From a virus: 53,277 bases of DNA. Below, piece by piece: positions 1-53,277 of this stretch (the first letter of the stretch is position 1; each line of letters begins with the position of its first letter). Under the pieces are notes generated by a model. It was not told the DNA's origin. It searched no databases and worked only from the letters and a program-made list of their open reading frames with translations. A program made the position numbers and the translations under genes. The stretch covers positions 1-53,277 of the IMG/VR virus record IMGVR_UViG_3300031975_001497; one strand, 5' to 3'.

Positions 1-1023
1 ACACTTCCAAGTGCAATGGCAGTTTCAATTATGTATGGAGCTAATGCAGATATTGCCACAACATTAGGTGATACACCAGCTGAAGTTGGTGTAGAAGAAG
101 GTGTTGCAATGGGTAAATTAGGTGATGAACCAGATAATAAAGATAAAAAAATGAAAAATCTAAATATTGCGTTACATCAAGAAGGTTATGAACGATATGG
201 TACAAAATCAGCTAGTGATAATATCCTTGCAATAACTAAAAACGGTGGTGATGACAATATAATTAATTGGTTAAAAAATAACAAATCATTGATTGCCGGT
301 AACTACAATGAAAAACAACAAACAAAAGATGAAGCAATACAAGCACAAGAAGAACTTGCAAAAATAAATGAACAAAATAAAATAATAGATACTTCAGTAC
401 CACCGCCAATTCCAACACCAACAAGTAATTTAACAGATGAACAATGGAAAAGTCTTGGTAAAGAAATTGAAAAAAGTGATGGAATTATAAATGAAACTAT
501 ACTTGATTTATATTCGTCAAAATATGATAAAAATAATAAACTAAAAGAAAAATTTATTGAAAGTATTTCTTATAACACCACTCTTTTAGTAACCACAAAA
601 ACCACTTCAGAAATAGATAAAACAATATTATTACCATTAAACTTAGAATTAGAAATAGATGGAATAGGTGGTATTTTTCCAAGTAATTCTTTTCACTCCA
701 CATATGTACCACAACGATATCAAGATGATACAGTATTTCAAATATTTGATGTTAATCATACAGTAAGTGGTACCGGATGGACTACAACTCTCAAGGGTAA
801 GATGCGTTCATCAGTTAGTAGAGTATCAAAAACCACGACTAAAATTAATAAGTTATTAACTATAAAACAACAATTTGCAAATGCTGTAAAAGCAAGTGAA
901 GCAAAAACATTACAAGAGTCTGAAGCAGCTAAAAAAGTAGCAGCAGAGAAGAGAGCACCAGCTAAAAAAGCTGGTGAAGATAGTTCAGTTGCTGAAGGGC
1001 GAGTAACAGGAACTTTTCGGTAA
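1..1023 (+). CDS. Virion structural protein, probably baseplate/tail associated (5' partial)
   Basis: The reading frame is open from the first base (ACA CTT CCA AGT GCA then ATG at 16), and no ribosome-binding site precedes that ATG, so the gene almost certainly begins left of the window. The visible 340 residues have a charged, Gln/Lys-rich middle. From about residue 205 there is a beta-rich segment containing PLNLELEIDGIGG, FHSTYVPQRYQ and VSGTGWTTTLKGKMR. That segment reads like the C-terminal part of phage baseplate or tail proteins, where a membrane-facing or hub domain ends in a similar GW-TTTLKG strand. A low-complexity Ala/Lys/Glu tail follows (about residues 290-325). The stop overlaps the next start (TAATG). 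The structural assignment is family resemblance from memory; no exact protein is named. Confidence 0.6.
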   Translation, partial: TLPSAMAVSIMYGANADIATTLGDTPAEVGVEEGVAMGKLGDEPDNKDKKMKNLNIALHQEGYERYGTKSASDNILAITKNGGDDNIINWLKNNKSLIAGNYNEKQQTKDEAIQAQEELAKINEQNKIIDTSVPPPIPTPTSNLTDEQWKSLGKEIEKSDGIINETILDLYSSKYDKNNKLKEKFIESISYNTTLLVTTKTTSEIDKTILLPLNLELEIDGIGGIFPSNSFHSTYVPQRYQDDTVFQIFDVNHTVSGTGWTTTLKGKMRSSVSRVSKTTTKINKLLTIKQQFANAVKASEAKTLQESEAAKKVAAEKRAPAKKAGEDSSVAEGRVTGTFR

Positions 1024-1634
1024 TGGCTACTAAACAACGAATACAAAACATAAAAACAAATATTGAAAGAACTGTTCAAGGTTTACGCACTAAACCACAA
1101 GAGTTTATATATGAAGAAACTGGTGGATATGTTAAACCCAATACAATGTATTCTGTATACTATACTCTAAATAAACAAGAAATATATTTAACTGGTGTAA
1201 CAGATAGTTCAAATTCAAAAGTAATAAAAAGAATATTGAATAATACTTTATTTTCAACGTATGTCGATATTGCCAATACAGAACGTCAAGATTACCCTAA
1301 ACAAACACCAGTAAATCCATCTGAAAGTGATTATAGAATAGGCACAATAACACGTTATTTTACTAAAAAAACAAATGAAGTAAATGCTAAAGTATTTGAA
1401 ATAACTGAAGATGATTTCAATAATCAAAATAATCTATATGATTACACTTCATTCCAATGGAGAATATCAGGTAAAAAAGATGAGGTAAATAGAGATAATT
1501 CAGCAACATTACGAGATGTACAATCAGAGTTTCCCAATATAATAAAAACAGTATTTCCATTACAACTTTGGATACCACCAAAAAACTCACCAGATGATGT
1601 GCAAAAAAAATTATCTTTATTGAAAAAAACTTAA
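1023..1634 (+). CDS. Unknown protein, probably virion associated
   Basis: A 203-residue soluble protein starting in the TAATG overlap of the upstream structural gene, so the two are probably translated together. It is rich in Asn, Lys, Thr and Tyr, with no transmembrane segment, signal peptide or recognisable catalytic motif. An aromatic, beta-like stretch (YVKPNTMYSVYYTLNKQEIYLTG) and a C-terminal LQLWIPPKNSPDDVQKKLS tail are visible. Position directly after a structural gene and before nucleotide-metabolism genes suggests it closes a virion gene block. I do not recognise the family. Confidence 0.55.
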   Translation: MATKQRIQNIKTNIERTVQGLRTKPQEFIYEETGGYVKPNTMYSVYYTLNKQEIYLTGVTDSSNSKVIKRILNNTLFSTYVDIANTERQDYPKQTPVNPSESDYRIGTITRYFTKKTNEVNAKVFEITEDDFNNQNNLYDYTSFQWRISGKKDEVNRDNSATLRDVQSEFPNIIKTVFPLQLWIPPKNSPDDVQKKLSLLKKT

Positions 1635-1664
1635 TATATATAAATAAACATAAAAGGTTATAAT

Positions 1665-2354
1665 ATGAAAATAGATGTATTAGATAAAGGATACATCGAG
1701 GTTGTAGATACGTTAGGTGATGACTTAACACCAGTGAATGCAGCTCGAGTATCATTCGATGGATTTAGTGAAACATTTACAGACAAAGACAGAAAGTTAT
1801 CACGTTTCTTAATCAAACACAAACATCATTCTCCATTTAGACATCAACACGCAATGTTCATAATTAAGGCTCCAGAGTTCGTGATGAGACAATGGTACAA
1901 ACACGTAGTGGGTATCGAGACAACATCTTCACACGTCACTAAAGACCATGCCTGGAATGAGATAAGTGGTCGTTATGTCCCTTATGATGAATTTTACGAA
2001 CCAACAGAGTTTCGTAAACAAAGTGATGACAATAAACAAGCTAGTGATGGATTGATTGATGACCAGGTTACTGCCACGATAAAATGGAGAACTGCTCAGA
2101 AAGAACTAATAGATACTTATAATAAGTTTTTAGATATGGGCATGGCTAAAGAACAAGCTCGTAGTATTTTACCATTGACAGTCTATACAAAAGTTTGGTG
2201 GACAGCATCATTTCAATCTATAATGAACTTTATAGAACTCAGAGATGAAGCAACATCACAAGTTGAAATACAACACTACGCAAAAGCTTTAAAAGAGATT
2301 ATGTTAGAAACATTTCCAGAAACAACTAAACTTTGGTCTGAAATATATTGGTAA
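1665..2354 (+). CDS. thyX: Flavin-dependent thymidylate synthase ThyX
   Basis: ThyX methylates dUMP to dTMP using FAD, NADPH and methylene-tetrahydrofolate, supplying thymidine for an AT-rich phage genome. The 229 residues match the family in length. Recognisable parts are the N-terminal NAARVSF (24-31), HHSPFRH (54-60), RQWYKH (75-80), WNEISGRYV (97-105) and the C-terminal AKEQARSILPL segment. The usual signature RHRxxSxNEySxRY is altered: the RHR part reads YKH, and 17 residues rather than about five separate it from the NE. The ATG has an AAAGG upstream at about 1652-1656. The 3' end overlaps the next gene by 7 nt. The family call is firm; whether the extended loop changes activity is unknown. 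Confidence 0.9.
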   Translation: MKIDVLDKGYIEVVDTLGDDLTPVNAARVSFDGFSETFTDKDRKLSRFLIKHKHHSPFRHQHAMFIIKAPEFVMRQWYKHVVGIETTSSHVTKDHAWNEISGRYVPYDEFYEPTEFRKQSDDNKQASDGLIDDQVTATIKWRTAQKELIDTYNKFLDMGMAKEQARSILPLTVYTKVWWTASFQSIMNFIELRDEATSQVEIQHYAKALKEIMLETFPETTKLWSEIYW

Positions 2355-3625
2355 TCATAGAGAATAACTCACAACTGAAAAGATTTATAAAACACTATAA
2401 ATCAGAAGATTGTATATTAGTACCTATACCATGTGATGATAATAAACATCCGATAAACGACTCATTATCGTTGTTATACGTCAAACTGTTAAGTGGTAAA
2501 GAGTTTATACTGCCTTTCAATCATAGTGAAACATTAAACGTTAAAATACCAAGTCTTGAATCCAATACTAAAAAATACACGTATGACAGAAAAAAGTTAA
2601 ATCATTTCATTAAGTTAACTAATGTTATTGATGTGAATTTAATGCATTATATGAATGAAGGTAGTCCAATCTCAATAGATGAAACAGATACTAATTCACA
2701 TAGTTTTCTGAATATGAGATATTATAAAAAAGAAAACATCAACACAATCATACCAGTGTTGAAGCATTTAGATAAATCACGAAAGATTGCTAAGATACTT
2801 GAAAGTATAATAGCTAAACATAACACTTCTGTCAATATGTCATACAATGATGAAGTACTAGACAATCTTACTTACATAGAAACAAACGGATTACAAACAG
2901 TTGAGAGTAAACTACATACTGAATATAATATTTATACATCTACAGGTAGACCAAGTAATAGATTCGGTGGTACTAACTTTGCAGCATTAAATAAAAAAGA
3001 TGGTAGTAGAAAACCATTTGTAAGTCGGTTCAAAAATGGTGTGTTGGTCGAGATGGACTTTGATGCTTATCACTTACGATTGATTGCAGACAAAATAGAT
3101 TATGATTTCCCACAAGGTTCAGTACACGAGCATATGGCAAAGTTTTATAATGTTAGTTATGAAGAGGCTAAAACATTATCGTTTCAATATTTATATGGTT
3201 TTATACCTCACGATGTAGTACAAATGAATCCATATTTTAGTAAAGTTCACGATTATATTGAAGAGTTATGGAAAGAGTATAATTCAAAAGAATTTATCGT
3301 TTCAGATATTTATAATAGACAATTACATAAGAAAAATTTAGGTGATATGAATGCTAATAAGTTATTCAATTACACTATTCAACTTATGGAAACTGAAAAC
3401 AATATGAAGGCGTTGACACGACTGATTCCCGAAGTAAAAGATTATAAAAGTAAATTAATACTTTACTCTTATGATAGTTTTTTACTTGACTTTAATATGG
3501 AAGACGGATTAGATTACTTAAAGAAAGTTAAACAAATATTAGAACAAGATGGTAAATATCCTGTTAAAGTAAGTTGGGGATTAAATTATCACGAAATGAA
3601 AGATATTACAGAGAAGTTTGTATGA
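2348..3625 (+). CDS. Truncated family-A DNA polymerase-like protein (palm/fingers only)
   Basis: A 425-residue protein whose C-terminal half resembles the polymerase domain of DNA polymerase I. TSTGRPSNRFGGTNFAALNKK matches the template/primer-binding segment. VEMDFDAYHLRLIA (D237) matches motif A (usually DYSQIELR). AKTLSFQYLYG (about 275-285) matches motif B. The motif C position reads YSYDSFLLDF (about 374), so the canonical HDE is YDS. The N-terminal 140 residues show no 3'-5' or 5'-3' exonuclease motifs. The phage has a separate complete family-B polymerase (12118-14616), so this may be an accessory or specialised polymerase, or a degenerate one. The start taken is TTG at 2348, overlapping thyX; its ribosome-binding site is weak, so the exact start is uncertain. 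Confidence 0.7.
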   Translation: MVIIENNSQLKRFIKHYKSEDCILVPIPCDDNKHPINDSLSLLYVKLLSGKEFILPFNHSETLNVKIPSLESNTKKYTYDRKKLNHFIKLTNVIDVNLMHYMNEGSPISIDETDTNSHSFLNMRYYKKENINTIIPVLKHLDKSRKIAKILESIIAKHNTSVNMSYNDEVLDNLTYIETNGLQTVESKLHTEYNIYTSTGRPSNRFGGTNFAALNKKDGSRKPFVSRFKNGVLVEMDFDAYHLRLIADKIDYDFPQGSVHEHMAKFYNVSYEEAKTLSFQYLYGFIPHDVVQMNPYFSKVHDYIEELWKEYNSKEFIVSDIYNRQLHKKNLGDMNANKLFNYTIQLMETENNMKALTRLIPEVKDYKSKLILYSYDSFLLDFNMEDGLDYLKKVKQILEQDGKYPVKVSWGLNYHEMKDITEKFV

Positions 3626-5133
3626 AAATAAATTTTGAAAAAATAGTAAAAGAATGGGGTTATCGTGTAGATGATGGTAAACCTAATCCAAACAACTCTG
3701 CACACTTATATCATTTATCTCAAATACTGATTGAGAATAAATGGCATTCTGATGTTATAGATGAATTACTACAAAACTTAAATGAAAATGAAGAAGTAAA
3801 ATTTGATACAAAAGATATACCATTGCTTAGAAATTTAGGTATTTTAAATTCAGTACCTGATGAGGATTTAGCAGATATTATAAATGGTAAGGTGGATTTA
3901 AGTGGTGTTAGTTGTGGTAGAGGTAGTGGAACTACAGCATTTCAAGATATTCAAAATTATGATTTGAAAACATTAGAAAAGATTTTAAGTAAAGGTGATA
4001 AATTTTTTATAACTTACGCTGGAACTGAAAAGAAGTTAAGAACTGAATTTAATATTAGAATTTGTAAATGGAATAATAGTAAAAAGAAAGACGATGTACA
4101 TTATGGTAGAATTGCTTTAATGTACAAGTTATACAAAAAGTATAAAAGTAAAATAGAAGTAAAAGAGAGAAATGCCGCAGGTATAGGATTTGAAGATATG
4201 CAGATATCGGAGTTGAATGATTATTTTAAAACACTTTCTACAGAACCAATTCCATTATTTGTAGATGGTAAAGATATGGGTGTAAAAGTAAATGGTTCAT
4301 CTACAGTAAGTGGTGTTCCAAAAGCAGACTTTACATTAGATAATAATGGTAAATCAGTATTTTGGGTTTCATATAAACACGGAGAGTATTACAAAAGTGG
4401 AGCAGGTGATATCAGTGCACAAGTTCCATTTCAACAATACGGTTCAATGAGTTCATTTTTTGATAAAAATTTTGAACAAAAAGTAGGTGTGAAAGGTCTT
4501 GATGGTGTTTCAAATAAATTTTTAAAAACTGTAACAAAAAAACTTAAAACGGTATATAAAGGTGTTACAGGTATGAAGGCATTAGGAAAAAATAAAATTG
4601 AAATTCAAATGGGTAATAAAAAAGAAGTGATTGATGATAAATTTAAGATTTTCTCATCACACTCAACAAAGTTTTATGAAGTAAATGTATGGAAACAACA
4701 TAAAAAATTTGATTTATACTTAGTACCACCAAAAACAGGATTTTATAGGAGCTTTGAAAAAGACCCAAAATATTCTGATATAGCCGGTGCAACTATTTAT
4801 GGTACAGAATTTAAAAAAGGTAATACTAAATTTAGTAAAGAAAACGTTAATATATTGTTACAAGCAAAAGAAAGATTAACACTTGACCCTATGACAGATA
4901 CCGATGGTAGTATTAGAGGTATAAATTTAAACACTCGTCAAGCTGGACACATAACATTTAATCCAAATGTACCATCTACTGATAAAAAAATATCACAATA
5001 CTTACCAGTGTTTGTTTTAAGACATACTAAAGAAATGCATTTTGGATTTAAAGATAGTGGTAAGACTAATTTAATTATGGGTGGTAGATATTTAATTATG
5101 CCTCAAGGTCAAGCGAGAGGAACAAAATTATAA
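3622..5133 (+). CDS. Unknown 503-residue protein, possible PD-(D/E)XK-like domain
   Basis: I place the start at ATG 3622 (MKINFEKIVKEWGY); an upstream in-frame ATG at 3574 would bury it 50 nt inside the previous gene. The N-terminal 55 residues (EWGYRVDDGKPNPNNSAHL, then a Leu-rich helix) resemble a short N-terminal module seen on several T4-like phage proteins. A CGRGSGTTAFQDI segment sits near residue 95. Around residues 230-260 the string GVPKADFTLDNNGKS is followed by VFWVSYK and a QQYG further on. This has the layout of a restriction-like nuclease core (D then x-x-K after a strand), but the acidic residue before the Lys is not obvious. No membrane segment. The function is unknown and the nuclease reading is only a suggestion. 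Confidence 0.5.
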   Translation: MKINFEKIVKEWGYRVDDGKPNPNNSAHLYHLSQILIENKWHSDVIDELLQNLNENEEVKFDTKDIPLLRNLGILNSVPDEDLADIINGKVDLSGVSCGRGSGTTAFQDIQNYDLKTLEKILSKGDKFFITYAGTEKKLRTEFNIRICKWNNSKKKDDVHYGRIALMYKLYKKYKSKIEVKERNAAGIGFEDMQISELNDYFKTLSTEPIPLFVDGKDMGVKVNGSSTVSGVPKADFTLDNNGKSVFWVSYKHGEYYKSGAGDISAQVPFQQYGSMSSFFDKNFEQKVGVKGLDGVSNKFLKTVTKKLKTVYKGVTGMKALGKNKIEIQMGNKKEVIDDKFKIFSSHSTKFYEVNVWKQHKKFDLYLVPPKTGFYRSFEKDPKYSDIAGATIYGTEFKKGNTKFSKENVNILLQAKERLTLDPMTDTDGSIRGINLNTRQAGHITFNPNVPSTDKKISQYLPVFVLRHTKEMHFGFKDSGKTNLIMGGRYLIMPQGQARGTKL

Positions 5134-5549
5134 TGAAAACACAACTACTTTGTACATTCACAAAAAGAAATCATTTCAATGAAACTATTGATGTTATTAT
5201 AGCTTGTAATGAAATCGTGTTTGATAAGATTTATGTATTCTCAAATGAGAATGACCATCATCAATTAATCTGTACTTATAATGTAGAGTATGATGAAGAC
5301 TTTATGCAAGGTATACCAGATACTATTTCACTGCATAGAAAAAAGAACACAAATACACTTTACACAATCAACGCTCTAAACGATTTAATTCGTGAACTAA
5401 ATGGTGGTAAACTTGATAAGTCGTTTCCTATCGAATGGGAAAATTATAAGAACTCATTACTGCTCACAAACGAAGATGGACTAAATAAAATACCAACAAG
5501 AATTTACACAATAGTAGATGTCAAAACTTGGGACAAAACTGAAAAATAA
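5133..5549 (+). CDS. Unknown 138-residue protein
   Basis: Begins in a TAATG overlap with the previous gene, implying coupled translation. It starts with MKTQLLCTFTKRNHFNETID and is a soluble alpha/beta-looking protein with a central YNVEYDEDFMQGIPDTISLHRKK stretch and a C-terminal TRIYTIVDVKTWDKTEK. I see no catalytic motif, metal-binding cluster or targeting signal. It lies immediately upstream of the gp32 promoter region and so ends this small operon. I do not recognise the family. Confidence 0.55.
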   Translation: MKTQLLCTFTKRNHFNETIDVIIACNEIVFDKIYVFSNENDHHQLICTYNVEYDEDFMQGIPDTISLHRKKNTNTLYTINALNDLIRELNGGKLDKSFPIEWENYKNSLLLTNEDGLNKIPTRIYTIVDVKTWDKTEK

Positions 5550-5551
5550 AA

Positions 5552-5578
5552 TTGTATTTTGAAACGATTCATTATACT
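5552..5578 (+). promoter_or_regulatory. Putative promoter for gp32 gene
   Basis: TTGTAT (5552-5557) and TATACT (5573-5578) are separated by 15 nt, an imperfect sigma70-like pair in the only gap before gp32. The 11-mer ATTATACTTAT (5571-5581) recurs exactly at 9993-10003 before the ribonucleotide reductase gene, each time with TGAAA upstream. That supports a shared promoter class. Confidence 0.4.
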
Positions 5579-5587
5579 TATTTATGT

Positions 5588-5637
5588 ATCAGGTTATACT
5601 GATTACCAATTACCAATTAACTAATTAACTAATGGAG
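5588..5637 (+). promoter_or_regulatory. Candidate autogenous operator in gp32 leader
   Basis: A perfect 5-bp hairpin (ATCAG 5588-5592, loop GTTATA, CTGAT 5599-5603) is followed by tandem repeats without any G: TACCAAT twice (5604-5617) and TAACTAAT twice (5618-5633). These run straight into GGAG (5634-5637) of the gp32 ribosome-binding site. In T4, gp32 represses its own translation by binding a leader pseudoknot and then spreading over unstructured repeats into the ribosome-binding site. The layout here matches that logic. The loop bases GTTA could pair with TAAC of a repeat to make a pseudoknot, but only over 4 bp. Confidence 0.5.
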
Positions 5638-5644
5638 AATAAAA

Positions 5645-6403
5645 ATGGATTTAAACGCAATCAAAAGTCGTCTTAGTCAACTTCAGACTACAAACACTCG
5701 AACATCAAATCTTTGGAAACCACAACCAGGTACACAAGTACTTAGGATTGTCCCTTATAAATTTAATGCGGACAACCCTTTTATTGAATTGTACTTTCAC
5801 TATGATTTAGGTGGTAAGAATTATCTTTCACCGATATCATTTGGTCGTCCAGACCCAATTGAAGAGTTTGCACAAAAACTTAAATCAACTGGTTCAAAAG
5901 ATGACTATCGTCTTGGTAAAAAGGTTGAAGCAAAAATGAGAACTTTTGCTCCAGTCGTTGTACGTGGTGAAGAGAATCAAGGTGTTAAGTTTTGGGGATT
6001 CGGAAAGACAGTTTATCAAGAACTACTTTCTATTATAGCAGACCCTGATTATGGTGATATCACAGATTCAGTAAATGGTCGTGATGTTGCTGTAGAGTTC
6101 AAAACAGCTGAAGAGACTGGGAAGAATTTTCCTTCAACATCAATTAGGGTTAAACCTAATCAAACTCCAATTACGGAAGATGCAGCTATGTTGGATTCAA
6201 TCAATGAGTCACAAAAGAATATTACTGAAATCTATCAGGAACTTTCTTATGATGATTTGACGAATGCTCTCAATGAGTATCTCAACGGTAGTTCTACTGA
6301 AAAAACAGAAGAAGAAACTGTAGAGAAAGAACAACCAGTTGCTGCAAACACGAATAGTAATACAGACACGACAGCAGCTTTTGACGATTTGTTCAATAGC
6401 TAA
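5645..6403 (+). CDS. 32: Single-stranded DNA-binding protein, gp32 family
   Basis: gp32 coats single-stranded DNA cooperatively during replication and recombination and organises the replisome. The 252 residues contain the conserved LWKPQPGTQVLRIVPYKF (about 23-40), the FIELYFHYDLGGKNYLSP strand region and KFWGFGKTVYQELLSII. The C-terminal part is acidic and ends in AFDDLFNS, as expected for the protein-protein interaction tail. T4 gp32 is about 300 residues. This protein contains no cysteine at all, so the structural zinc site of T4 gp32 (one His, three Cys) is missing. It has its own promoter-like region and leader upstream and a folded RNA downstream, and is followed by uvsX. Confidence 0.9.
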   Translation: MDLNAIKSRLSQLQTTNTRTSNLWKPQPGTQVLRIVPYKFNADNPFIELYFHYDLGGKNYLSPISFGRPDPIEEFAQKLKSTGSKDDYRLGKKVEAKMRTFAPVVVRGEENQGVKFWGFGKTVYQELLSIIADPDYGDITDSVNGRDVAVEFKTAEETGKNFPSTSIRVKPNQTPITEDAAMLDSINESQKNITEIYQELSYDDLTNALNEYLNGSSTEKTEEETVEKEQPVAANTNSNTDTTAAFDDLFNS

Positions 6404-6417
6404 ACAAAATAATGTAG

Positions 6418-6482
6418 TGGGTGGTAGTCTACAGATTGAAGACCAGAGTAGGCTGTTATTGTACGCCTAACCACCCATTTTT
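6418..6482 (+). terminator. Branched RNA fold ending in a T-run (terminator or structured RNA)
   Basis: In the gp32-uvsX gap, TGGGTGGT (6418-6425) pairs perfectly with ACCACCCA (6470-6477), followed by TTTTT (6478-6482). The enclosed 44 nt hold two further hairpins: GTCT/AGAC (6427-6430 with 6440-6443) and TAGGC/GCCTA (6449-6453 with 6465-6469). The result is a compact three-way junction. A stem plus T-run indicates a rho-independent terminator for gp32, but the side hairpins are more elaborate than usual. It is not a tRNA: there is no anticodon or T arm of the right size. Confidence 0.65.
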
Positions 6483-6508
6483 ACTAACACTTTAATTGGA
6501 GATAATTT

Positions 6509-7600
6509 ATGTCAACAAGAGATGAATTAGCAGGTGTCTTAGCAGACACTATAAATAAACAATTCAAGGATATGAAAGTTGCATACTTCTTGGATGGTAC
6601 AGACACAACACCAACAGACATAAAAGATTTTGTATCTACAGGGTCTACGATGTTAGACTTAGCAATATCAAACAAACCAAATGGTGGTATTGCAGTTGGT
6701 AGAATTACAGAACTAAATGGACTTGAGAGTAGTGGTAAATCATTACTTGGAGCTCATATGTTGGCTGAAACTCAAAAGAAAGGTGGAGTTGCTGTGTATA
6801 TTGATACAGAGACTGCAGTGAGTACAGAGTTTCTTGGTTCTATTGGTGTCGATGTAGATAATATGTTATATTTACATTTAGAAACAGTAGAAGATATCTT
6901 TTCAGCTATTGAAGAGATAGTTGCAAAAGTTCGTGAAAGTGATAAAGATAGATTAGTCACTATCTTAGTCGATTCACTTGCAGCTGCAACAACTAAAGTT
7001 GAGTTAGAAGCTGAGTTTGATAAAGATGGTTGGGCTACAAGTAAAGCAATTATTCTTTCAAAAGCAATGAGAAAGATAACTCAAATGATTGGTAGACAAA
7101 AGATAGCTCTTGTGTTTACAAATCAACTCAGACAAAAACTCGGTGTTATGTTTGGTGACCCATGGACAACTTCAGGTGGTAAAGCATTACCATTTCATGC
7201 TTCAACTAGAATCAGATTAAAAAATCTTGGTCAAATTAAAGATAAGAAGAATAATAATATCGGTATGAAGATGAGAGCTCAAGTCATTAAAAACAGACTT
7301 GGTCCTCCTATGAGACATGCTGACTTTGAACTTTACTTTGAAACAGGTATCGATGATGATGGTAGTTGGTTAAAAGTTATGAAAGACCATAAGTTAGTGA
7401 AACAAGGCGGTGCGTGGTACACTATGGATAATCATAAGGGTAAAGAACTCAAGTTTCAATCAAAAGATTGGAGTGAACAACTCAAAGATGAGGAGTTCAG
7501 AGAATATTGTTACAACTTAATCTGTGATAAAGTAATTCTCAAATATGAAAAGAACTTTGGAATTGATGACGTAGTTGTAGAAGAGGAAGTTAGTGAGTAA
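6509..7600 (+). CDS. uvsX: UvsX recombinase (RecA/Rad51-like)
   Basis: UvsX forms filaments on single-stranded DNA and catalyses strand exchange for recombination-dependent replication, working with gp32. The Walker A motif GLESSGKS is at residues 71-78. A DTET segment lies near residue 96, and VTILVDSLAAAT provides the Walker B strand (near residue 155). FTNQLRQKLG and the SGGKALPFHAS loop match the RecA core. At 363 residues it is close to T4 UvsX (about 390). GGAG lies 8 nt before the ATG. The 3' end overlaps rnh by 8 nt. Acidic C-terminus (VVVEEEVSE). Confidence 0.93.
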   Translation: MSTRDELAGVLADTINKQFKDMKVAYFLDGTDTTPTDIKDFVSTGSTMLDLAISNKPNGGIAVGRITELNGLESSGKSLLGAHMLAETQKKGGVAVYIDTETAVSTEFLGSIGVDVDNMLYLHLETVEDIFSAIEEIVAKVRESDKDRLVTILVDSLAAATTKVELEAEFDKDGWATSKAIILSKAMRKITQMIGRQKIALVFTNQLRQKLGVMFGDPWTTSGGKALPFHASTRIRLKNLGQIKDKKNNNIGMKMRAQVIKNRLGPPMRHADFELYFETGIDDDGSWLKVMKDHKLVKQGGAWYTMDNHKGKELKFQSKDWSEQLKDEEFREYCYNLICDKVILKYEKNFGIDDVVVEEEVSE

Positions 7601-8609
7601 TAAAAAATATCTTTCTATTTTAGATGAAATAAAAAAGAAAGGTGGCTCACTAGACGGTGGTCAACCTAATGATAAAGTACTTATAATAGATGGTCTAAAT
7701 ACTTTCATAAGAGTGTTTAGTGTTATACCAACTACTAACGATGATGGTATTCACGTTGGTGGAATAGTTGGTTTTCTAAGAAGTATTGGTTACACAATAA
7801 ATATGTTTAGACCTACCCGAGTCGTCATAGTATTTGATGGTAAAGGTGGGTCTAAACACCGTCGGAAACTCTATCCTGATTACAAACAAAACAGAAAAAC
7901 AAAATACAGAGTAAATCGTTCATATGATTTTGCTTCTCAAGAAGATGAGAAACAAAATATGATAATGCAATTACAACGTATAGTTGAATATTTAGATACA
8001 TTACCTGTAACTGTAATGTCATATGATAATATTGAAGCTGATGATACTATTGGATATTTGTGTAGACAAGTATTAACTGAATCACAAATAACAATTATGT
8101 CAACTGATAAAGATTTTCTTCAATTAGCGAATGGTAGAATAAAAATATGGAGTCCAACTAAAAAGAAAATCTATGATGAACAGAGTGTATTAGATGAATA
8201 TGGTATCTCATCTCACAACTATATTTGGTATAGAGTGTTAGATGGTGATAAGTCAGATAATATATCAGGTGTGAAAGGTCTTGGTTTAAAAACAATAAGA
8301 AAAAAATTGCCGTTTTTGAAAGAAAATCGAATAGTTAATATAGATGAGGTAATTACTGAATTACCAGAAGCTAAAGATGTTATAGAGTTAAATTATAAAC
8401 TGATGCAATTGTCAGACGTACATATATCAGGTTCTACTAAAACAAAAATAATCGATAGAATACATCAACCAATCAATCGATTAGTTAAGTTTCAATTTGA
8501 AAAAATGTTTTTAGAAGATAAATTATATACAGCACTACCCAACATCAATAGCTGGTTGTTAACAAATTTTAATCAATTAAATCGTTATGCAGAGAAAACA
8601 AATGAGTGA
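7593..8609 (+). CDS. rnh: RNase H / 5'-3' flap exonuclease (T4 Rnh type)
   Basis: This enzyme removes RNA primers and flaps from Okazaki fragments. All metal-binding blocks of the FEN/5'-nuclease family are present: IIDGLN (D33), FDGKGG with KHRRKLYPDYKQNRK (D82), NIEADDTIGYL (148-151), STDKDF (D172, D174) and DGDKSDNISGVKG (D217, D219, D222), the last leading into the helix-hairpin-helix. Length is 338 against about 305 in T4. The start is GTG at 7593 inside the uvsX end, with GAGGAAG at 7583-7589; coupled translation is likely. The 3' end overlaps gene 41. Confidence 0.9.
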   Translation: MSNKKYLSILDEIKKKGGSLDGGQPNDKVLIIDGLNTFIRVFSVIPTTNDDGIHVGGIVGFLRSIGYTINMFRPTRVVIVFDGKGGSKHRRKLYPDYKQNRKTKYRVNRSYDFASQEDEKQNMIMQLQRIVEYLDTLPVTVMSYDNIEADDTIGYLCRQVLTESQITIMSTDKDFLQLANGRIKIWSPTKKKIYDEQSVLDEYGISSHNYIWYRVLDGDKSDNISGVKGLGLKTIRKKLPFLKENRIVNIDEVITELPEAKDVIELNYKLMQLSDVHISGSTKTKIIDRIHQPINRLVKFQFEKMFLEDKLYTALPNINSWLLTNFNQLNRYAEKTNE

Positions 8610-9969
8610 AACACTAACACAATTTGGGACTTCGTTTCAAGCAAAGATTATTGCTTCTCTATTAAGTAATATTAAGTTCATTCAAACCATTAGTGATATC
8701 TTGAGTCCAACAATGTTCGATTCAGACTCAAATAAATGGTTAGTAAAGAACATACAAGATTATTATTTTAAATATAAAAAACAACCAACACTTGAAGTTA
8801 TAAAATATAAAATAGATGAAATAGATAACGATGTTTTAAAGAGTGGAGCTGTAGATAAACTTAGAGAAGTTTGGAAGAACATCGAGGCTACTGACTTAGA
8901 ATTTGTCCAAGAACAAACTTTGGATTTTTGTAAAAATCAAACACTTAAAAATGCAATCTTAGATTCAGTTGATATGTTAGAAAACAAAGATTACGACGGT
9001 ATCAAATCAATAATAGATGAAGCAATGAAAGCAGGTACAACAAGAGACTTAGGTCACGATTATATAATTTCACTCGAACAAAGACTTGAAGAATCAGCAA
9101 GAACGACAGTTAAAACACCGTGGGACGTAATAAATGAAATTATGGATGGTGGTTTAGGTCAAGGTGAACTTGGTGTTATTGTTGCACCGGCTGGTATTGG
9201 TAAATCTTGGACACTACAGGCAATAGGTGCAGGTTCATTAAAAGAAGATAAAACGATAGTTCATTATACATTAGAGTTAAATGAAAATTATGTTGGTCTT
9301 AGATATGATTCTATCTTTAGTGGTGTCACTACTGCAAATATAAAATACTATAAAGATGAAGTAACAAATAAGATAGAGAAACTACCAGGTAGATTATTGA
9401 TTAAATATTTTCCAACTAAAGCGGCTTCAGTTCAAACTTTAGCATCTCATCTGAAACAGATTGAACTAAGTGGTACTAAACCAGATATGGTTATTGTTGA
9501 TTATGCCGATATATTAATGCCTACTGGTAACTTTAAAGAAAAACGTCATGCAATAGGGAATATATATGAAGATTTACGAGGACTTGCTGGTGAGTTAGAA
9601 GTACCAATATGGACAGCATCACAAGCAAATCGTTCAGCACTAGAAGAAGATGTGATTGGAGCTGATAAGGTTGCAGAAGATTATAGTAAAGTTATGACTG
9701 CTGACTTTGTTATGAGTATGAGTAGAAAAGTAGAGGATAAGATAGCAAACACTGGTAGATTTCACGTAATTAAAAATAGATTTGGAATCGACGGTGTTAC
9801 TTATCCATCAACAATAAACACAAATATCGGACAAGTTCAGATATTTGAAGGTAGTAGTCAGTTTGGTAAAGAAGCTCAAGGGAAGATGAATAACAGCGAA
9901 GAGTTTATTAGAAAAGAGTTAGCTAACAAATATAAAGATATGGAAAAAAATGTTGAAGGATTTGAATAA
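8602..9969 (+). CDS. 41: Replicative DNA helicase, gp41/DnaB family
   Basis: The hexameric 5'-3' helicase that drives the replication fork. The N-terminal helical domain (about 1-150) is followed by the RecA-like domain with Walker A APAGIGKS (about 195-202). Other matches are YTLELNENYVGLRYD, Walker B MVIVDYADIL (near residue 297), WTASQANRS and the arginine-finger region HVIKNRFGIDG. I chose ATG 8602, which overlaps the rnh stop (ATGAGTGA), over the in-frame ATG 8587, which has no ribosome-binding site. No primase gene (gp61) is found in this window. Followed by a 73-nt gap with a promoter-like sequence. Confidence 0.9.
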   Translation: MSETLTQFGTSFQAKIIASLLSNIKFIQTISDILSPTMFDSDSNKWLVKNIQDYYFKYKKQPTLEVIKYKIDEIDNDVLKSGAVDKLREVWKNIEATDLEFVQEQTLDFCKNQTLKNAILDSVDMLENKDYDGIKSIIDEAMKAGTTRDLGHDYIISLEQRLEESARTTVKTPWDVINEIMDGGLGQGELGVIVAPAGIGKSWTLQAIGAGSLKEDKTIVHYTLELNENYVGLRYDSIFSGVTTANIKYYKDEVTNKIEKLPGRLLIKYFPTKAASVQTLASHLKQIELSGTKPDMVIVDYADILMPTGNFKEKRHAIGNIYEDLRGLAGELEVPIWTASQANRSALEEDVIGADKVAEDYSKVMTADFVMSMSRKVEDKIANTGRFHVIKNRFGIDGVTYPSTINTNIGQVQIFEGSSQFGKEAQGKMNNSEEFIRKELANKYKDMEKNVEGFE

Positions 9970-9972
9970 ATC

Positions 9973-10003
9973 GTGAAAATACTTTCGTATATATTATACT
10001 TAT
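9973..10003 (+). promoter_or_regulatory. Putative promoter for ribonucleotide reductase gene
   Basis: GTGAAA (9973-9978) and TATACT (9995-10000) are 16 nt apart in a 73-nt gap. ATTATACTTAT (9993-10003) is identical to the sequence upstream of gp32. The spacer carries CTTTCGTATAT (9982-9992), also found in the polymerase-gene promoter at 12079-12089. This suggests a common phage or host regulator. The gene's ribosome-binding site GGAG is at 10031-10034. Confidence 0.4.
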
Positions 10004-10042
10004 ATTTGTTACGAGAATAAGATTACAATAGGAGTTAGTTAG

Positions 10043-12049
10043 ATGGAAAAATTTAAGTTATCAGAAAAGTTTATAGATAAGTACAAGAGAAAAAAACCAC
10101 CTTTTGGTTTTAATGGATTAGGTGAATTAGTATATATGAGAACCTATTCTCGTATTAAAGATGATGGTAAAAACGAAAGATGGTGGGAAACTGTTCAGAG
10201 AGTTGTAGAAGGTACTTACTCTATGCAAAAGAATCATATTGAATCACATCAATTAGGTTGGAATCCTTGGCAAGGTCAAAAGTCAGCTCAAGAGATGTAT
10301 GATAGAATTTTCAATATGAAGTTCTTACCACCAGGTCGTGGTTTGTGGGCAATGGGTACACCAATTACCGAAGAAAAGAATTTATATGCAGCACTAAACA
10401 ATTGTGCGTTCGTATCAACAAAAACAATTAAAGAAGATTATTCCAAACCATTTTGTTTCCTAATGGATGCAAGTATGTTAGGTGTTGGAGTAGGTTTTGA
10501 TACTAAAGGAGCGGGGGAAATAGTTGTTAAGGGTGTAGATAATAACAGAGATAATCAAGTTTATGAAATACCAGATACTCGTGAGGGTTGGGTAGAATCA
10601 TTAAGATTATTATTAGAGAGTTACTTTCATGGACAAGCATCTGTAGAGTTTGATTACAAAAAAGTTAGACCTGCAGGGGTACCAATCAAAGGTTTTGGAG
10701 GTATGAGTTCTGGACCTGAACCATTAATGGAAGTTCACAAAGACATCAGAAATGTATTAGAAAAAAACAGTGGTGAACCTATTACAATCACAACAATCGT
10801 AGATATAATGAATCTGATTGGTAAATGTGTTGTGGCAGGTAATGTTAGAAGAACTGCAGAGATTGTATTTGGTGACCCACATAATGAAGAATACTTAGAT
10901 TTAAAAAACTATAAAGTAAATCCACATAGAGACCAATATGGTTGGACATCAAATAATAGTATCTTTGCTAAGTTAGGTATGGATTATACAGACGTTTGTA
11001 AGAGAATAGTAGACAATGGTGAACCAGGTTTTGCTTGGTTAGATAATATGAGGTCGTATTCAAGAATGAAGAACGGTGGTGATAACAAAGACCACAGAGC
11101 TATGGGTGGTAATCCTTGTCTTGAACAAACACTTGAATCATATGAGTTATGTTGTTTGGTAGAGACATTTCCAAACAATCACGATTCACTAGAGGACTAT
11201 CAAAGAACACTTAAATATGCTTATTTGTATGCCAAGACAGTTACACTAGGTAGAACACATTGGTCAGATACAAACAGAGTGATGTTAAGAAACAGAAGAA
11301 TTGGTTGTTCAGTTAGTGGTGTTGCTCAGTTCATAACAGCTAAAGGATTAGATGAGTTACAGAATTGGTTAGAGACTGGTTATGACACTATTCAAGAATG
11401 GGACAAACAATATAGTGATTGGTTCGCTGTACCGAAATCAATAAAAACCACATCAGTTAAACCAAGTGGTACAGTTTCATTACTAGCTGGTGCTACTCCA
11501 GGTTTACATTATCCCGAAAGTAGATTTTATATTAGAAGAATTAGACTTTCAAATCATTCAGAGTTATTAGAACCATTGAAAAAAGCAGGTTATAAAATAG
11601 AACCAGCGTTCGGTTCAGAAGATTCTACGATGGTAGTCGAAGTGCCAGTTGACGTAGGAGAGGGTATAAGAACAGCAGCTGAACTTTCTATTTGGGAACA
11701 ATTTAGTTTGGCTGCGTTCTTACAAAGACATTGGGCAGACAATCAAGTTAGTTGTACGGCTACATTCAATCCTAAAACAGAAGCTGAACAGTTACCTTAC
11801 GTTTTAAACTATTTTCAATATAGATTAAAAGGTATTTCTTTACTACCAAGACACGATTATGGTGCTTATAAACAAATGCCATATGAATCAATTGATGAGA
11901 AAACTTACAATAAACAATTACAAAAACTTGGTAAGTTAAGTTTCGGTGTAATAAAAAACGAAGAAGCAAATATAGAAAAATTCTGCGACGGTGATTTCTG
12001 TGACATAGATGAAAGTGAACTTGAAGACGATATGCAAACATCTATGTAG
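10043..12049 (+). CDS. nrdJ: Class II (adenosylcobalamin-dependent) ribonucleoside-triphosphate reductase
   Basis: Converts ribonucleotides to deoxyribonucleotides using coenzyme B12 as radical source, so no NrdB partner is needed. The 668-residue sequence follows the monomeric Lactobacillus leichmannii-type enzyme throughout. NNCAFVS carries one redox cysteine (C121). GNPCLEQ carries the thiyl-radical cysteine (C359), and the second redox cysteine is C370, eleven residues later as in the type enzyme. DTREGWVESL, VAGNVRRTAE and KPSGTVSLLAGATPGLHY are all recognisable. The C-terminal CDGDFC gives the re-reducing cysteine pair. An acidic extension (ESELEDDMQTSM) follows it. Transcribed on its own between two promoter-like gaps. 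B12 must come from the host. Confidence 0.93.
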   Translation: MEKFKLSEKFIDKYKRKKPPFGFNGLGELVYMRTYSRIKDDGKNERWWETVQRVVEGTYSMQKNHIESHQLGWNPWQGQKSAQEMYDRIFNMKFLPPGRGLWAMGTPITEEKNLYAALNNCAFVSTKTIKEDYSKPFCFLMDASMLGVGVGFDTKGAGEIVVKGVDNNRDNQVYEIPDTREGWVESLRLLLESYFHGQASVEFDYKKVRPAGVPIKGFGGMSSGPEPLMEVHKDIRNVLEKNSGEPITITTIVDIMNLIGKCVVAGNVRRTAEIVFGDPHNEEYLDLKNYKVNPHRDQYGWTSNNSIFAKLGMDYTDVCKRIVDNGEPGFAWLDNMRSYSRMKNGGDNKDHRAMGGNPCLEQTLESYELCCLVETFPNNHDSLEDYQRTLKYAYLYAKTVTLGRTHWSDTNRVMLRNRRIGCSVSGVAQFITAKGLDELQNWLETGYDTIQEWDKQYSDWFAVPKSIKTTSVKPSGTVSLLAGATPGLHYPESRFYIRRIRLSNHSELLEPLKKAGYKIEPAFGSEDSTMVVEVPVDVGEGIRTAAELSIWEQFSLAAFLQRHWADNQVSCTATFNPKTEAEQLPYVLNYFQYRLKGISLLPRHDYGAYKQMPYESIDEKTYNKQLQKLGKLSFGVIKNEEANIEKFCDGDFCDIDESELEDDMQTSM

Positions 12050-12060
12050 CAAAAAAAAGC

Positions 12061-12090
12061 TTGACACATATACGATTTCTTTCGTATATT
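12061..12090 (+). promoter_or_regulatory. Promoter with internal palindrome, upstream of DNA polymerase gene
   Basis: TTGACA (12061-12066), an 18-nt spacer and TATATT (12085-12090) form a good sigma70-type promoter. The spacer holds a perfect inverted repeat, ATATACGA (12068-12075) and TCGTATAT (12082-12089), with a 6-nt loop. Nearly the same sequence with the same spacing recurs at 17311-17340. The palindrome lies between and over the promoter boxes, where an operator would sit. Confidence 0.7.
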
Positions 12091-12117
12091 CACACATCAA
12101 ATTAAAGAGGTATAGTT

Positions 12118-14616
12118 ATATATCAAAACATTTACTACGATAGAAAAACAAACACAATGCATGTTTGGGATGATAAGTTTGGTCATCAAACATTCAGATA
12201 CAAAAAATATGCTTATGTTAAAAACAGAGCAGGTACATACACATCTTTATATGGTGATAAGTTAAAACGTGTTACTGATTGGGACCCAGAACAACCAGAG
12301 TTGTTTGAATCAGATGTTAATCCAGAAATAAGAGTATTAGTAGATAATTATACAGATTCAGATGATGTATCAGAAGGACATCGTACAATGATTTTTGATA
12401 TTGAGGTTGAAGTGACAAATGGGTTTCCAGACCCATCACGAGCAGAGAATAAGATAACTGCAATTGGTTTTAATGATTGTTTACTTGATAAATACTTTTG
12501 TTATGTACTTGATGAAGATAGTAAATTAGATGCAAAATTCGAGGATGATGTTATAGTAGAGTCATTCACAAATGAGTATGATTTATTGAATCAATTTTTT
12601 ATGAAGTACAGAGAAATACAACCAACTATATTGACTGGTTGGAATATAGAATTTTTTGATGTAACGTATCTTTATAATAGAGCTCAACAAGTTGTAGGTA
12701 GGGATGTTGCTAATTTATTATCACCAGTAGGTGTCGTACAATGGAGTGAGTTCATTAAAAAGTATAAGATTGCTGGTGTAAGTGTGTTAGATTATCTTGG
12801 ATTATATAAGAGATTTACATTTAGTGAACAACCTTCTTATAGATTAGATGCAATTGGTGAGTACGAAATAGGTGAAAAGAAAGTAGAGTATGATGGTACT
12901 CTTAACGACTTATATGAAAATGATTTAAAAAAGTTTATAGATTATAATATTCAAGACGTTAGATTGATTAAAAAACTTGATGATAAATTAGATTTTATTG
13001 GGATTGCTCAAGGTCTGGCTCATCTTGGTCACGTACCTTATGAAAATGTGTTTATGAGTTCAAGATATCTTGAGGGTGCAATTTTAGTTTATTTAAAAAA
13101 GAATAATATTGTTGCTCCTAATAAACCAAGGAAGTTTAATAAAAACAGTCAAGAAAAGTTTGTAGGTGCTTTCGTACAAGAACCACAAAGAGGTAAACAC
13201 GATTGGGTTTATGATTTAGATATTACGTCAATGTATCCGTCTTGTATTATGTCATTAAACATATCACCAGAAACAAAACTTGGTAAAATTGAAGGTTGGA
13301 ATCCAGAAGAATTTTTAAAAAAAGATAACAAAAAAACATATTCGATAACACACAATTCAAAAGTTTTAGGTAGATATACTGAGTCTGAATTAAAAAGAAT
13401 GTTAGATAATGAACAAGTTAGTGTTGCGACAAACGGTGTGATGTATCGTTCAGACAAGACAGGTTTACTTCCAGCTTTGTTAAAAAAATGGTTTGATGAA
13501 AGAGTCGAGTATAGAAAGTTATCTAAAAAGTTTCACGAAGAAGGTAATAGAGAACAATCAGATTATTTTGATAGAAGACAGTATCTACAAAAAGTGTTGT
13601 TGAATAGTTTGTATGGTGTACTTGGACTACCTGTATTTAGATTCTATGATTTAGACAATGCGGAGGCTGTAACTTACAGTGGTCAATCTTTAATTAAATT
13701 TACAAAAAAGATTTCAAACGTTTATTATAATAAAGAACTCGGTGACACTAAAGACTACTGTATTTATATTGATACTGACTCAGTATTTTATTCTGCAACA
13801 CCTCTAGTAAAGAAAAGATTTCCAAACATGGATATTAAAAATGAGGATAAAATGTCAAAAGCAATTCTTGAGATTGCAAGTGAAGTTCAAGAGTATCTCA
13901 ATAATGGTTATGATTATTTTGCTAAGAAGTTTTGTAACTTAGATAAACATAGATTTGACATCAAACAAGAGGTTATTGCAAAGAGTGGTTTATTCGTAAC
14001 AAAGAAACGATACGGTCTAAAAATTATCAATGACAATGGTAAGAAAGTTAACAAAATGATGGTAAAAGGTTTAGATACAGTTCGTAGTAGTTTTCCAACA
14101 GCAATGAGAACCATGTTATCTAAATTATTAGAAGATATTTTGATGGATGTACCTAAACAAGAATTAGATAAATTTATTATTAATTTTAAAAACAGTATGA
14201 AACTTATGGAGTTTGATAAAATAGCAATACCAACAAGTGTAAAAAATATTAGTAAGTATTATAATAAAGATGGTCAAATGTTTAATTCTTATAAAACTGG
14301 TACACCAGTACACGTTAAGAGTTCAATATTTTACAACGAGTTTTTAAAGTATAAAAATATATCAAATAGATATAATTCTATTGCGAATGGTGAGAAAATA
14401 AAATGGGTATATCTAAAACAAAATCCATTAGGTTTAAATACAATGGCTTATAAAGGTCACGAAGACCCAATTGAGTTATTAAATTTTATTCGACAATATA
14501 TAAATCACGATAAATTATATAAACAAGCGTTACATAAAAAGATTATGATGTTATATGAAAGTATGAACTGGAGTGAACCTACAGATTCATCTAAAACTAT
14601 AGAAAGATTTTTTTGA
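12118..14616 (+). CDS. 43: Family-B replicative DNA polymerase (gp43)
   Basis: The main replicative polymerase with proofreading. Counting from the start proposed here, Exo I FDIEVE gives D94 and E96, and YNIQDVRLIKKL is Exo III. Motif A is DLDITSMYPS (366-375), motif B LLNSLYG (about 495-501) and motif C YIDTDS (D552, D554). The first ATG (12157) has no ribosome-binding site. Upstream the frame is open to a TAA at 12103, and AAGAGG (12105-12110) lies 7 nt before ATA 12118. From there it encodes YQNIYYDRKTNTMHVWDD, which looks like a natural polymerase N-terminus. I therefore propose a rare ATA start, giving 832 residues (T4: about 898). Controlled by the palindromic promoter upstream. Confidence 0.9.
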   Translation: MYQNIYYDRKTNTMHVWDDKFGHQTFRYKKYAYVKNRAGTYTSLYGDKLKRVTDWDPEQPELFESDVNPEIRVLVDNYTDSDDVSEGHRTMIFDIEVEVTNGFPDPSRAENKITAIGFNDCLLDKYFCYVLDEDSKLDAKFEDDVIVESFTNEYDLLNQFFMKYREIQPTILTGWNIEFFDVTYLYNRAQQVVGRDVANLLSPVGVVQWSEFIKKYKIAGVSVLDYLGLYKRFTFSEQPSYRLDAIGEYEIGEKKVEYDGTLNDLYENDLKKFIDYNIQDVRLIKKLDDKLDFIGIAQGLAHLGHVPYENVFMSSRYLEGAILVYLKKNNIVAPNKPRKFNKNSQEKFVGAFVQEPQRGKHDWVYDLDITSMYPSCIMSLNISPETKLGKIEGWNPEEFLKKDNKKTYSITHNSKVLGRYTESELKRMLDNEQVSVATNGVMYRSDKTGLLPALLKKWFDERVEYRKLSKKFHEEGNREQSDYFDRRQYLQKVLLNSLYGVLGLPVFRFYDLDNAEAVTYSGQSLIKFTKKISNVYYNKELGDTKDYCIYIDTDSVFYSATPLVKKRFPNMDIKNEDKMSKAILEIASEVQEYLNNGYDYFAKKFCNLDKHRFDIKQEVIAKSGLFVTKKRYGLKIINDNGKKVNKMMVKGLDTVRSSFPTAMRTMLSKLLEDILMDVPKQELDKFIINFKNSMKLMEFDKIAIPTSVKNISKYYNKDGQMFNSYKTGTPVHVKSSIFYNEFLKYKNISNRYNSIANGEKIKWVYLKQNPLGLNTMAYKGHEDPIELLNFIRQYINHDKLYKQALHKKIMMLYESMNWSEPTDSSKTIERFF

Positions 14617-14618
14617 TT

Positions 14619-14660
14619 TTGAGAAAACAAACTAATATATATATATGTATATATGGTTAT
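14619..14660 (+). promoter_or_regulatory. AT-rich gap with possible promoter before clamp gene
   Basis: The 64-nt gap after the polymerase gene contains TTGAGA (14619-14624) followed by an alternating TA tract (about 14634-14654) that offers several -10-like hexamers. The start of the clamp gene has AGGAG at 14671-14675. A similar TA-alternating tract lies at 19518-19547 before another gene. Promoter activity is plausible but not decided by the sequence. Confidence 0.3.
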
Positions 14661-14680
14661 AAACATTAACAGGAGATGTT

Positions 14681-15415
14681 ATGATAAGTAAGAAAAAACT
14701 GGTCCGTTTTATTAATAAATATTATTTAAACGGTACAGTAGGTTCTGCTGTATTCAACAGTAAGACAAACAACCAACAACTAAGTACACGATTTGTATCA
14801 GGAGACAAGAGTCTTCTCGGTGAAGTTCATATGGATAATTGGACTTACGAAGATGCAGATTTAGGTGTATATGATACTGAACAATTATTAAAATTGTTAT
14901 CAGTACTAGATGATAATATAGATTTATCAATAAACAAAACAGGTGAGACTGCTTTCTCGATTGGTTTAAATGATGCTTTCTCAGCTATTACTTATATGTT
15001 AAGTGATACTTCTATTATTAATGAACCACCACAAATGAAAATGATTCCTGAATTTGAATTATCATTGAACGTTACACCACAGTTTATCAGTAAGTTTATT
15101 TCTGGTAAATCTGCATTGAGTGAAACTGATACGTTTACAGTAATTACAGATGAAACTAATAAAAAAACTAAACTAGTTATTGGTTATTCTGCTGTAAATA
15201 CAAATAGAGTAACGATACCAGTGACTTCATCTGAGTTCACAAGTATAGATAATATTTCATTTAATGCTGATTTATTTAAAGAAGTGTTGATTGCTAATAA
15301 AGATTGTGAAAGTGCTTTGTTACAAATCTCAAGTGAAGGTCTGGCAAAGATTAGTTTTAAAATAGATGACTTTACATCTACTTATTTCTTAGTTGCAGTG
15401 AGTGAAACAGATTAA
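14681..15415 (+). CDS. 45: Sliding clamp, gp45 family
   Basis: A ring-forming processivity factor for gp43; in T4 it is also an activator of late transcription. The 244 residues (T4: 228) show the family start MISKKKLVRFINKYYLNGTVGSAVF. The TYEDADLGVYDTEQLLKLLSVL segment and the later SIDNISFNADLFKEVLIANKD segment mark the two repeated clamp domains. There is no catalytic motif, as expected. AGGAG lies 5 nt before ATG. The stop overlaps the clamp-loader start (TAATG), giving stoichiometric coupling in the order 45-44 as in T4. Confidence 0.85.
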   Translation: MISKKKLVRFINKYYLNGTVGSAVFNSKTNNQQLSTRFVSGDKSLLGEVHMDNWTYEDADLGVYDTEQLLKLLSVLDDNIDLSINKTGETAFSIGLNDAFSAITYMLSDTSIINEPPQMKMIPEFELSLNVTPQFISKFISGKSALSETDTFTVITDETNKKTKLVIGYSAVNTNRVTIPVTSSEFTSIDNISFNADLFKEVLIANKDCESALLQISSEGLAKISFKIDDFTSTYFLVAVSETD

Positions 15416-16329
15416 TGTCAAACACTTTATGGACAGAAAAGTATAGACCAACAAGTGTAGATACATATTTAGGTAATGAACATTTACTTGAAAAAGTATC
15501 GATGTATCTTGAGAGTGGTGATTTACCACATTTATTATTATACGGTAAAGCTGGTACAGGTAAAACCACTCTCGCAAAGATACTTGTGAAAAACATTGAA
15601 TGTGATTACTTATATATCAACGCATCTGATGAAAACAATGTTGAAACAGTTCGTACAAAGGTAAAACAATTTGCATCTACAATTGGTTTTAAAGATTTTA
15701 AAATAATTATTTTAGATGAGTGTGATTACATTACACCAAATGCACAAGCTGCTCTTCGTAATCTTATGGAAACATTTTCAAAACATTGTAGATTTATATT
15801 GACTTGTAATTATGTTGAGAGAATCATTGACCCAATACAAAGTCGTTGTCAATCATTTCAGATTGTCCCACCTTCAAAAGGTCAAGTAGCAAAACATCTA
15901 CATAGTATTTTAGTGAAAGAAAATATTATGGATTCACCTGAAGATATCAAAGTTTTAGTCGAAAGTGGTTATCCAGATATTCGTAGAGTGATTAATTCAG
16001 CTCAAAGAAATGTAGTAAAAGGTAGACTAAAGTTAGATGTATCAAGTATAATTCAAAACGACTACAAACTAAAATTATTAAAAATATTAGAAACACAAAA
16101 TAAAAAAAACGCCTTCAAAGAAATCAGACAACTATTGGCTGACAATAAGATTACAGACTTTGCTGACTTGTTTAGATTATTATATGATGAAGTTGATTCA
16201 TATGGTACGGGACACGTTGCAGAGTGTATTTTGATTATTGCAAGATACGAGTTATCAGATAGTCAAGTAGTTGATAAAGAGATTAATGCAATGGCTATGT
16301 TAATAGAATTATTAGGAGTAATTAAATGA
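15415..16329 (+). CDS. 44: Clamp loader large subunit, gp44 (AAA+ ATPase)
   Basis: Uses ATP to open gp45 and load it at primer ends together with the small subunit. The N-terminus LWTEKYRPTSVDTYLGNEHL is the classic RFC-box start. Walker A is GKAGTGKT (44-51), Walker B IILDECD (DECD 101-104), sensor 1 ILTCNY, and the arginine-finger motif SRC is at 143-145. At 304 residues it is near T4 gp44 (319). It starts within the clamp stop codon, and its own end overlaps the following zinc-ribbon gene by 4 nt. Confidence 0.93.
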   Translation: MSNTLWTEKYRPTSVDTYLGNEHLLEKVSMYLESGDLPHLLLYGKAGTGKTTLAKILVKNIECDYLYINASDENNVETVRTKVKQFASTIGFKDFKIIILDECDYITPNAQAALRNLMETFSKHCRFILTCNYVERIIDPIQSRCQSFQIVPPSKGQVAKHLHSILVKENIMDSPEDIKVLVESGYPDIRRVINSAQRNVVKGRLKLDVSSIIQNDYKLKLLKILETQNKKNAFKEIRQLLADNKITDFADLFRLLYDEVDSYGTGHVAECILIIARYELSDSQVVDKEINAMAMLIELLGVIK

Positions 16330-16613
16330 GTATGCATCCAATGAAGAAACCTAAACCACAACAAGCACAAGTAAAAGTTGACTTGAAACAAGCAGAAACT
16401 ATGAAATGTGAGTATTGTGGAAATTATTTATTTATAGCTTCTACAATTATTAAAAGAATATCACCTTTAGTATCACCAACAGGTGAAGAAGCATTAGTAC
16501 CGATTGATGTTTATAGTTGTGGTAATTGTGGTAAAGTACCTAGAGATATGTTAAAAGGTAGTGGTATCGAAGAAGATGAAAACAAGTCAAGTTTTCCTAC
16601 TTTGGATATATGA
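16326..16613 (+). CDS. Small zinc-ribbon protein
   Basis: A 95-residue protein with two CxxC pairs, CEYC (about 31-34) and CGNC (about 66-69), separated by 32 residues: a zinc-ribbon layout. The N-terminus is basic and Gln-rich, the C-terminus acidic (GSGIEEDENKSSFPTLDI). It lies between the two clamp-loader genes with a GGAG ribosome-binding site and an ATGA overlap, so it may be a replication or transcription accessory factor. In T4-like phages a zinc-binding late-transcription coactivator (gp33/gp55-type neighbours) is possible, but I see no specific match. The family is not identified. Confidence 0.65.
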   Translation: MSMHPMKKPKPQQAQVKVDLKQAETMKCEYCGNYLFIASTIIKRISPLVSPTGEEALVPIDVYSCGNCGKVPRDMLKGSGIEEDENKSSFPTLDI

Positions 16614-16738
16614 GAGAGAAAATAATTCTTTGGTTCTTTCATAACATTGGACTACGTTTATTTGGTATGTTATATGGTAAACACATTAAGAAAATAAGAA
16701 ACAAAGGTGAGTTTGGTAGACAACATCATTATGAGTAA
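16610..16738 (+). CDS. Small basic protein, 42 residues
   Basis: ATG at 16610 overlaps the stop of the zinc-ribbon gene. It encodes MREKIILWFFHNIGLRLFGM and then a basic tail (KHIKKIRNKGEFGRQHHYE). The first 22 residues are hydrophobic enough for a short membrane-associated helix, followed by a positively charged end. Its stop overlaps the next small ORF by 8 nt. It fits the compact gene chain, but a protein this short cannot be identified from motifs. Confidence 0.45.
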   Translation: MREKIILWFFHNIGLRLFGMLYGKHIKKIRNKGEFGRQHHYE

Positions 16739-16880
16739 AAAATATTCAGAAGCAGGAAAGGGAGATTCTAATAGAGTTTCAAATATAAAAAAGTATGAAG
16801 AAAACTACGAAAAAATCTTTGATAAAAAAGAAAACTCTGTTCGACCACATAAAACAGATAACAAGCGTTCAAAATCCTAA
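16731..16880 (+). CDS. Small conserved phage-type protein, 49 residues
   Basis: ATG 16731 encodes MSKKYSEAGKGDSNRV, a KKYEENYEKIF stretch and a Lys-rich end. The GKGD-R-plus-KKYEENY-IF pattern is one I associate with a small protein common in T4-like phages, of unknown role. Its 3' 86 nt are shared with the clamp-loader small subunit gene in another frame, a long overlap for this genome. Either both are translated or one start is misplaced. Confidence 0.5.
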   Translation: MSKKYSEAGKGDSNRVSNIKKYEENYEKIFDKKENSVRPHKTDNKRSKS

Positions 16881-17307
16881 TTATTGGGAAGAAATATCAG
16901 AAGAAGATAAAAAAACTTGGTCTAATTATATGACTCATAGATTCTTATCAATGAAGATGGAATGGGTTGAGCTCGTAAATGAATTACAAAAATACAATTT
17001 AAAACCTAAAGATTTGTATAAATTATATACAAATGTGTTACCAAAAGGTAAACAATGGTTAAAATACACAAAAGGGAGAAGTGAAATGGCACATCCAAAT
17101 TGGTTAATCAACGTAGTAGCAAATCATAACGAAGTAAGTAAAAAAGAAGCATATGATATGGTTGAAATGTATATGCTTACAGAAGGTGGTATGTTAGAGT
17201 TAGGTGAACTATGTAAAAAATGGGGTGTTGAACCCAAGAAAATAGAAAAAGCTGGTCTTAATGTTTTGGGTAGCATTGGTATGTATCAAGCAGGAAATAC
17301 AAAATAA
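16795..17307 (+). CDS. 62: Clamp loader small subunit (gp62-like)
   Basis: A 170-residue helical protein in the position where T4-like genomes carry gene 62. The core LFDHIKQIT, WEEISEEDKKTWSNYMTHRFLSM and LYKLYTNVLPKGKQWLKYTKG resembles the small clamp-loader subunit of marine T4-like phages; PKGK before a KY pair also occurs in T4 gp62. It would complete the 4:1 gp44/gp62 loader. The first ATG (16795) has no clear ribosome-binding site and lies inside the preceding 49-residue ORF. A CTG just before LFDHI is an alternative start. The identification is by resemblance and position, not by a catalytic motif. Confidence 0.65.
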   Translation: MKKTTKKSLIKKKTLFDHIKQITSVQNPNYWEEISEEDKKTWSNYMTHRFLSMKMEWVELVNELQKYNLKPKDLYKLYTNVLPKGKQWLKYTKGRSEMAHPNWLINVVANHNEVSKKEAYDMVEMYMLTEGGMLELGELCKKWGVEPKKIEKAGLNVLGSIGMYQAGNTK

Positions 17308-17310
17308 CGC

Positions 17311-17340
17311 TTGACTTATATACGTTTTTATTCGTATATT
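17311..17340 (+). promoter_or_regulatory. Promoter with internal palindrome, upstream of DUF1599-like gene
   Basis: TTGACT (17311-17316), 18-nt spacer, TATATT (17335-17340). Inverted repeat ATATACG (17318-17324) and CGTATAT (17333-17339). It aligns without gaps to the polymerase-gene promoter at 12061-12090, differing at only a few positions, and is followed there and here by CA and an AAATTA-containing leader with a purine-rich ribosome-binding site. Strong evidence for a reused promoter/operator unit. Confidence 0.7.
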
Positions 17341-17365
17341 CAAGTATGTAAATTAGGAGATATAT

Positions 17366-17749
17366 ATGTCAAAGGTTATAAAAGATAGTCCTCGTGTAGA
17401 ATCAGAGGAGTATGATATTATAGAACAAATGGAAAAAGAGTGGCCGGAGATGACCACCGAGTTCAAGAAGATTCAAAAAGAACAATATGAATTATTCTTA
17501 CATAAACAACACGATTATGGTCCTGGTAATATTAGTGTTGGAACTTTTTTAGTAACACCTGAAGAAATCAAACTATCACTTACAGGTCTGTGGTTTCGTA
17601 TGAATGACAAGTTACAACGTGTGAAGACATTACTACTTGGTGAAAAGAAATCAGCTGTAAAAGACGAACCATTAGAAGATGCGTATCTTGATGTCAGTAA
17701 TTATGGTATTATGGCTACAATCGTTGGTAGAGGTAAGTGGGGAAAATAA
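17366..17749 (+). CDS. DUF1599-like (nucleotide-modification-associated domain) protein
   Basis: A 127-residue protein with KQHDYGPGNI, GLWFRMNDKLQRVKTLLL and DEPLEDAYLDVSNYGIMA. This is the characteristic pattern of the DUF1599 / nucleotide-modification-associated domain 1 family (all-alpha, MazG-like). Such proteins are found near thymidylate-synthase or nucleotide-modification genes in phages; the biochemical activity is not settled. The E/D residues of the DEPLED helix could bind metal as in all-alpha NTP pyrophosphatases. It has its own promoter shared in design with the polymerase gene and an AGGAG ribosome-binding site. Ends in a TAATG overlap with a tiny membrane ORF. Confidence 0.7.
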   Translation: MSKVIKDSPRVESEEYDIIEQMEKEWPEMTTEFKKIQKEQYELFLHKQHDYGPGNISVGTFLVTPEEIKLSLTGLWFRMNDKLQRVKTLLLGEKKSAVKDEPLEDAYLDVSNYGIMATIVGRGKWGK

Positions 17750-17838
17750 TGAATTTAATCTTACCAATATTTTTAGTGTTAGGACTTTTAAGTTACGTTG
17801 TATTAATGTTAGTTGAATATAGAAAGTCAATTAAGTGA
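17749..17838 (+). CDS. 29-residue single-span membrane peptide
   Basis: ATG 17749 overlaps the stop of the previous gene (TAATG). It encodes MNLILPIFLVLGLLSYVVLM and then LVEYRKSIK: one hydrophobic helix followed by a short basic end, consistent with N-out, C-in insertion. The stop overlaps the GTG start of the nuclease gene (GTGA). The exact fit between two overlaps supports it being translated. It is the only clear transmembrane segment I find in the whole window. Function unknown. Confidence 0.5.
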   Translation: MNLILPIFLVLGLLSYVVLMLVEYRKSIK

Positions 17839-18698
17839 AAAAAATAAGTTATAGTCAATTTAATCAATGGGTTACTTGTCCATGGAAATGGAAACTTAAT
17901 TATATTGATAATTTAAGACAGTTTACAGATAGTATTCATACGTTGTTTGGTACTTCAATGCATGAAGTACTACAAACATATCTTACAGTAATGTATAATG
18001 ACACTATCAAAATGGCTGATGCATTACCATTAGATGAAATGTTATTACATAGAATGAAAAAAAACTATACTACTGCTATGGAAAAAAATGGTGGTGAAGT
18101 TTTTTGTGAACAACACGATATGGAAGAGTTTTATAATCACGGGTTATTGATATTAGAGTGGTTTAAAAAGAAACGTGGTATGTATTTTAGTAAAAAGAAT
18201 TATGAACTTGTTGGTATAGAAGTACCAGTTGAATATGATTTACCCAATGATATAAAATTTATTGGTTATATTGATGTAATTTTACACGACACTAATAGAA
18301 ATAGATATAAGATTATTGATATTAAAACATCTACTATGGGATGGAACAAATATCAAAAGGCTGATAAAAATAAAACGAATCAATTATTATTGTACAAACA
18401 GTTTTACAGTGCACAACATAATATACCCATAGATACTATTGATGTAGAATATTTTATTGTTAAAAGAAAACTATACGAAAAATTAGATTTCCCACAACGA
18501 AGAGTACAAACATTTTCACCAGCAAGTGGTAAACCAAGTATTAATAAATTAATGATTAATTTAAATCAATTTCTTGATGAGTCATTTGTTAATGGTGAAT
18601 ATAATTTAGAACATACTTATATAAAACAACCATCTAAAAAAAATTGTAGATATTGTGAGTTCAATCGAACTGAACATTGTGACGTAGGAGTTAAGTGA
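17835..18698 (+). CDS. PD-(D/E)XK nuclease, RecB/Cas4-like
   Basis: A 287-residue nuclease. The start SYSQFNQWVTCPWKWKLNY is the usual RecB-nuclease N-terminus (YS-L--C-R-). GTSMHEVL gives the conserved His, FIGYIDVI the first metal ligand (D147) and IIDIKTS the D162-x-K164 catalytic pair. QLLLYKQFY is the QxxxY motif. A C-terminal CRYCEFNRTEHC together with the early Cys (residue 15) could ligate an Fe-S cluster as in Cas4/AddB. It is probably an exonuclease in recombination or host-DNA degradation. The start is GTG in the overlap with the membrane peptide. Confidence 0.85.
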   Translation: MKKISYSQFNQWVTCPWKWKLNYIDNLRQFTDSIHTLFGTSMHEVLQTYLTVMYNDTIKMADALPLDEMLLHRMKKNYTTAMEKNGGEVFCEQHDMEEFYNHGLLILEWFKKKRGMYFSKKNYELVGIEVPVEYDLPNDIKFIGYIDVILHDTNRNRYKIIDIKTSTMGWNKYQKADKNKTNQLLLYKQFYSAQHNIPIDTIDVEYFIVKRKLYEKLDFPQRRVQTFSPASGKPSINKLMINLNQFLDESFVNGEYNLEHTYIKQPSKKNCRYCEFNRTEHCDVGVK

Positions 18699-19120
18699 TG
18701 AAAAATAAACTAAGTTTAAGATTAAAGTTAAGTGATTTTATTAATAGTGAAATCGAATCTAATGTTATGAAACAAATAAATAAAATTCATAACGAGTTAG
18801 ACGTTGCAGTGTTATTGTATTTATGGTTTGACAATGATGAAATTAAAGGCACAGAGTTAAAAGATTTTTTAGTAAGATGGGAAGATAAATTATCTTTCAG
18901 AACAGTAGTCAAACAAAGTTCTATCATTAAAACAAATGATTTTATATGGTTTGATATAGCTCCTCTAAATATTAGTAAAAGTAGTAGAAAAAGATTTCAA
19001 TTTAAGTATTCAGAAAATAAACAAATACTACAAGGTTTAAAAGAATTTTATAATGTGGCAAAGTTCACTACAACAGAAAAGCCTATAAAAAAACAAAAAA
19101 GAAATGACTATGAAGACTAA
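18698..19120 (+). CDS. Unknown 140-residue protein
   Basis: I start this at ATG 18698, one base into the nuclease stop, with GGAG at 18687-18690; a GTG three bases earlier is the alternative. It begins MKNKLSLRLKLSDFINSEIESN, has a helical LDVAVLLYLWFDNDEIKGTELKDFLVRWEDKL segment, and ends in a strongly basic KPIKKQKRNDYED tail that might touch nucleic acid. No catalytic motif or membrane segment seen. It overlaps the next gene by 17 nt. Family not recognised. Confidence 0.5.
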   Translation: MKNKLSLRLKLSDFINSEIESNVMKQINKIHNELDVAVLLYLWFDNDEIKGTELKDFLVRWEDKLSFRTVVKQSSIIKTNDFIWFDIAPLNISKSSRKRFQFKYSENKQILQGLKEFYNVAKFTTTEKPIKKQKRNDYED

Positions 19121-19517
19121 GATTGGTATAGTTGGGAGTAGAGCTTACACTAATAAAAAGAAAATAAAAGATTTAATATTTGAAATAAAAGAAAAATATG
19201 GTGATGAAGTAGAAATAGTTAGTGGTGGTCAACGAGATGGTGCTGATGGTTATGCTAAGAAATTTGCTTTAGAGTTTGGTATGAGTTACGTAGAGTTCCC
19301 ACCATCACATTATAATTGGAACATGCATTGTAAACTACCAGCTACAAAATATAATAAACCATATTATGTTTCAAATTATTTTAAAAGAAACAAACAAATT
19401 GCAGAGTATAGTGATATTATCGTTGCTTTTATACCTAAAGATGTAGAGTCAAGAGGTACAATGAGTACTATAAACTATGCAATTAAGGAAAAAAAATTAA
19501 CTAAAATTTTAGACTGA
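19104..19517 (+). CDS. SLOG-family (DUF2493-like) Rossmann protein
   Basis: KIGIVGSRAYTNKKKIKDLI at the N-terminus, VSGGQRDGADGYAKKFA and the SDIIVAFIPKDVESRGTMSTI segment form the pattern of the SLOG superfamily (YspA/DUF2493 branch), a Rossmann-like fold that binds nucleotides or nucleotide-derived ligands. The 137-residue length fits a single domain. Members occur in phages and in defence or nucleotide-signalling systems, but the substrate here is unknown. The start may be ATG 19104 or 19110 (MTMKTKIG). Closes the operon before an AT-rich gap. Confidence 0.75.
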   Translation: MTMKTKIGIVGSRAYTNKKKIKDLIFEIKEKYGDEVEIVSGGQRDGADGYAKKFALEFGMSYVEFPPSHYNWNMHCKLPATKYNKPYYVSNYFKRNKQIAEYSDIIVAFIPKDVESRGTMSTINYAIKEKKLTKILD

Positions 19518-19547
19518 TATATACTTATATATATACATATATACAGA
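19518..19547 (+). promoter_or_regulatory. TA-alternating gap, possible promoter
   Basis: The 37-nt gap between the SLOG gene and the next small gene is almost entirely TATATAC-type sequence with several possible -10 hexamers, then AGAGG at 19544-19548 as ribosome-binding site. There is no convincing -35 box. It is the last gap of any size before the 33-kb glycan gene run. Confidence 0.25.
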
Positions 19548-19554
19548 GGTTTTT

Positions 19555-19746
19555 ATGAATTACAAATTAACATCCGTTAAGGTTTTAAAAGAACTATATA
19601 GAAAATTCAAAAGTTCAAACTTAGATGATGAGTTTACATTACAAAAATTAGTAAATCGTTCAATGGATTTGTACTTATTAGACAACGATTTTAATATGAA
19701 AATAAAAAATTGGCAAAACTTAAAACAAAGTGGGAGTAGATTATGA
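19555..19746 (+). CDS. Small ribbon-helix-helix-like protein, 63 residues
   Basis: MNYKLTSVKVLKELYRKFKSS, then FTLQKLVNRSMDLYLLD. An N-terminal strand (KLTSVKV) followed by two amphipathic helices is the layout of small ribbon-helix-helix DNA-binding proteins, so it could be a phage transcription regulator at the head of the glycan region. The match is structural guesswork from the pattern. It has an AGAGG ribosome-binding site and ends in an ATGA overlap with the next gene. Confidence 0.5.
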   Translation: MNYKLTSVKVLKELYRKFKSSNLDDEFTLQKLVNRSMDLYLLDNDFNMKIKNWQNLKQSGSRL

Positions 19747-19985
19747 GTAATATGAGGTCAGATTATATAAGAGCATGTAGATTACATTTCAAAGCAGGAA
19801 TAGAAAAACATAGAGTCAATGTCGAGAATTTAATGAGAAATTCAATGGGTATTGGTGAACATGGTGATTTGATGGATGAAATAGAAAAAGAATTAGGTAA
19901 GATGGCTGACTATAGTGATAAATTAGAAATGTTAGATTATTTTGAAGTTGAAGTTGGTTCTACTAAAAACATACTAAACGATTAG
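19743..19985 (+). CDS. Conserved small phage protein, 80 residues
   Basis: A short, charged, helical protein: SDYIRACRLHFKAGIEKHRVN, MGIGEHGDLMDEIEKELGKMA and DYSDKLEMLDYFE. The spacing of His and acidic residues (EHGD, EIEKE) looks conserved with small proteins I associate with T4-like cyanophage genomes, but no function is known to me. It starts in the ATGA overlap of the previous gene and ends 7 nt before the first glycosyltransferase. Confidence 0.5.
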   Translation: MSNMRSDYIRACRLHFKAGIEKHRVNVENLMRNSMGIGEHGDLMDEIEKELGKMADYSDKLEMLDYFEVEVGSTKNILND

Positions 19986-19992
19986 AGGTTTT

Positions 19993-21408
19993 ATGTCTAA
20001 AAAAAAGATACTATTATTATCAGATGATTTACGTATGACATCTGGTATTGGTACAATGTCAAAAGAATTTGTTCTAGGTACTTTAGATAAATTCGATTGG
20101 ATTCAAATTGGTGGAGCAATCAAACATCCTGAAGAAGGTAAGATTGTTAATATGGACAAATCTGTTCAAGAAGAGACAGGTGTCAAAGACGGTAAACTAA
20201 CAATTTACCCAGTAAATGGTTATGGTAACGCAGACATACTTAGAAATGTTATAAGTATTGAAAAACCAGATGCAATCCTACACTATACAGACCCAAGATT
20301 TTGGGGTTGGTTGTATGAAATGGAACACGAAATACGACAGGAGATACCTATCTTCTATTATAACATTTGGGATGATTGGCCAGCTCCACAGTATAATGAG
20401 AATTTCTACGAGTGTTCTGATTTAATAATGAACATATCAAAACAAACTGTGGCTATTGTAAAAGAAGTTGCAAAAAAGAAACCAAGAACAGATTGGGATT
20501 GTACTTATTTACCTCATGGTGTTAGTAATGCTTTTTATCCTATATCAATCTTTGATGAAGAGTATAAAAAAGTAGAAACAATGAAAAAACAATTAACCGA
20601 TGATGACGTTGAGTTTATTATGTTTTACAATAATAGAAATATTCGTAGAAAAATGACTAGTGATATTATAATGGCATTTAAACATTTTTGTGAAATGTTA
20701 CCATCAGATAAAGCCAACAAATGTGCTTTGTTATTACATACACAACCAATCGATGAAAATGGTACACATCTACCTAACGTTGTTAAAGACTTATGTCCAG
20801 ATTACAAAGTTTACTTTAGTGATAGAAAATTAGATATATCTCAACTTAATCACTTGTACAATATAGCTGACGTTACTATTAATATAGCAAGTAATGAAGG
20901 TTTTGGTCTTGGTACTTGTGAATCATTGATGGCAGGGACACCAATTATCGTCAACGTTACTGGTGGTCTACAAGACCAATGTGGGTTTAAATTAAAAAAG
21001 TATAACGGTGATAAGTCTGGTTATAGTGAAGGATTATTAACCTCAAAAGACTACGAAGAGATAAAATCACTTCACGATTGGAGAAAGTGGGAACACAATA
21101 AAGACTTATCTCATGGTAAATGGGTAAAACCAGTTTGGCCTAAGACACGTTCATTACAAGGTTCAATACCAACACCTTATATTTTCGATGACAGGTGTGA
21201 TTATGTTGAAGTGGCAGATAAAATTAAAAGCTGGTATGATATGGGAAAAGAAGAACGAGAAAAATGTGGTACAAAAGGTAGAGAGTTTGTATTGAGTGAT
21301 GATAGTATGATGTCAAGTAAACATATGAGTGATAATTTTGTAAATCATATGGAAACAGCATTTGAAAAATGGAAACCAAGAAAAAGATATAGTATATTTA
21401 AGACGTAG
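19993..21408 (+). CDS. Glycosyltransferase, GT-B fold (GT4-like)
   Basis: A 471-residue GT-B enzyme. The N-terminal LLLSDDLRMTSGIGTMSKEF carries the Gly-rich acceptor-side loop. After a linker at FIMFYNNRNIRRKM comes the nucleotide-sugar domain with YFSDRKLDISQLNHLYNIAD and the signature NEGFGLGTCESLMAGTPIIV (about 303-322), whose two Glu residues contact the donor in GT4 enzymes. A DWPAP loop is present. It is the first gene of the glycan region and is paired with another GT-B gene 8 nt downstream. Donor and acceptor cannot be inferred. No membrane anchor. Confidence 0.85.
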   Translation: MSKKKILLLSDDLRMTSGIGTMSKEFVLGTLDKFDWIQIGGAIKHPEEGKIVNMDKSVQEETGVKDGKLTIYPVNGYGNADILRNVISIEKPDAILHYTDPRFWGWLYEMEHEIRQEIPIFYYNIWDDWPAPQYNENFYECSDLIMNISKQTVAIVKEVAKKKPRTDWDCTYLPHGVSNAFYPISIFDEEYKKVETMKKQLTDDDVEFIMFYNNRNIRRKMTSDIIMAFKHFCEMLPSDKANKCALLLHTQPIDENGTHLPNVVKDLCPDYKVYFSDRKLDISQLNHLYNIADVTINIASNEGFGLGTCESLMAGTPIIVNVTGGLQDQCGFKLKKYNGDKSGYSEGLLTSKDYEEIKSLHDWRKWEHNKDLSHGKWVKPVWPKTRSLQGSIPTPYIFDDRCDYVEVADKIKSWYDMGKEEREKCGTKGREFVLSDDSMMSSKHMSDNFVNHMETAFEKWKPRKRYSIFKT

Positions 21409-21416
21409 GAGTTATA

Positions 21417-22751
21417 ATGAGTAAACCAATATGTTTAGTTACAGCACCAGTCGCAACGAGAAGTGGTTATGGTGCACACAGTCGAGATATCGTTAGGGCT
21501 TTAGTTAAGTTAGATAAATATGATATAATGATATACAATGTTAGGTGGGGTAATTGTTCAATGAATGCATTGAACAAAGACGACCCTAATGATAAATTGA
21601 TTATAGATAGATTGTTAAAACAACCAAAATTAGACAAACAACCAGAACTACATATTCACATAGTAATACCAAATGAATTTCAACAGTTTGGTAAATATAA
21701 TATAGGTATTACAGCAGGTTTAGAAAAAACTGCATGTCCACCTGAATGGATACAAGGTATGAATAAAATGGATATGAATATAGTACCATCTCATTTTGTA
21801 AAAGATGTAATGAATAGTGTTTCGTTTAATGTAAATAATAAAGAAACAAATCAACCAGCTGGTCAAATAAAAGTAGAAAAACCAGTAGAAGTTTTATTTG
21901 AAGGTGTTGATACAAACATATTCAAAAAAACTGATAAATTCTCAAAAGATTTTGTTGATGAGATGAAAAATGTAAAAGAGTCATTTAACTTTTTATACGT
22001 TGGTCATTGGTTACAAGGTGGTTTAGGTAACGATAGAAAAGACACTGGTATGTTAGTAAAAGTATTTTTAGAAACATTTAAAAATATGAAAACTAAACCA
22101 GGTTTGATAATGAAAACAAGTGGTGCTACATTTTCTGTACTAGATAGAGAGGATATACTAAATAGAATCAAAGTTATTAAAGATACGATAAACGGTGACT
22201 TACCTAATATTTATTTACTACACGGCGACTTTACTGATGAAGAAATGAATGAACTTTATAATCATCCAAAGGTAAAAGCTCACGTTAATATCACACACGG
22301 TGAAGGTTTTGGTAGACCTTTACTTGAATCAACAATTTCTCAAAAACCAGTAATAGCATCTGGTTGGAGTGGTCACGTAGACTTTCTACCTAAATCATCA
22401 GCAGTATTATTAAATGGTTCAGTAGATGATGTACCAAAAAGTGCGTTTCCAGAAAATATGTATGTAGAAGGTTCAAAGTGGTTTACAGTTAATTACCAAG
22501 AGGCATCAGCATATATGAAAGATGTATTTGATAATTATAAAAATTATACACTTAATGCAAAAAAACTTGGTATGGTAAATAAATCTAAATTTTCTTTAGA
22601 TGCTATGACAACAAAATTAGGTGAAATTTTAGATAAGTATGTACCTGAGTTTCCTAAAGAAGTTGAGTTGAAATTACCAACATTAAAAAAAGTATCAGAG
22701 CCTTCAACTAAATTACCAAAACTTAAACTACCTAAATTAAAGAAAGTATAA
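21417..22751 (+). CDS. Glycosyltransferase, GT-B fold (GT4-like) with Lys/Pro/Leu tail
   Basis: A 444-residue enzyme starting CLVTAPVATRSGYGAHSRDI, a GT-B acceptor-domain loop. The C-terminal domain has NFLYVGHWLQGG, then HGEGFGRPLLESTISQKPVI (about residue 293 onward), the GT4 donor-binding signature, and WSGHVDFL. The last 30 residues are a repetitive tail in which KLP, LKLP and LKKV units repeat. It probably mediates protein contact or is a degenerate linker. It follows the first GT-B gene with TAGGAG before its start, so the two may act in sequence on one acceptor. Confidence 0.85.
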   Translation: MSKPICLVTAPVATRSGYGAHSRDIVRALVKLDKYDIMIYNVRWGNCSMNALNKDDPNDKLIIDRLLKQPKLDKQPELHIHIVIPNEFQQFGKYNIGITAGLEKTACPPEWIQGMNKMDMNIVPSHFVKDVMNSVSFNVNNKETNQPAGQIKVEKPVEVLFEGVDTNIFKKTDKFSKDFVDEMKNVKESFNFLYVGHWLQGGLGNDRKDTGMLVKVFLETFKNMKTKPGLIMKTSGATFSVLDREDILNRIKVIKDTINGDLPNIYLLHGDFTDEEMNELYNHPKVKAHVNITHGEGFGRPLLESTISQKPVIASGWSGHVDFLPKSSAVLLNGSVDDVPKSAFPENMYVEGSKWFTVNYQEASAYMKDVFDNYKNYTLNAKKLGMVNKSKFSLDAMTTKLGEILDKYVPEFPKEVELKLPTLKKVSEPSTKLPKLKLPKLKKV

Positions 22752-22752
22752 T

Positions 22753-23199
22753 ATGGAAAGAGTAATAGATTGTCCAGTTTGTTTAGATACAGATAAATGT
22801 TTTGAAGATTTACAAAAAGACTATAATGCTTATTTGTGTTTTAATTGTGGTTATATGAGTGATTCACGATACGAAACTCATAGTCTGAAATTATTAGATG
22901 AATTAAAAAAATCACCAAAGTTAGTGAACTCATTACAGTTTCAAGATGAAACTAGAAACATTACTTGGTTTCCAAGTGTGATTAATATGGGTGAAAAAGG
23001 TATGATATACCCAGAGGGCACAATTGATTCTTGGGTTTGGAAATATGCAACTATTGTTGATATACCAGAGAACGAACGTGATAAATATCAAGGTCATAAC
23101 AAAAGACTCGACTTAGAAGGTGCTAAATCGTTCCCAGCTCAAAGTGGTTTTCTACAAGCCTGTAAGGCAATGGGTATAACAAAAGACCTCAGTACATAA
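22753..23199 (+). CDS. Zinc-ribbon conserved phage protein
   Basis: 148 residues with an N-terminal CPVCLDTDKCF and CFNCGYMSDSRY, i.e. CxxC pairs about 20 residues apart that should bind zinc. The rest (WFPSVINMGEKGMIYPEG, SWVWKYATIVDIP, DLEGAKSFPAQSGFLQACKAMG) is aromatic-rich without catalytic motifs. Proteins of this appearance occur in T4-like phages, often beside structural or glycosyltransferase genes. The role is unknown. It starts 1 nt after the previous stop and overlaps the next start (TAATG). Confidence 0.55.
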   Translation: MERVIDCPVCLDTDKCFEDLQKDYNAYLCFNCGYMSDSRYETHSLKLLDELKKSPKLVNSLQFQDETRNITWFPSVINMGEKGMIYPEGTIDSWVWKYATIVDIPENERDKYQGHNKRLDLEGAKSFPAQSGFLQACKAMGITKDLST

Positions 23200-23756
23200 T
23201 GCCAAAACAAATATACAATTGGGGTAAAGTTAAAGCTGGAGATATTATATCATTCAGATATAAAGGAAAACAACCTATACCAACACTAACATCAATAATC
23301 GTGCTTAATACAAAACTACCACATAAGAAAAAAGATGGTAGTAAAATTTTTCAATTAGTTGGGTTGAAATTAGAAGAAGCAGGGACTATACCTTTAATTA
23401 AAAATAAAGTATTACTTGTTGATATATTACAAAAACTTGGAAAGATTAAAGTAGTTGATGCTAATAATGAGATATTTAGAGTAGATATAGAAGGTGTAGG
23501 ACCTCGTGGAGCTACACCACGTGTGTATAATACTATAAAAAAGAAATTACAACAATTTTCTATTTATAGAACTTATGACTACGATGAAGCAAAAAAATCA
23601 GCAGTGTTTTTAGAACCAATTGATTTACCAAAACAATTAGTTGAATCTTTAACTAAAGATGAAACAGTGGTAGAAGATATTGTAGATGAAACAGTAGAAA
23701 AAGTAAAAAGAAAAACTTCAGTAGTAACAGGTGCTGATACTACAGAAGATGCGTGA
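23199..23756 (+). CDS. Unknown 185-residue protein
   Basis: Starts in a TAATG overlap. The N-terminal part (WGKVKAGDIISFRYKGKQ, TLTSIIVLNTKLPHKKKDG) is beta-rich, like a small SH3-type barrel. The C-terminal 45 residues are acidic and low complexity (VEDIVDETVEKVKRK, ending TGADTTEDA). It could be a virion-associated or scaffold-like factor, given its two-part design, but I cannot name a family. Its translation is likely coupled to the zinc-ribbon protein upstream. Confidence 0.5.
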   Translation: MPKQIYNWGKVKAGDIISFRYKGKQPIPTLTSIIVLNTKLPHKKKDGSKIFQLVGLKLEEAGTIPLIKNKVLLVDILQKLGKIKVVDANNEIFRVDIEGVGPRGATPRVYNTIKKKLQQFSIYRTYDYDEAKKSAVFLEPIDLPKQLVESLTKDETVVEDIVDETVEKVKRKTSVVTGADTTEDA

Positions 23757-23764
23757 GGTATTAA

Positions 23765-24427
23765 TTGAAAATTAGTTATGGTATTACAGTTCACAATGAA
23801 GCTGACGAATTAAATAGGTTATTAGAAATATTAATTCACAAAACACAATCACAAGATGAAATCATTATTTGTGTAGATGGTAAAGATGACGCTGTAGAAA
23901 ACGTGTTACAGAGTTGGACTCAACAATATGGACACGATGATATGAAAGTTATAAAAGTTTATCAGAGAAAACTTGATGGTGACTTTGCAGCTCATAAAAA
24001 CTCAGTTATAGAAAATTCAACAGGTGATTATATATTTCACATAGATGCAGATGAATACCCTAATGAAATATTACTTCAACAATTACCTCAAATTATAGAA
24101 ATAAATAATGTAGACTTGATTTGGATACCTCGTGTAAATACAGTTGAGGGTATGAAAGAAGAACATATACAAAGATGGCAATGGAGAGTTTCAGAAAAAG
24201 GTTGGGTTAACTATCCTGATTATCAAGCAAGAGTATTTCGTAATCATAAAGATATAAGATGGACACGACCACTTCACGAATACATAACCGGGTCTAAAAC
24301 ATATGCACATCTACCACCACACGAAGAGTTAAGTTTATATCACCCTAAAACAATACAAAAACAAGAACAACAAAATATGTTTTACATTAATAATTTTAAT
24401 CAAGATTTGTTAGTTCGGAAAGTTTAA
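23765..24427 (+). CDS. Glycosyltransferase, GT2-like
   Basis: A 220-residue GT-A enzyme. KISYGITVHNEADELNRLLE is the N-terminal nucleotide-binding strand of GT2 enzymes, DEIIICVDGKDD the second strand, and FHIDADEYP carries the DxD metal site (about residue 98). The later WTRPLHEYITG resembles the LPS beta-1,4-type GT2 group. The start is TTG at 23765 with GAGG at 23755-23758; no ATG is available upstream. It follows the previous gene by 8 nt. Confidence 0.85.
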   Translation: MKISYGITVHNEADELNRLLEILIHKTQSQDEIIICVDGKDDAVENVLQSWTQQYGHDDMKVIKVYQRKLDGDFAAHKNSVIENSTGDYIFHIDADEYPNEILLQQLPQIIEINNVDLIWIPRVNTVEGMKEEHIQRWQWRVSEKGWVNYPDYQARVFRNHKDIRWTRPLHEYITGSKTYAHLPPHEELSLYHPKTIQKQEQQNMFYINNFNQDLLVRKV

Positions 24428-24436
24428 TTGTAGTCA

Positions 24437-25162
24437 ATGAAAAATGTATATATTTATAATGTAGTCAAAGATAATAAAAGATATGACAATGAATTGTTAT
24501 TAAATTATTTTAGAGCTCAAGTTGATAATAGTTTAAGATTTGGTTGGAAAAAAGAAGATATAATCATTGGTACAAATTTTAATTTTGAACATAACGGTGT
24601 AAAGAATATCAAACTTAAAAACATATGCACTACGAATATTTTTAATAACAAGTGGTATGGTATGTTAGAGTTGATGATGAATGGACATATAGAAGATGAT
24701 TTTTGGTTTCACGACCAAGATTCTTGGCAAGTAAGTGAGATTGAATTTCCTGAATTTGATGGTGAGATTGGTGGATGTACTTATGTATACACATCAGAAT
24801 GGAATACGTGTTCAATGTTTTTAAAACAATCTTCAGTAAATATAGTAGAGTATATAGTAGAGTTTATGAAATTAAATGATAATACAAATTTTTATAGTGA
24901 TGAGAATTACATGGCGTTATTAAGAAATAATAGTCCAATAAAAGACTATCTAACTACTTTGAATAACAAATTCAACGTAGGGTTAACACATATGGAAAAA
25001 CGATATAACGCGGCTGAAAAACCTGTATGTGCATTAGGTTTTCAACCACACGTTCAAAGTTCGTGGGATGTTTTTATTGAAGGTAAAAATGATTTAGATT
25101 TAAAATTAATCGACAATGAAATGATAGAATTATTTAAAACATATAATTTAGTACCGGAGTAA
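24437..25162 (+). CDS. Probable glycosyltransferase (GT-A-like), family unassigned
   Basis: 241 residues. The layout resembles GT-A proteins: an N-terminal YIYNVVKDNKRYDNELLLNY strand-helix, GWKKEDIIIGTNF, a metal-site-like FWFHDQDSW (about residue 95) and a NTCSMFLKQS segment. The HDQD could act as a DxD motif. The final third (EKPVCALGFQPHVQSSW) has no special motif. It is inferred as a transferase from this pattern and its place between a GT2 gene and a GT-B-like gene. Weak ribosome-binding site. Confidence 0.5.
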   Translation: MKNVYIYNVVKDNKRYDNELLLNYFRAQVDNSLRFGWKKEDIIIGTNFNFEHNGVKNIKLKNICTTNIFNNKWYGMLELMMNGHIEDDFWFHDQDSWQVSEIEFPEFDGEIGGCTYVYTSEWNTCSMFLKQSSVNIVEYIVEFMKLNDNTNFYSDENYMALLRNNSPIKDYLTTLNNKFNVGLTHMEKRYNAAEKPVCALGFQPHVQSSWDVFIEGKNDLDLKLIDNEMIELFKTYNLVPE

Positions 25163-25164
25163 TA

Positions 25165-26166
25165 ATGGAAAAAGTTGTAATATTTGGACCGTGGTGTGGT
25201 GAGTTTAGTTATGAACTAAGTTGGTGGAATCCAGGTATCAGAAAAATAAGAAACGAAGAGTTTAAAGATTATAAATCAGTGCATATTGGTTTCAAAGGTA
25301 GACGTGCTATGTATAAAGATTTCATTGATGAATATGTTTCATATCCAAAAGAACTTGAACAGACATTAAAATATCCAGCAGCTGGTGGTCAACATATAAT
25401 AGATGTAGGTGAAGTTATTCCAGATGAATTAAAAGATTTTACATATCAAGTAGCAGATAGATATCAACAAGAAGGACACGAGGTATCTTTATATTGGTGT
25501 GATGCAAATGCATATGCAGGTGGTAAACACATACACGATGAAAAACCATTTGGTGAATATGTTAATTATGAAATCAATACAGAAATGTACGATAGTATTA
25601 AAAAAGAAATTCAAGAATATTTCTCAGATGATAGAGATACAATAGCATTGATGGCAAGAATTAGAGATAGAAATAGAGGACCTAGTACAGGTGGTTGTTA
25701 TTTAAATTGGAATCCTGATAGTTGGGAAATATTTTTAGATAAAGTTATAAATGAATTAAATACAAATATAGTTGTGATTAATTTATCAACAAGTGGTGCT
25801 GCAGGTGGTGCTATGAGTTTTGAGGGTACAAAGTTATATGAAGATAATAAAAATCGTATAATGACAATTAATTTTGATGATGATGAAGATTCATTAGATA
25901 AACAATTAGCTTTATTGAAAGCCACAAAATGTAGTATTTATGGAGCGAGTGGTTCAGCAGTATTACCATTCTTTGTAAAGACACCTACGTTTACACAACA
26001 AACAGTTGAAGAAGGTTTTAGATTGAGATATCAATGGGAAAAAGACTTAACAGATAATTTGAAAAACATAATGATAATTGATAAATATAAAAGTGGTGAG
26101 GATTTATACGAATCACCACCAAATGAATTATTTGAACAATTTAAAGAATTTTATGAGAATATATAA
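25165..26166 (+). CDS. Probable glycosyltransferase (GT-B-like)
   Basis: 333 residues starting VVIFGPWCGEFSYELSWWNP. The G-P-W-x-GEF-YEL opening is one I associate with a group of phage and bacterial putative GT-B transferases. A second domain has IALMARIRDRNRGPSTG, NIVVINLSTSG and LLKATKCSIYGASGSAVLPF. The last resembles the donor-domain end in GT9/fucosyltransferase-like enzymes, where a GxxSG loop sits by the sugar nucleotide. Cytoplasmic, no membrane span. GGAG lies before ATG, and the stop overlaps the next start. Confidence 0.6.
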   Translation: MEKVVIFGPWCGEFSYELSWWNPGIRKIRNEEFKDYKSVHIGFKGRRAMYKDFIDEYVSYPKELEQTLKYPAAGGQHIIDVGEVIPDELKDFTYQVADRYQQEGHEVSLYWCDANAYAGGKHIHDEKPFGEYVNYEINTEMYDSIKKEIQEYFSDDRDTIALMARIRDRNRGPSTGGCYLNWNPDSWEIFLDKVINELNTNIVVINLSTSGAAGGAMSFEGTKLYEDNKNRIMTINFDDDEDSLDKQLALLKATKCSIYGASGSAVLPFFVKTPTFTQQTVEEGFRLRYQWEKDLTDNLKNIMIIDKYKSGEDLYESPPNELFEQFKEFYENI

Positions 26167-26387
26167 TGACAGGTCTTAAATCAAGCGTAGCACAAAAAGG
26201 TAGATATGTTACTCAGATTATACATTTTGTAGGTGGTCATTGTAAAACAATACACGGTATAGATACAGAGACTATCGAACAAGGTCAATTTACTAAGTTC
26301 ACAACAAAAGATGGTATTATGGTATTAATACACGACCCAAACGTTTTAATGGTTGAAGTTTTCGAGGAGGATGATAATGAAAATTAG
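26166..26387 (+). CDS. Conserved small phage protein, 73 residues
   Basis: Starts in a TAATG overlap. The YVTQIIHFVGGHCKTIHGID, IEQGQFTKFTTKDG and VLIHDPNVLMVEVF segments form a compact beta-rich protein that I have the impression of seeing in many T4-like phages next to glycan genes. The His/Cys-containing GGHCKTIHG could bind a metal. Function unknown. Its end overlaps the aminotransferase start by 11 nt. Confidence 0.5.
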   Translation: MTGLKSSVAQKGRYVTQIIHFVGGHCKTIHGIDTETIEQGQFTKFTTKDGIMVLIHDPNVLMVEVFEEDDNEN

Positions 26388-27483
26388 AGAAAGTATGTTA
26401 CCAGTTTTAGGTCCAAAAGGTGGTGAAGAAGAAGTACAAGCAATCAGAGAAGTTATTGAAAGTGGTTGGTGGGGTAAAGGCCCTAAAGTAGCTCAGTTCG
26501 AAGAAGAGTTTGCTAAAATGGTTGGTCATAAATATGCAGTGGCAGTCACTAGTAATTCACACGGTCAAGACCTAGTTATGAAAGCTATGGGTTTCAAGGG
26601 TATTGATGTAATTAACCCAGCTATATCATTTATAGCAACAGCTATGGTGCCTCTTTGGAATGACTGTACATCTAACATAGTTGATGTGAAAAGAGATTCG
26701 TTATGTATAGACCCTGATGATGTTGAACGGTATAAGAAATCAAATAGTGAAGTCTTAATTTCAGTTGATGAAGCAGGTGTCATCGCAGATTATGAAAATC
26801 TAAGAAAAAAGTTTGGTGGTTTTATATTACAAGATTGTGCTCATAGTTGTTGGACACCAGGTGCTGGTCTTGATGGTGATGCTGCAGTGTGGTCATTTCA
26901 AGCAGTAAAGACAATGCCAGCTGGTGATGGTGGTATGATAACCACGAATGATAAACAATTAGCTGATAAATGTAGAGAGATGACTTGGTTCGGTGTATCT
27001 TCTACTTGGAGTAGAGCTCAAGGTCAAAGTGGTAAACCAGGTTATGCTTGGGATTATGAAGTAGATTTATTAGGTTATAAATATTATATGATTGATATTA
27101 TAGCAGCTATATGTTTAGAACAAATGAAGAAACTACCAGAACATTTAGAATTTAGAAGACACGTACAATCACGATATAATGCTGAATTAAATTCAATGAT
27201 TGAAAGACCACCACATTCTGAGACTGTTCAATATTACGTAAGTAGAGTACCAGCTGAACATAGAGATTCTATGATTGATTATCTAGCAGATAAAAAAATA
27301 CATACTTCAGTTCATTTCAAACCATTGTATAAATACGGTCCATTAAAACAAGATAGAGAATATCCAGTTTGTGAATCAGAATGGGTAAAATTATTAACAC
27401 TACCTTGTCATAATAGAATGACAGAAGAAGATATTGATTACGTGATTTACTGGGTAAACAAATACGTTGAAGACAATATATAA
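26377..27483 (+). CDS. DegT/DnrJ/EryC1-type sugar aminotransferase
   Basis: A PLP enzyme that converts a keto-sugar nucleotide to an amino sugar. GWWGKGPKVAQFEEEFAK is the family N-terminus and ILQDCAHS holds the PLP-binding Asp. SFQAVKTMPAGDGGMI holds the Schiff-base lysine (K178 from the start used), and LLGYKYYMIDIIAAI is also conserved. I chose ATG 26377 because GAGGAGG (26364-26370) fits it; the frame opens further upstream at 26353. About 368 residues, full length. One of two such genes in the region (see 43149). The substrate may be a 4-keto-6-deoxy sugar made by the Gmd-type enzyme. Confidence 0.9.
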   Translation: MKIRESMLPVLGPKGGEEEVQAIREVIESGWWGKGPKVAQFEEEFAKMVGHKYAVAVTSNSHGQDLVMKAMGFKGIDVINPAISFIATAMVPLWNDCTSNIVDVKRDSLCIDPDDVERYKKSNSEVLISVDEAGVIADYENLRKKFGGFILQDCAHSCWTPGAGLDGDAAVWSFQAVKTMPAGDGGMITTNDKQLADKCREMTWFGVSSTWSRAQGQSGKPGYAWDYEVDLLGYKYYMIDIIAAICLEQMKKLPEHLEFRRHVQSRYNAELNSMIERPPHSETVQYYVSRVPAEHRDSMIDYLADKKIHTSVHFKPLYKYGPLKQDREYPVCESEWVKLLTLPCHNRMTEEDIDYVIYWVNKYVEDNI

Positions 27484-28312
27484 TATAGAAAATACTATCA
27501 ATCTTGATACAAACCCTTGCTTTAATAGTGAGAATACGTATCCAGACTTTCAAGAAGATTTGAGTAAATTCAAAACTCATTTGTGTACTTCAGTCAGGCA
27601 TGGTGAGTCAGAAACATTTTACAAATTTGGTGACGGTGATTATTATTTTTTAACAAAACAAGAAGTCGGTAGTGCTAAACCAGGTAATAGAGCAATAAGT
27701 GTTTCATATGATGATATAAATCATTCAGAGTTTACTGAAGGTGCTACAAAGAATGACTATTATACTTGTGAGATATACCCAGAAAACAGAGAGATGTTTA
27801 AGGAAGTTATAGGTAAACAGATTGATTATCCAGCTGAATATGGTTATGGTCTTGTAGCAAACAAATGGTTCTTTAAACAATTTTCAGGTAGAATTGGATT
27901 GATTGGAGCTAGTGAGAAATTAAATCTAATACAAGAACTTATGAGTTATGATGAGTACAAAGAATATCTTGGGTTAGATAATTTTACTGATTATATTCAT
28001 TACCCACAAAAATATGCATGTGATGATATAAATTTAGTTGAAGAGTTTGTTGGAGCTCAATTAAAAGAATCACAATCAAATATATTTTTAGTTGGTATAG
28101 GTCATTCAAAAAGTGGTATATTGCATAAGTTAAAGAAATATAAAGATGCAGTGTATATGGATGTCGGAGCCGGTATAGATAATATAGCTGGTTGTATAAA
28201 CATACGTAGACCATACGCTGGTGATTGGACAAACTATAGAATCAAAGATTATGATTACTCACGAATAGATTACTTGAGATATAGTGGTGAAGGTAAAGAA
28301 GTTATTCTATGA
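27467..28312 (+). CDS. Probable GT-D-fold glycosyltransferase
   Basis: A 281-residue protein with TFYKFGDGDYYFL near residue 52, resembling the FxRxGDGE signature of GT-D (DUF1792) glycosyltransferases, where the acidic pair binds UDP-sugar and metal. The later NIFLVGIGHSKSGILHKL and DAVYMDVGAGIDNIAGCI match the Rossmann half in which a GP-A-L strand precedes an (A/M)-DxGH-type loop. The start is uncertain: TTG 27467 lies within the aminotransferase end and has a poor ribosome-binding site. The stop overlaps the next start (ATGA). Confidence 0.6.
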   Translation: MKTIYNIENTINLDTNPCFNSENTYPDFQEDLSKFKTHLCTSVRHGESETFYKFGDGDYYFLTKQEVGSAKPGNRAISVSYDDINHSEFTEGATKNDYYTCEIYPENREMFKEVIGKQIDYPAEYGYGLVANKWFFKQFSGRIGLIGASEKLNLIQELMSYDEYKEYLGLDNFTDYIHYPQKYACDDINLVEEFVGAQLKESQSNIFLVGIGHSKSGILHKLKKYKDAVYMDVGAGIDNIAGCINIRRPYAGDWTNYRIKDYDYSRIDYLRYSGEGKEVIL

Positions 28313-28674
28313 TTAATAATAATTCAAAACAAGAGGCAATAAATATTTTGTATAGTAAAGTTAGTCAGTATGAAAAAACTGAATTTGATATAGCTCATAG
28401 ATACGGTGATTTACCAAATAAAATATTAGATACTTTTAAAGGTTTAGATTATACTGTTAATGCCGACTCTACTTGTTATGATAGAGTAAGTGATACACCT
28501 CAGTTTAAATACTGGTATCTTGAGATAAAGTTCATAGATGATAAAGGTCAAGATAACAAAATAAAAGGTTTTATATTAGCAACTGGTAATGGTGAACCAA
28601 TCAAGACAGGTAAAGATGTTGTACAGATTTCAGAAAATTTTAAGACGTATTCATTAAAGGTGATTTTAGTATGA
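28309..28674 (+). CDS. Unknown 121-residue protein
   Basis: Starts in an ATGA overlap. A helical N-terminus (KQEAINILYSKVSQYEK) is followed by beta-rich segments (FKYWYLEIKFIDDKGQDNKIKGF and a KTYSLKVILV end). No recognised motif. Small beta proteins inserted among glycan genes may be modulators or cupin-like enzymes, but the cupin His/Glu set is not visible. Ends in an ATGA overlap with the next gene. Confidence 0.45.
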   Translation: MINNNSKQEAINILYSKVSQYEKTEFDIAHRYGDLPNKILDTFKGLDYTVNADSTCYDRVSDTPQFKYWYLEIKFIDDKGQDNKIKGFILATGNGEPIKTGKDVVQISENFKTYSLKVILV

Positions 28675-29390
28675 GAATATTCATTTCCACTTCAAATAAA
28701 TATATTCATTTAATGAGACCATTTCAGTATTTATTTAACAAGTTTTGGGATGACTTGCAACCAGTTACAATACTAGGTTATGAAGAACCTACATTCGATT
28801 TATATGATAATTTTGATTTTATATCATTAGGTAAACAAACAACAGTTCAGGATTGGTGTAGTGATTTGAAAAGTTTTTTCGAAACAATTGACGATAAATA
28901 TTTTATACACGCAGTAGAAGACCAATTTATAATTAGACCAGTGAGACTAGATGTGTTATCTGTATTATATGATTTTATGAATGAAGATGTTGGTAGAATT
29001 GCTCTTGAGACTGCAGCTCAAACGAAACCACATACAGTAATACAATCATTACTCGAACCAGACCCACCTAATAGAGAAACACCTGTTATAGAGTTAGACC
29101 AAGAGGCTGACTATAGATTATCAGTTGTGTATTCTATATGGAACAAAGAGTATATGTTGAAGTATTTAGAACCAAATATGAACCCGTGGGAGTTTGAATT
29201 ACAAGGTAGTGAAAAAGCAAAGAACGATGGGTATAAAATTTTAGGAACTAAATATAATCACCCTATTTATTGTAGTCATACAGTAAGACGAGGTGACTTT
29301 AATAATTTAGATTTCACAATATATGATGGTTACAATATGTCAATAGATGATAGTACTTTACAAGAACTAAAAACTTTAGAGTTAATTTAA
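28671..29390 (+). CDS. Possible glycosyltransferase (GT-A-like), family unassigned
   Basis: 239 residues beginning MRIFISTSNKYIHLMRPFQY. The middle segment DKYFIHAVEDQFIIRPVRLDVL resembles the strand-acidic-loop of GT-A transferases where an E/DD pair holds the metal. Later NPWEFELQGSEKAK resembles the WE-x-E catalytic-side region of some LPS/capsule transferases. Evidence is pattern only. Both ends overlap neighbours (ATGA and TAATG), so it belongs to the same transcript. Confidence 0.5.
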   Translation: MRIFISTSNKYIHLMRPFQYLFNKFWDDLQPVTILGYEEPTFDLYDNFDFISLGKQTTVQDWCSDLKSFFETIDDKYFIHAVEDQFIIRPVRLDVLSVLYDFMNEDVGRIALETAAQTKPHTVIQSLLEPDPPNRETPVIELDQEADYRLSVVYSIWNKEYMLKYLEPNMNPWEFELQGSEKAKNDGYKILGTKYNHPIYCSHTVRRGDFNNLDFTIYDGYNMSIDDSTLQELKTLELI

Positions 29391-30991
29391 TGGATATTAT
29401 TATAGCAGGGTGTAGTATATCAGCTGACACAACAGCTTTAGATGTATCACATAGGTTAAATTCAAAAAATAAAAGTTATCATTCATACCCACATTTTATG
29501 AATAAACTTTTTGGTGAAACTTCAGGCACTCACCAAGAACTCAATAGTGTTAGTATTCATAATATATCAAGAGATGCTGCAGATAACGGTACAATTGCAA
29601 GAAATTTAATGCAGATAACTACTGAACTACTCGAAAAAGGTAAAAAACCTGAAGATATGTATGCTATTGTACAATGGAGTGGAATAGACAGACATAGTCT
29701 TTTTATAAATAAAAATTATGTATCAGTAAATAAATTTTATGATACACAATATAATGGTTGGAGTTTAAGTTCACTTGAACAAGATAAACCTCATTGGAAA
29801 GAATATTTTAGTAGTCATACAGATGAAAAGGCTTTAGATAATACACTAAAAAATGTTAAAAAAACTCAAGAGTTTTTAAATAAAAATGATATAAAACATA
29901 AAATGATATGTGGTTGGCAAATATTTGAAAACGACTTAAACTTAGAAAAACATATAGATATTTCTAATTTTTGGTTTCATTCTAATGAAGATGTTAAATA
30001 CGGTGGTATAATTGAATGGGCAAAGGATAATTTAGAAGAAAAATTTCATACACGAGGTAATGCATCTGCAGCTGGTTATGGTGATTATGATAGAGAAGAT
30101 AAACACCCATCTAATCAAGCTCAACATAGTTTTTTTAATAATGTTATTTTTAATATTATAGGTAAATATATTTTAAAAGATGAATATATAGTTACAACAG
30201 GTTGTAGTTTTACTAACTTTAAAACTACTTGGTCTGATTATCTTGAAGAACAGTTTAAAGATACACCCACAACAGTTTTAAACGTAGGACATAAAGGTAG
30301 TTCAAATGATATTATTCTCAGAGGTTTAATCACATCAGTTGATAATTTATTACGTGAAGGTAAAAAGATTCGTAAAGTAATTATTCAATTAACAACGATG
30401 GAAAGAAAATATATGATTAATCAAGGACAATTTGAAATGTCACCACCAGCACAAAACTTTTTGAAATCATCTTGGTCATCTTGGTTAATGCCAATGAACG
30501 AAGGTTTTAAAAATTCTCACGAGTTTTGGAAAACTTACTGGGAAAATATTCATTCAGATGAGTTACACTTTTTTGAATTACTTGAAAAAATATTCATGGT
30601 TCAATCGTATTTAAAATCTAAAAATATAGATTATACTATGTTTTGTGGTTGGGATTTATTTACTGATAGTACGAATAAAAATATATTTTCAAAAGAAGAA
30701 AAATACGAAAATATAAATAATGAATTATTAAAAGATAAATTTAGTTATTGTAATACAGAAACTCATAACTCGGTGTTTGGTATCAACCATTATTGGGATA
30801 TGATAGATTGGGATAATTGGTGGTTTTTCAACAATGAAAAGATAAAATTTGGTGGTTTGACTGAATGGTCACAATATAATTTAGAAAAAGATAAATGGTA
30901 TCAAGATGATTTACATCCATCATTTGATGCACATAAAAAATTTAAGGATGTAGTTATTTTAGATTTATTATACGGAGGAAATAATGATTAA
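29390..30991 (+). CDS. Tandem SGNH-like protein, internally duplicated
   Basis: 533 residues made of two similar halves. The first begins IIIAGCSISADTTA and ends near DREDKHPSNQAQHSF. The second begins TTGCSFTNFKTTWSDYL (about residue 268) and ends DDLHPSFDAHKKF. Internal duplication is visible directly: KMICGWQIFEND against TMFCGWDLFTDS, and KYGGIIEWAKDNLEEK against KFGGLTEWSQYNLEK. GCSxS plus a late D-x-HPS-x-AH block is the SGNH/GDSL layout (Ser in block I, His in block V), suggesting an O-acyl esterase or acyltransferase on sugars. The first half's DKHP block is less complete, so one half may be non-catalytic. Overlaps the carbamoyltransferase by 8 nt. Confidence 0.7.
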   Translation: MDIIIAGCSISADTTALDVSHRLNSKNKSYHSYPHFMNKLFGETSGTHQELNSVSIHNISRDAADNGTIARNLMQITTELLEKGKKPEDMYAIVQWSGIDRHSLFINKNYVSVNKFYDTQYNGWSLSSLEQDKPHWKEYFSSHTDEKALDNTLKNVKKTQEFLNKNDIKHKMICGWQIFENDLNLEKHIDISNFWFHSNEDVKYGGIIEWAKDNLEEKFHTRGNASAAGYGDYDREDKHPSNQAQHSFFNNVIFNIIGKYILKDEYIVTTGCSFTNFKTTWSDYLEEQFKDTPTTVLNVGHKGSSNDIILRGLITSVDNLLREGKKIRKVIIQLTTMERKYMINQGQFEMSPPAQNFLKSSWSSWLMPMNEGFKNSHEFWKTYWENIHSDELHFFELLEKIFMVQSYLKSKNIDYTMFCGWDLFTDSTNKNIFSKEEKYENINNELLKDKFSYCNTETHNSVFGINHYWDMIDWDNWWFFNNEKIKFGGLTEWSQYNLEKDKWYQDDLHPSFDAHKKFKDVVILDLLYGGNND

Positions 30992-32621
30992 AAAAGAAAA
31001 CAAAATTATAGGATTTCATTCTGGACACGATTGTTCATATTCTGTAATGGATAAAGGTATACCAGTTATACATAATGAACTTGAAAGATTCACTCGTAAA
31101 AAAGAACATCTAGGTGATGCTTTAGATTTCATAACTCAGACGTACGATGACTGGAAAAATGTAAAATATTTTACTCACGTTGTGGATAACTGGAAAGGTG
31201 GTCATACAGTTAGATATCCAGATACAGCAAAAATGTTAGATAAACACATTGAAGATGTTGATGGTGAATTTTGGTATTTTGGTCATCACCAATCACATGC
31301 AGCAAATGCTTTTTTTTCAAGTAACTTCGATGAAGCATTAATTGTAACAATCGATGCAGGTGGTTGGGACTTTGTAGAAGAGTGTGAAGGTAAACAACAG
31401 TATGATAAAGATGAAGTTATGGCTACAGGTTGGACAGTTTCTATCGGTAATGGTAATAATATAAAAAGATTAGAAATTAAAGATATATATGATTTCAACA
31501 TTGGTGGTGGTTGGAATAAAATGTTAGAACACGTATTTGATTTATCAACTGGTTATCCTTATGGTAATCAAGCTGGTACAATTATGGCAATGGCTTGTAT
31601 GGGTGATTATAAAAAATATGGTGATTTTTTCAAAGACCGTATACATTTACCACAAGTTATCGACCCTAGAAAAATCAAAGATGTGGTCAAAAAAGGTGGT
31701 GAAGAAGCTCAGTTCGATGTATCGGCAGCAATACAATGGTCTTCTGAGTATCAAATCATTAGAAGACTAGAATATTACGTACACAAGTATAAACCTAAAA
31801 ACTTGTGTTTAGCAGGTGGTGTATCTTTGAACTCTGTGCTTGTTGGTAGATTATATGAATTTTTTGAAGGTATAGTTGAAAACATATACATACCACCTGT
31901 ACCATATGACGCTGGTCTACCAATTGGAGCAAGTCAAATACTTTGGCATGGTGAAAACTTTATGAATCAACCAAGAATTAACTGGAAAGATAATAGTCCG
32001 ACTTATTTAGGGTTTACATATCACGAAGATACCATACAAGAAGCTATTAATAATAATAAAGATAAAGTTACAGCTGAAATTGTTGACGATGAGACTGTTG
32101 TTGATTTATTAACAAAAGATGATAACGTTATATCAGTATATGGTGGTGGTTCAGAATCAGGTCGTAGAGCTTTAGGTAACAGAAGTATTCTTGCTGACCC
32201 TCGAAGTAAAAATATGAAAGATATTATAAATGAAAAAGTAAAACATAGACAATGGTTTAGACCATTTGCTCCATCAATCATTAGAGAAGATGTAAATGAG
32301 TGGTTTGAAAGAGACATAGATAGTCCTTATATGACTACAGTAATTAAATTTCATAAAGACGCTAGAGAAAAAGTACCAGCAGTAGTTCATTTTGATGGTT
32401 CAGCTAGATTACAAACCGTTACAGAAAGTGATAACAAATGGTATTATAACTTCATTAAAAAGTTCAAAGAAAAAACAGGTGTACCAATTGTACTGAACAC
32501 AAGTTTTAATGATAGAGAACCTATTGTTGAAACACCAGAACACGCAATAAATTGTTTTTTACGAACAGATATAGACTATTTATATTTTAATGAACCAAAG
32601 ATACTACTTAAAAAAGTATAG
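30984..32621 (+). CDS. Carbamoyltransferase (NodU/CmcH/TobZ family)
   Basis: Transfers a carbamoyl group from carbamoyl phosphate (via carbamoyl-AMP) to a sugar hydroxyl. The N-terminal Kae1-like domain starts IIGFHSGHDCSYSVM and has GHHQSHAANAFFSS (about residue 95) with metal-binding His, then TIDAGGWDF and LAGGVSLNSVLVG. The C-terminal YrdC-like-linked domain has GRRALGNRSILADPR (about 393-407), RPFAPSII and the LNTSFNDREPIV end. Full length at 545 residues. GGAGG lies before ATG inside the previous stop. In NodU and related pathways this is a late decoration of a glycan or antibiotic. Confidence 0.92.
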   Translation: MIKKENKIIGFHSGHDCSYSVMDKGIPVIHNELERFTRKKEHLGDALDFITQTYDDWKNVKYFTHVVDNWKGGHTVRYPDTAKMLDKHIEDVDGEFWYFGHHQSHAANAFFSSNFDEALIVTIDAGGWDFVEECEGKQQYDKDEVMATGWTVSIGNGNNIKRLEIKDIYDFNIGGGWNKMLEHVFDLSTGYPYGNQAGTIMAMACMGDYKKYGDFFKDRIHLPQVIDPRKIKDVVKKGGEEAQFDVSAAIQWSSEYQIIRRLEYYVHKYKPKNLCLAGGVSLNSVLVGRLYEFFEGIVENIYIPPVPYDAGLPIGASQILWHGENFMNQPRINWKDNSPTYLGFTYHEDTIQEAINNNKDKVTAEIVDDETVVDLLTKDDNVISVYGGGSESGRRALGNRSILADPRSKNMKDIINEKVKHRQWFRPFAPSIIREDVNEWFERDIDSPYMTTVIKFHKDAREKVPAVVHFDGSARLQTVTESDNKWYYNFIKKFKEKTGVPIVLNTSFNDREPIVETPEHAINCFLRTDIDYLYFNEPKILLKKV

Positions 32622-32629
32622 GAGAAGTA

Positions 32630-32809
32630 ATGTTAAAAAATTGGGTATACTATATGAGAAAAGGTATTCAATCGATGTTCAAGAGTAAAAAACAAAAAAA
32701 ACTTGAAACAAAAATGAAACAAATAAGACAAAAAGACCCATTTGTCTACTGGTCAGATGAAGAATGGGACCGAGATAAAATAGACTTACCTAAAATTAAA
32801 AAGAAATAA
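32630..32809 (+). CDS. Small basic protein, 59 residues
   Basis: ATG 32630 with GGAG at 32621-32624, 8 nt after the carbamoyltransferase stop. It encodes MLKNWVYYMRKGIQSMFKSK, a run of Lys/Gln, and RQKDPFVYWSDEEWDRDKID with a basic end. The N-terminal part could form an amphipathic helix; the WSDEEWD segment is acidic and aromatic. The good ribosome-binding site and tight spacing support expression. No family recognised. Confidence 0.5.
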   Translation: MLKNWVYYMRKGIQSMFKSKKQKKLETKMKQIRQKDPFVYWSDEEWDRDKIDLPKIKKK

Positions 32810-32810
32810 T

Positions 32811-33548
32811 ATGCAATTTACTTTCGGTATAACAACAACAAAAGAACCACAACGAATGTCTCGAAATACTAATAACCATATTAGAGAGATGATTGAAGCT
32901 ATCAGAGAAAATAAAATACCCGATGATAGTTATGAAATTATTATCGTTGGTGGTGACGATGAATATCAAAATGATAACGATGTTACACATTTTGAGTTTG
33001 ATGACATAAACCCTAGACCAGGTTGGTTTACACGAAAAAAGAATATGATTACAGAGAATGCTAAATTTAATAATATAGTTTTTTCACACGATTATATAAG
33101 ACTTGACAAAGATTGGTACAACGGGTTTCTGAAGTTTGGTGATGATTGGGATATTTGTATGTGTATTCATAAAGCAATAGAAGGTCATAGATTTAGAGAT
33201 TGGTTAGCATGGGATGACCCAGATTTATGTTATAATGTTGATGGATTTGACCATAGAATCGCATTAGTCCCGTATGATTATACAAAAACCCAATACATGC
33301 AAATCTCTGGATTTTGGTGGGTTGCAAAGAAAACTGTAATGCAACAAGACCCATTAGATGAAAAATTAGCTTGGGGTGATGCAGAAGATGTTGAGTGGTC
33401 AATGAGAGTAAGAGACAAGTACAACTATGTTATGAATACCAATTCAGTCGTAGAAGTTTTGAGACGAAATAAAAGACTATCATCTTATTATGTCGAAGGT
33501 AATGATAAGTATTACAATACTAATTGGTTAGATGAATGGAAACTGTAA
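32811..33548 (+). CDS. Glycosyltransferase, GT2-like
   Basis: 245 residues. FTFGITTTKEPQRMSRN is the first strand, YEIIIVGGDDEYQNDNDV the second, GWFTRKKNMITENAKFNNIV the helix before the metal site, and FSHDYIRLDKDWY the DxD-like region. SGFWWVAKK and LAWGDAEDVEWSMRVRDKY match the ED-x-E-W catalytic-base region typical of GT2 chain-adding enzymes. No membrane segment. It starts 1 nt after the previous ORF and overlaps the next by 13 nt. Confidence 0.75.
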   Translation: MQFTFGITTTKEPQRMSRNTNNHIREMIEAIRENKIPDDSYEIIIVGGDDEYQNDNDVTHFEFDDINPRPGWFTRKKNMITENAKFNNIVFSHDYIRLDKDWYNGFLKFGDDWDICMCIHKAIEGHRFRDWLAWDDPDLCYNVDGFDHRIALVPYDYTKTQYMQISGFWWVAKKTVMQQDPLDEKLAWGDAEDVEWSMRVRDKYNYVMNTNSVVEVLRRNKRLSSYYVEGNDKYYNTNWLDEWKL

Positions 33549-34258
33549 AGAAAAATTTACACAAAGACAAGAGATGTTTTATCGTTGGTACTGGAAGTAG
33601 TTTAGATAACGTAGATATGTCGTTATTAGAAAATGAAATAACCATTGGTATCAATTTAATACTTCACAAAAAAGATTTTGTACCTGATTATTTATGTGTA
33701 GCAGATACTCAAGTAATAAAACATAATTACGATACAGTATTTTCTGATAGAATGTCTAATGGTACTTATGTGATAGGTAATGGTTGTAAAATGACAGGTA
33801 AAGGTAATTGCACAAACGGTCCAGGCTCTACTTGTATCGGGGTACAATTAGACCCTACATTTAAAAATATCTATACATTAGAACATTGGGAAAAAAGTGG
33901 TATATTTATTAATCACGTTAATGATGAAAGAGATAATTTATTAAAAACTGAAGAGTATTATATCGATACAGAAAATTTTAAAGTGTTCACTTCATATGGT
34001 GGTAGTACAGTTGATAATTTAGCTATACCATTAGCTGTGTATTTAGGGTTTAAAGAAATATACTTATTAGGGTGTGACGGTGGTTGGAATCATTTCTATG
34101 ACGCAGTACAAAAACCAGGTAAACGAGAGTGGATAAATTATAATCACGTAAAAAAAGAGCTTGACAAGTATAGTGTAAATTTATTAAATTGTGATGCTAC
34201 AAACGCTTTTCAAGAACTTGAATATAAAAAGTTAGATGAGGTTTTAAATGAATTTTAA
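33536..34258 (+). CDS. DUF115/MptE-like or GT42-like Rossmann protein
   Basis: 240 residues starting with a FIVGTGSSLDNVDMSLLENE motif: a Gly-rich loop, GxGxSL, after strand 1, then ITIGINLILHKKDFVPDYLCVAD. A later GGSTVDNLAIPLAVYLGFKEIYLLGCD is also conserved. This arrangement is found in the DUF115 family (MptE, flagellin-glycosylation MAF proteins) and in Cst-type sialyltransferases. In a glycan cluster a sugar-transfer role, possibly using a CMP-activated sugar, is the best guess; the CMP-transferase-like gene 35413 lies just downstream. Substrate unknown. Confidence 0.65.
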   Translation: METVKKNLHKDKRCFIVGTGSSLDNVDMSLLENEITIGINLILHKKDFVPDYLCVADTQVIKHNYDTVFSDRMSNGTYVIGNGCKMTGKGNCTNGPGSTCIGVQLDPTFKNIYTLEHWEKSGIFINHVNDERDNLLKTEEYYIDTENFKVFTSYGGSTVDNLAIPLAVYLGFKEIYLLGCDGGWNHFYDAVQKPGKREWINYNHVKKELDKYSVNLLNCDATNAFQELEYKKLDEVLNEF

Positions 34259-34964
34259 TGATATAGAAAATTTTAAATACAAAGGTATTGCAAAAGGTAT
34301 TGTTGAGGATTTAAATAACAATATCAATGGTAGAGTAGCTTTGAACAATATGTTACAATCAACTCACGTTTTATATATAATAAAAAATTTATTAGGTGAT
34401 AAATGTAAAACAGTATTAGAGATTGGTACATTGTGGGGTGGTGCATTGTTAACGATGATGCAAACTGAACATAAGTCAAAATTTGTATCAATAGATATGT
34501 TTGAAGGTTTTTATCCAGAGTTATTAGGTGAGGGAAATAGTGACCAAAACTTTGGTGTAAATACATTAGAATTAGTTACTGAAAACATAGAGAAAAATAA
34601 TGAATGGAAACACGAATATGATTTAATTAAAGGTTCATCACACGATTCAAAAGTTATAAATTATGTAAAAGAAAACTACCCTGAGATTGATTTACTTTTT
34701 ATTGACGGTGACCATACAAAGAAAGGTGTATTACAGGATTGGGATGATTATTCAAATTTAGTAACTAAAGGTGGTATCGTTGTGTTCGATGATTATTGGG
34801 TAGGTAAATATGAAAGAGCAGCTTGGAGAAAAGAAGATGATGAAGGTGTAAAATGGATGGATGTTGTTGGAGCTGTTGATGAGATAATTAATAATAAAAC
34901 ATTTTTAAGAAATTGGAAAGACGTTGGTCTTTTTGGTGACAAAAAAATTATTGAAAGGCTATAA
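34248..34964 (+). CDS. SAM-dependent methyltransferase (class I)
   Basis: CKTVLEIGTLWGGALLTMMQ is motif I (E-x-G-x-x-x-G) for S-adenosylmethionine. KFVSIDMFEGF supplies the acidic residue at the end of strand 2, and DLLFIDGDHTKKGVLQDWD with GGIVVFDDYWVG matches the Methyltransf_24/cephalosporin-hydroxylase-like group, whose D-GDH-x metal site is seen here. 238 residues. Probably O-methylates a sugar. GAGG at 34237-34240. The end overlaps the YjbQ-like gene (TAATG). Confidence 0.8.
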   Translation: MNFNDIENFKYKGIAKGIVEDLNNNINGRVALNNMLQSTHVLYIIKNLLGDKCKTVLEIGTLWGGALLTMMQTEHKSKFVSIDMFEGFYPELLGEGNSDQNFGVNTLELVTENIEKNNEWKHEYDLIKGSSHDSKVINYVKENYPEIDLLFIDGDHTKKGVLQDWDDYSNLVTKGGIVVFDDYWVGKYERAAWRKEDDEGVKWMDVVGAVDEIINNKTFLRNWKDVGLFGDKKIIERL

Positions 34965-35416
34965 TGAAACAAACAATTGAAATTAAAACAGATAAACTAT
35001 TCACAATTATAACACCAACAGTTGAGCGTTATGCTAAAGAGTGGGGTAAAAGTGGTATAGTTCACATCTACACAACACATACAACAACATCACTTAGAGT
35101 TTTAGAAAATGAATTATTACATCACGCTGATATTAGATTTTGGTTAGATAAATATTTACCAAAACATAAACCCGATAACAGAAGATATTTACACGATTTG
35201 ATATCACTACGAAACGATGTACCACCAGAGGAAAGAATAAATGCATATTCACATATGAGGTCACTATTTTTTAACACCTCTGAGACGATACCTGTTGAAG
35301 AAGGTTGGTTGATGTTAGGTAAATGGCAAGATATACATTTTCTTGAATTAGACCCAGGTGATAATGTATACCCTCAACAAACAAGAAAAATTATTTGTAC
35401 TTTTATTGAAGAATGA
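34964..35416 (+). CDS. YjbQ/UPF0047 family protein
   Basis: 150 residues with the family blocks GIVHIYTTHTTTSLRVLENE, DIRFWLDKYLPK, HMRSLFFNTSETIPVEEGWL and GKWQDIHFLELD. This is the YjbQ/UPF0047 fold, whose E. coli member can replace thiamine-phosphate synthase weakly in vivo and whose normal function is unsettled. The conserved His and Glu residues of the family pocket (HTTT, ENE, H-R) are present. It is unusual inside a phage glycan region, between a methyltransferase and a CMP-sugar-synthetase-like gene with overlaps on both sides, so it may act on the same pathway. Confidence 0.85.
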   Translation: MKQTIEIKTDKLFTIITPTVERYAKEWGKSGIVHIYTTHTTTSLRVLENELLHHADIRFWLDKYLPKHKPDNRRYLHDLISLRNDVPPEERINAYSHMRSLFFNTSETIPVEEGWLMLGKWQDIHFLELDPGDNVYPQQTRKIICTFIEE

Positions 35417-36063
35417 AGTTTTTTATAATAATAAAAGAAAAATCTGAACGATTACCAAATAAAAACTTTTTGGATTTAGGTGGTATACCATTATATAAAC
35501 ATTTGTTAAACACATTAAAAACTCAAGATGTATATATAGATACAGATAGTGATACAATAATTAATGAATGTAAAACTTTAGATAAAGTAACTTGTTATAA
35601 AAGAGATGCTACACACGTAGAACTGGAGAATAATATTGAATTTGGAGTAAGTCCTGTACTACTTATGATAGAGAACTTTCTTAACAAATATGTTCAAGAT
35701 GAGAATGAAGTTATTATAACACCTCACGTTACATCACCGTTTATTACATTAAAAACAATGTTAGATGCAACAAAGATGTTATCAGAATACGATACAGTAT
35801 GTGCTTGTACAGAACATCAAGAATTTACTTACTTTAAAGGAGAACCAGTGAACTTTAATCCTGATGTAGTTTCTAAAACACAAGACTTAGAACCAGTGAT
35901 AATGGGTAACGGTGCTTTCTTTATTTTTACAAAAAAAGAGTTTATAAAGAATAAAAATAGAACGAGTGAAAATAACTACTTTTATCCAATAAACTTTCCC
36001 GAGAGTGTTGAAATAGACACACTCGATGATTTTAAACTAGCGGAGATGTATGAACTTAGTTGA
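35413..36063 (+). CDS. CMP-sugar (acylneuraminate-type) cytidylyltransferase-like protein
   Basis: 216 residues beginning FFIIIKEKSERLPNKNFLDL, which matches the CTP-binding loop of NeuA/KdsB-type enzymes (xRxxSxRLPxKN); the leading Arg is Lys here. IPLYKHLLNTLK and VYIDTDSD follow as in NeuA, then the ITPHVTSPFI strand and FYPINFPESVEIDTLDDFKLAE at the C-terminus. It would activate a 2-keto sugar acid as a CMP derivative. No NeuB-type PEP-condensing synthase is seen, but a DRE-TIM aldolase overlaps its 3' end. Confidence 0.8.
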   Translation: MKFFIIIKEKSERLPNKNFLDLGGIPLYKHLLNTLKTQDVYIDTDSDTIINECKTLDKVTCYKRDATHVELENNIEFGVSPVLLMIENFLNKYVQDENEVIITPHVTSPFITLKTMLDATKMLSEYDTVCACTEHQEFTYFKGEPVNFNPDVVSKTQDLEPVIMGNGAFFIFTKKEFIKNKNRTSENNYFYPINFPESVEIDTLDDFKLAEMYELS

Positions 36064-37003
36064 TGTTACATTAAGAGATGGTGGATTTACTTGTGATTTT
36101 GATTGGCCTATGGAGTTCACACAAGAGTATTATAATTTGATGTGTGAATTAGATGTTAGTTATGTAGAAATGGGTTATTGGAAACAAACTGCAAAAAGTA
36201 AAAATAGATTTTTTAATTTAGATATCGAAACAGTCAAAGAAGTTACAGGTGAACAAGGTAAAAATAATGTATCAGTAATGATTGACTATTCTTATTGTAG
36301 TAAAGATTTAAACGACTACCCTACAGACAATCAAAATGAAATTAAAATGATTAGAATGACGTGTAGAAAAGATATGGTTGAAGAAGGTTTTAATTTCGCA
36401 CAGAAGTTAAAAAAACATACTAACTTAGAGATAGCATTTAATCTTTTCAACACAACTAACTATACAGACGATGAACTTAACTCAGCACTTGATATAGTTC
36501 TTGATTCTGATTTTGATATTATAGGTTTTGCAGATACACACGGACATTTAAACTTACATAAAGATATAAAAAGATATGAACACTTTTTCAAGAGAATAAA
36601 AGACTCTGGTAAGAATACTTGTTTTCATCTACATAACCATACAGGTAAAGCATATATGAATTATATTATGTGTCTCGATAGTCCTTATGTAGATTTTTGT
36701 GATACGTCAGTAATGTCATTAGGTAAAGGTGCTGGAAATCTAAAGTTAGAAAATGTTTTAGATAATAATAAAGCATTAAGATTAAATCAGTTTATTCACA
36801 AGTATTATGAATCATTATTTAAAAAAACAGTAAGTCCATATCTTATGGTTACTGGTAGATATAGTATTACAGACCATTATGCTACACAAGCTAGAAAGTT
36901 AAATTTAGATATGGAAAGCTTCTCAGAGTTTTGTAATACAGTAGAAGGTTTAAATAGAGATAACTTTGATAAAACACTTCTTGAAAATTGGAGAGTATCT
37001 TGA
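36050..37003 (+). CDS. DRE-TIM metallolyase (HMGL-like aldolase)
   Basis: NLVDVTLRDGGFTCDFDW at the N-terminus is the R-D-G motif of the HMG-CoA-lyase / isopropylmalate-synthase / 4-hydroxy-2-oxovalerate-aldolase superfamily. IIGFADTHGHLN and CFHLHNHTGKAYMN (HxH about 193-195) provide the metal ligands. VDFCDTSVMSLGKGAGNLKLE closes the barrel. At 317 residues it is a single catalytic barrel without the LeuA regulatory domain. Its substrate is unknown; overlap with a CMP-transferase-like gene and an SDR gene suggests it makes or trims a carbon chain for an unusual activated sugar or acid. GGAG at 36042-36045. Confidence 0.8.
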   Translation: MNLVDVTLRDGGFTCDFDWPMEFTQEYYNLMCELDVSYVEMGYWKQTAKSKNRFFNLDIETVKEVTGEQGKNNVSVMIDYSYCSKDLNDYPTDNQNEIKMIRMTCRKDMVEEGFNFAQKLKKHTNLEIAFNLFNTTNYTDDELNSALDIVLDSDFDIIGFADTHGHLNLHKDIKRYEHFFKRIKDSGKNTCFHLHNHTGKAYMNYIMCLDSPYVDFCDTSVMSLGKGAGNLKLENVLDNNKALRLNQFIHKYYESLFKKTVSPYLMVTGRYSITDHYATQARKLNLDMESFSEFCNTVEGLNRDNFDKTLLENWRVS

Positions 37004-37704
37004 GTAATATATTAATTACAGGTATAAGTTCTGGTATAGGTAAAGCATTAGCAAAAACTTACTCTAATAATGGTTATGAAATATACGGTCTTAGTAGAAC
37101 AAAAAGTAATGAGTATAACCACGTAGAATGTGATTTAGAAAAAGTTTATGATATTTCATACAAATTGTCAACGTTATTAAAAAATGTTGAACAGATAGAT
37201 GTTGTGTATTTAAACGCTGGTGTGCTAGGTAATATAGAATATTTAAATAATATAAAACTTCACGACCTTGAAACTTCTTTTACAATTAACACTTGGGCTA
37301 ACAAAGTAATTATTGAGTATCTAATAACGAATAATATAAATGTTAAGCAAGTCGTTGCGATATCTTCTGGTGCATCTCAAAAAACGTACACGGGCTGGGG
37401 TGAATACTCTATATCTAAAGCAGCTCTTAATATGATGATACAAGTTTATGCAGAGGAGAATCCAGACATACATTTTTTGTCAGTATCACCTGGACCTGTT
37501 GATACACCAATGCAAGATTACATAAACAAAAATATAGACGGTCGTAAATATAAATGGAAAAAGAAGTTTTCTGATATGAAAAAAAATAATGATTTACCAA
37601 AAGCAAGTTGGGTTGCGGATAACTTACACCAGATAATGCCAACTTTAAAAAAATACAAAAGTGGTAGTTTCTTAGATTTAAGAAATCTACAATTTTTAAT
37701 ATAG
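37000..37704 (+). CDS. Short-chain dehydrogenase/reductase
   Basis: A classical SDR. TGISSGIG is the NAD(P)-binding TGxxxGxG, followed by NAGV and the catalytic set of a Ser in AISSGAS with YSISK (Y136, K140). LSVSPGPVDTPM is the standard post-active-site loop. I start it at TTG 37000, which overlaps the previous stop (TTGA) and has GGAG at 36990-36993; an in-frame TTG at 36988 is less well placed. 234 residues. Probably oxidises or reduces the product of the neighbouring aldolase or a sugar intermediate. Confidence 0.85.
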   Translation: MSNILITGISSGIGKALAKTYSNNGYEIYGLSRTKSNEYNHVECDLEKVYDISYKLSTLLKNVEQIDVVYLNAGVLGNIEYLNNIKLHDLETSFTINTWANKVIIEYLITNNINVKQVVAISSGASQKTYTGWGEYSISKAALNMMIQVYAEENPDIHFLSVSPGPVDTPMQDYINKNIDGRKYKWKKKFSDMKKNNDLPKASWVADNLHQIMPTLKKYKSGSFLDLRNLQFLI

Positions 37705-37714
37705 GGATATAAAT

Positions 37715-38773
37715 ATGAAGAACTTAATAGTAACAGCAGCTGGTCTTTCAACACGTTTCGAAGGACTGAAACCGAAATGGATGTTGACTCACCCTAAAGG
37801 TAACTGGATGATAGTTGAAGCATTAAAGGCTTTTGATTTTAAATCAGTTGATAAGGTTTATTTATCATTTCTACGAAATCATATCGAACAATATAATTGT
37901 TTAGACGCAATAAAACTATGTATTACAGAGTTAGGTATCGAAGACAAAACTGAAATAGTGCTATTAGATGAACAAACAAAGAATCAACCACATACAGTTT
38001 ATAATGTTATCAAACAGGCCAATATAAAAGGTCAGATAATAATAAAAGAAGTAGACAATTATTTTACTTATAAAGTTGAAGATGGTAACTATATGTGTTA
38101 TTACGATTTAAATGACACTACTTCAATTAACCCTTCAAATAAAAGTTATATCACTATTGATGATAAAGGTTACATAACAGACTTGGTTGAGAAAAAAGTA
38201 ATATCATCAACATTTGGTTGTGGTAGTTATTCTTTTGAAACAGCAGTTGATTTCTGTAATTACTTTGAAACTCTACAAAAAGATAATCTATTTTTATCTG
38301 ATATTATTTATAATATGGTACTCGATGGTTATAAGTTTAAAGCTGTAAAATCTACAGATTACATAGATTGGGGTACTAAAGAGGACTGGTTTAATTATGT
38401 TAGACAATATAAAACACTATTTGTTGATTTAGACGGGACATTAGTCAAGAGCTCAGGTAAATACACACCACCTTATTGGGGTGAAACAGAAGGTATTAAA
38501 GAAAACATTGAGTTTTTAAATGAACTATATGATACAGGTAAAGTTTATATTATATTAACTACAGCAAGAAGTTCAGATGCTAAAGAGGCTACGCTAGAAC
38601 AATTAGAACGTGAAGGTATAAAGTATGATAATATTATATTTAATTTGTTTCACGCCAATAGAACAATAATAAATGATTACGGTACATCAAATCCATACCC
38701 AACGTGTGATGCTGTGAATTTAGTTAGAAATTCAAATGAATTAGAGAGATTTTTAAAGGATTTAGGTAAATGA
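37715..38773 (+). CDS. Fused sugar nucleotidyltransferase and HAD-like phosphatase
   Basis: Two domains. Residues 1-225: NLIVTAAGLSTRFEGLKPKW, the nucleotidyltransferase loop (AAGxxTRF, then PK), followed by IIKEVDNYF and a FGCGSYSFETA segment, as in sugar-1-phosphate nucleotidyltransferases. Residues 230-352: FVDLDGTLVKSSGK, HAD motif I (D238, D240), IILTTARS as motif II, and a late INDYG acidic motif. The fusion suggests that dephosphorylation and nucleotidyl transfer of one intermediate are linked. The C-terminal substrate pocket is unknown. AGGG lies before ATG; the end overlaps the GDPD-like gene. Confidence 0.8.
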   Translation: MKNLIVTAAGLSTRFEGLKPKWMLTHPKGNWMIVEALKAFDFKSVDKVYLSFLRNHIEQYNCLDAIKLCITELGIEDKTEIVLLDEQTKNQPHTVYNVIKQANIKGQIIIKEVDNYFTYKVEDGNYMCYYDLNDTTSINPSNKSYITIDDKGYITDLVEKKVISSTFGCGSYSFETAVDFCNYFETLQKDNLFLSDIIYNMVLDGYKFKAVKSTDYIDWGTKEDWFNYVRQYKTLFVDLDGTLVKSSGKYTPPYWGETEGIKENIEFLNELYDTGKVYIILTTARSSDAKEATLEQLEREGIKYDNIIFNLFHANRTIINDYGTSNPYPTCDAVNLVRNSNELERFLKDLGK

Positions 38774-39219
38774 TATTCATTGCACATAGAGGTAATATAA
38801 ATGGTAGAAAGCCAAGACTTGAAAACGGTGATACATACTGTCAAGAAGCAATTGATAAAGGTTTTAATGTAGAAATTGATGTTCATTGGTATGAAGGTAT
38901 ATTTTGGACAGGTCACGACAGACCTCAATACAGAGTTAATACAGAGTTCTTAAAAAAGAAAGAAGTTTGGTGTCACGCTAAAGATATTGAAGCTCTATAT
39001 CATTTACAAAAAATAGAAGCTCATTGTTTCTTTCATCAAAAAGATGATGTTACATTAACCTCAAATGGTTACTTGTGGACATACCCAACATACCCTTTAA
39101 CACAAAAATCAATATGTGTTTTACCAGAAATACAAAAAGTAGATTATAATAACTGTGCTGGGATATGTAGTGATTACATATCAAAGGAAAAAGAGAGTTG
39201 GACATTCAAAAATTATTAA
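38770..39219 (+). CDS. Mini GDPD-like phosphodiesterase
   Basis: 149 residues with FIAHRGNINGRKPRLENG, GFNVEIDVHWYEGIFWTGHD: the His, Glu-Asn, E-x-D and GHD residues of the glycerophosphodiester phosphodiesterase active site, in order. Typical family members have 230-300 residues and a full TIM barrel. This one has only about half, ending with a PTYPLTQKSICVLPE segment instead of the usual second catalytic His region. It could be a reduced enzyme cutting glycerol- or sugar-phosphodiesters. Starts in an ATGA overlap and shares 22 nt with the next gene. Confidence 0.7.
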   Translation: MIFIAHRGNINGRKPRLENGDTYCQEAIDKGFNVEIDVHWYEGIFWTGHDRPQYRVNTEFLKKKEVWCHAKDIEALYHLQKIEAHCFFHQKDDVTLTSNGYLWTYPTYPLTQKSICVLPEIQKVDYNNCAGICSDYISKEKESWTFKNY

Positions 39220-40109
39220 TAACAGGTGGTACAGGGTTGATAGGTTCAACAATTAGTACAGGCACTAAGTTATCAAGTCAAGACGCCGACTTAACTATAT
39301 GGGAAGAAACATACGGTATTTTAAGACAAGAATCACCAGATAGTATTATTCATTGTGCAGCTAGAGTGGGTGGTGTCGGTAGTAATATAAATTATAAAGG
39401 TAAATTTTTCTTTGAAAATATTATGATTAATACAAATGTTATTGAAGCAGCCAGAATATGTGGTGTAAAAAAACTAATAGCATTTTTATCAACTTGTGTT
39501 TTTCCAGACGATATAGAGTATCCGTTAACTGAAAGTAAAATTCACTCTGGTGAACCTCATAGTTCTAATTATCCATATGCATATGCTAAGAGAATGGTGG
39601 ATATTCAAATTAGAGCATACAGAGAACAATATGGTCTAAATTACGTAAGTGTAATACCAACAAATGTTTATGGTCCTAATGATAATTTTAATATTGATAA
39701 TGGTCACGTGTTACCAGCTTTAATACATAAATGTTATTTAGCTAAAAACAATAATACAGATTTTAGTGTATGGGGTTCAGGTAAACCGTTACGAGAATTT
39801 ATTTATTCAGAAGATGTAGCAAAACTAACTGAATGGGTTTTAGATGAGTATGATGAAGATGAACCAATTATATTTACAACATCAGAAGAAATTTCAATCA
39901 AAGATGTAGTCGGTTTAATAATAGATGCAATGGGTTACGAAGGTAAAGTAGATTGGCAAAAAGATAAACCAGATGGTCAGTATAGAAAACCATCTGATAA
40001 TTCAAAACTAAAAAGTTATTTACCTGATTTTAAATTTACACCAATAGATGTTGGTATAAAAAAATCAGTTGAATGGTTTGTAGAAAATTATGAAAAGGCT
40101 AGAAAATGA
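39198..40109 (+). CDS. fcl: GDP-L-fucose synthase-like epimerase/reductase
   Basis: 303 residues of an extended SDR. LLITGGTGLIGS is the NAD(P) loop, CAARVGG the strand after it, and FLSTCVFPDDIEYPLTE is diagnostic of GDP-fucose synthase. YAYAKRM holds the catalytic Tyr (Y127) and Lys (K131). TNVYGPNDNFN and the REFIYSEDVA segment also fit. It would make GDP-L-fucose from the product of the Gmd gene that follows directly. Starts at TTG 39198 within the end of the previous gene (GAGAG at 39192-39196 is close to it), so the precise start is less certain. Confidence 0.88.
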   Translation: MDIQKLLITGGTGLIGSTISTGTKLSSQDADLTIWEETYGILRQESPDSIIHCAARVGGVGSNINYKGKFFFENIMINTNVIEAARICGVKKLIAFLSTCVFPDDIEYPLTESKIHSGEPHSSNYPYAYAKRMVDIQIRAYREQYGLNYVSVIPTNVYGPNDNFNIDNGHVLPALIHKCYLAKNNNTDFSVWGSGKPLREFIYSEDVAKLTEWVLDEYDEDEPIIFTTSEEISIKDVVGLIIDAMGYEGKVDWQKDKPDGQYRKPSDNSKLKSYLPDFKFTPIDVGIKKSVEWFVENYEKARK

Positions 40110-41083
40110 AAAAGGCATTAATTACAGGTATAAATGGTCAAGACGGTTCATACTTGACTGAATTGTTATTAGAAAAAGGTTATGAAGTTCACGGTATATT
40201 GAAAAGAAATTCAGTAGCTGAGAATCAGACAGCACGACTAGATGATACTTATCAAGAGATAAAAAATAATTTATATTATGCTGATATGACAGATATGGCA
40301 TCATTAGTTAGAGTGTTACAAGAAGTACAACCTGATGAGATTTATAATTTAGCAGCACAGTCTCACGTTAGAATTTCATTTGACCAACCAATATATACTG
40401 CACAAACAGTAGCAATTGGTACTATGAATTTATTAGAAGGTATTAGATTGATATGTCCAAATGTTAGAATGTATCAAGCTTCATCATCAGAAATGTTTGG
40501 TAACTCTATAGATGAAGATGGATTTCAACGAGAAACAACACCTATGAATCCTACAAGTCCGTATGGTTGTTCTAAAGTTTTTGGTTATAACTTACTTAGA
40601 AATTATAGAAACTCATACAATTTATTTTTAAGTAATGGTATTCTTTTTAATCACGAATCACCAAGACGAGGTACTAATTTTGTTACTAATAAAGTTGTGA
40701 AAGAGGCAGTGAAAATAAAAAATGGATTATCAAATAAATTGATGTTAGGTAACTTGAAGGCTACTCGTGATTGGGGTCATTCAAAAGATTATGTATATTG
40801 TATGTGGTTAATTCTACAACACGATACACCAGATGATTTCGTGTGTTCAACAGGTATATCTCATTCAGTTAAAGACTTATGTGATTACGTGTTCACTAAA
40901 CTAGATTTAGACTATAGAGATTACGTAGGTGTAGATGAGAAGTATTTTAGACCAGAAGAACTCGATGATTTAAAAGGTGATTGCTCTAAAGCAAAAGAAG
41001 TATTAGGTTGGGAACACGAATATACTTTTGAGTCTATGTTAGATGAGATGATAGAGTATCAAAAAAAATTGTATATGAATTAA
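40106..41083 (+). CDS. gmd: GDP-mannose 4,6-dehydratase
   Basis: ALITGINGQDGSYLTELLL is the Gmd N-terminus, with KRNSVAENQTARLDD, NLAAQSHVRISFDQP and YQASSSEMFG (catalytic Ser/Thr-Glu). SPYGCSKVFGYNLLRNYR carries Tyr153 and Lys157, and FNHESPRRGTNFVTNK is the GDP-mannose site. 325 residues. The product GDP-4-keto-6-deoxymannose feeds the upstream GDP-fucose-synthase-like enzyme and could also feed a 4-aminotransferase (43149 or 26377) to give GDP-perosamine. ATGA overlap with the preceding gene couples the pair. Confidence 0.95.
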   Translation: MKKALITGINGQDGSYLTELLLEKGYEVHGILKRNSVAENQTARLDDTYQEIKNNLYYADMTDMASLVRVLQEVQPDEIYNLAAQSHVRISFDQPIYTAQTVAIGTMNLLEGIRLICPNVRMYQASSSEMFGNSIDEDGFQRETTPMNPTSPYGCSKVFGYNLLRNYRNSYNLFLSNGILFNHESPRRGTNFVTNKVVKEAVKIKNGLSNKLMLGNLKATRDWGHSKDYVYCMWLILQHDTPDDFVCSTGISHSVKDLCDYVFTKLDLDYRDYVGVDEKYFRPEELDDLKGDCSKAKEVLGWEHEYTFESMLDEMIEYQKKLYMN

Positions 41084-41102
41084 TAACTTAATATTTATTA
41101 AT

Positions 41103-43136
41103 ATGAAAAAACTAAAAATATATAGTTCACAATTTAATTACCAATACGGTAACTCAATTCATTTCCCATACAGTATTGCTTCTTTGTTTGCCTACATCAA
41201 ATCATTTCCAGAGTTAGATAAACAATTACAATTTGAAAAAACATTTATATTTAGAAATAAATTAGATGAGTATGTTGATGAAATAGAAGACCCTGATATT
41301 TTATTATGTTCTTGTTATGTTTGGAATTGGGAAATAACAAACATGCTAGCAAAGAGAGTTAAAGAAAAATATCCTGATTGTAAAGTTATATACGGTGGAC
41401 CACAAGTACCATTAAGATATGAAGGTAATGTTCCAACAGGTTGGGTAGAAAACTCTACAGGTAATTTTTTCAAAGATTACCCACACGTAGATGTTTTAGT
41501 TCATCAAGAAGGTGAGTACACTATCAAAGATTTATTTGAAAAAATTGTTAATAATGAATTAATTACTGAAGTTGGTGGTATAGAGACAGCAGACTTCAGA
41601 ACGTTAGCACAAGATAGAATTTGGGATTTAGATACATTACCATCACCATATTTGACTGATTTAGTTTGGGATTTAGTAGAACCAGTAGAAGGTGTTGAGT
41701 ATATTGCAGCTTGGGAAACAAATAGAGGGTGTCCTTTTCAATGTACGTTTTGTGATTGGGGTAGTGCCACGAAAACAAAAGTTAGAAAATGGGATATGGA
41801 TAAATTATTTGAAGAGATAGAATGGTTTGCTGATAATAAAATACCATATATTGATTGTTGTGATGCTAACTTTGGTATTTTTACAGATAGAGATTTAAGT
41901 TTAGCAAAGAAATTAAGTTCAGAAAAGAAATCAAAAGGTTATCCAGGTAGAATTAGACCAGCATGGACAAAGAGTTCATCAGATAAAGTTATACCAGTTG
42001 CTAAAGAATTATTAGATGCTGATTTATTACGAGCAGTAACGTTAGCAGTTCAGTCATTAGACCCCACAACTCTTCAAGTAATTAAAAGAAGAAATATTAA
42101 ATTCGATAAATTTGGTGAGTTAGTTCACAAATTTAGAAACGAGAAGATAGAAAATTATACAGAATTAATTATGGGTATGCCTGGTGAAACACTTGAAAGT
42201 TATAAAGTTGGGTTAGAACAATTAATGGAGTTGTTTCCAAGACCAGTAGTGTTTATTTATAATTGTGGTGTTTTTGTTAATGCACCTATGAACGAACCAA
42301 ACTATGCTAAGAAATATGATATACAAACTATTAAATCACCAATATATCTATGGCATTCTTCAGTTCACAATAGAGGTGAAATACCTGAATATGAAGATAC
42401 AATAGTTAGTACTAATACTTTTAATCTCGATGAGTTAAAAGAAATGTATGTATATGGTTGGTTTATGCAAGCGTTTCATAGTTTAGGTATAACTGAATAC
42501 TTATCTAAGTTTTACAATCAAGTTTATGATTTAAAGTATATAGATTTTTATACATCATTTAAAGATTATTGTGAAAACTTTGATTCTATGTTTAAAACAG
42601 AATATGATACATTAAGAGAATATATAGATATTGGATATGACGGTGGTGGATGGAACCATTATGATGAAAGTCTAGCAGAGATACTGTGGCCAATCGAAGA
42701 AGCGACTTGGTTAAGATGTGTAAAGAGTAGTGATAAATTACAAAATGAACTTTTTAAATTTATAGAATTTTTAGAAAAACAAAGAGGTTTTGAAACAGAC
42801 ATAAATGTAATTTCAGACTTAATTAAATTTCAAGTATATTTATTGATGACGATGAATAAGAGTGATGAAATAAAATCACTAAGTTCAAATTATGATTGGA
42901 AAGATTTCTTAGTTAATAATAAAACTAAGATGTCAGAATTAACAAAAATATCTACTGAGTATCACTATAAAAACAAAGTATTAGAAACTGAAAGAGATAA
43001 ATGGTGTATGACAGCTATATGGATAGGTCGTTCTCAAGGTAATTATAAATGTCACCCTGAGTTTTTATTTGAGAGTCTAAATGATGTACCACAAGGTGCA
43101 ATACAACAAGGAGAAGAAGCTCATTCAGGAGTTTAA
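41103..43136 (+). CDS. Radical SAM enzyme with B12-binding-type N-terminal domain
   Basis: 677 residues. The first 180 form a Rossmann-like domain with PDILLCSCYVWNWEITNMLA and YGGPQVPLRYEGN, as in cobalamin-binding radical SAM proteins, but without the DxHxxG ligand motif. NRGCPFQCTFCDWG (about residue 208) has the CxxxCxxC that binds the 4Fe-4S cluster. IPYIDCCDANFGIF, LAVQSLDPTTLQVIKRRN and LIMGMPGETLESY complete the barrel. The C-terminal 250 residues are helical and unfamiliar. It probably performs radical chemistry on a sugar or lipid. It is preceded by a 19-nt AT-rich gap and has a weak ribosome-binding site. Confidence 0.85.
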   Translation: MKKLKIYSSQFNYQYGNSIHFPYSIASLFAYIKSFPELDKQLQFEKTFIFRNKLDEYVDEIEDPDILLCSCYVWNWEITNMLAKRVKEKYPDCKVIYGGPQVPLRYEGNVPTGWVENSTGNFFKDYPHVDVLVHQEGEYTIKDLFEKIVNNELITEVGGIETADFRTLAQDRIWDLDTLPSPYLTDLVWDLVEPVEGVEYIAAWETNRGCPFQCTFCDWGSATKTKVRKWDMDKLFEEIEWFADNKIPYIDCCDANFGIFTDRDLSLAKKLSSEKKSKGYPGRIRPAWTKSSSDKVIPVAKELLDADLLRAVTLAVQSLDPTTLQVIKRRNIKFDKFGELVHKFRNEKIENYTELIMGMPGETLESYKVGLEQLMELFPRPVVFIYNCGVFVNAPMNEPNYAKKYDIQTIKSPIYLWHSSVHNRGEIPEYEDTIVSTNTFNLDELKEMYVYGWFMQAFHSLGITEYLSKFYNQVYDLKYIDFYTSFKDYCENFDSMFKTEYDTLREYIDIGYDGGGWNHYDESLAEILWPIEEATWLRCVKSSDKLQNELFKFIEFLEKQRGFETDINVISDLIKFQVYLLMTMNKSDEIKSLSSNYDWKDFLVNNKTKMSELTKISTEYHYKNKVLETERDKWCMTAIWIGRSQGNYKCHPEFLFESLNDVPQGAIQQGEEAHSGV

Positions 43137-43148
43137 AAAAGAGGTTTT

Positions 43149-44279
43149 ATGATTCAAATATTTTCAAATTCACTTGGTGAAGATGAATCAAATGCAGTAA
43201 AAAAAGTATTCGAGTCTAAGTGGGTCGGAGCAGCAAACGAAACACTTAAATTTGAAAAACAATTTGGAGAGAGATTAAATTCTAAATATTCTCTGTCATT
43301 TAATTGTGCAACCGCTGCAACTTATGGTGCAATAAAGATACTTGATATCAAACCAGGTGATGATGTACTTATCCCGACAGTAAATTTTATAGGTTGTGCT
43401 AATGCTATTATTGATGCTGGTGCTAATCCAATATTTTGTGATGTTGATTTAAATACATTTAATATTACACCAGAAGAAGTTGAAAAAAAGATGACAAAAA
43501 ACACTAAGGCACTTTTGTTATTACATTATGGTGGTAACCCTGTACAATTTGATGAGATAAAATCAGTTTCTAGTGACATAAAAATAATAGAAGATAGTTG
43601 TAATACGTTATTTGCAAAGTATAAAGATAGATACTGCGGTGCTTTAGGTGATATTGGTTTCTTTAGTTTTGATGCTATGAAGATATTAGTTACAGGTGAT
43701 GGTGGTATGATGACTTTTCAAAATGATGAATACTATGAGAAGGTACTGCAATATCGATACTTAGGATTAGTATCGAAAATAAAATCAGGTGTAGATTCAC
43801 TAAAAGAAGATAAAAAAACTTGGTGGGAAATTGAATTAGGTAGTACATCTGGTAGATTTGTATCAAACGATATCGTATCTGCAATAGCTTTAGAACAAAT
43901 GAAAAAAGTAGATATGTTTTTAAGTAGAAGAAAACATATATGGGACACCTATAAAGAAGAGTTAAAGAGTCTTGATTGGTTGATTTTACCACCAGAACCT
44001 GAAAAAGATTGTACAACATCATATTTTATGTTTTGGTTAAGAATAAAAAACAAATGGCGTGATGAATTTGCACAATATATGATTGATAATGGTGTGTATG
44101 TAACATTTAGATATTATCCATTACACTTAATCGAACAATATAAACAAACTAGTTTATCACTACCAGTTTCTGAAGAAATATCAGATACAACAATTAATAT
44201 TCCAATACATCAAAATTTAGATGACAATGATGTTGATACAATCATAGATGTTATCAAAAACTTTAGGAGAAACAAATGA
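43149..44279 (+). CDS. DegT/DnrJ/EryC1-type sugar aminotransferase (second copy type)
   Basis: 376 residues: KKVFESKWVGAANETLKFEK, SFNCATAATYGAI, IIEDSCNTLFA (PLP-binding Asp) and FSFDAMKILVTGDGGMM with the Schiff-base Lys178. The end TFRYYPLHLIEQYK binds sugar. It is clearly diverged from the other aminotransferase at 26377. It resembles the perosamine-synthase/KdnA group more than the ArnB group in the F-x-x-MK-x-x-x-x-GDGG segment, but the keto-sugar substrate cannot be fixed from sequence alone. GAGG precedes ATG; the end overlaps the next gene (ATGA). Confidence 0.9.
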   Translation: MIQIFSNSLGEDESNAVKKVFESKWVGAANETLKFEKQFGERLNSKYSLSFNCATAATYGAIKILDIKPGDDVLIPTVNFIGCANAIIDAGANPIFCDVDLNTFNITPEEVEKKMTKNTKALLLLHYGGNPVQFDEIKSVSSDIKIIEDSCNTLFAKYKDRYCGALGDIGFFSFDAMKILVTGDGGMMTFQNDEYYEKVLQYRYLGLVSKIKSGVDSLKEDKKTWWEIELGSTSGRFVSNDIVSAIALEQMKKVDMFLSRRKHIWDTYKEELKSLDWLILPPEPEKDCTTSYFMFWLRIKNKWRDEFAQYMIDNGVYVTFRYYPLHLIEQYKQTSLSLPVSEEISDTTINIPIHQNLDDNDVDTIIDVIKNFRRNK

Positions 44280-45187
44280 AAAAGTTAGCAGTAGTTGTTA
44301 GTGGTTGGCATTACCCAATCACATTTTATAAACAAATAAAGAGTCAAATTATACCAAAAGGTTGGGAAGTAGATTACTTTTGTGTATCTCATAGAGACCC
44401 AAGTATTGCAAGTGATGAAAAGAAATCTATAATATCAGAATTAAATGAAGGCACATTAGAGAAACTTGATAAAATTCTCTACGAAGACGTACCAACTGTT
44501 GAGTGGCTAGAAAGTACAGGGTGGCAATATAGTTTAGAACCGAATAATTGTGGTGATTGGGCAGTAACAAATCAATGGTTAGAAAAATATGATTATAAAG
44601 ATTATGATATGTTATTATTAACACACGATGATAATTTTTTATTAAATAATCACTTGTTCGTAAATACATTAGATAATAGTTTTAATACATTATTCAGAAA
44701 TGATTACTCATTGAATGATTTACCTGAATTTAAAAACGCGACACGTAATGATTTTTCATCAGTTGAACCTGATGACTGGTTAATACTATCAAATGGAATT
44801 GTGAATTGGACAGGTAAAGTTAGAGGTTCATTTGACTTTTTTAAAACAGAACTGATTGAAAAAATGGGTGGTGGCTTTGATATGGGTAGAGTTGAGTTAG
44901 ATAGAACAGGATTGACTGATAATATGGATATGGGTTATTATGGTGATAGTACACCGGAAGGTGGTTTGAGTATGAAGGATTGGGAAAAACCTATTGAAAA
45001 CTTTCACGGATTTATGTATGATAACCAGTTATTAGATAGAATCAGATACTTATCACCAACGTATAGAGTAAGTGAGTATTGTCTTGAAGGTGAACGAGGC
45101 TTGCTATCTAATACATCATCACCTCAAGGTAAAATATATCGTGATGTAGTTGATAAATTCAATGACACTGGTCTGATAAATGTTTAG
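44276..45187 (+). CDS. Probable glycosyltransferase, family unassigned
   Basis: 303 residues. KLAVVVSGWHYPITFYKQIK opens the protein, GWEVDYFCVSHRDPS is a second strand, and YDMLLLTHDDNFLLNN (about residue 118) is a GT-A-like metal loop (HDDN). A long C-terminal part contains DDWLILSNGIVNWTGKVRGS, FDMGRVELDRTG and GFMYDNQLLDRIRYL. Similar proteins are found in phage and marine bacterial surface-glycan regions, but I cannot name the family. Overlaps both neighbours; AGGAG precedes the start. Confidence 0.55.
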   Translation: MKKLAVVVSGWHYPITFYKQIKSQIIPKGWEVDYFCVSHRDPSIASDEKKSIISELNEGTLEKLDKILYEDVPTVEWLESTGWQYSLEPNNCGDWAVTNQWLEKYDYKDYDMLLLTHDDNFLLNNHLFVNTLDNSFNTLFRNDYSLNDLPEFKNATRNDFSSVEPDDWLILSNGIVNWTGKVRGSFDFFKTELIEKMGGGFDMGRVELDRTGLTDNMDMGYYGDSTPEGGLSMKDWEKPIENFHGFMYDNQLLDRIRYLSPTYRVSEYCLEGERGLLSNTSSPQGKIYRDVVDKFNDTGLINV

Positions 45188-45923
45188 TTATAGTGAATTT
45201 AAAAATATACTACAATTAATTAAAGTTAATTTACCAATAGTTGATTTTGCAGATGTAAACAAAGATACTAAAAAGTTTTGTGTTGTTAGACACGACATAG
45301 AGTTTTCAATTGATAGAGCTTTGAAAATGGCAAGAATAGAAGCTGATGAGTTAGGTATATCATCTACATATACAGTTCAGTTACGAAATAATACATATAA
45401 TGCTTTATCTGAAAAGAATATCAAAGCAATACAAGAAATTAAAAAGTTAGGTCATAAAATTGGTTTACATCAAAATCCACCGAATCTTAGTGATAATAAA
45501 ATCAGAGAAAATATACGAAAAGACATAGATGTATTAGAACATTATTATGAGTTCAAAATTGATAGGTTTGCATTTCATAGACCAAATTTAAACCCAGAGC
45601 TTCTTGCTTGGTATGTACAAGTTGATGATTTAATTAACTGTAATGGTAAGTTATTTTTTCATTACTTTAAGAAAGAGAAACCAAAAACGTTAAACGTAAC
45701 TTATTTATCTGATTCAAATAACTTATGGAAATTCGGACATCCTTTAGAAATAGACTTTAGTAAAGTTCAAAAACTTCACGTCTTAATGCATCCATTCTCG
45801 TGGACAGAAAGTGGTTATCAAAACTATAGTAATTTTGTATCATTAATCAGAGAACGAAATCAAGAGTTGTTACACTCAATGAATAGTGAAACTAGCTCAT
45901 TCCCTCAGGAGTTATTAAATTGA
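45180..45923 (+). CDS. Polysaccharide deacetylase-like protein
   Basis: 247 residues. FCVVRHDIEFSIDRALKMAR is the NodB-homology motif 1 (RHDxE; the family usually has DD or DxD). STYTVQLRNNTYN matches the following strand, IQEIKKLGHKIGLHQNP is motif 2 (usually HxxxH, here GLHQN), and FAFHRPN lies later. One or two of the classical metal ligands are changed, so the activity may be weak or altered, perhaps N-deacetylation of a nucleotide sugar or glycan. It starts in an overlap with the previous gene and ends in a TTGA overlap. Confidence 0.7.
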   Translation: MFSYSEFKNILQLIKVNLPIVDFADVNKDTKKFCVVRHDIEFSIDRALKMARIEADELGISSTYTVQLRNNTYNALSEKNIKAIQEIKKLGHKIGLHQNPPNLSDNKIRENIRKDIDVLEHYYEFKIDRFAFHRPNLNPELLAWYVQVDDLINCNGKLFFHYFKKEKPKTLNVTYLSDSNNLWKFGHPLEIDFSKVQKLHVLMHPFSWTESGYQNYSNFVSLIRERNQELLHSMNSETSSFPQELLN

Positions 45924-47326
45924 AAAAAAATATAGTATGGTGGCCAGCTGTAGTAAATGATTCACATATGAGTAAGTATGGTGGTTATGATTACTTTCAA
46001 TATTCACGAAAAACTTGGGAATATTGGTGTGAGAGAAATGATTGTTTATTCGTACCATTTACAGAACCAGTTGAAGAAGATTTATTTAGATATCGAATAA
46101 ATTGGCAGAAAGCAATATTTTTATTTGATGAACTTGAAAGAAGAAATATTGAATACGACCAAATTGCGTTAGTCGATAGTTCATTTATGATTAGACACGA
46201 TGCACCTAATTTTTTTGATATGACTGATAGACAATTCGTAGCTTGGCGTGATATGGATAATATGAGATGGATTTACGAAAGTATTCAAGGATATAAAGAT
46301 ATATTTACAGACCATTTAGTAGAATTAAATTATGCAACTGGTAGGTCATTTGATATGAGTAAATACGTCAACTCAGGTTTTATGGTTTTCAATGAAGAAC
46401 ATAAAGAATTATTTACATCATTTAAAGAATTTTATATAAATAATATTGATGAGTTCATTAAGTTACAAGATAAAACAGTAAGAAAAGGTACAGAACAAAC
46501 ACCGATGAATTACTGGTTACAAATCAATCAAGTTGATGTAAATACAGAGTTACCACTACCATTTAAACTAACACATTTACAACGAAAAGAATTATTTAAT
46601 CATAACTGGCAGTTAAATGAAGATAAAACGCCATTCTTTATCAAATATGGTTATAACTATAGTTTTAATGGTTTACCTAAAGATAATAGAACTAATATTA
46701 TGAAACAAACTTGGGATTTAATAAAAGAAAATTATAATCACGATGAGATAAAATATGATAAGATTTTAGATACGATGCCACATAAAGACACTGCGAAGTA
46801 TACAACGAGTAGAAACTTTAAAAAAGACATAATGAAAACTTTTTCAGGTGATAAGTTTAAAGATTTAACAATGATGGAAATTGGTAGTTGTCAAGGAAAT
46901 TCTACAGCTGTGTATGGTAATATATTTAAAAAAGTGTATGGTGTCGAAAAAGATGAATGGAATATTGAACAAGCAGAAATAAAATGTTCTAATATGAATA
47001 ATGTAGAATTTATTAATATGGATGTTTATTCAGAAGAGTGGATGTCAGTAAATTTACCTCAAGTAGATGTTGTGATGATTGATGCCGGTCATACTTATGA
47101 ACACGTAAAACACGACATAGAAAAAGTAGTAAATTATTTTAATAATCCAATTATCATTATGGATGACTATGGTAATCCAAATGTAGAGATAAAAAGAGCA
47201 ATCGATGAAGCAATCAATTTAGGTCTCGTAACTAAAGGTCCACACATCGGTGAAGTCAGTGGATTCAAAACAGCCGCTGGTTGGGTTATGAATGATAGAG
47301 AGGGGATTATTTTGAATTATGAGTAA
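45920..47326 (+). CDS. Fusion: glycosyltransferase-like domain plus methyltransferase domain
   Basis: 468 residues. Residues 1-290 resemble the whole of the next gene (47319): KTWEYWCERNDCLFVPF against DSWKRWCEKNDCKLFVL, YDQIALVDSSFMIRHDAPNFFDM against YDQVLMVDADTIVHPECPNFFEM, and YVNSGFMVFNEEHKELF against YFDCGFVLVNKNHKQFF. The metal motif DAD of the neighbour is DSS here, so this copy may lack transferase activity. Residues about 310-468 are a class I methyltransferase (MMEIGSCQGNSTAVYG, VYGVEKDEWN, VDVVMIDAGHTYEH, IIMDDYG). The start is TTG 45920 with AGGAG at 45907-45911. Confidence 0.75.
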   Translation: MKKNIVWWPAVVNDSHMSKYGGYDYFQYSRKTWEYWCERNDCLFVPFTEPVEEDLFRYRINWQKAIFLFDELERRNIEYDQIALVDSSFMIRHDAPNFFDMTDRQFVAWRDMDNMRWIYESIQGYKDIFTDHLVELNYATGRSFDMSKYVNSGFMVFNEEHKELFTSFKEFYINNIDEFIKLQDKTVRKGTEQTPMNYWLQINQVDVNTELPLPFKLTHLQRKELFNHNWQLNEDKTPFFIKYGYNYSFNGLPKDNRTNIMKQTWDLIKENYNHDEIKYDKILDTMPHKDTAKYTTSRNFKKDIMKTFSGDKFKDLTMMEIGSCQGNSTAVYGNIFKKVYGVEKDEWNIEQAEIKCSNMNNVEFINMDVYSEEWMSVNLPQVDVVMIDAGHTYEHVKHDIEKVVNYFNNPIIIMDDYGNPNVEIKRAIDEAINLGLVTKGPHIGEVSGFKTAAGWVMNDREGIILNYE

Positions 47327-48095
47327 GAATTTAGTTTTTATGATGGATATTGATTTAGGTGGTGAAGGTAGATACGCTAGTAGCAGAAGAGCAGCATACA
47401 AATATTCTATTGATAGTTGGAAACGTTGGTGTGAGAAAAATGATTGTAAATTATTTGTATTAAATGATTTAATAGTAGAGAAAGAAAAAATGGCAATTTG
47501 TTGGCAACGATATTATTTATTCGATATATTAGATGCTAATGAGATTGAGTATGACCAGGTTCTAATGGTAGATGCAGACACGATAGTTCATCCAGAGTGT
47601 CCAAACTTTTTTGAGATGAGTGAAGGTAAATTATGCGGTGCTTATTTTGATGGTAGTTGGGATTGGGTATTAAGAAGTATTGAGAACTATTCAAAGTATG
47701 CTTTTGACAATTATATGATGCCTTGGTGGAAATACTTTGATTGTGGTTTTGTTCTAGTTAATAAAAATCATAAACAGTTTTTTAATGATATAGTTAGTTA
47801 TTATTTTACGAATCAAGATACATTAATTCAATTACAAGAAACATTTCATACTGGTACAGACCAAACACCAGTTAATATGTTAACACATAAACATAATATA
47901 GATTTAAAGTTGTTACCGTATGAATTTAATATGAGTGATATGGCAAGAAAAGAAATATTAGGTGATGATTTATTATTCACAAAGATTGGTTGGATTTATC
48001 AATATAACGCAATACCAAATAATAAAGACAATCAGTTAACAAATCACTTTATGAAAAAGACGTATGAACATTTTTACGGAGAGTTAAATGAATAA
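47319..48095 (+). CDS. Glycosyltransferase, GT8/GT34-like (DxD)
   Basis: 258 residues. LVFMMDIDLGGEGRYASSRR, then WQRYYLFDILDANEIEYDQV and LMVDADTIVHPECP with the DAD metal site (about residue 88). YFDCGFVLVNKNHKQFF and HTGTDQTPVNMLTHKH are the acceptor/donor loops found in galactosyltransferase-type GT-A enzymes. Paralogous to the N-terminal domain of the preceding gene, so the pair arose by tandem duplication. Overlaps both neighbours (8 nt each). Confidence 0.75.
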   Translation: MSKNLVFMMDIDLGGEGRYASSRRAAYKYSIDSWKRWCEKNDCKLFVLNDLIVEKEKMAICWQRYYLFDILDANEIEYDQVLMVDADTIVHPECPNFFEMSEGKLCGAYFDGSWDWVLRSIENYSKYAFDNYMMPWWKYFDCGFVLVNKNHKQFFNDIVSYYFTNQDTLIQLQETFHTGTDQTPVNMLTHKHNIDLKLLPYEFNMSDMARKEILGDDLLFTKIGWIYQYNAIPNNKDNQLTNHFMKKTYEHFYGELNE

Positions 48096-49110
48096 AATAG
48101 CTATAGGTTGTTTAGTACAGTGGTATGAAATAGAATTAGTAGAAGAATATTTACAAAGTGTTAAGAATGCAATTGATATGATTGATAACAAGAAAGATGT
48201 AATCATAGATTTATATTTCAATATAGATGAAACACTTGAAAAATTAGATGAAGATGAAATCTCTATGAGTTCTATTCGTGATAAGTTTAATAAAATCTTG
48301 TTCGATATTTTTGATTATGAAGACAATGATGAAGTAGGTATAATTAGTAACAAATATGACCTAAGATTATCAAACATAGGTCCAAGTAATAAATTATATA
48401 CTATAGCTGATTATAGAAGAGATTTTAACGATAATTATTGTGATGAAGCTGATGTCTTGATGTGGGGTGAAACAGATTCACTTATACCAAGACAAACCTT
48501 TCAGATTTTAGATACAATGCATACTAGTGTAAAAGATAAAACACCTAAATATGTTAGTTTCTTTGCTACTTGTAAAATGTGGGATGATTCTTGGAAAATA
48601 CTAGAACACCCTGAATTTACTGATAAACCGTTTATTGATATGGATAGAGTAGATACAGAGAACTGGTGGAGTCTTAGATACAATATGACTATCGATGAAA
48701 TGAATTCATTTAATGATAAAGTAGAAGAGTTAGATATAAGAAGTACAACTCAGTTAAAATTTAATGGTTGTGGTTTAGTAATATCTTCAGAGGTTATAAG
48801 AGCAGGTATAAATATACCAAAAAGTGTATTCTTTGTACACGAAGATACAGCGTTTATGAATAATTTATTAGTTATGTTTCAAGGTCAACTACCACAATAT
48901 ATTATCAAGAACGTATTACTAGTTCATAATAGAAAACACGTAAATAAAAGAAAATACGTGAAAGGTGAAGGTGAAGTTACACCCGGTGATATTGGTGGTG
49001 CAAGATTAGCTCACAATTGGTATGATAAAGCAAATAAATTATCAGAGTTTAACGCTCATAACTTTTTCAAACAGACTAAGATGTATACTTGGGAGGATGT
49101 TTACGAATGA
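48088..49110 (+). CDS. Probable glycosyltransferase (GT-A-like), family unassigned
   Basis: 340 residues beginning KIAIGCLVQWYEIELVEEYL. ADVLMWGETDSLIPRQTFQI (about residue 128) is a GT-A metal loop (E-x-D), FNGCGLVISSEVIRAG a following strand, and SVFFVHEDTAFMNNLLVM an ED catalytic-base region like that of GT2 enzymes. The C-terminal VHNRKHVNKRKYVKGEGEV is basic. GGAGAG lies before ATG. Both ends overlap neighbours (ATGA). The assignment is from layout, not from a named family. Confidence 0.6.
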   Translation: MNKIAIGCLVQWYEIELVEEYLQSVKNAIDMIDNKKDVIIDLYFNIDETLEKLDEDEISMSSIRDKFNKILFDIFDYEDNDEVGIISNKYDLRLSNIGPSNKLYTIADYRRDFNDNYCDEADVLMWGETDSLIPRQTFQILDTMHTSVKDKTPKYVSFFATCKMWDDSWKILEHPEFTDKPFIDMDRVDTENWWSLRYNMTIDEMNSFNDKVEELDIRSTTQLKFNGCGLVISSEVIRAGINIPKSVFFVHEDTAFMNNLLVMFQGQLPQYIIKNVLLVHNRKHVNKRKYVKGEGEVTPGDIGGARLAHNWYDKANKLSEFNAHNFFKQTKMYTWEDVYE

Positions 49111-50015
49111 AAGTAGCATTTTTTTCAGAAATAGGTGAGAATAAAAAATTCAAACGAGACCACGCAAACGCACGTACTGATGTTGCTTGGTGTATTGCAC
49201 TTGATGCTCCGATGTGTAGTCTAAGTGATTTACCTGATGAGAAATTTGATTTAGGTATTGTAATTATACCTAAGAAAAACCCAAATGTTGATTTAGATTT
49301 CATAAGAAAATGTTGTGATAAAGTAGCAGTAATGCAAGAGGGACCACATTGGTTTTTTCAAGACTATCAAGTAGAGTGGCAATTTCATTATTACAATACA
49401 TTAATGAAAGCTGATTGGATATATTGTCACAATGAATCAGATTTGAGATATTATCAAGGATTAGGTTGTAAAGATATCAGAGTTATGCGAAGTCTAATGA
49501 TACCAGAAGGACTACTACCAAGAAGTGAATCTGGTGATGCAACAATCATTGGTGGTAACTTTGTAAGTTGGTACGGTGGGTTTGATTCTTATATGGTTGC
49601 ACGAAACATCGGAGACCCAATATATTCACCGTCAATGGGTAGAAAACAACCACAAGAAGATTTAATTGAAGATATAAATTATTTAAATTATATGGACTGG
49701 AGAGATTGGATTGATGAATTATCACAATTCAATATAGGTGTTCATCTGATGAGAACACATGCAGCAGGGACATTTGCAATGAATTGTGCATTTCACGGTA
49801 TACCTTGTATTGGTTACAAAGGTTTAGATACACAAGAATTATTACATCCATTAACTACTGTGAATGTAGGTGATATAATGAGTGCCCAATTATACGGTGA
49901 CAAACTAAAAAATGACATTGAATTTTACGATGAATGTAGTGTAACTTCACGAAAGATGTTTGATAAGTTTTATACAGAAGAAGCCTGGAAAGAAAATTGG
50001 AATAAACAATTCTAA
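49107..50015 (+). CDS. Probable GT-B glycosyltransferase
   Basis: I start at ATG 49107 (ATGA overlap with the previous stop; GGGAGG at 49091-49096), not at the in-frame ATG 49089 inside the ribosome-binding site. 302 residues: KVAFFSEIGENKKFKRDHAN, DLGIVIIPKKNPNVD, MQEGPHWFFQDY, ADWIYCHNESDLRYYQGLGC. A donor domain has FNIGVHLMRTHAAGTFAMNC and HGIPCIGYKG. The last matches the G-x-x-E/A region before the conserved GTP/GYxG turn of GT-B enzymes, though the usual E-x7-E is T-x-x-x-N here. Soluble. Confidence 0.6.
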   Translation: MKVAFFSEIGENKKFKRDHANARTDVAWCIALDAPMCSLSDLPDEKFDLGIVIIPKKNPNVDLDFIRKCCDKVAVMQEGPHWFFQDYQVEWQFHYYNTLMKADWIYCHNESDLRYYQGLGCKDIRVMRSLMIPEGLLPRSESGDATIIGGNFVSWYGGFDSYMVARNIGDPIYSPSMGRKQPQEDLIEDINYLNYMDWRDWIDELSQFNIGVHLMRTHAAGTFAMNCAFHGIPCIGYKGLDTQELLHPLTTVNVGDIMSAQLYGDKLKNDIEFYDECSVTSRKMFDKFYTEEAWKENWNKQF

Positions 50016-50039
50016 AAGAATATTTATAATTAATAAGTT

Positions 50040-50969
50040 ATGAGTAAGATACCAAACAATATTCACATTATATACGGGTTGTCACCGACATTTGGTTGGG
50101 ATGAATATACTCATTTTGTATCAGAAATTGGTAAGACGATGACACGACCAAAAGCTGATGTCTTTAATATAATACGATATCTTACAATCAAATCAGCATA
50201 CGATGTAAATAATCCAGACAACATATTTTTTTACTATAAACACAAACCATATGGTGAGTGGTGGGATAGAGCTTTAGATTACATAACACCAGTCGAAATA
50301 GAACCACCTACAGAAATATTTGGTAACCCAGTTAATCACTTTGCTCATCAAGCTGATGTGATACGACTTCAGTTGTTAATTGAAGAAGGTGGTATTTATT
50401 TAGATTCAGATGTTTTGTGTAATAAGTCATTCGAACCTTTATTGAATATTGAAGGTGAACAAGGTGATTTTATTATGTCAAAAGAAGGTGTCAATTTACC
50501 TAAGTTGTCTAACGCAGTTATGTTATCTAAAAAAGATGCTGAGTTTCCAAAGACTTGGTTGAGTAGGTATACTGATTTCAATGATGATGTATGGGTTGAA
50601 CATTCTATAGAACTACCATATAAATTGGCACAAGAATTCCCAGATAAAGTAACAGTTTTAGGGCACAAGTCATTTGCTTGGCCTTTATATCATAGTGAAC
50701 ATCTACGATGGTTTTTTAGAAATGGTGTAGACTATGCAAAGTGTGATTATTCAGATGGTATAGTTAGTCAATTAGGTGGTACATTAACGACAGACGAAAC
50801 ATTTGATGAATCATATGCAATGCATTTATGGACAGGTAAAAGTGTAACGAATGAATTTGTAAAAGATTTTCCTGATAATCCAATGGAAGATTGGATGACA
50901 GTTGAAAATATCAGAAATATAGATACACCTTTTAACAAATTAGCAAGAAGATTCTTGGAGGACATTTAA
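50040..50969 (+). CDS. Glycosyltransferase, GT32-like (DxD sugar-binding)
   Basis: 309 residues. IPNNIHIIYGLSPTFGWDEY is the IPK-IHQIW-type N-terminus of the GT32 (Gly_transf_sug) group. HQADVIRLQLLIEEGGIYLD with DSDV follows, the diagnostic A-D-x-x-R-x-x-x-L...GG-x-Y-x-D-x-D metal site (DSD about residue 122). SNAVMLSKKDAEF and a late SYAMHLWTGKS supply the remaining donor contacts. It begins 24 nt after the previous stop with only a weak ribosome-binding site. The stop overlaps the epimerase start (TAATG). Confidence 0.85.
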   Translation: MSKIPNNIHIIYGLSPTFGWDEYTHFVSEIGKTMTRPKADVFNIIRYLTIKSAYDVNNPDNIFFYYKHKPYGEWWDRALDYITPVEIEPPTEIFGNPVNHFAHQADVIRLQLLIEEGGIYLDSDVLCNKSFEPLLNIEGEQGDFIMSKEGVNLPKLSNAVMLSKKDAEFPKTWLSRYTDFNDDVWVEHSIELPYKLAQEFPDKVTVLGHKSFAWPLYHSEHLRWFFRNGVDYAKCDYSDGIVSQLGGTLTTDETFDESYAMHLWTGKSVTNEFVKDFPDNPMEDWMTVENIRNIDTPFNKLARRFLEDI

Positions 50970-51850
50970 TGAAAATATTAATAACGGGTGGTGCAGGTTT
51001 CGTTGGTACGAATCTTATATCAAGATTAGTTGATGAAGGACACGAGGTAGTTTCGTTGGACAACTATTCTACAGGTTCTGAAAAAAATCATCAAGAGGGT
51101 TGTAAGTACATTACCTGTGAATTATCAGATGATATACCAAGGCATGGTGCTTGGGGATTGGTGAGGTTTCAGTTAGATAAACCTGATGTCATTTTTCATA
51201 TGGCAGCTTTGGCAAGAATACAACCATCTATAAAACACCCTCATATAACTCTTCATAATAACTTTATGAGCACTTTAAATATATTAGAATATGCAAGAAA
51301 AAATAATTCTCAATTTATCTATGCTGGGTCAAGTACAAGACATCACGGGATTTATAAAAGTCCATATGCATGGTCAAAGTTAGCAGGTGAAAACTTGTGT
51401 GAGTTGTATAGTAAAATGTATGATTTAAATACTTCTATATGTAGATTTTATAACGTTTATGGAAAGTATCACATTCACTCAGGTGATTATGCTACAGTAC
51501 TTGCTATATTTGAAAGACAATATCTACATAATGAACCGATAACAATTACGAACAAAGGTGAACAAAGAAGAGATTTTACTCACGTAGATGACATTGTTGA
51601 TGCGTTAGTAAGGTGTATTGGTAAAGATTTTAGAGCAGAAGATTTTGAACTAGGTAGTGGTATTAATTTTTCAATTAACGAGATAGCAGATTGTTTTGGT
51701 AAAGACTATCCAAGAGAATATCTCCCAGAAAGACCAGGTGAATATGATATGACACTAGCTGATTCATCAAAAGCAAAAGAATTATTAGACTGGAATCCAA
51801 AACGTAATATAAAGGACTACATTAAAGAATGGCTATTCAACAACAAGTAA
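50969..51850 (+). CDS. NAD-dependent sugar epimerase/dehydratase (extended SDR)
   Basis: 293 residues. ILITGGAGFVGTNLISRLVD is the NAD loop, SLDNYSTGSEKNHQEG and HMAALARIQPSIKHPH match UDP-hexose 4-epimerases, and YAWSKLAGE carries Tyr133 and Lys137. FYNVYGKYHIHSG and GEQRRDFTHVDDIVDAL are standard. The Ser/Thr-rich active-site strand reads YAGSSTRHHG. UDP-glucose/UDP-GlcNAc-type 4-epimerase is most likely, but dehydratases cannot be excluded. GGAGG lies before the TAATG start. It overlaps the UDP-sugar dehydrogenase gene by 22 nt. Confidence 0.88.
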   Translation: MKILITGGAGFVGTNLISRLVDEGHEVVSLDNYSTGSEKNHQEGCKYITCELSDDIPRHGAWGLVRFQLDKPDVIFHMAALARIQPSIKHPHITLHNNFMSTLNILEYARKNNSQFIYAGSSTRHHGIYKSPYAWSKLAGENLCELYSKMYDLNTSICRFYNVYGKYHIHSGDYATVLAIFERQYLHNEPITITNKGEQRRDFTHVDDIVDALVRCIGKDFRAEDFELGSGINFSINEIADCFGKDYPREYLPERPGEYDMTLADSSKAKELLDWNPKRNIKDYIKEWLFNNK

Positions 51851-52701
51851 CAATAGGTGTTATCGGTAATGGGTTTGTAGGTTCTGCTGTAAGATTCGGT
51901 TTTTCACCAGGAACAGGATGTGACGCTACAGTTAGAATTTACGATAAAGACTCATCAAAATCAGTAGACACCATTGAAGATACTGTAAACAAATCAGAGT
52001 TTATATTTTTGTCAGTACCAACACCATCTAATAAAGATGGTTCAATGAACTTAGATATAGTAAAACGAGCACTACAGGATATTTCAGATATTAATGAACG
52101 TGATGATAATATAGTGTTATTAAGGTCAACTGTGACACCGGGTACAACACGAAAGTTACAAGAACAATTTGATAATTTAAGAATAGTATTTAATCCAGAG
52201 TTTTTAACAGAGAGAAGTGCTAAGTATGATTTTATAAATCAATCAAGAGTTATACTCGGTGGTACTGAAGGAGTTGATAAAACAGCTGAGTTATTTAGAT
52301 GGAGATTTGGTGAATCAATACCTATCATTGAAACAACGTGGGAAACAGCGGAGTTAATTAAATATATGTGTAATTGTTTCTTTGCAACAAAAGTATCATT
52401 TATGAATGAAATGTATCAAATAGCAAAGAAATGTAATGTTGATTGGGAAACAGCGTTAGATGGTTTTGTTAGAGATGGGAGAGTTGGTCATTCACATATG
52501 AATATACCAGGTCCAGATGGTAAGTTAGGGTTTGGTGGTAGTTGTTTTCCAAAAGATATTCAAGCCATCATAAACTTTGGTGAGACATTAGGTATTAATA
52601 TGAATACTGTTAAAGGTGTATGGGAAACAAATTTAGAAGTAAGACCTGAAAGAGATTGGGAAAACTTAAAAGGAAGAGCAGTAGTAGATGAAACCAATTA
52701 G
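51829..52701 (+). CDS. ugd: UDP-glucose/GDP-mannose 6-dehydrogenase, short form
   Basis: 290 residues. VTIGVIGNGFVGSAVRFGF is the NAD-binding loop, LSVPTPSNKDGSMNL, LLRSTVTPGTTRKL and FNPEFLTERSAKYDF follow, and ETAELIKYMCNCFFATKVSF is the central helix. GFGGSCFPKDIQAI holds the catalytic Cys239. It makes a uronic acid from a hexose nucleotide. The family usually has 380-450 residues; here the C-terminal UDP-sugar-binding domain is missing, and the protein ends soon after the central helix. No frameshift is visible, because the next gene overlaps the natural stop. Confidence 0.9.
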   Translation: MAIQQQVTIGVIGNGFVGSAVRFGFSPGTGCDATVRIYDKDSSKSVDTIEDTVNKSEFIFLSVPTPSNKDGSMNLDIVKRALQDISDINERDDNIVLLRSTVTPGTTRKLQEQFDNLRIVFNPEFLTERSAKYDFINQSRVILGGTEGVDKTAELFRWRFGESIPIIETTWETAELIKYMCNCFFATKVSFMNEMYQIAKKCNVDWETALDGFVRDGRVGHSHMNIPGPDGKLGFGGSCFPKDIQAIINFGETLGINMNTVKGVWETNLEVRPERDWENLKGRAVVDETN

Positions 52702-53277
52702 TTTTATACAACCAAGTAGAAACAATCTAAAATACCTAAAGTGGTCATATGATAGTATCAGAAAGAACTTAGGTTCACATCACGAGATATGTTGGGCAGA
52801 TGATTTCTCAAACGATGGTACTTGGGAATGGATGCAAGAGATAGCAGAGAAAGACTCAAATGTCAAGATACATAGAAATGAAGGTCCTAATAGATTAGGA
52901 CATACTATTCTGTATGATACGTTAGTTAACGATTATGCTACAAATGATATCGTGATGATATATCACGCTGATATGTATGCTTGTCCTTACCTTGATGAAC
53001 AAATTTTAAAACTAATAAAACCTGGGACAGTAGTATCAGCTACTAGAATAGAACCACCACTACACCCAGACGGACCTGAAAAGATACTAAAAGACTTTGG
53101 TATTGAACCTGAAGAATTTGATGAACAAAAATTATATGAGTTCCTAAACACTACAGACACAGGAGCAAAACCAACTCGTGGTATATTTGCTCCATGGGCT
53201 ATATATAAAGATGACTTTCAAGCAATAAATGGACACGACCCATTATACGCACCACAGTCAAAAGAGGATAGTGATAT
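52688..53277 (+). CDS. Glycosyltransferase, GT2-like (3' end outside the window)
   Basis: ATG 52688 overlaps the dehydrogenase gene by 14 nt, and the frame stays open to the window edge (196 codons). KPISFIQPSRNNLKYLKWSY is the GT2 first strand. HHEICWADDFSNDGTWEWMQ carries the D-D-x-S-x-DGT motif and VMIYHADMYACPYLD the metal site (HAD in place of DxD). PTRGIFAPWAIYKDDFQAIN, near the window edge, is the acceptor-side region. It is the last visible gene of the glycan region, which clearly continues beyond 53277. Confidence 0.85.
   Translation, partial: MKPISFIQPSRNNLKYLKWSYDSIRKNLGSHHEICWADDFSNDGTWEWMQEIAEKDSNVKIHRNEGPNRLGHTILYDTLVNDYATNDIVMIYHADMYACPYLDEQILKLIKPGTVVSATRIEPPLHPDGPEKILKDFGIEPEEFDEQKLYEFLNTTDTGAKPTRGIFAPWAIYKDDFQAINGHDPLYAPQSKEDSD

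Follow-up and report, generated by a model that had tools for sequence, protein, structure and literature searches.

The described systems closest to the locus analyzed here are the pathways to CMP-sialate, CMP-legionaminate and CMP-pseudaminate (NeuB or PseI, a phosphatase, NeuA/PseF and a GT29/GT42 glycosyltransferase) and to CMP-Kdo (KdsA, KdsC and KdsB). NeuB and KdsA are PEP-dependent synthases, and predictions of sialic-acid-like sugars depend on detecting one or the other. The 4-hydroxy-2-oxovalerate aldolases DmpG, HsaF and AmnG offer a third comparison; DmpG works in aromatic degradation with a partner dehydrogenase, DmpF. A laboratory method, one-pot sialylation, follows the logic of an aldolase, a CMP-transferase and a transferase by using sialic acid aldolase, CMP-sialic acid synthetase and a sialyltransferase together (PMC9875253). 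These enzymes are artificially combined, and the NanA-type Schiff-base aldolase belongs to a class unrelated to the enzyme described below.

The window is the whole 53,277 nt stretch of marine phage DNA in IMG/VR record IMGVR_UViG_3300031975_001497, and all genes discussed lie on its + strand. A YjbQ/UPF0047 family gene (34964-35416; PF01894, 6.6e-24; TIGR00149) is followed by genes for a putative NeuA/PseF-like, CMP-activating cytidylyltransferase (CTPt, 35413-36063; CTP_transf_3, Pfam PF02348, 6e-13), a DRE-TIM/HMGL-like metal-dependent aldolase (ALD, 36050-37003; PF00682, 1.6e-11), which is the proposed C-C bond-forming enzyme, and a classical SDR oxidoreductase resembling sepiapterin/benzil reductases (37000-37704; PF00106, 1.7e-23; PDB 3kzv, 5e-17). 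These Pfam matches confirm the CTP-transferase, HMGL-like and SDR assignments of an earlier note on this DNA, whose coordinates and frames were correct. That note also described these three genes as overlapping. CTPt and aldolase share 14 nt (YjbQ likewise overlaps CTPt), while the aldolase/SDR overlap holds if the SDR begins at TTG 37000, where its start codon and the aldolase stop overlap as TTGA. This is the most likely start because the alignments with two relatives (L002 and L004) begin at that residue.

In all three of the nearest viral relatives (L002, L003 and L004, contigs that may be fragments), the order YjbQ-CTPt-aldolase-SDR-(GDPD) is kept with changed flanks. The gene for a GDPD-like small protein (38770-39219; phrog_34507, 3e-24) directly follows the SDR gene in L002 and L003 and is the second gene downstream of the SDR in L004. 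YjbQ, which heads the invariant order, is 83-87% identical to its counterparts and the SDR 58-64%; dN/dS values of ~0.14-0.18 for CTPt and 0.12-0.15 for the aldolase indicate purifying selection. An MptE-like/GT42-like gene (33536-34258; Pfam PF01973, 1.6e-13) also lies near the module in all three relatives; the conserved block consists of MptE/GT42-like, YjbQ, CTPt, aldolase, SDR and GDPD-like genes. A class I methyltransferase gene (34248-34964; Methyltransf_24/CmcI-like) is linked to the block, but its order is not strict.

The earlier note had instead proposed a four-gene unit of CTPt, aldolase, SDR and an NTP-transferase-HAD fusion (37715-38773), the last of which does start 11 nt past the SDR stop. 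Its N-terminal domain is nucleotidyltransferase-like (it aligns with HAD-NTP proteins) and its C-terminal domain is HAD (phrog_1238/415). Only the CTPt-aldolase-SDR part of this order recurs in the three relatives. In L002 and L003 the SDR gene is followed by GDPD with no NTP-HAD gene between them, and in L004 an unrelated 193-aa gene occupies the position; YjbQ belongs to the unit instead. None of 17 viral contigs carrying NTP-HAD relatives has an aldolase within ~5 kb. Marine virus AG-345-E15 encodes a protein 44% identical to the window NTP-HAD, and no aldolase ORF was found in the retrieved flanks. Membership in the module was therefore ruled out, and the fusion is an inserted, mobile unit of its own. 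Nor is it supported as the pathway phosphatase; the bacterial versions use a separate HAD_2 protein.

We consider it probable, with moderate confidence, that YjbQ-CTPt-aldolase-SDR, together with the GT42/MptE-like and GDPD-like genes, represents, in phage form, a widespread pathway that uses an aldolase to reach an ulosonic (2-keto-3-deoxy) acid activated with CMP. The earlier note had suggested an alternative C-C bond-forming route to an activated keto-acid or branched sugar. Observed here are the gene content, the conserved gene order, its recurrence, the fusions, the fold with its metal ligands and the lack of PEP synthases; the donor, acceptor, product, direction and sequence of steps given next are inferred. 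First, the DRE-TIM aldolase, standing in for NeuB/KdsA, would join a pyruvate enolate and an aldehyde (probably an aldose, free or phosphorylated) into a 2-keto-3-deoxy acid. Second, any phosphate carried over from the acceptor would be removed by a HAD phosphatase. A dedicated HAD gene would serve this step in bacteria, and host or other phosphatases in the phage; the conserved block of the window holds no dedicated HAD phosphatase, which counts against this reading, and only the non-conserved NTP-HAD is present. Third, a NeuA/KdsB-type enzyme would use CTP to form the CMP ester. Fourth, transfer to a surface glycan would fall to an enzyme with a sialyltransferase fold, namely the product of 33536 in the window or, in some bacteria, GT29. 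The window SDR may tailor the precursor or the product.

The window aldolase has the hallmarks of DRE-TIM metallolyases (TIM barrel, D-x-T-L-R-D-G and HxH metal site), and R9, D10, E40, D162, H193, H195, D218 and N230 are invariant across 89 aligned sequences. Its nearest solved structure is 3DXI (2e-17), the N-terminal domain of Bacteroides vulgatus BVU_2661 determined by structural genomics, which belongs to the same family and lies in the CTPt-associated clade; no function assignment for it was found in the open-access literature searched. A Foldseek search with the AF2 model (pLDDT 93) placed 3DXI first, followed by the pyruvate aldolases DmpG, HsaF and AmnG and then by isopropylmalate and homocitrate synthases (IPMS and HCS), so the modelled fold most resembles, after 3DXI, that of the pyruvate aldolases. 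The fold, Asp/His/His metal ligands and DmpG-type glycine loop are shared with DmpG. In contrast to DmpG, no DmpF is present, the context is a glycan cluster, and the catalytic His21 that follows LRDGS is Tyr or Phe in nearly the entire family (Phe in the window); the acid/base residue must therefore differ. The window protein also scores only 31 bits against TIGR03217 (4-hydroxy-2-oxovalerate aldolase; NCBIfam cut-off 286).

The same superfamily includes Claisen-type synthases, and an isopropylmalate- or homocitrate-synthase-like enzyme could instead condense an acyl-CoA with a 2-keto acid; the resulting hydroxy-diacid would then be activated, or attached as a decoration other than a sugar. 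This would agree with weak NCBIfam matches of the aldolase to the LysS and LeuA families and with the later appearance of IPMS and HCS in the fold search. However, DmpG and HsaF outrank them there, and the CTPt paired with the aldolase belongs to the sialate/Kdo type. The DmpG loop is GAGAGN and the Claisen-type motif GxGERxGN; by these motifs, which are general knowledge, the aligned family loop, GxG(R/K)xxGN, is closer to DmpG. We regard Claisen chemistry as unlikely, and the CoA-ester option of the earlier note is thus weaker than pyruvate aldol chemistry.

CTPt is a CTP_transf_3-family CMP-transferase, as in CMP-nonulosonate/Kdo biosynthesis. CMP-sialate synthetases account for its significant matches in PDB (1qwj scores best, at 1.2e-7), and the alignment includes the C-terminal IDTLDDF region. 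As its match to TIGR03584 PseF (7.6e-12) reaches 45 bits, below the NCBIfam cut-off of 206, it is assigned by sequence as generally NeuA-like only. The product of the gene at 33536 has no sequence match in PDB. Its low-confidence AF2 model (pLDDT 67) has the Campylobacter jejuni sialyltransferase CstII (1ro8) as best PDB match (E 4.8e-4, TM ~0.43), and the top 10 fold matches include Cst-I and mammalian sialyltransferases. This is suggestive only of a GT42/sialyltransferase-like protein, a candidate CMP-sugar-dependent glycosyltransferase.

Homologous aldolases adjoin CTPt and HAD phosphatase genes across many phyla. On non-redundant loci, CTPt lies within two genes of the aldolase in 32/225 bacterial cases compared to 7/333 distant positions (p=4e-8), and HAD does so in 31/225 compared to 0/333 (p=1.6e-13); for viral aldolases, the CTPt figures are 10/112 and 1/175. 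When extra bacterial aldolase loci were collected blind to context, CTPt came next in 11/11 and a HAD phosphatase followed in 10/10 evaluable loci. Idiomarina has such an ALD, CTPt and HAD triad (L012). Aldolase-CTPt fusions of 537-589 aa occur in 12 non-redundant viral loci, form one clade in the tree and bear a KdsB-type domain (both Pfam domains are present in that of L117, at 5998-7692). None was found in an isolated phage. These results support the earlier proposal that an HMGL-type metallo-aldolase stands in the NeuB/KdsA position beside a CMP-transferase. A GT29 sialyltransferase homologue, a family present in some bacteria and phages, is next in line in three Bacteroidota clusters, adjoining the aldolase set in L038, L039 and L078. 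The cassettes share with the sialate-type pathways a NeuA/PseF-type CMP-transferase and, in the bacterial versions, the HAD phosphatase, with candidate sialyltransferase-fold transferases nearby, and many bacterial versions share a KdsB-type transferase and HAD phosphatase with the CMP-Kdo pathway; the difference is the DRE-TIM metallo-aldolase in place of PEP-condensing NeuB or of KdsA. Four bacterial cassettes contain an inserted pyruvate-type HpcH/HpaI aldolase, so either aldolase could make the keto-acid there; the window has no such gene. Identity between the window aldolase and the bacterial ones is just 18-26%, and the window protein sits on a long branch, which counts against the reading above; it is presumed to share their activity. 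It does not have the C-terminal GT29-like domain (hhalign 95%) of the full-length bacterial members. Among 50,697 records of annotated or isolated phages, one weak partial aldolase match was found.

In one aldolase sub-group the partners are HAD and a TPP enzyme and CTPt is absent, so CMP activation is not universal among these aldolases. TPP neighbours occur at 15/225 bacterial aldolases compared to 0/333 distant positions, and at five non-redundant viral loci. The window might be a degenerate relative of this group, in which the acyl part of the aldolase's polyhydroxy 2-keto acid is moved by the TPP enzyme to a nucleotide keto-sugar to form a branched-chain sugar. The window aldolase is nearer this half of the tree (without strong support), and CDP-sugar genes adjoin the aldolase in L044. 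No TPP enzyme was found in the window, however, and the CMP-transferase is the invariant aldolase partner in 4/4 close phage contigs. This explanation is slightly less likely again, and the branched sugar offered as an option in the earlier note fits the TPP-associated sub-group instead.

The counter-evidence named in that note, a NeuB/KdsA gene feeding the CMP-transferase, was not found: PF03102 and PF00793 have no match in the window and its three relatives (viral contigs that may be incomplete), and at least seven bacterial genomes carry the aldolase-CTPt pair and lack both NeuB and KdsA (G009, G012, G015, G017, G024, G031 and G035). The module is also found in Bacillota genomes without KdsA. 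Rossellomorea aquimaris, which is culturable and non-pathogenic, has the aldolase and lacks NeuB/KdsA. KdsA is present in most Gram-negative genomes examined, and class II aldol reactions are, as is generally known, reversible; the aldolase could accordingly cleave its substrate, for catabolism or precursor supply, with the CMP-transferase activating an ulosonic acid that the host makes, for example Kdo or a sialic acid. The fusion or adjacency of the two genes, their retention in the seven genomes above and the arrangement in L078, where a NeuB-HAD-CTPt triad lies side by side with an ALD-CTPt-HAD-GT29 set and NeuB thus has a HAD and CTPt of its own, make this improbable. Least probable of all is that unrelated glycan genes share a variable region by chance, as the shuffling of neighbours such as NTP-HAD might suggest, given that four contigs keep the YjbQ-CTPt-ALD-SDR order, with dN/dS far below 1, and the aldolase-CTPt pair recurs in distant lineages.

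More broadly, we tentatively propose, at somewhat less than even chance, a second, PEP-independent natural route to CMP-ulosonic acids. A cassette of DRE-TIM pyruvate aldolase, HAD phosphatase and CMP-transferase in Bacteroidota, Pseudomonadota, Bacillota and others, and in marine phages (as separate genes or a fusion), would make sialic-acid-like surface sugars without NeuB/KdsA. No description of the aldolase-CMP-transferase cassette was found in the open-access full-text literature searched; subscription papers may hold one. If the aldolase can replace NeuB/KdsA, organisms and phages lacking them may still make CMP-activated sugar acids, and these would influence phage adsorption, immunity and the recognition of surfaces. 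Such a replacement would also give a function to an aldolase family with a solved structure, and the natural aldolase-CMP-synthetase fusions could be used for glycan synthesis.

The CTPt, DRE-TIM and B12 radical-SAM genes prompted us to consider a phosphonate pathway, which was rejected, as no PEP-mutase EDK(x5)NS protein was found in the window or aldolase loci by a motif search, which would miss divergent enzymes. At L158, where ALD is followed by CTPt, an antisense ORF overlies the gene.

The window, a virus record of 53,277 bases, carries phage replication genes (UvsX, a DnaB-type helicase, ribonucleotide reductase and DNA polymerase) and approximately 30 kb of glycan genes. Among the latter, a cytidylyltransferase gene (CTPt, 35413-36063) overlaps an HMGL-like aldolase gene (ALD, 36050-37003), which in turn overlaps an oxidoreductase gene (SDR) whose start is probably the TTG at 37000, in a TTGA shared with the stop codon of the aldolase. 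The coordinates and gene types in an earlier note were correct on re-check. Upstream, a YjbQ gene (34964-35416) overlaps CTPt. The order YjbQ-CTPt-ALD-SDR is kept in all three of the closest viral relatives (contigs L002-L004, aldolases 87-89% identical to that of the window) although other flanks differ, and GDPD-like and MptE-like genes are also found nearby. Purifying selection acts on the module genes, with dN of 0.07-0.10 and dS of 0.57-0.63 for ALD and 0.07-0.12 and 0.40-0.82, respectively, for CTPt. YjbQ (UPF0047) is the invariant first gene of this phage block and is not found beside the aldolase elsewhere.

The earlier note had counted an NTP-transferase-HAD fusion gene (37715-38773) as the fourth member of this module. 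This assignment does not hold: the gene is missing after SDR in all three relatives, where a GDPD gene (L002 and L003) or an unrelated 193-aa gene (L004) follows, and none of 17 viral loci with its relatives has an aldolase within ~5 kb. It is therefore a separate mobile unit. Copies with 69-80% identity occur in many marine viral contigs, often adjoining a GDPD-like gene, while the window's relatives have a HAD-NTP protein with the domains reversed (L004:2124-3482).

ALD and CTPt are linked well beyond these phages. Scans of genomes and viruses identified 80 bacterial and 52 viral ALD loci (58 and 28 non-redundant), and positions within two genes of ALD were compared with more distant positions (4-7) of these loci. 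In bacteria, CTPt occupied 32/225 near positions versus 7/333 (p=4e-8), HAD phosphatases 31/225 versus 0/333 (p=1.6e-13) and TPP enzymes 15/225 versus 0/333; in viruses, CTPt occupied 10/112 versus 1/175. When genome samples were searched with the aldolase alone and neighbours read afterwards, CTPt lay downstream in 11 of 11 new bacterial loci, and HAD was present in all 10 that extended far enough. RefSeq labels in a Leisingera plasmid set read only aldolase catalytic domain-containing protein, 3-deoxy-manno-octulosonate cytidylyltransferase and HAD family hydrolase. Furthermore, 12 non-redundant viral proteins (537-589 aa), forming one clade, are single chains that combine ALD with a KdsB-like CTPt domain. 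Such proteins are encoded in contigs L087, L088, L090, L093-L095, L107, L110, L115, L117, L119, L123 and L131, some of them 150-270 kb long; Pfam recognises both domains of the L117 protein. This fusion was absent from all isolated phage records searched.

The window aldolase model, a confident one (pLDDT 93), is closest among solved structures to 3dxi, an unassigned Bacteroides vulgatus protein, followed by the pyruvate aldolases HsaF, DmpG and AmnG; isopropylmalate and homocitrate synthases rank lower. All 89 aligned sequences, DmpG among them, share R9, D10, E40, D162, H193, H195, D218 and N230 (window numbering); nearly all have Tyr or Phe in place of the DmpG base His21. The window CTPt resembles CMP-sialate synthetases in sequence. 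In four bacterial cassettes (L156, L171, L172 and L175) of the order ALD-HpcH/HpaI aldolase-(SDR)-CTPt-HAD, one set holds two different pyruvate-type aldolases; the inserted enzyme fits 2-keto-3-deoxy acid chemistry, although either aldolase may then be the one that makes the keto acid.

A conventional PEP-condensing synthase elsewhere would count against the earlier proposal that a metallolyase takes its place. The window and its three relatives, contigs that may be fragments, have no match to NeuB (PF03102) or the DAHP/KDO8P-synthase family (PF00793), and the proposal stands in this respect. Similarly, no strong NeuB or above-cut-off KDO8P synthase was found in seven genomes with the bacterial pair, some of them incomplete MAGs (Rossellomorea, Paenibacillus, Mediterraneibacter, a Bacillus MAG and three clostridial MAGs); weak matches, where any, were of the DAHP-synthase type. 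Gillisia (L078) has both kinds of set, with ALD-CTPt-HAD-GT29 a few kilobases beyond a NeuB-HAD-CTPt triad; neither shares its transferase or phosphatase with the other.

The ALD family also has another role: in Lachnospiraceae and relatives (L008, L011, L042, L044 and L071) and in viral loci L096, L120, L122, L125 and L126, it lies beside a TPP enzyme (~600 aa) with no CMP-transferase. The bacterial loci of this type also carry a HAD phosphatase and an SDR, with CDP-sugar genes in L044, and perhaps represent a branched-sugar route. For the window block, the reading preferred here is a route in which an aldolase supplies a ulosonic acid for activation with CMP. The linkage of the genes, their fusion and the lack of PEP synthases are direct observations; from these we infer the donor (pyruvate), acceptor, product and direction, as well as the roles of the SDR, YjbQ and GDPD genes. 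As the window ALD shares only 18-26% identity with bacterial ALDs and has no linked dedicated phosphatase, transfer of function from these is a further inference. A laboratory one-pot method joins an aldolase and a CMP-sialate synthetase (PMC9875253); the chemistry is similar, but the proposed route uses an unrelated aldolase class in a natural gene set. Searches of open-access literature turned up no description of such a set.

The gene after the triad in L038, L039 and L078 encodes a GT29 sialyltransferase homologue, and such homologues also occur near viral copies. Bacterial aldolases of 500-550 aa (such as L012:8001-9596) have a ~190-aa C-terminal domain that is distantly GT29-like (hhalign probability 95%), and may possibly be aldolase-transferase fusions. 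In the window, a fold search with the weak model (pLDDT 67) of the MptE-like gene product at 33536 ranks C. jejuni CstII first (E 4.8e-4), a suggestive likeness to a sialyltransferase. The phage glycan region also includes a NodU-type carbamoyltransferase (30984-32621) and a KedN5-like B12-binding radical SAM C-methyltransferase (41103-43136).
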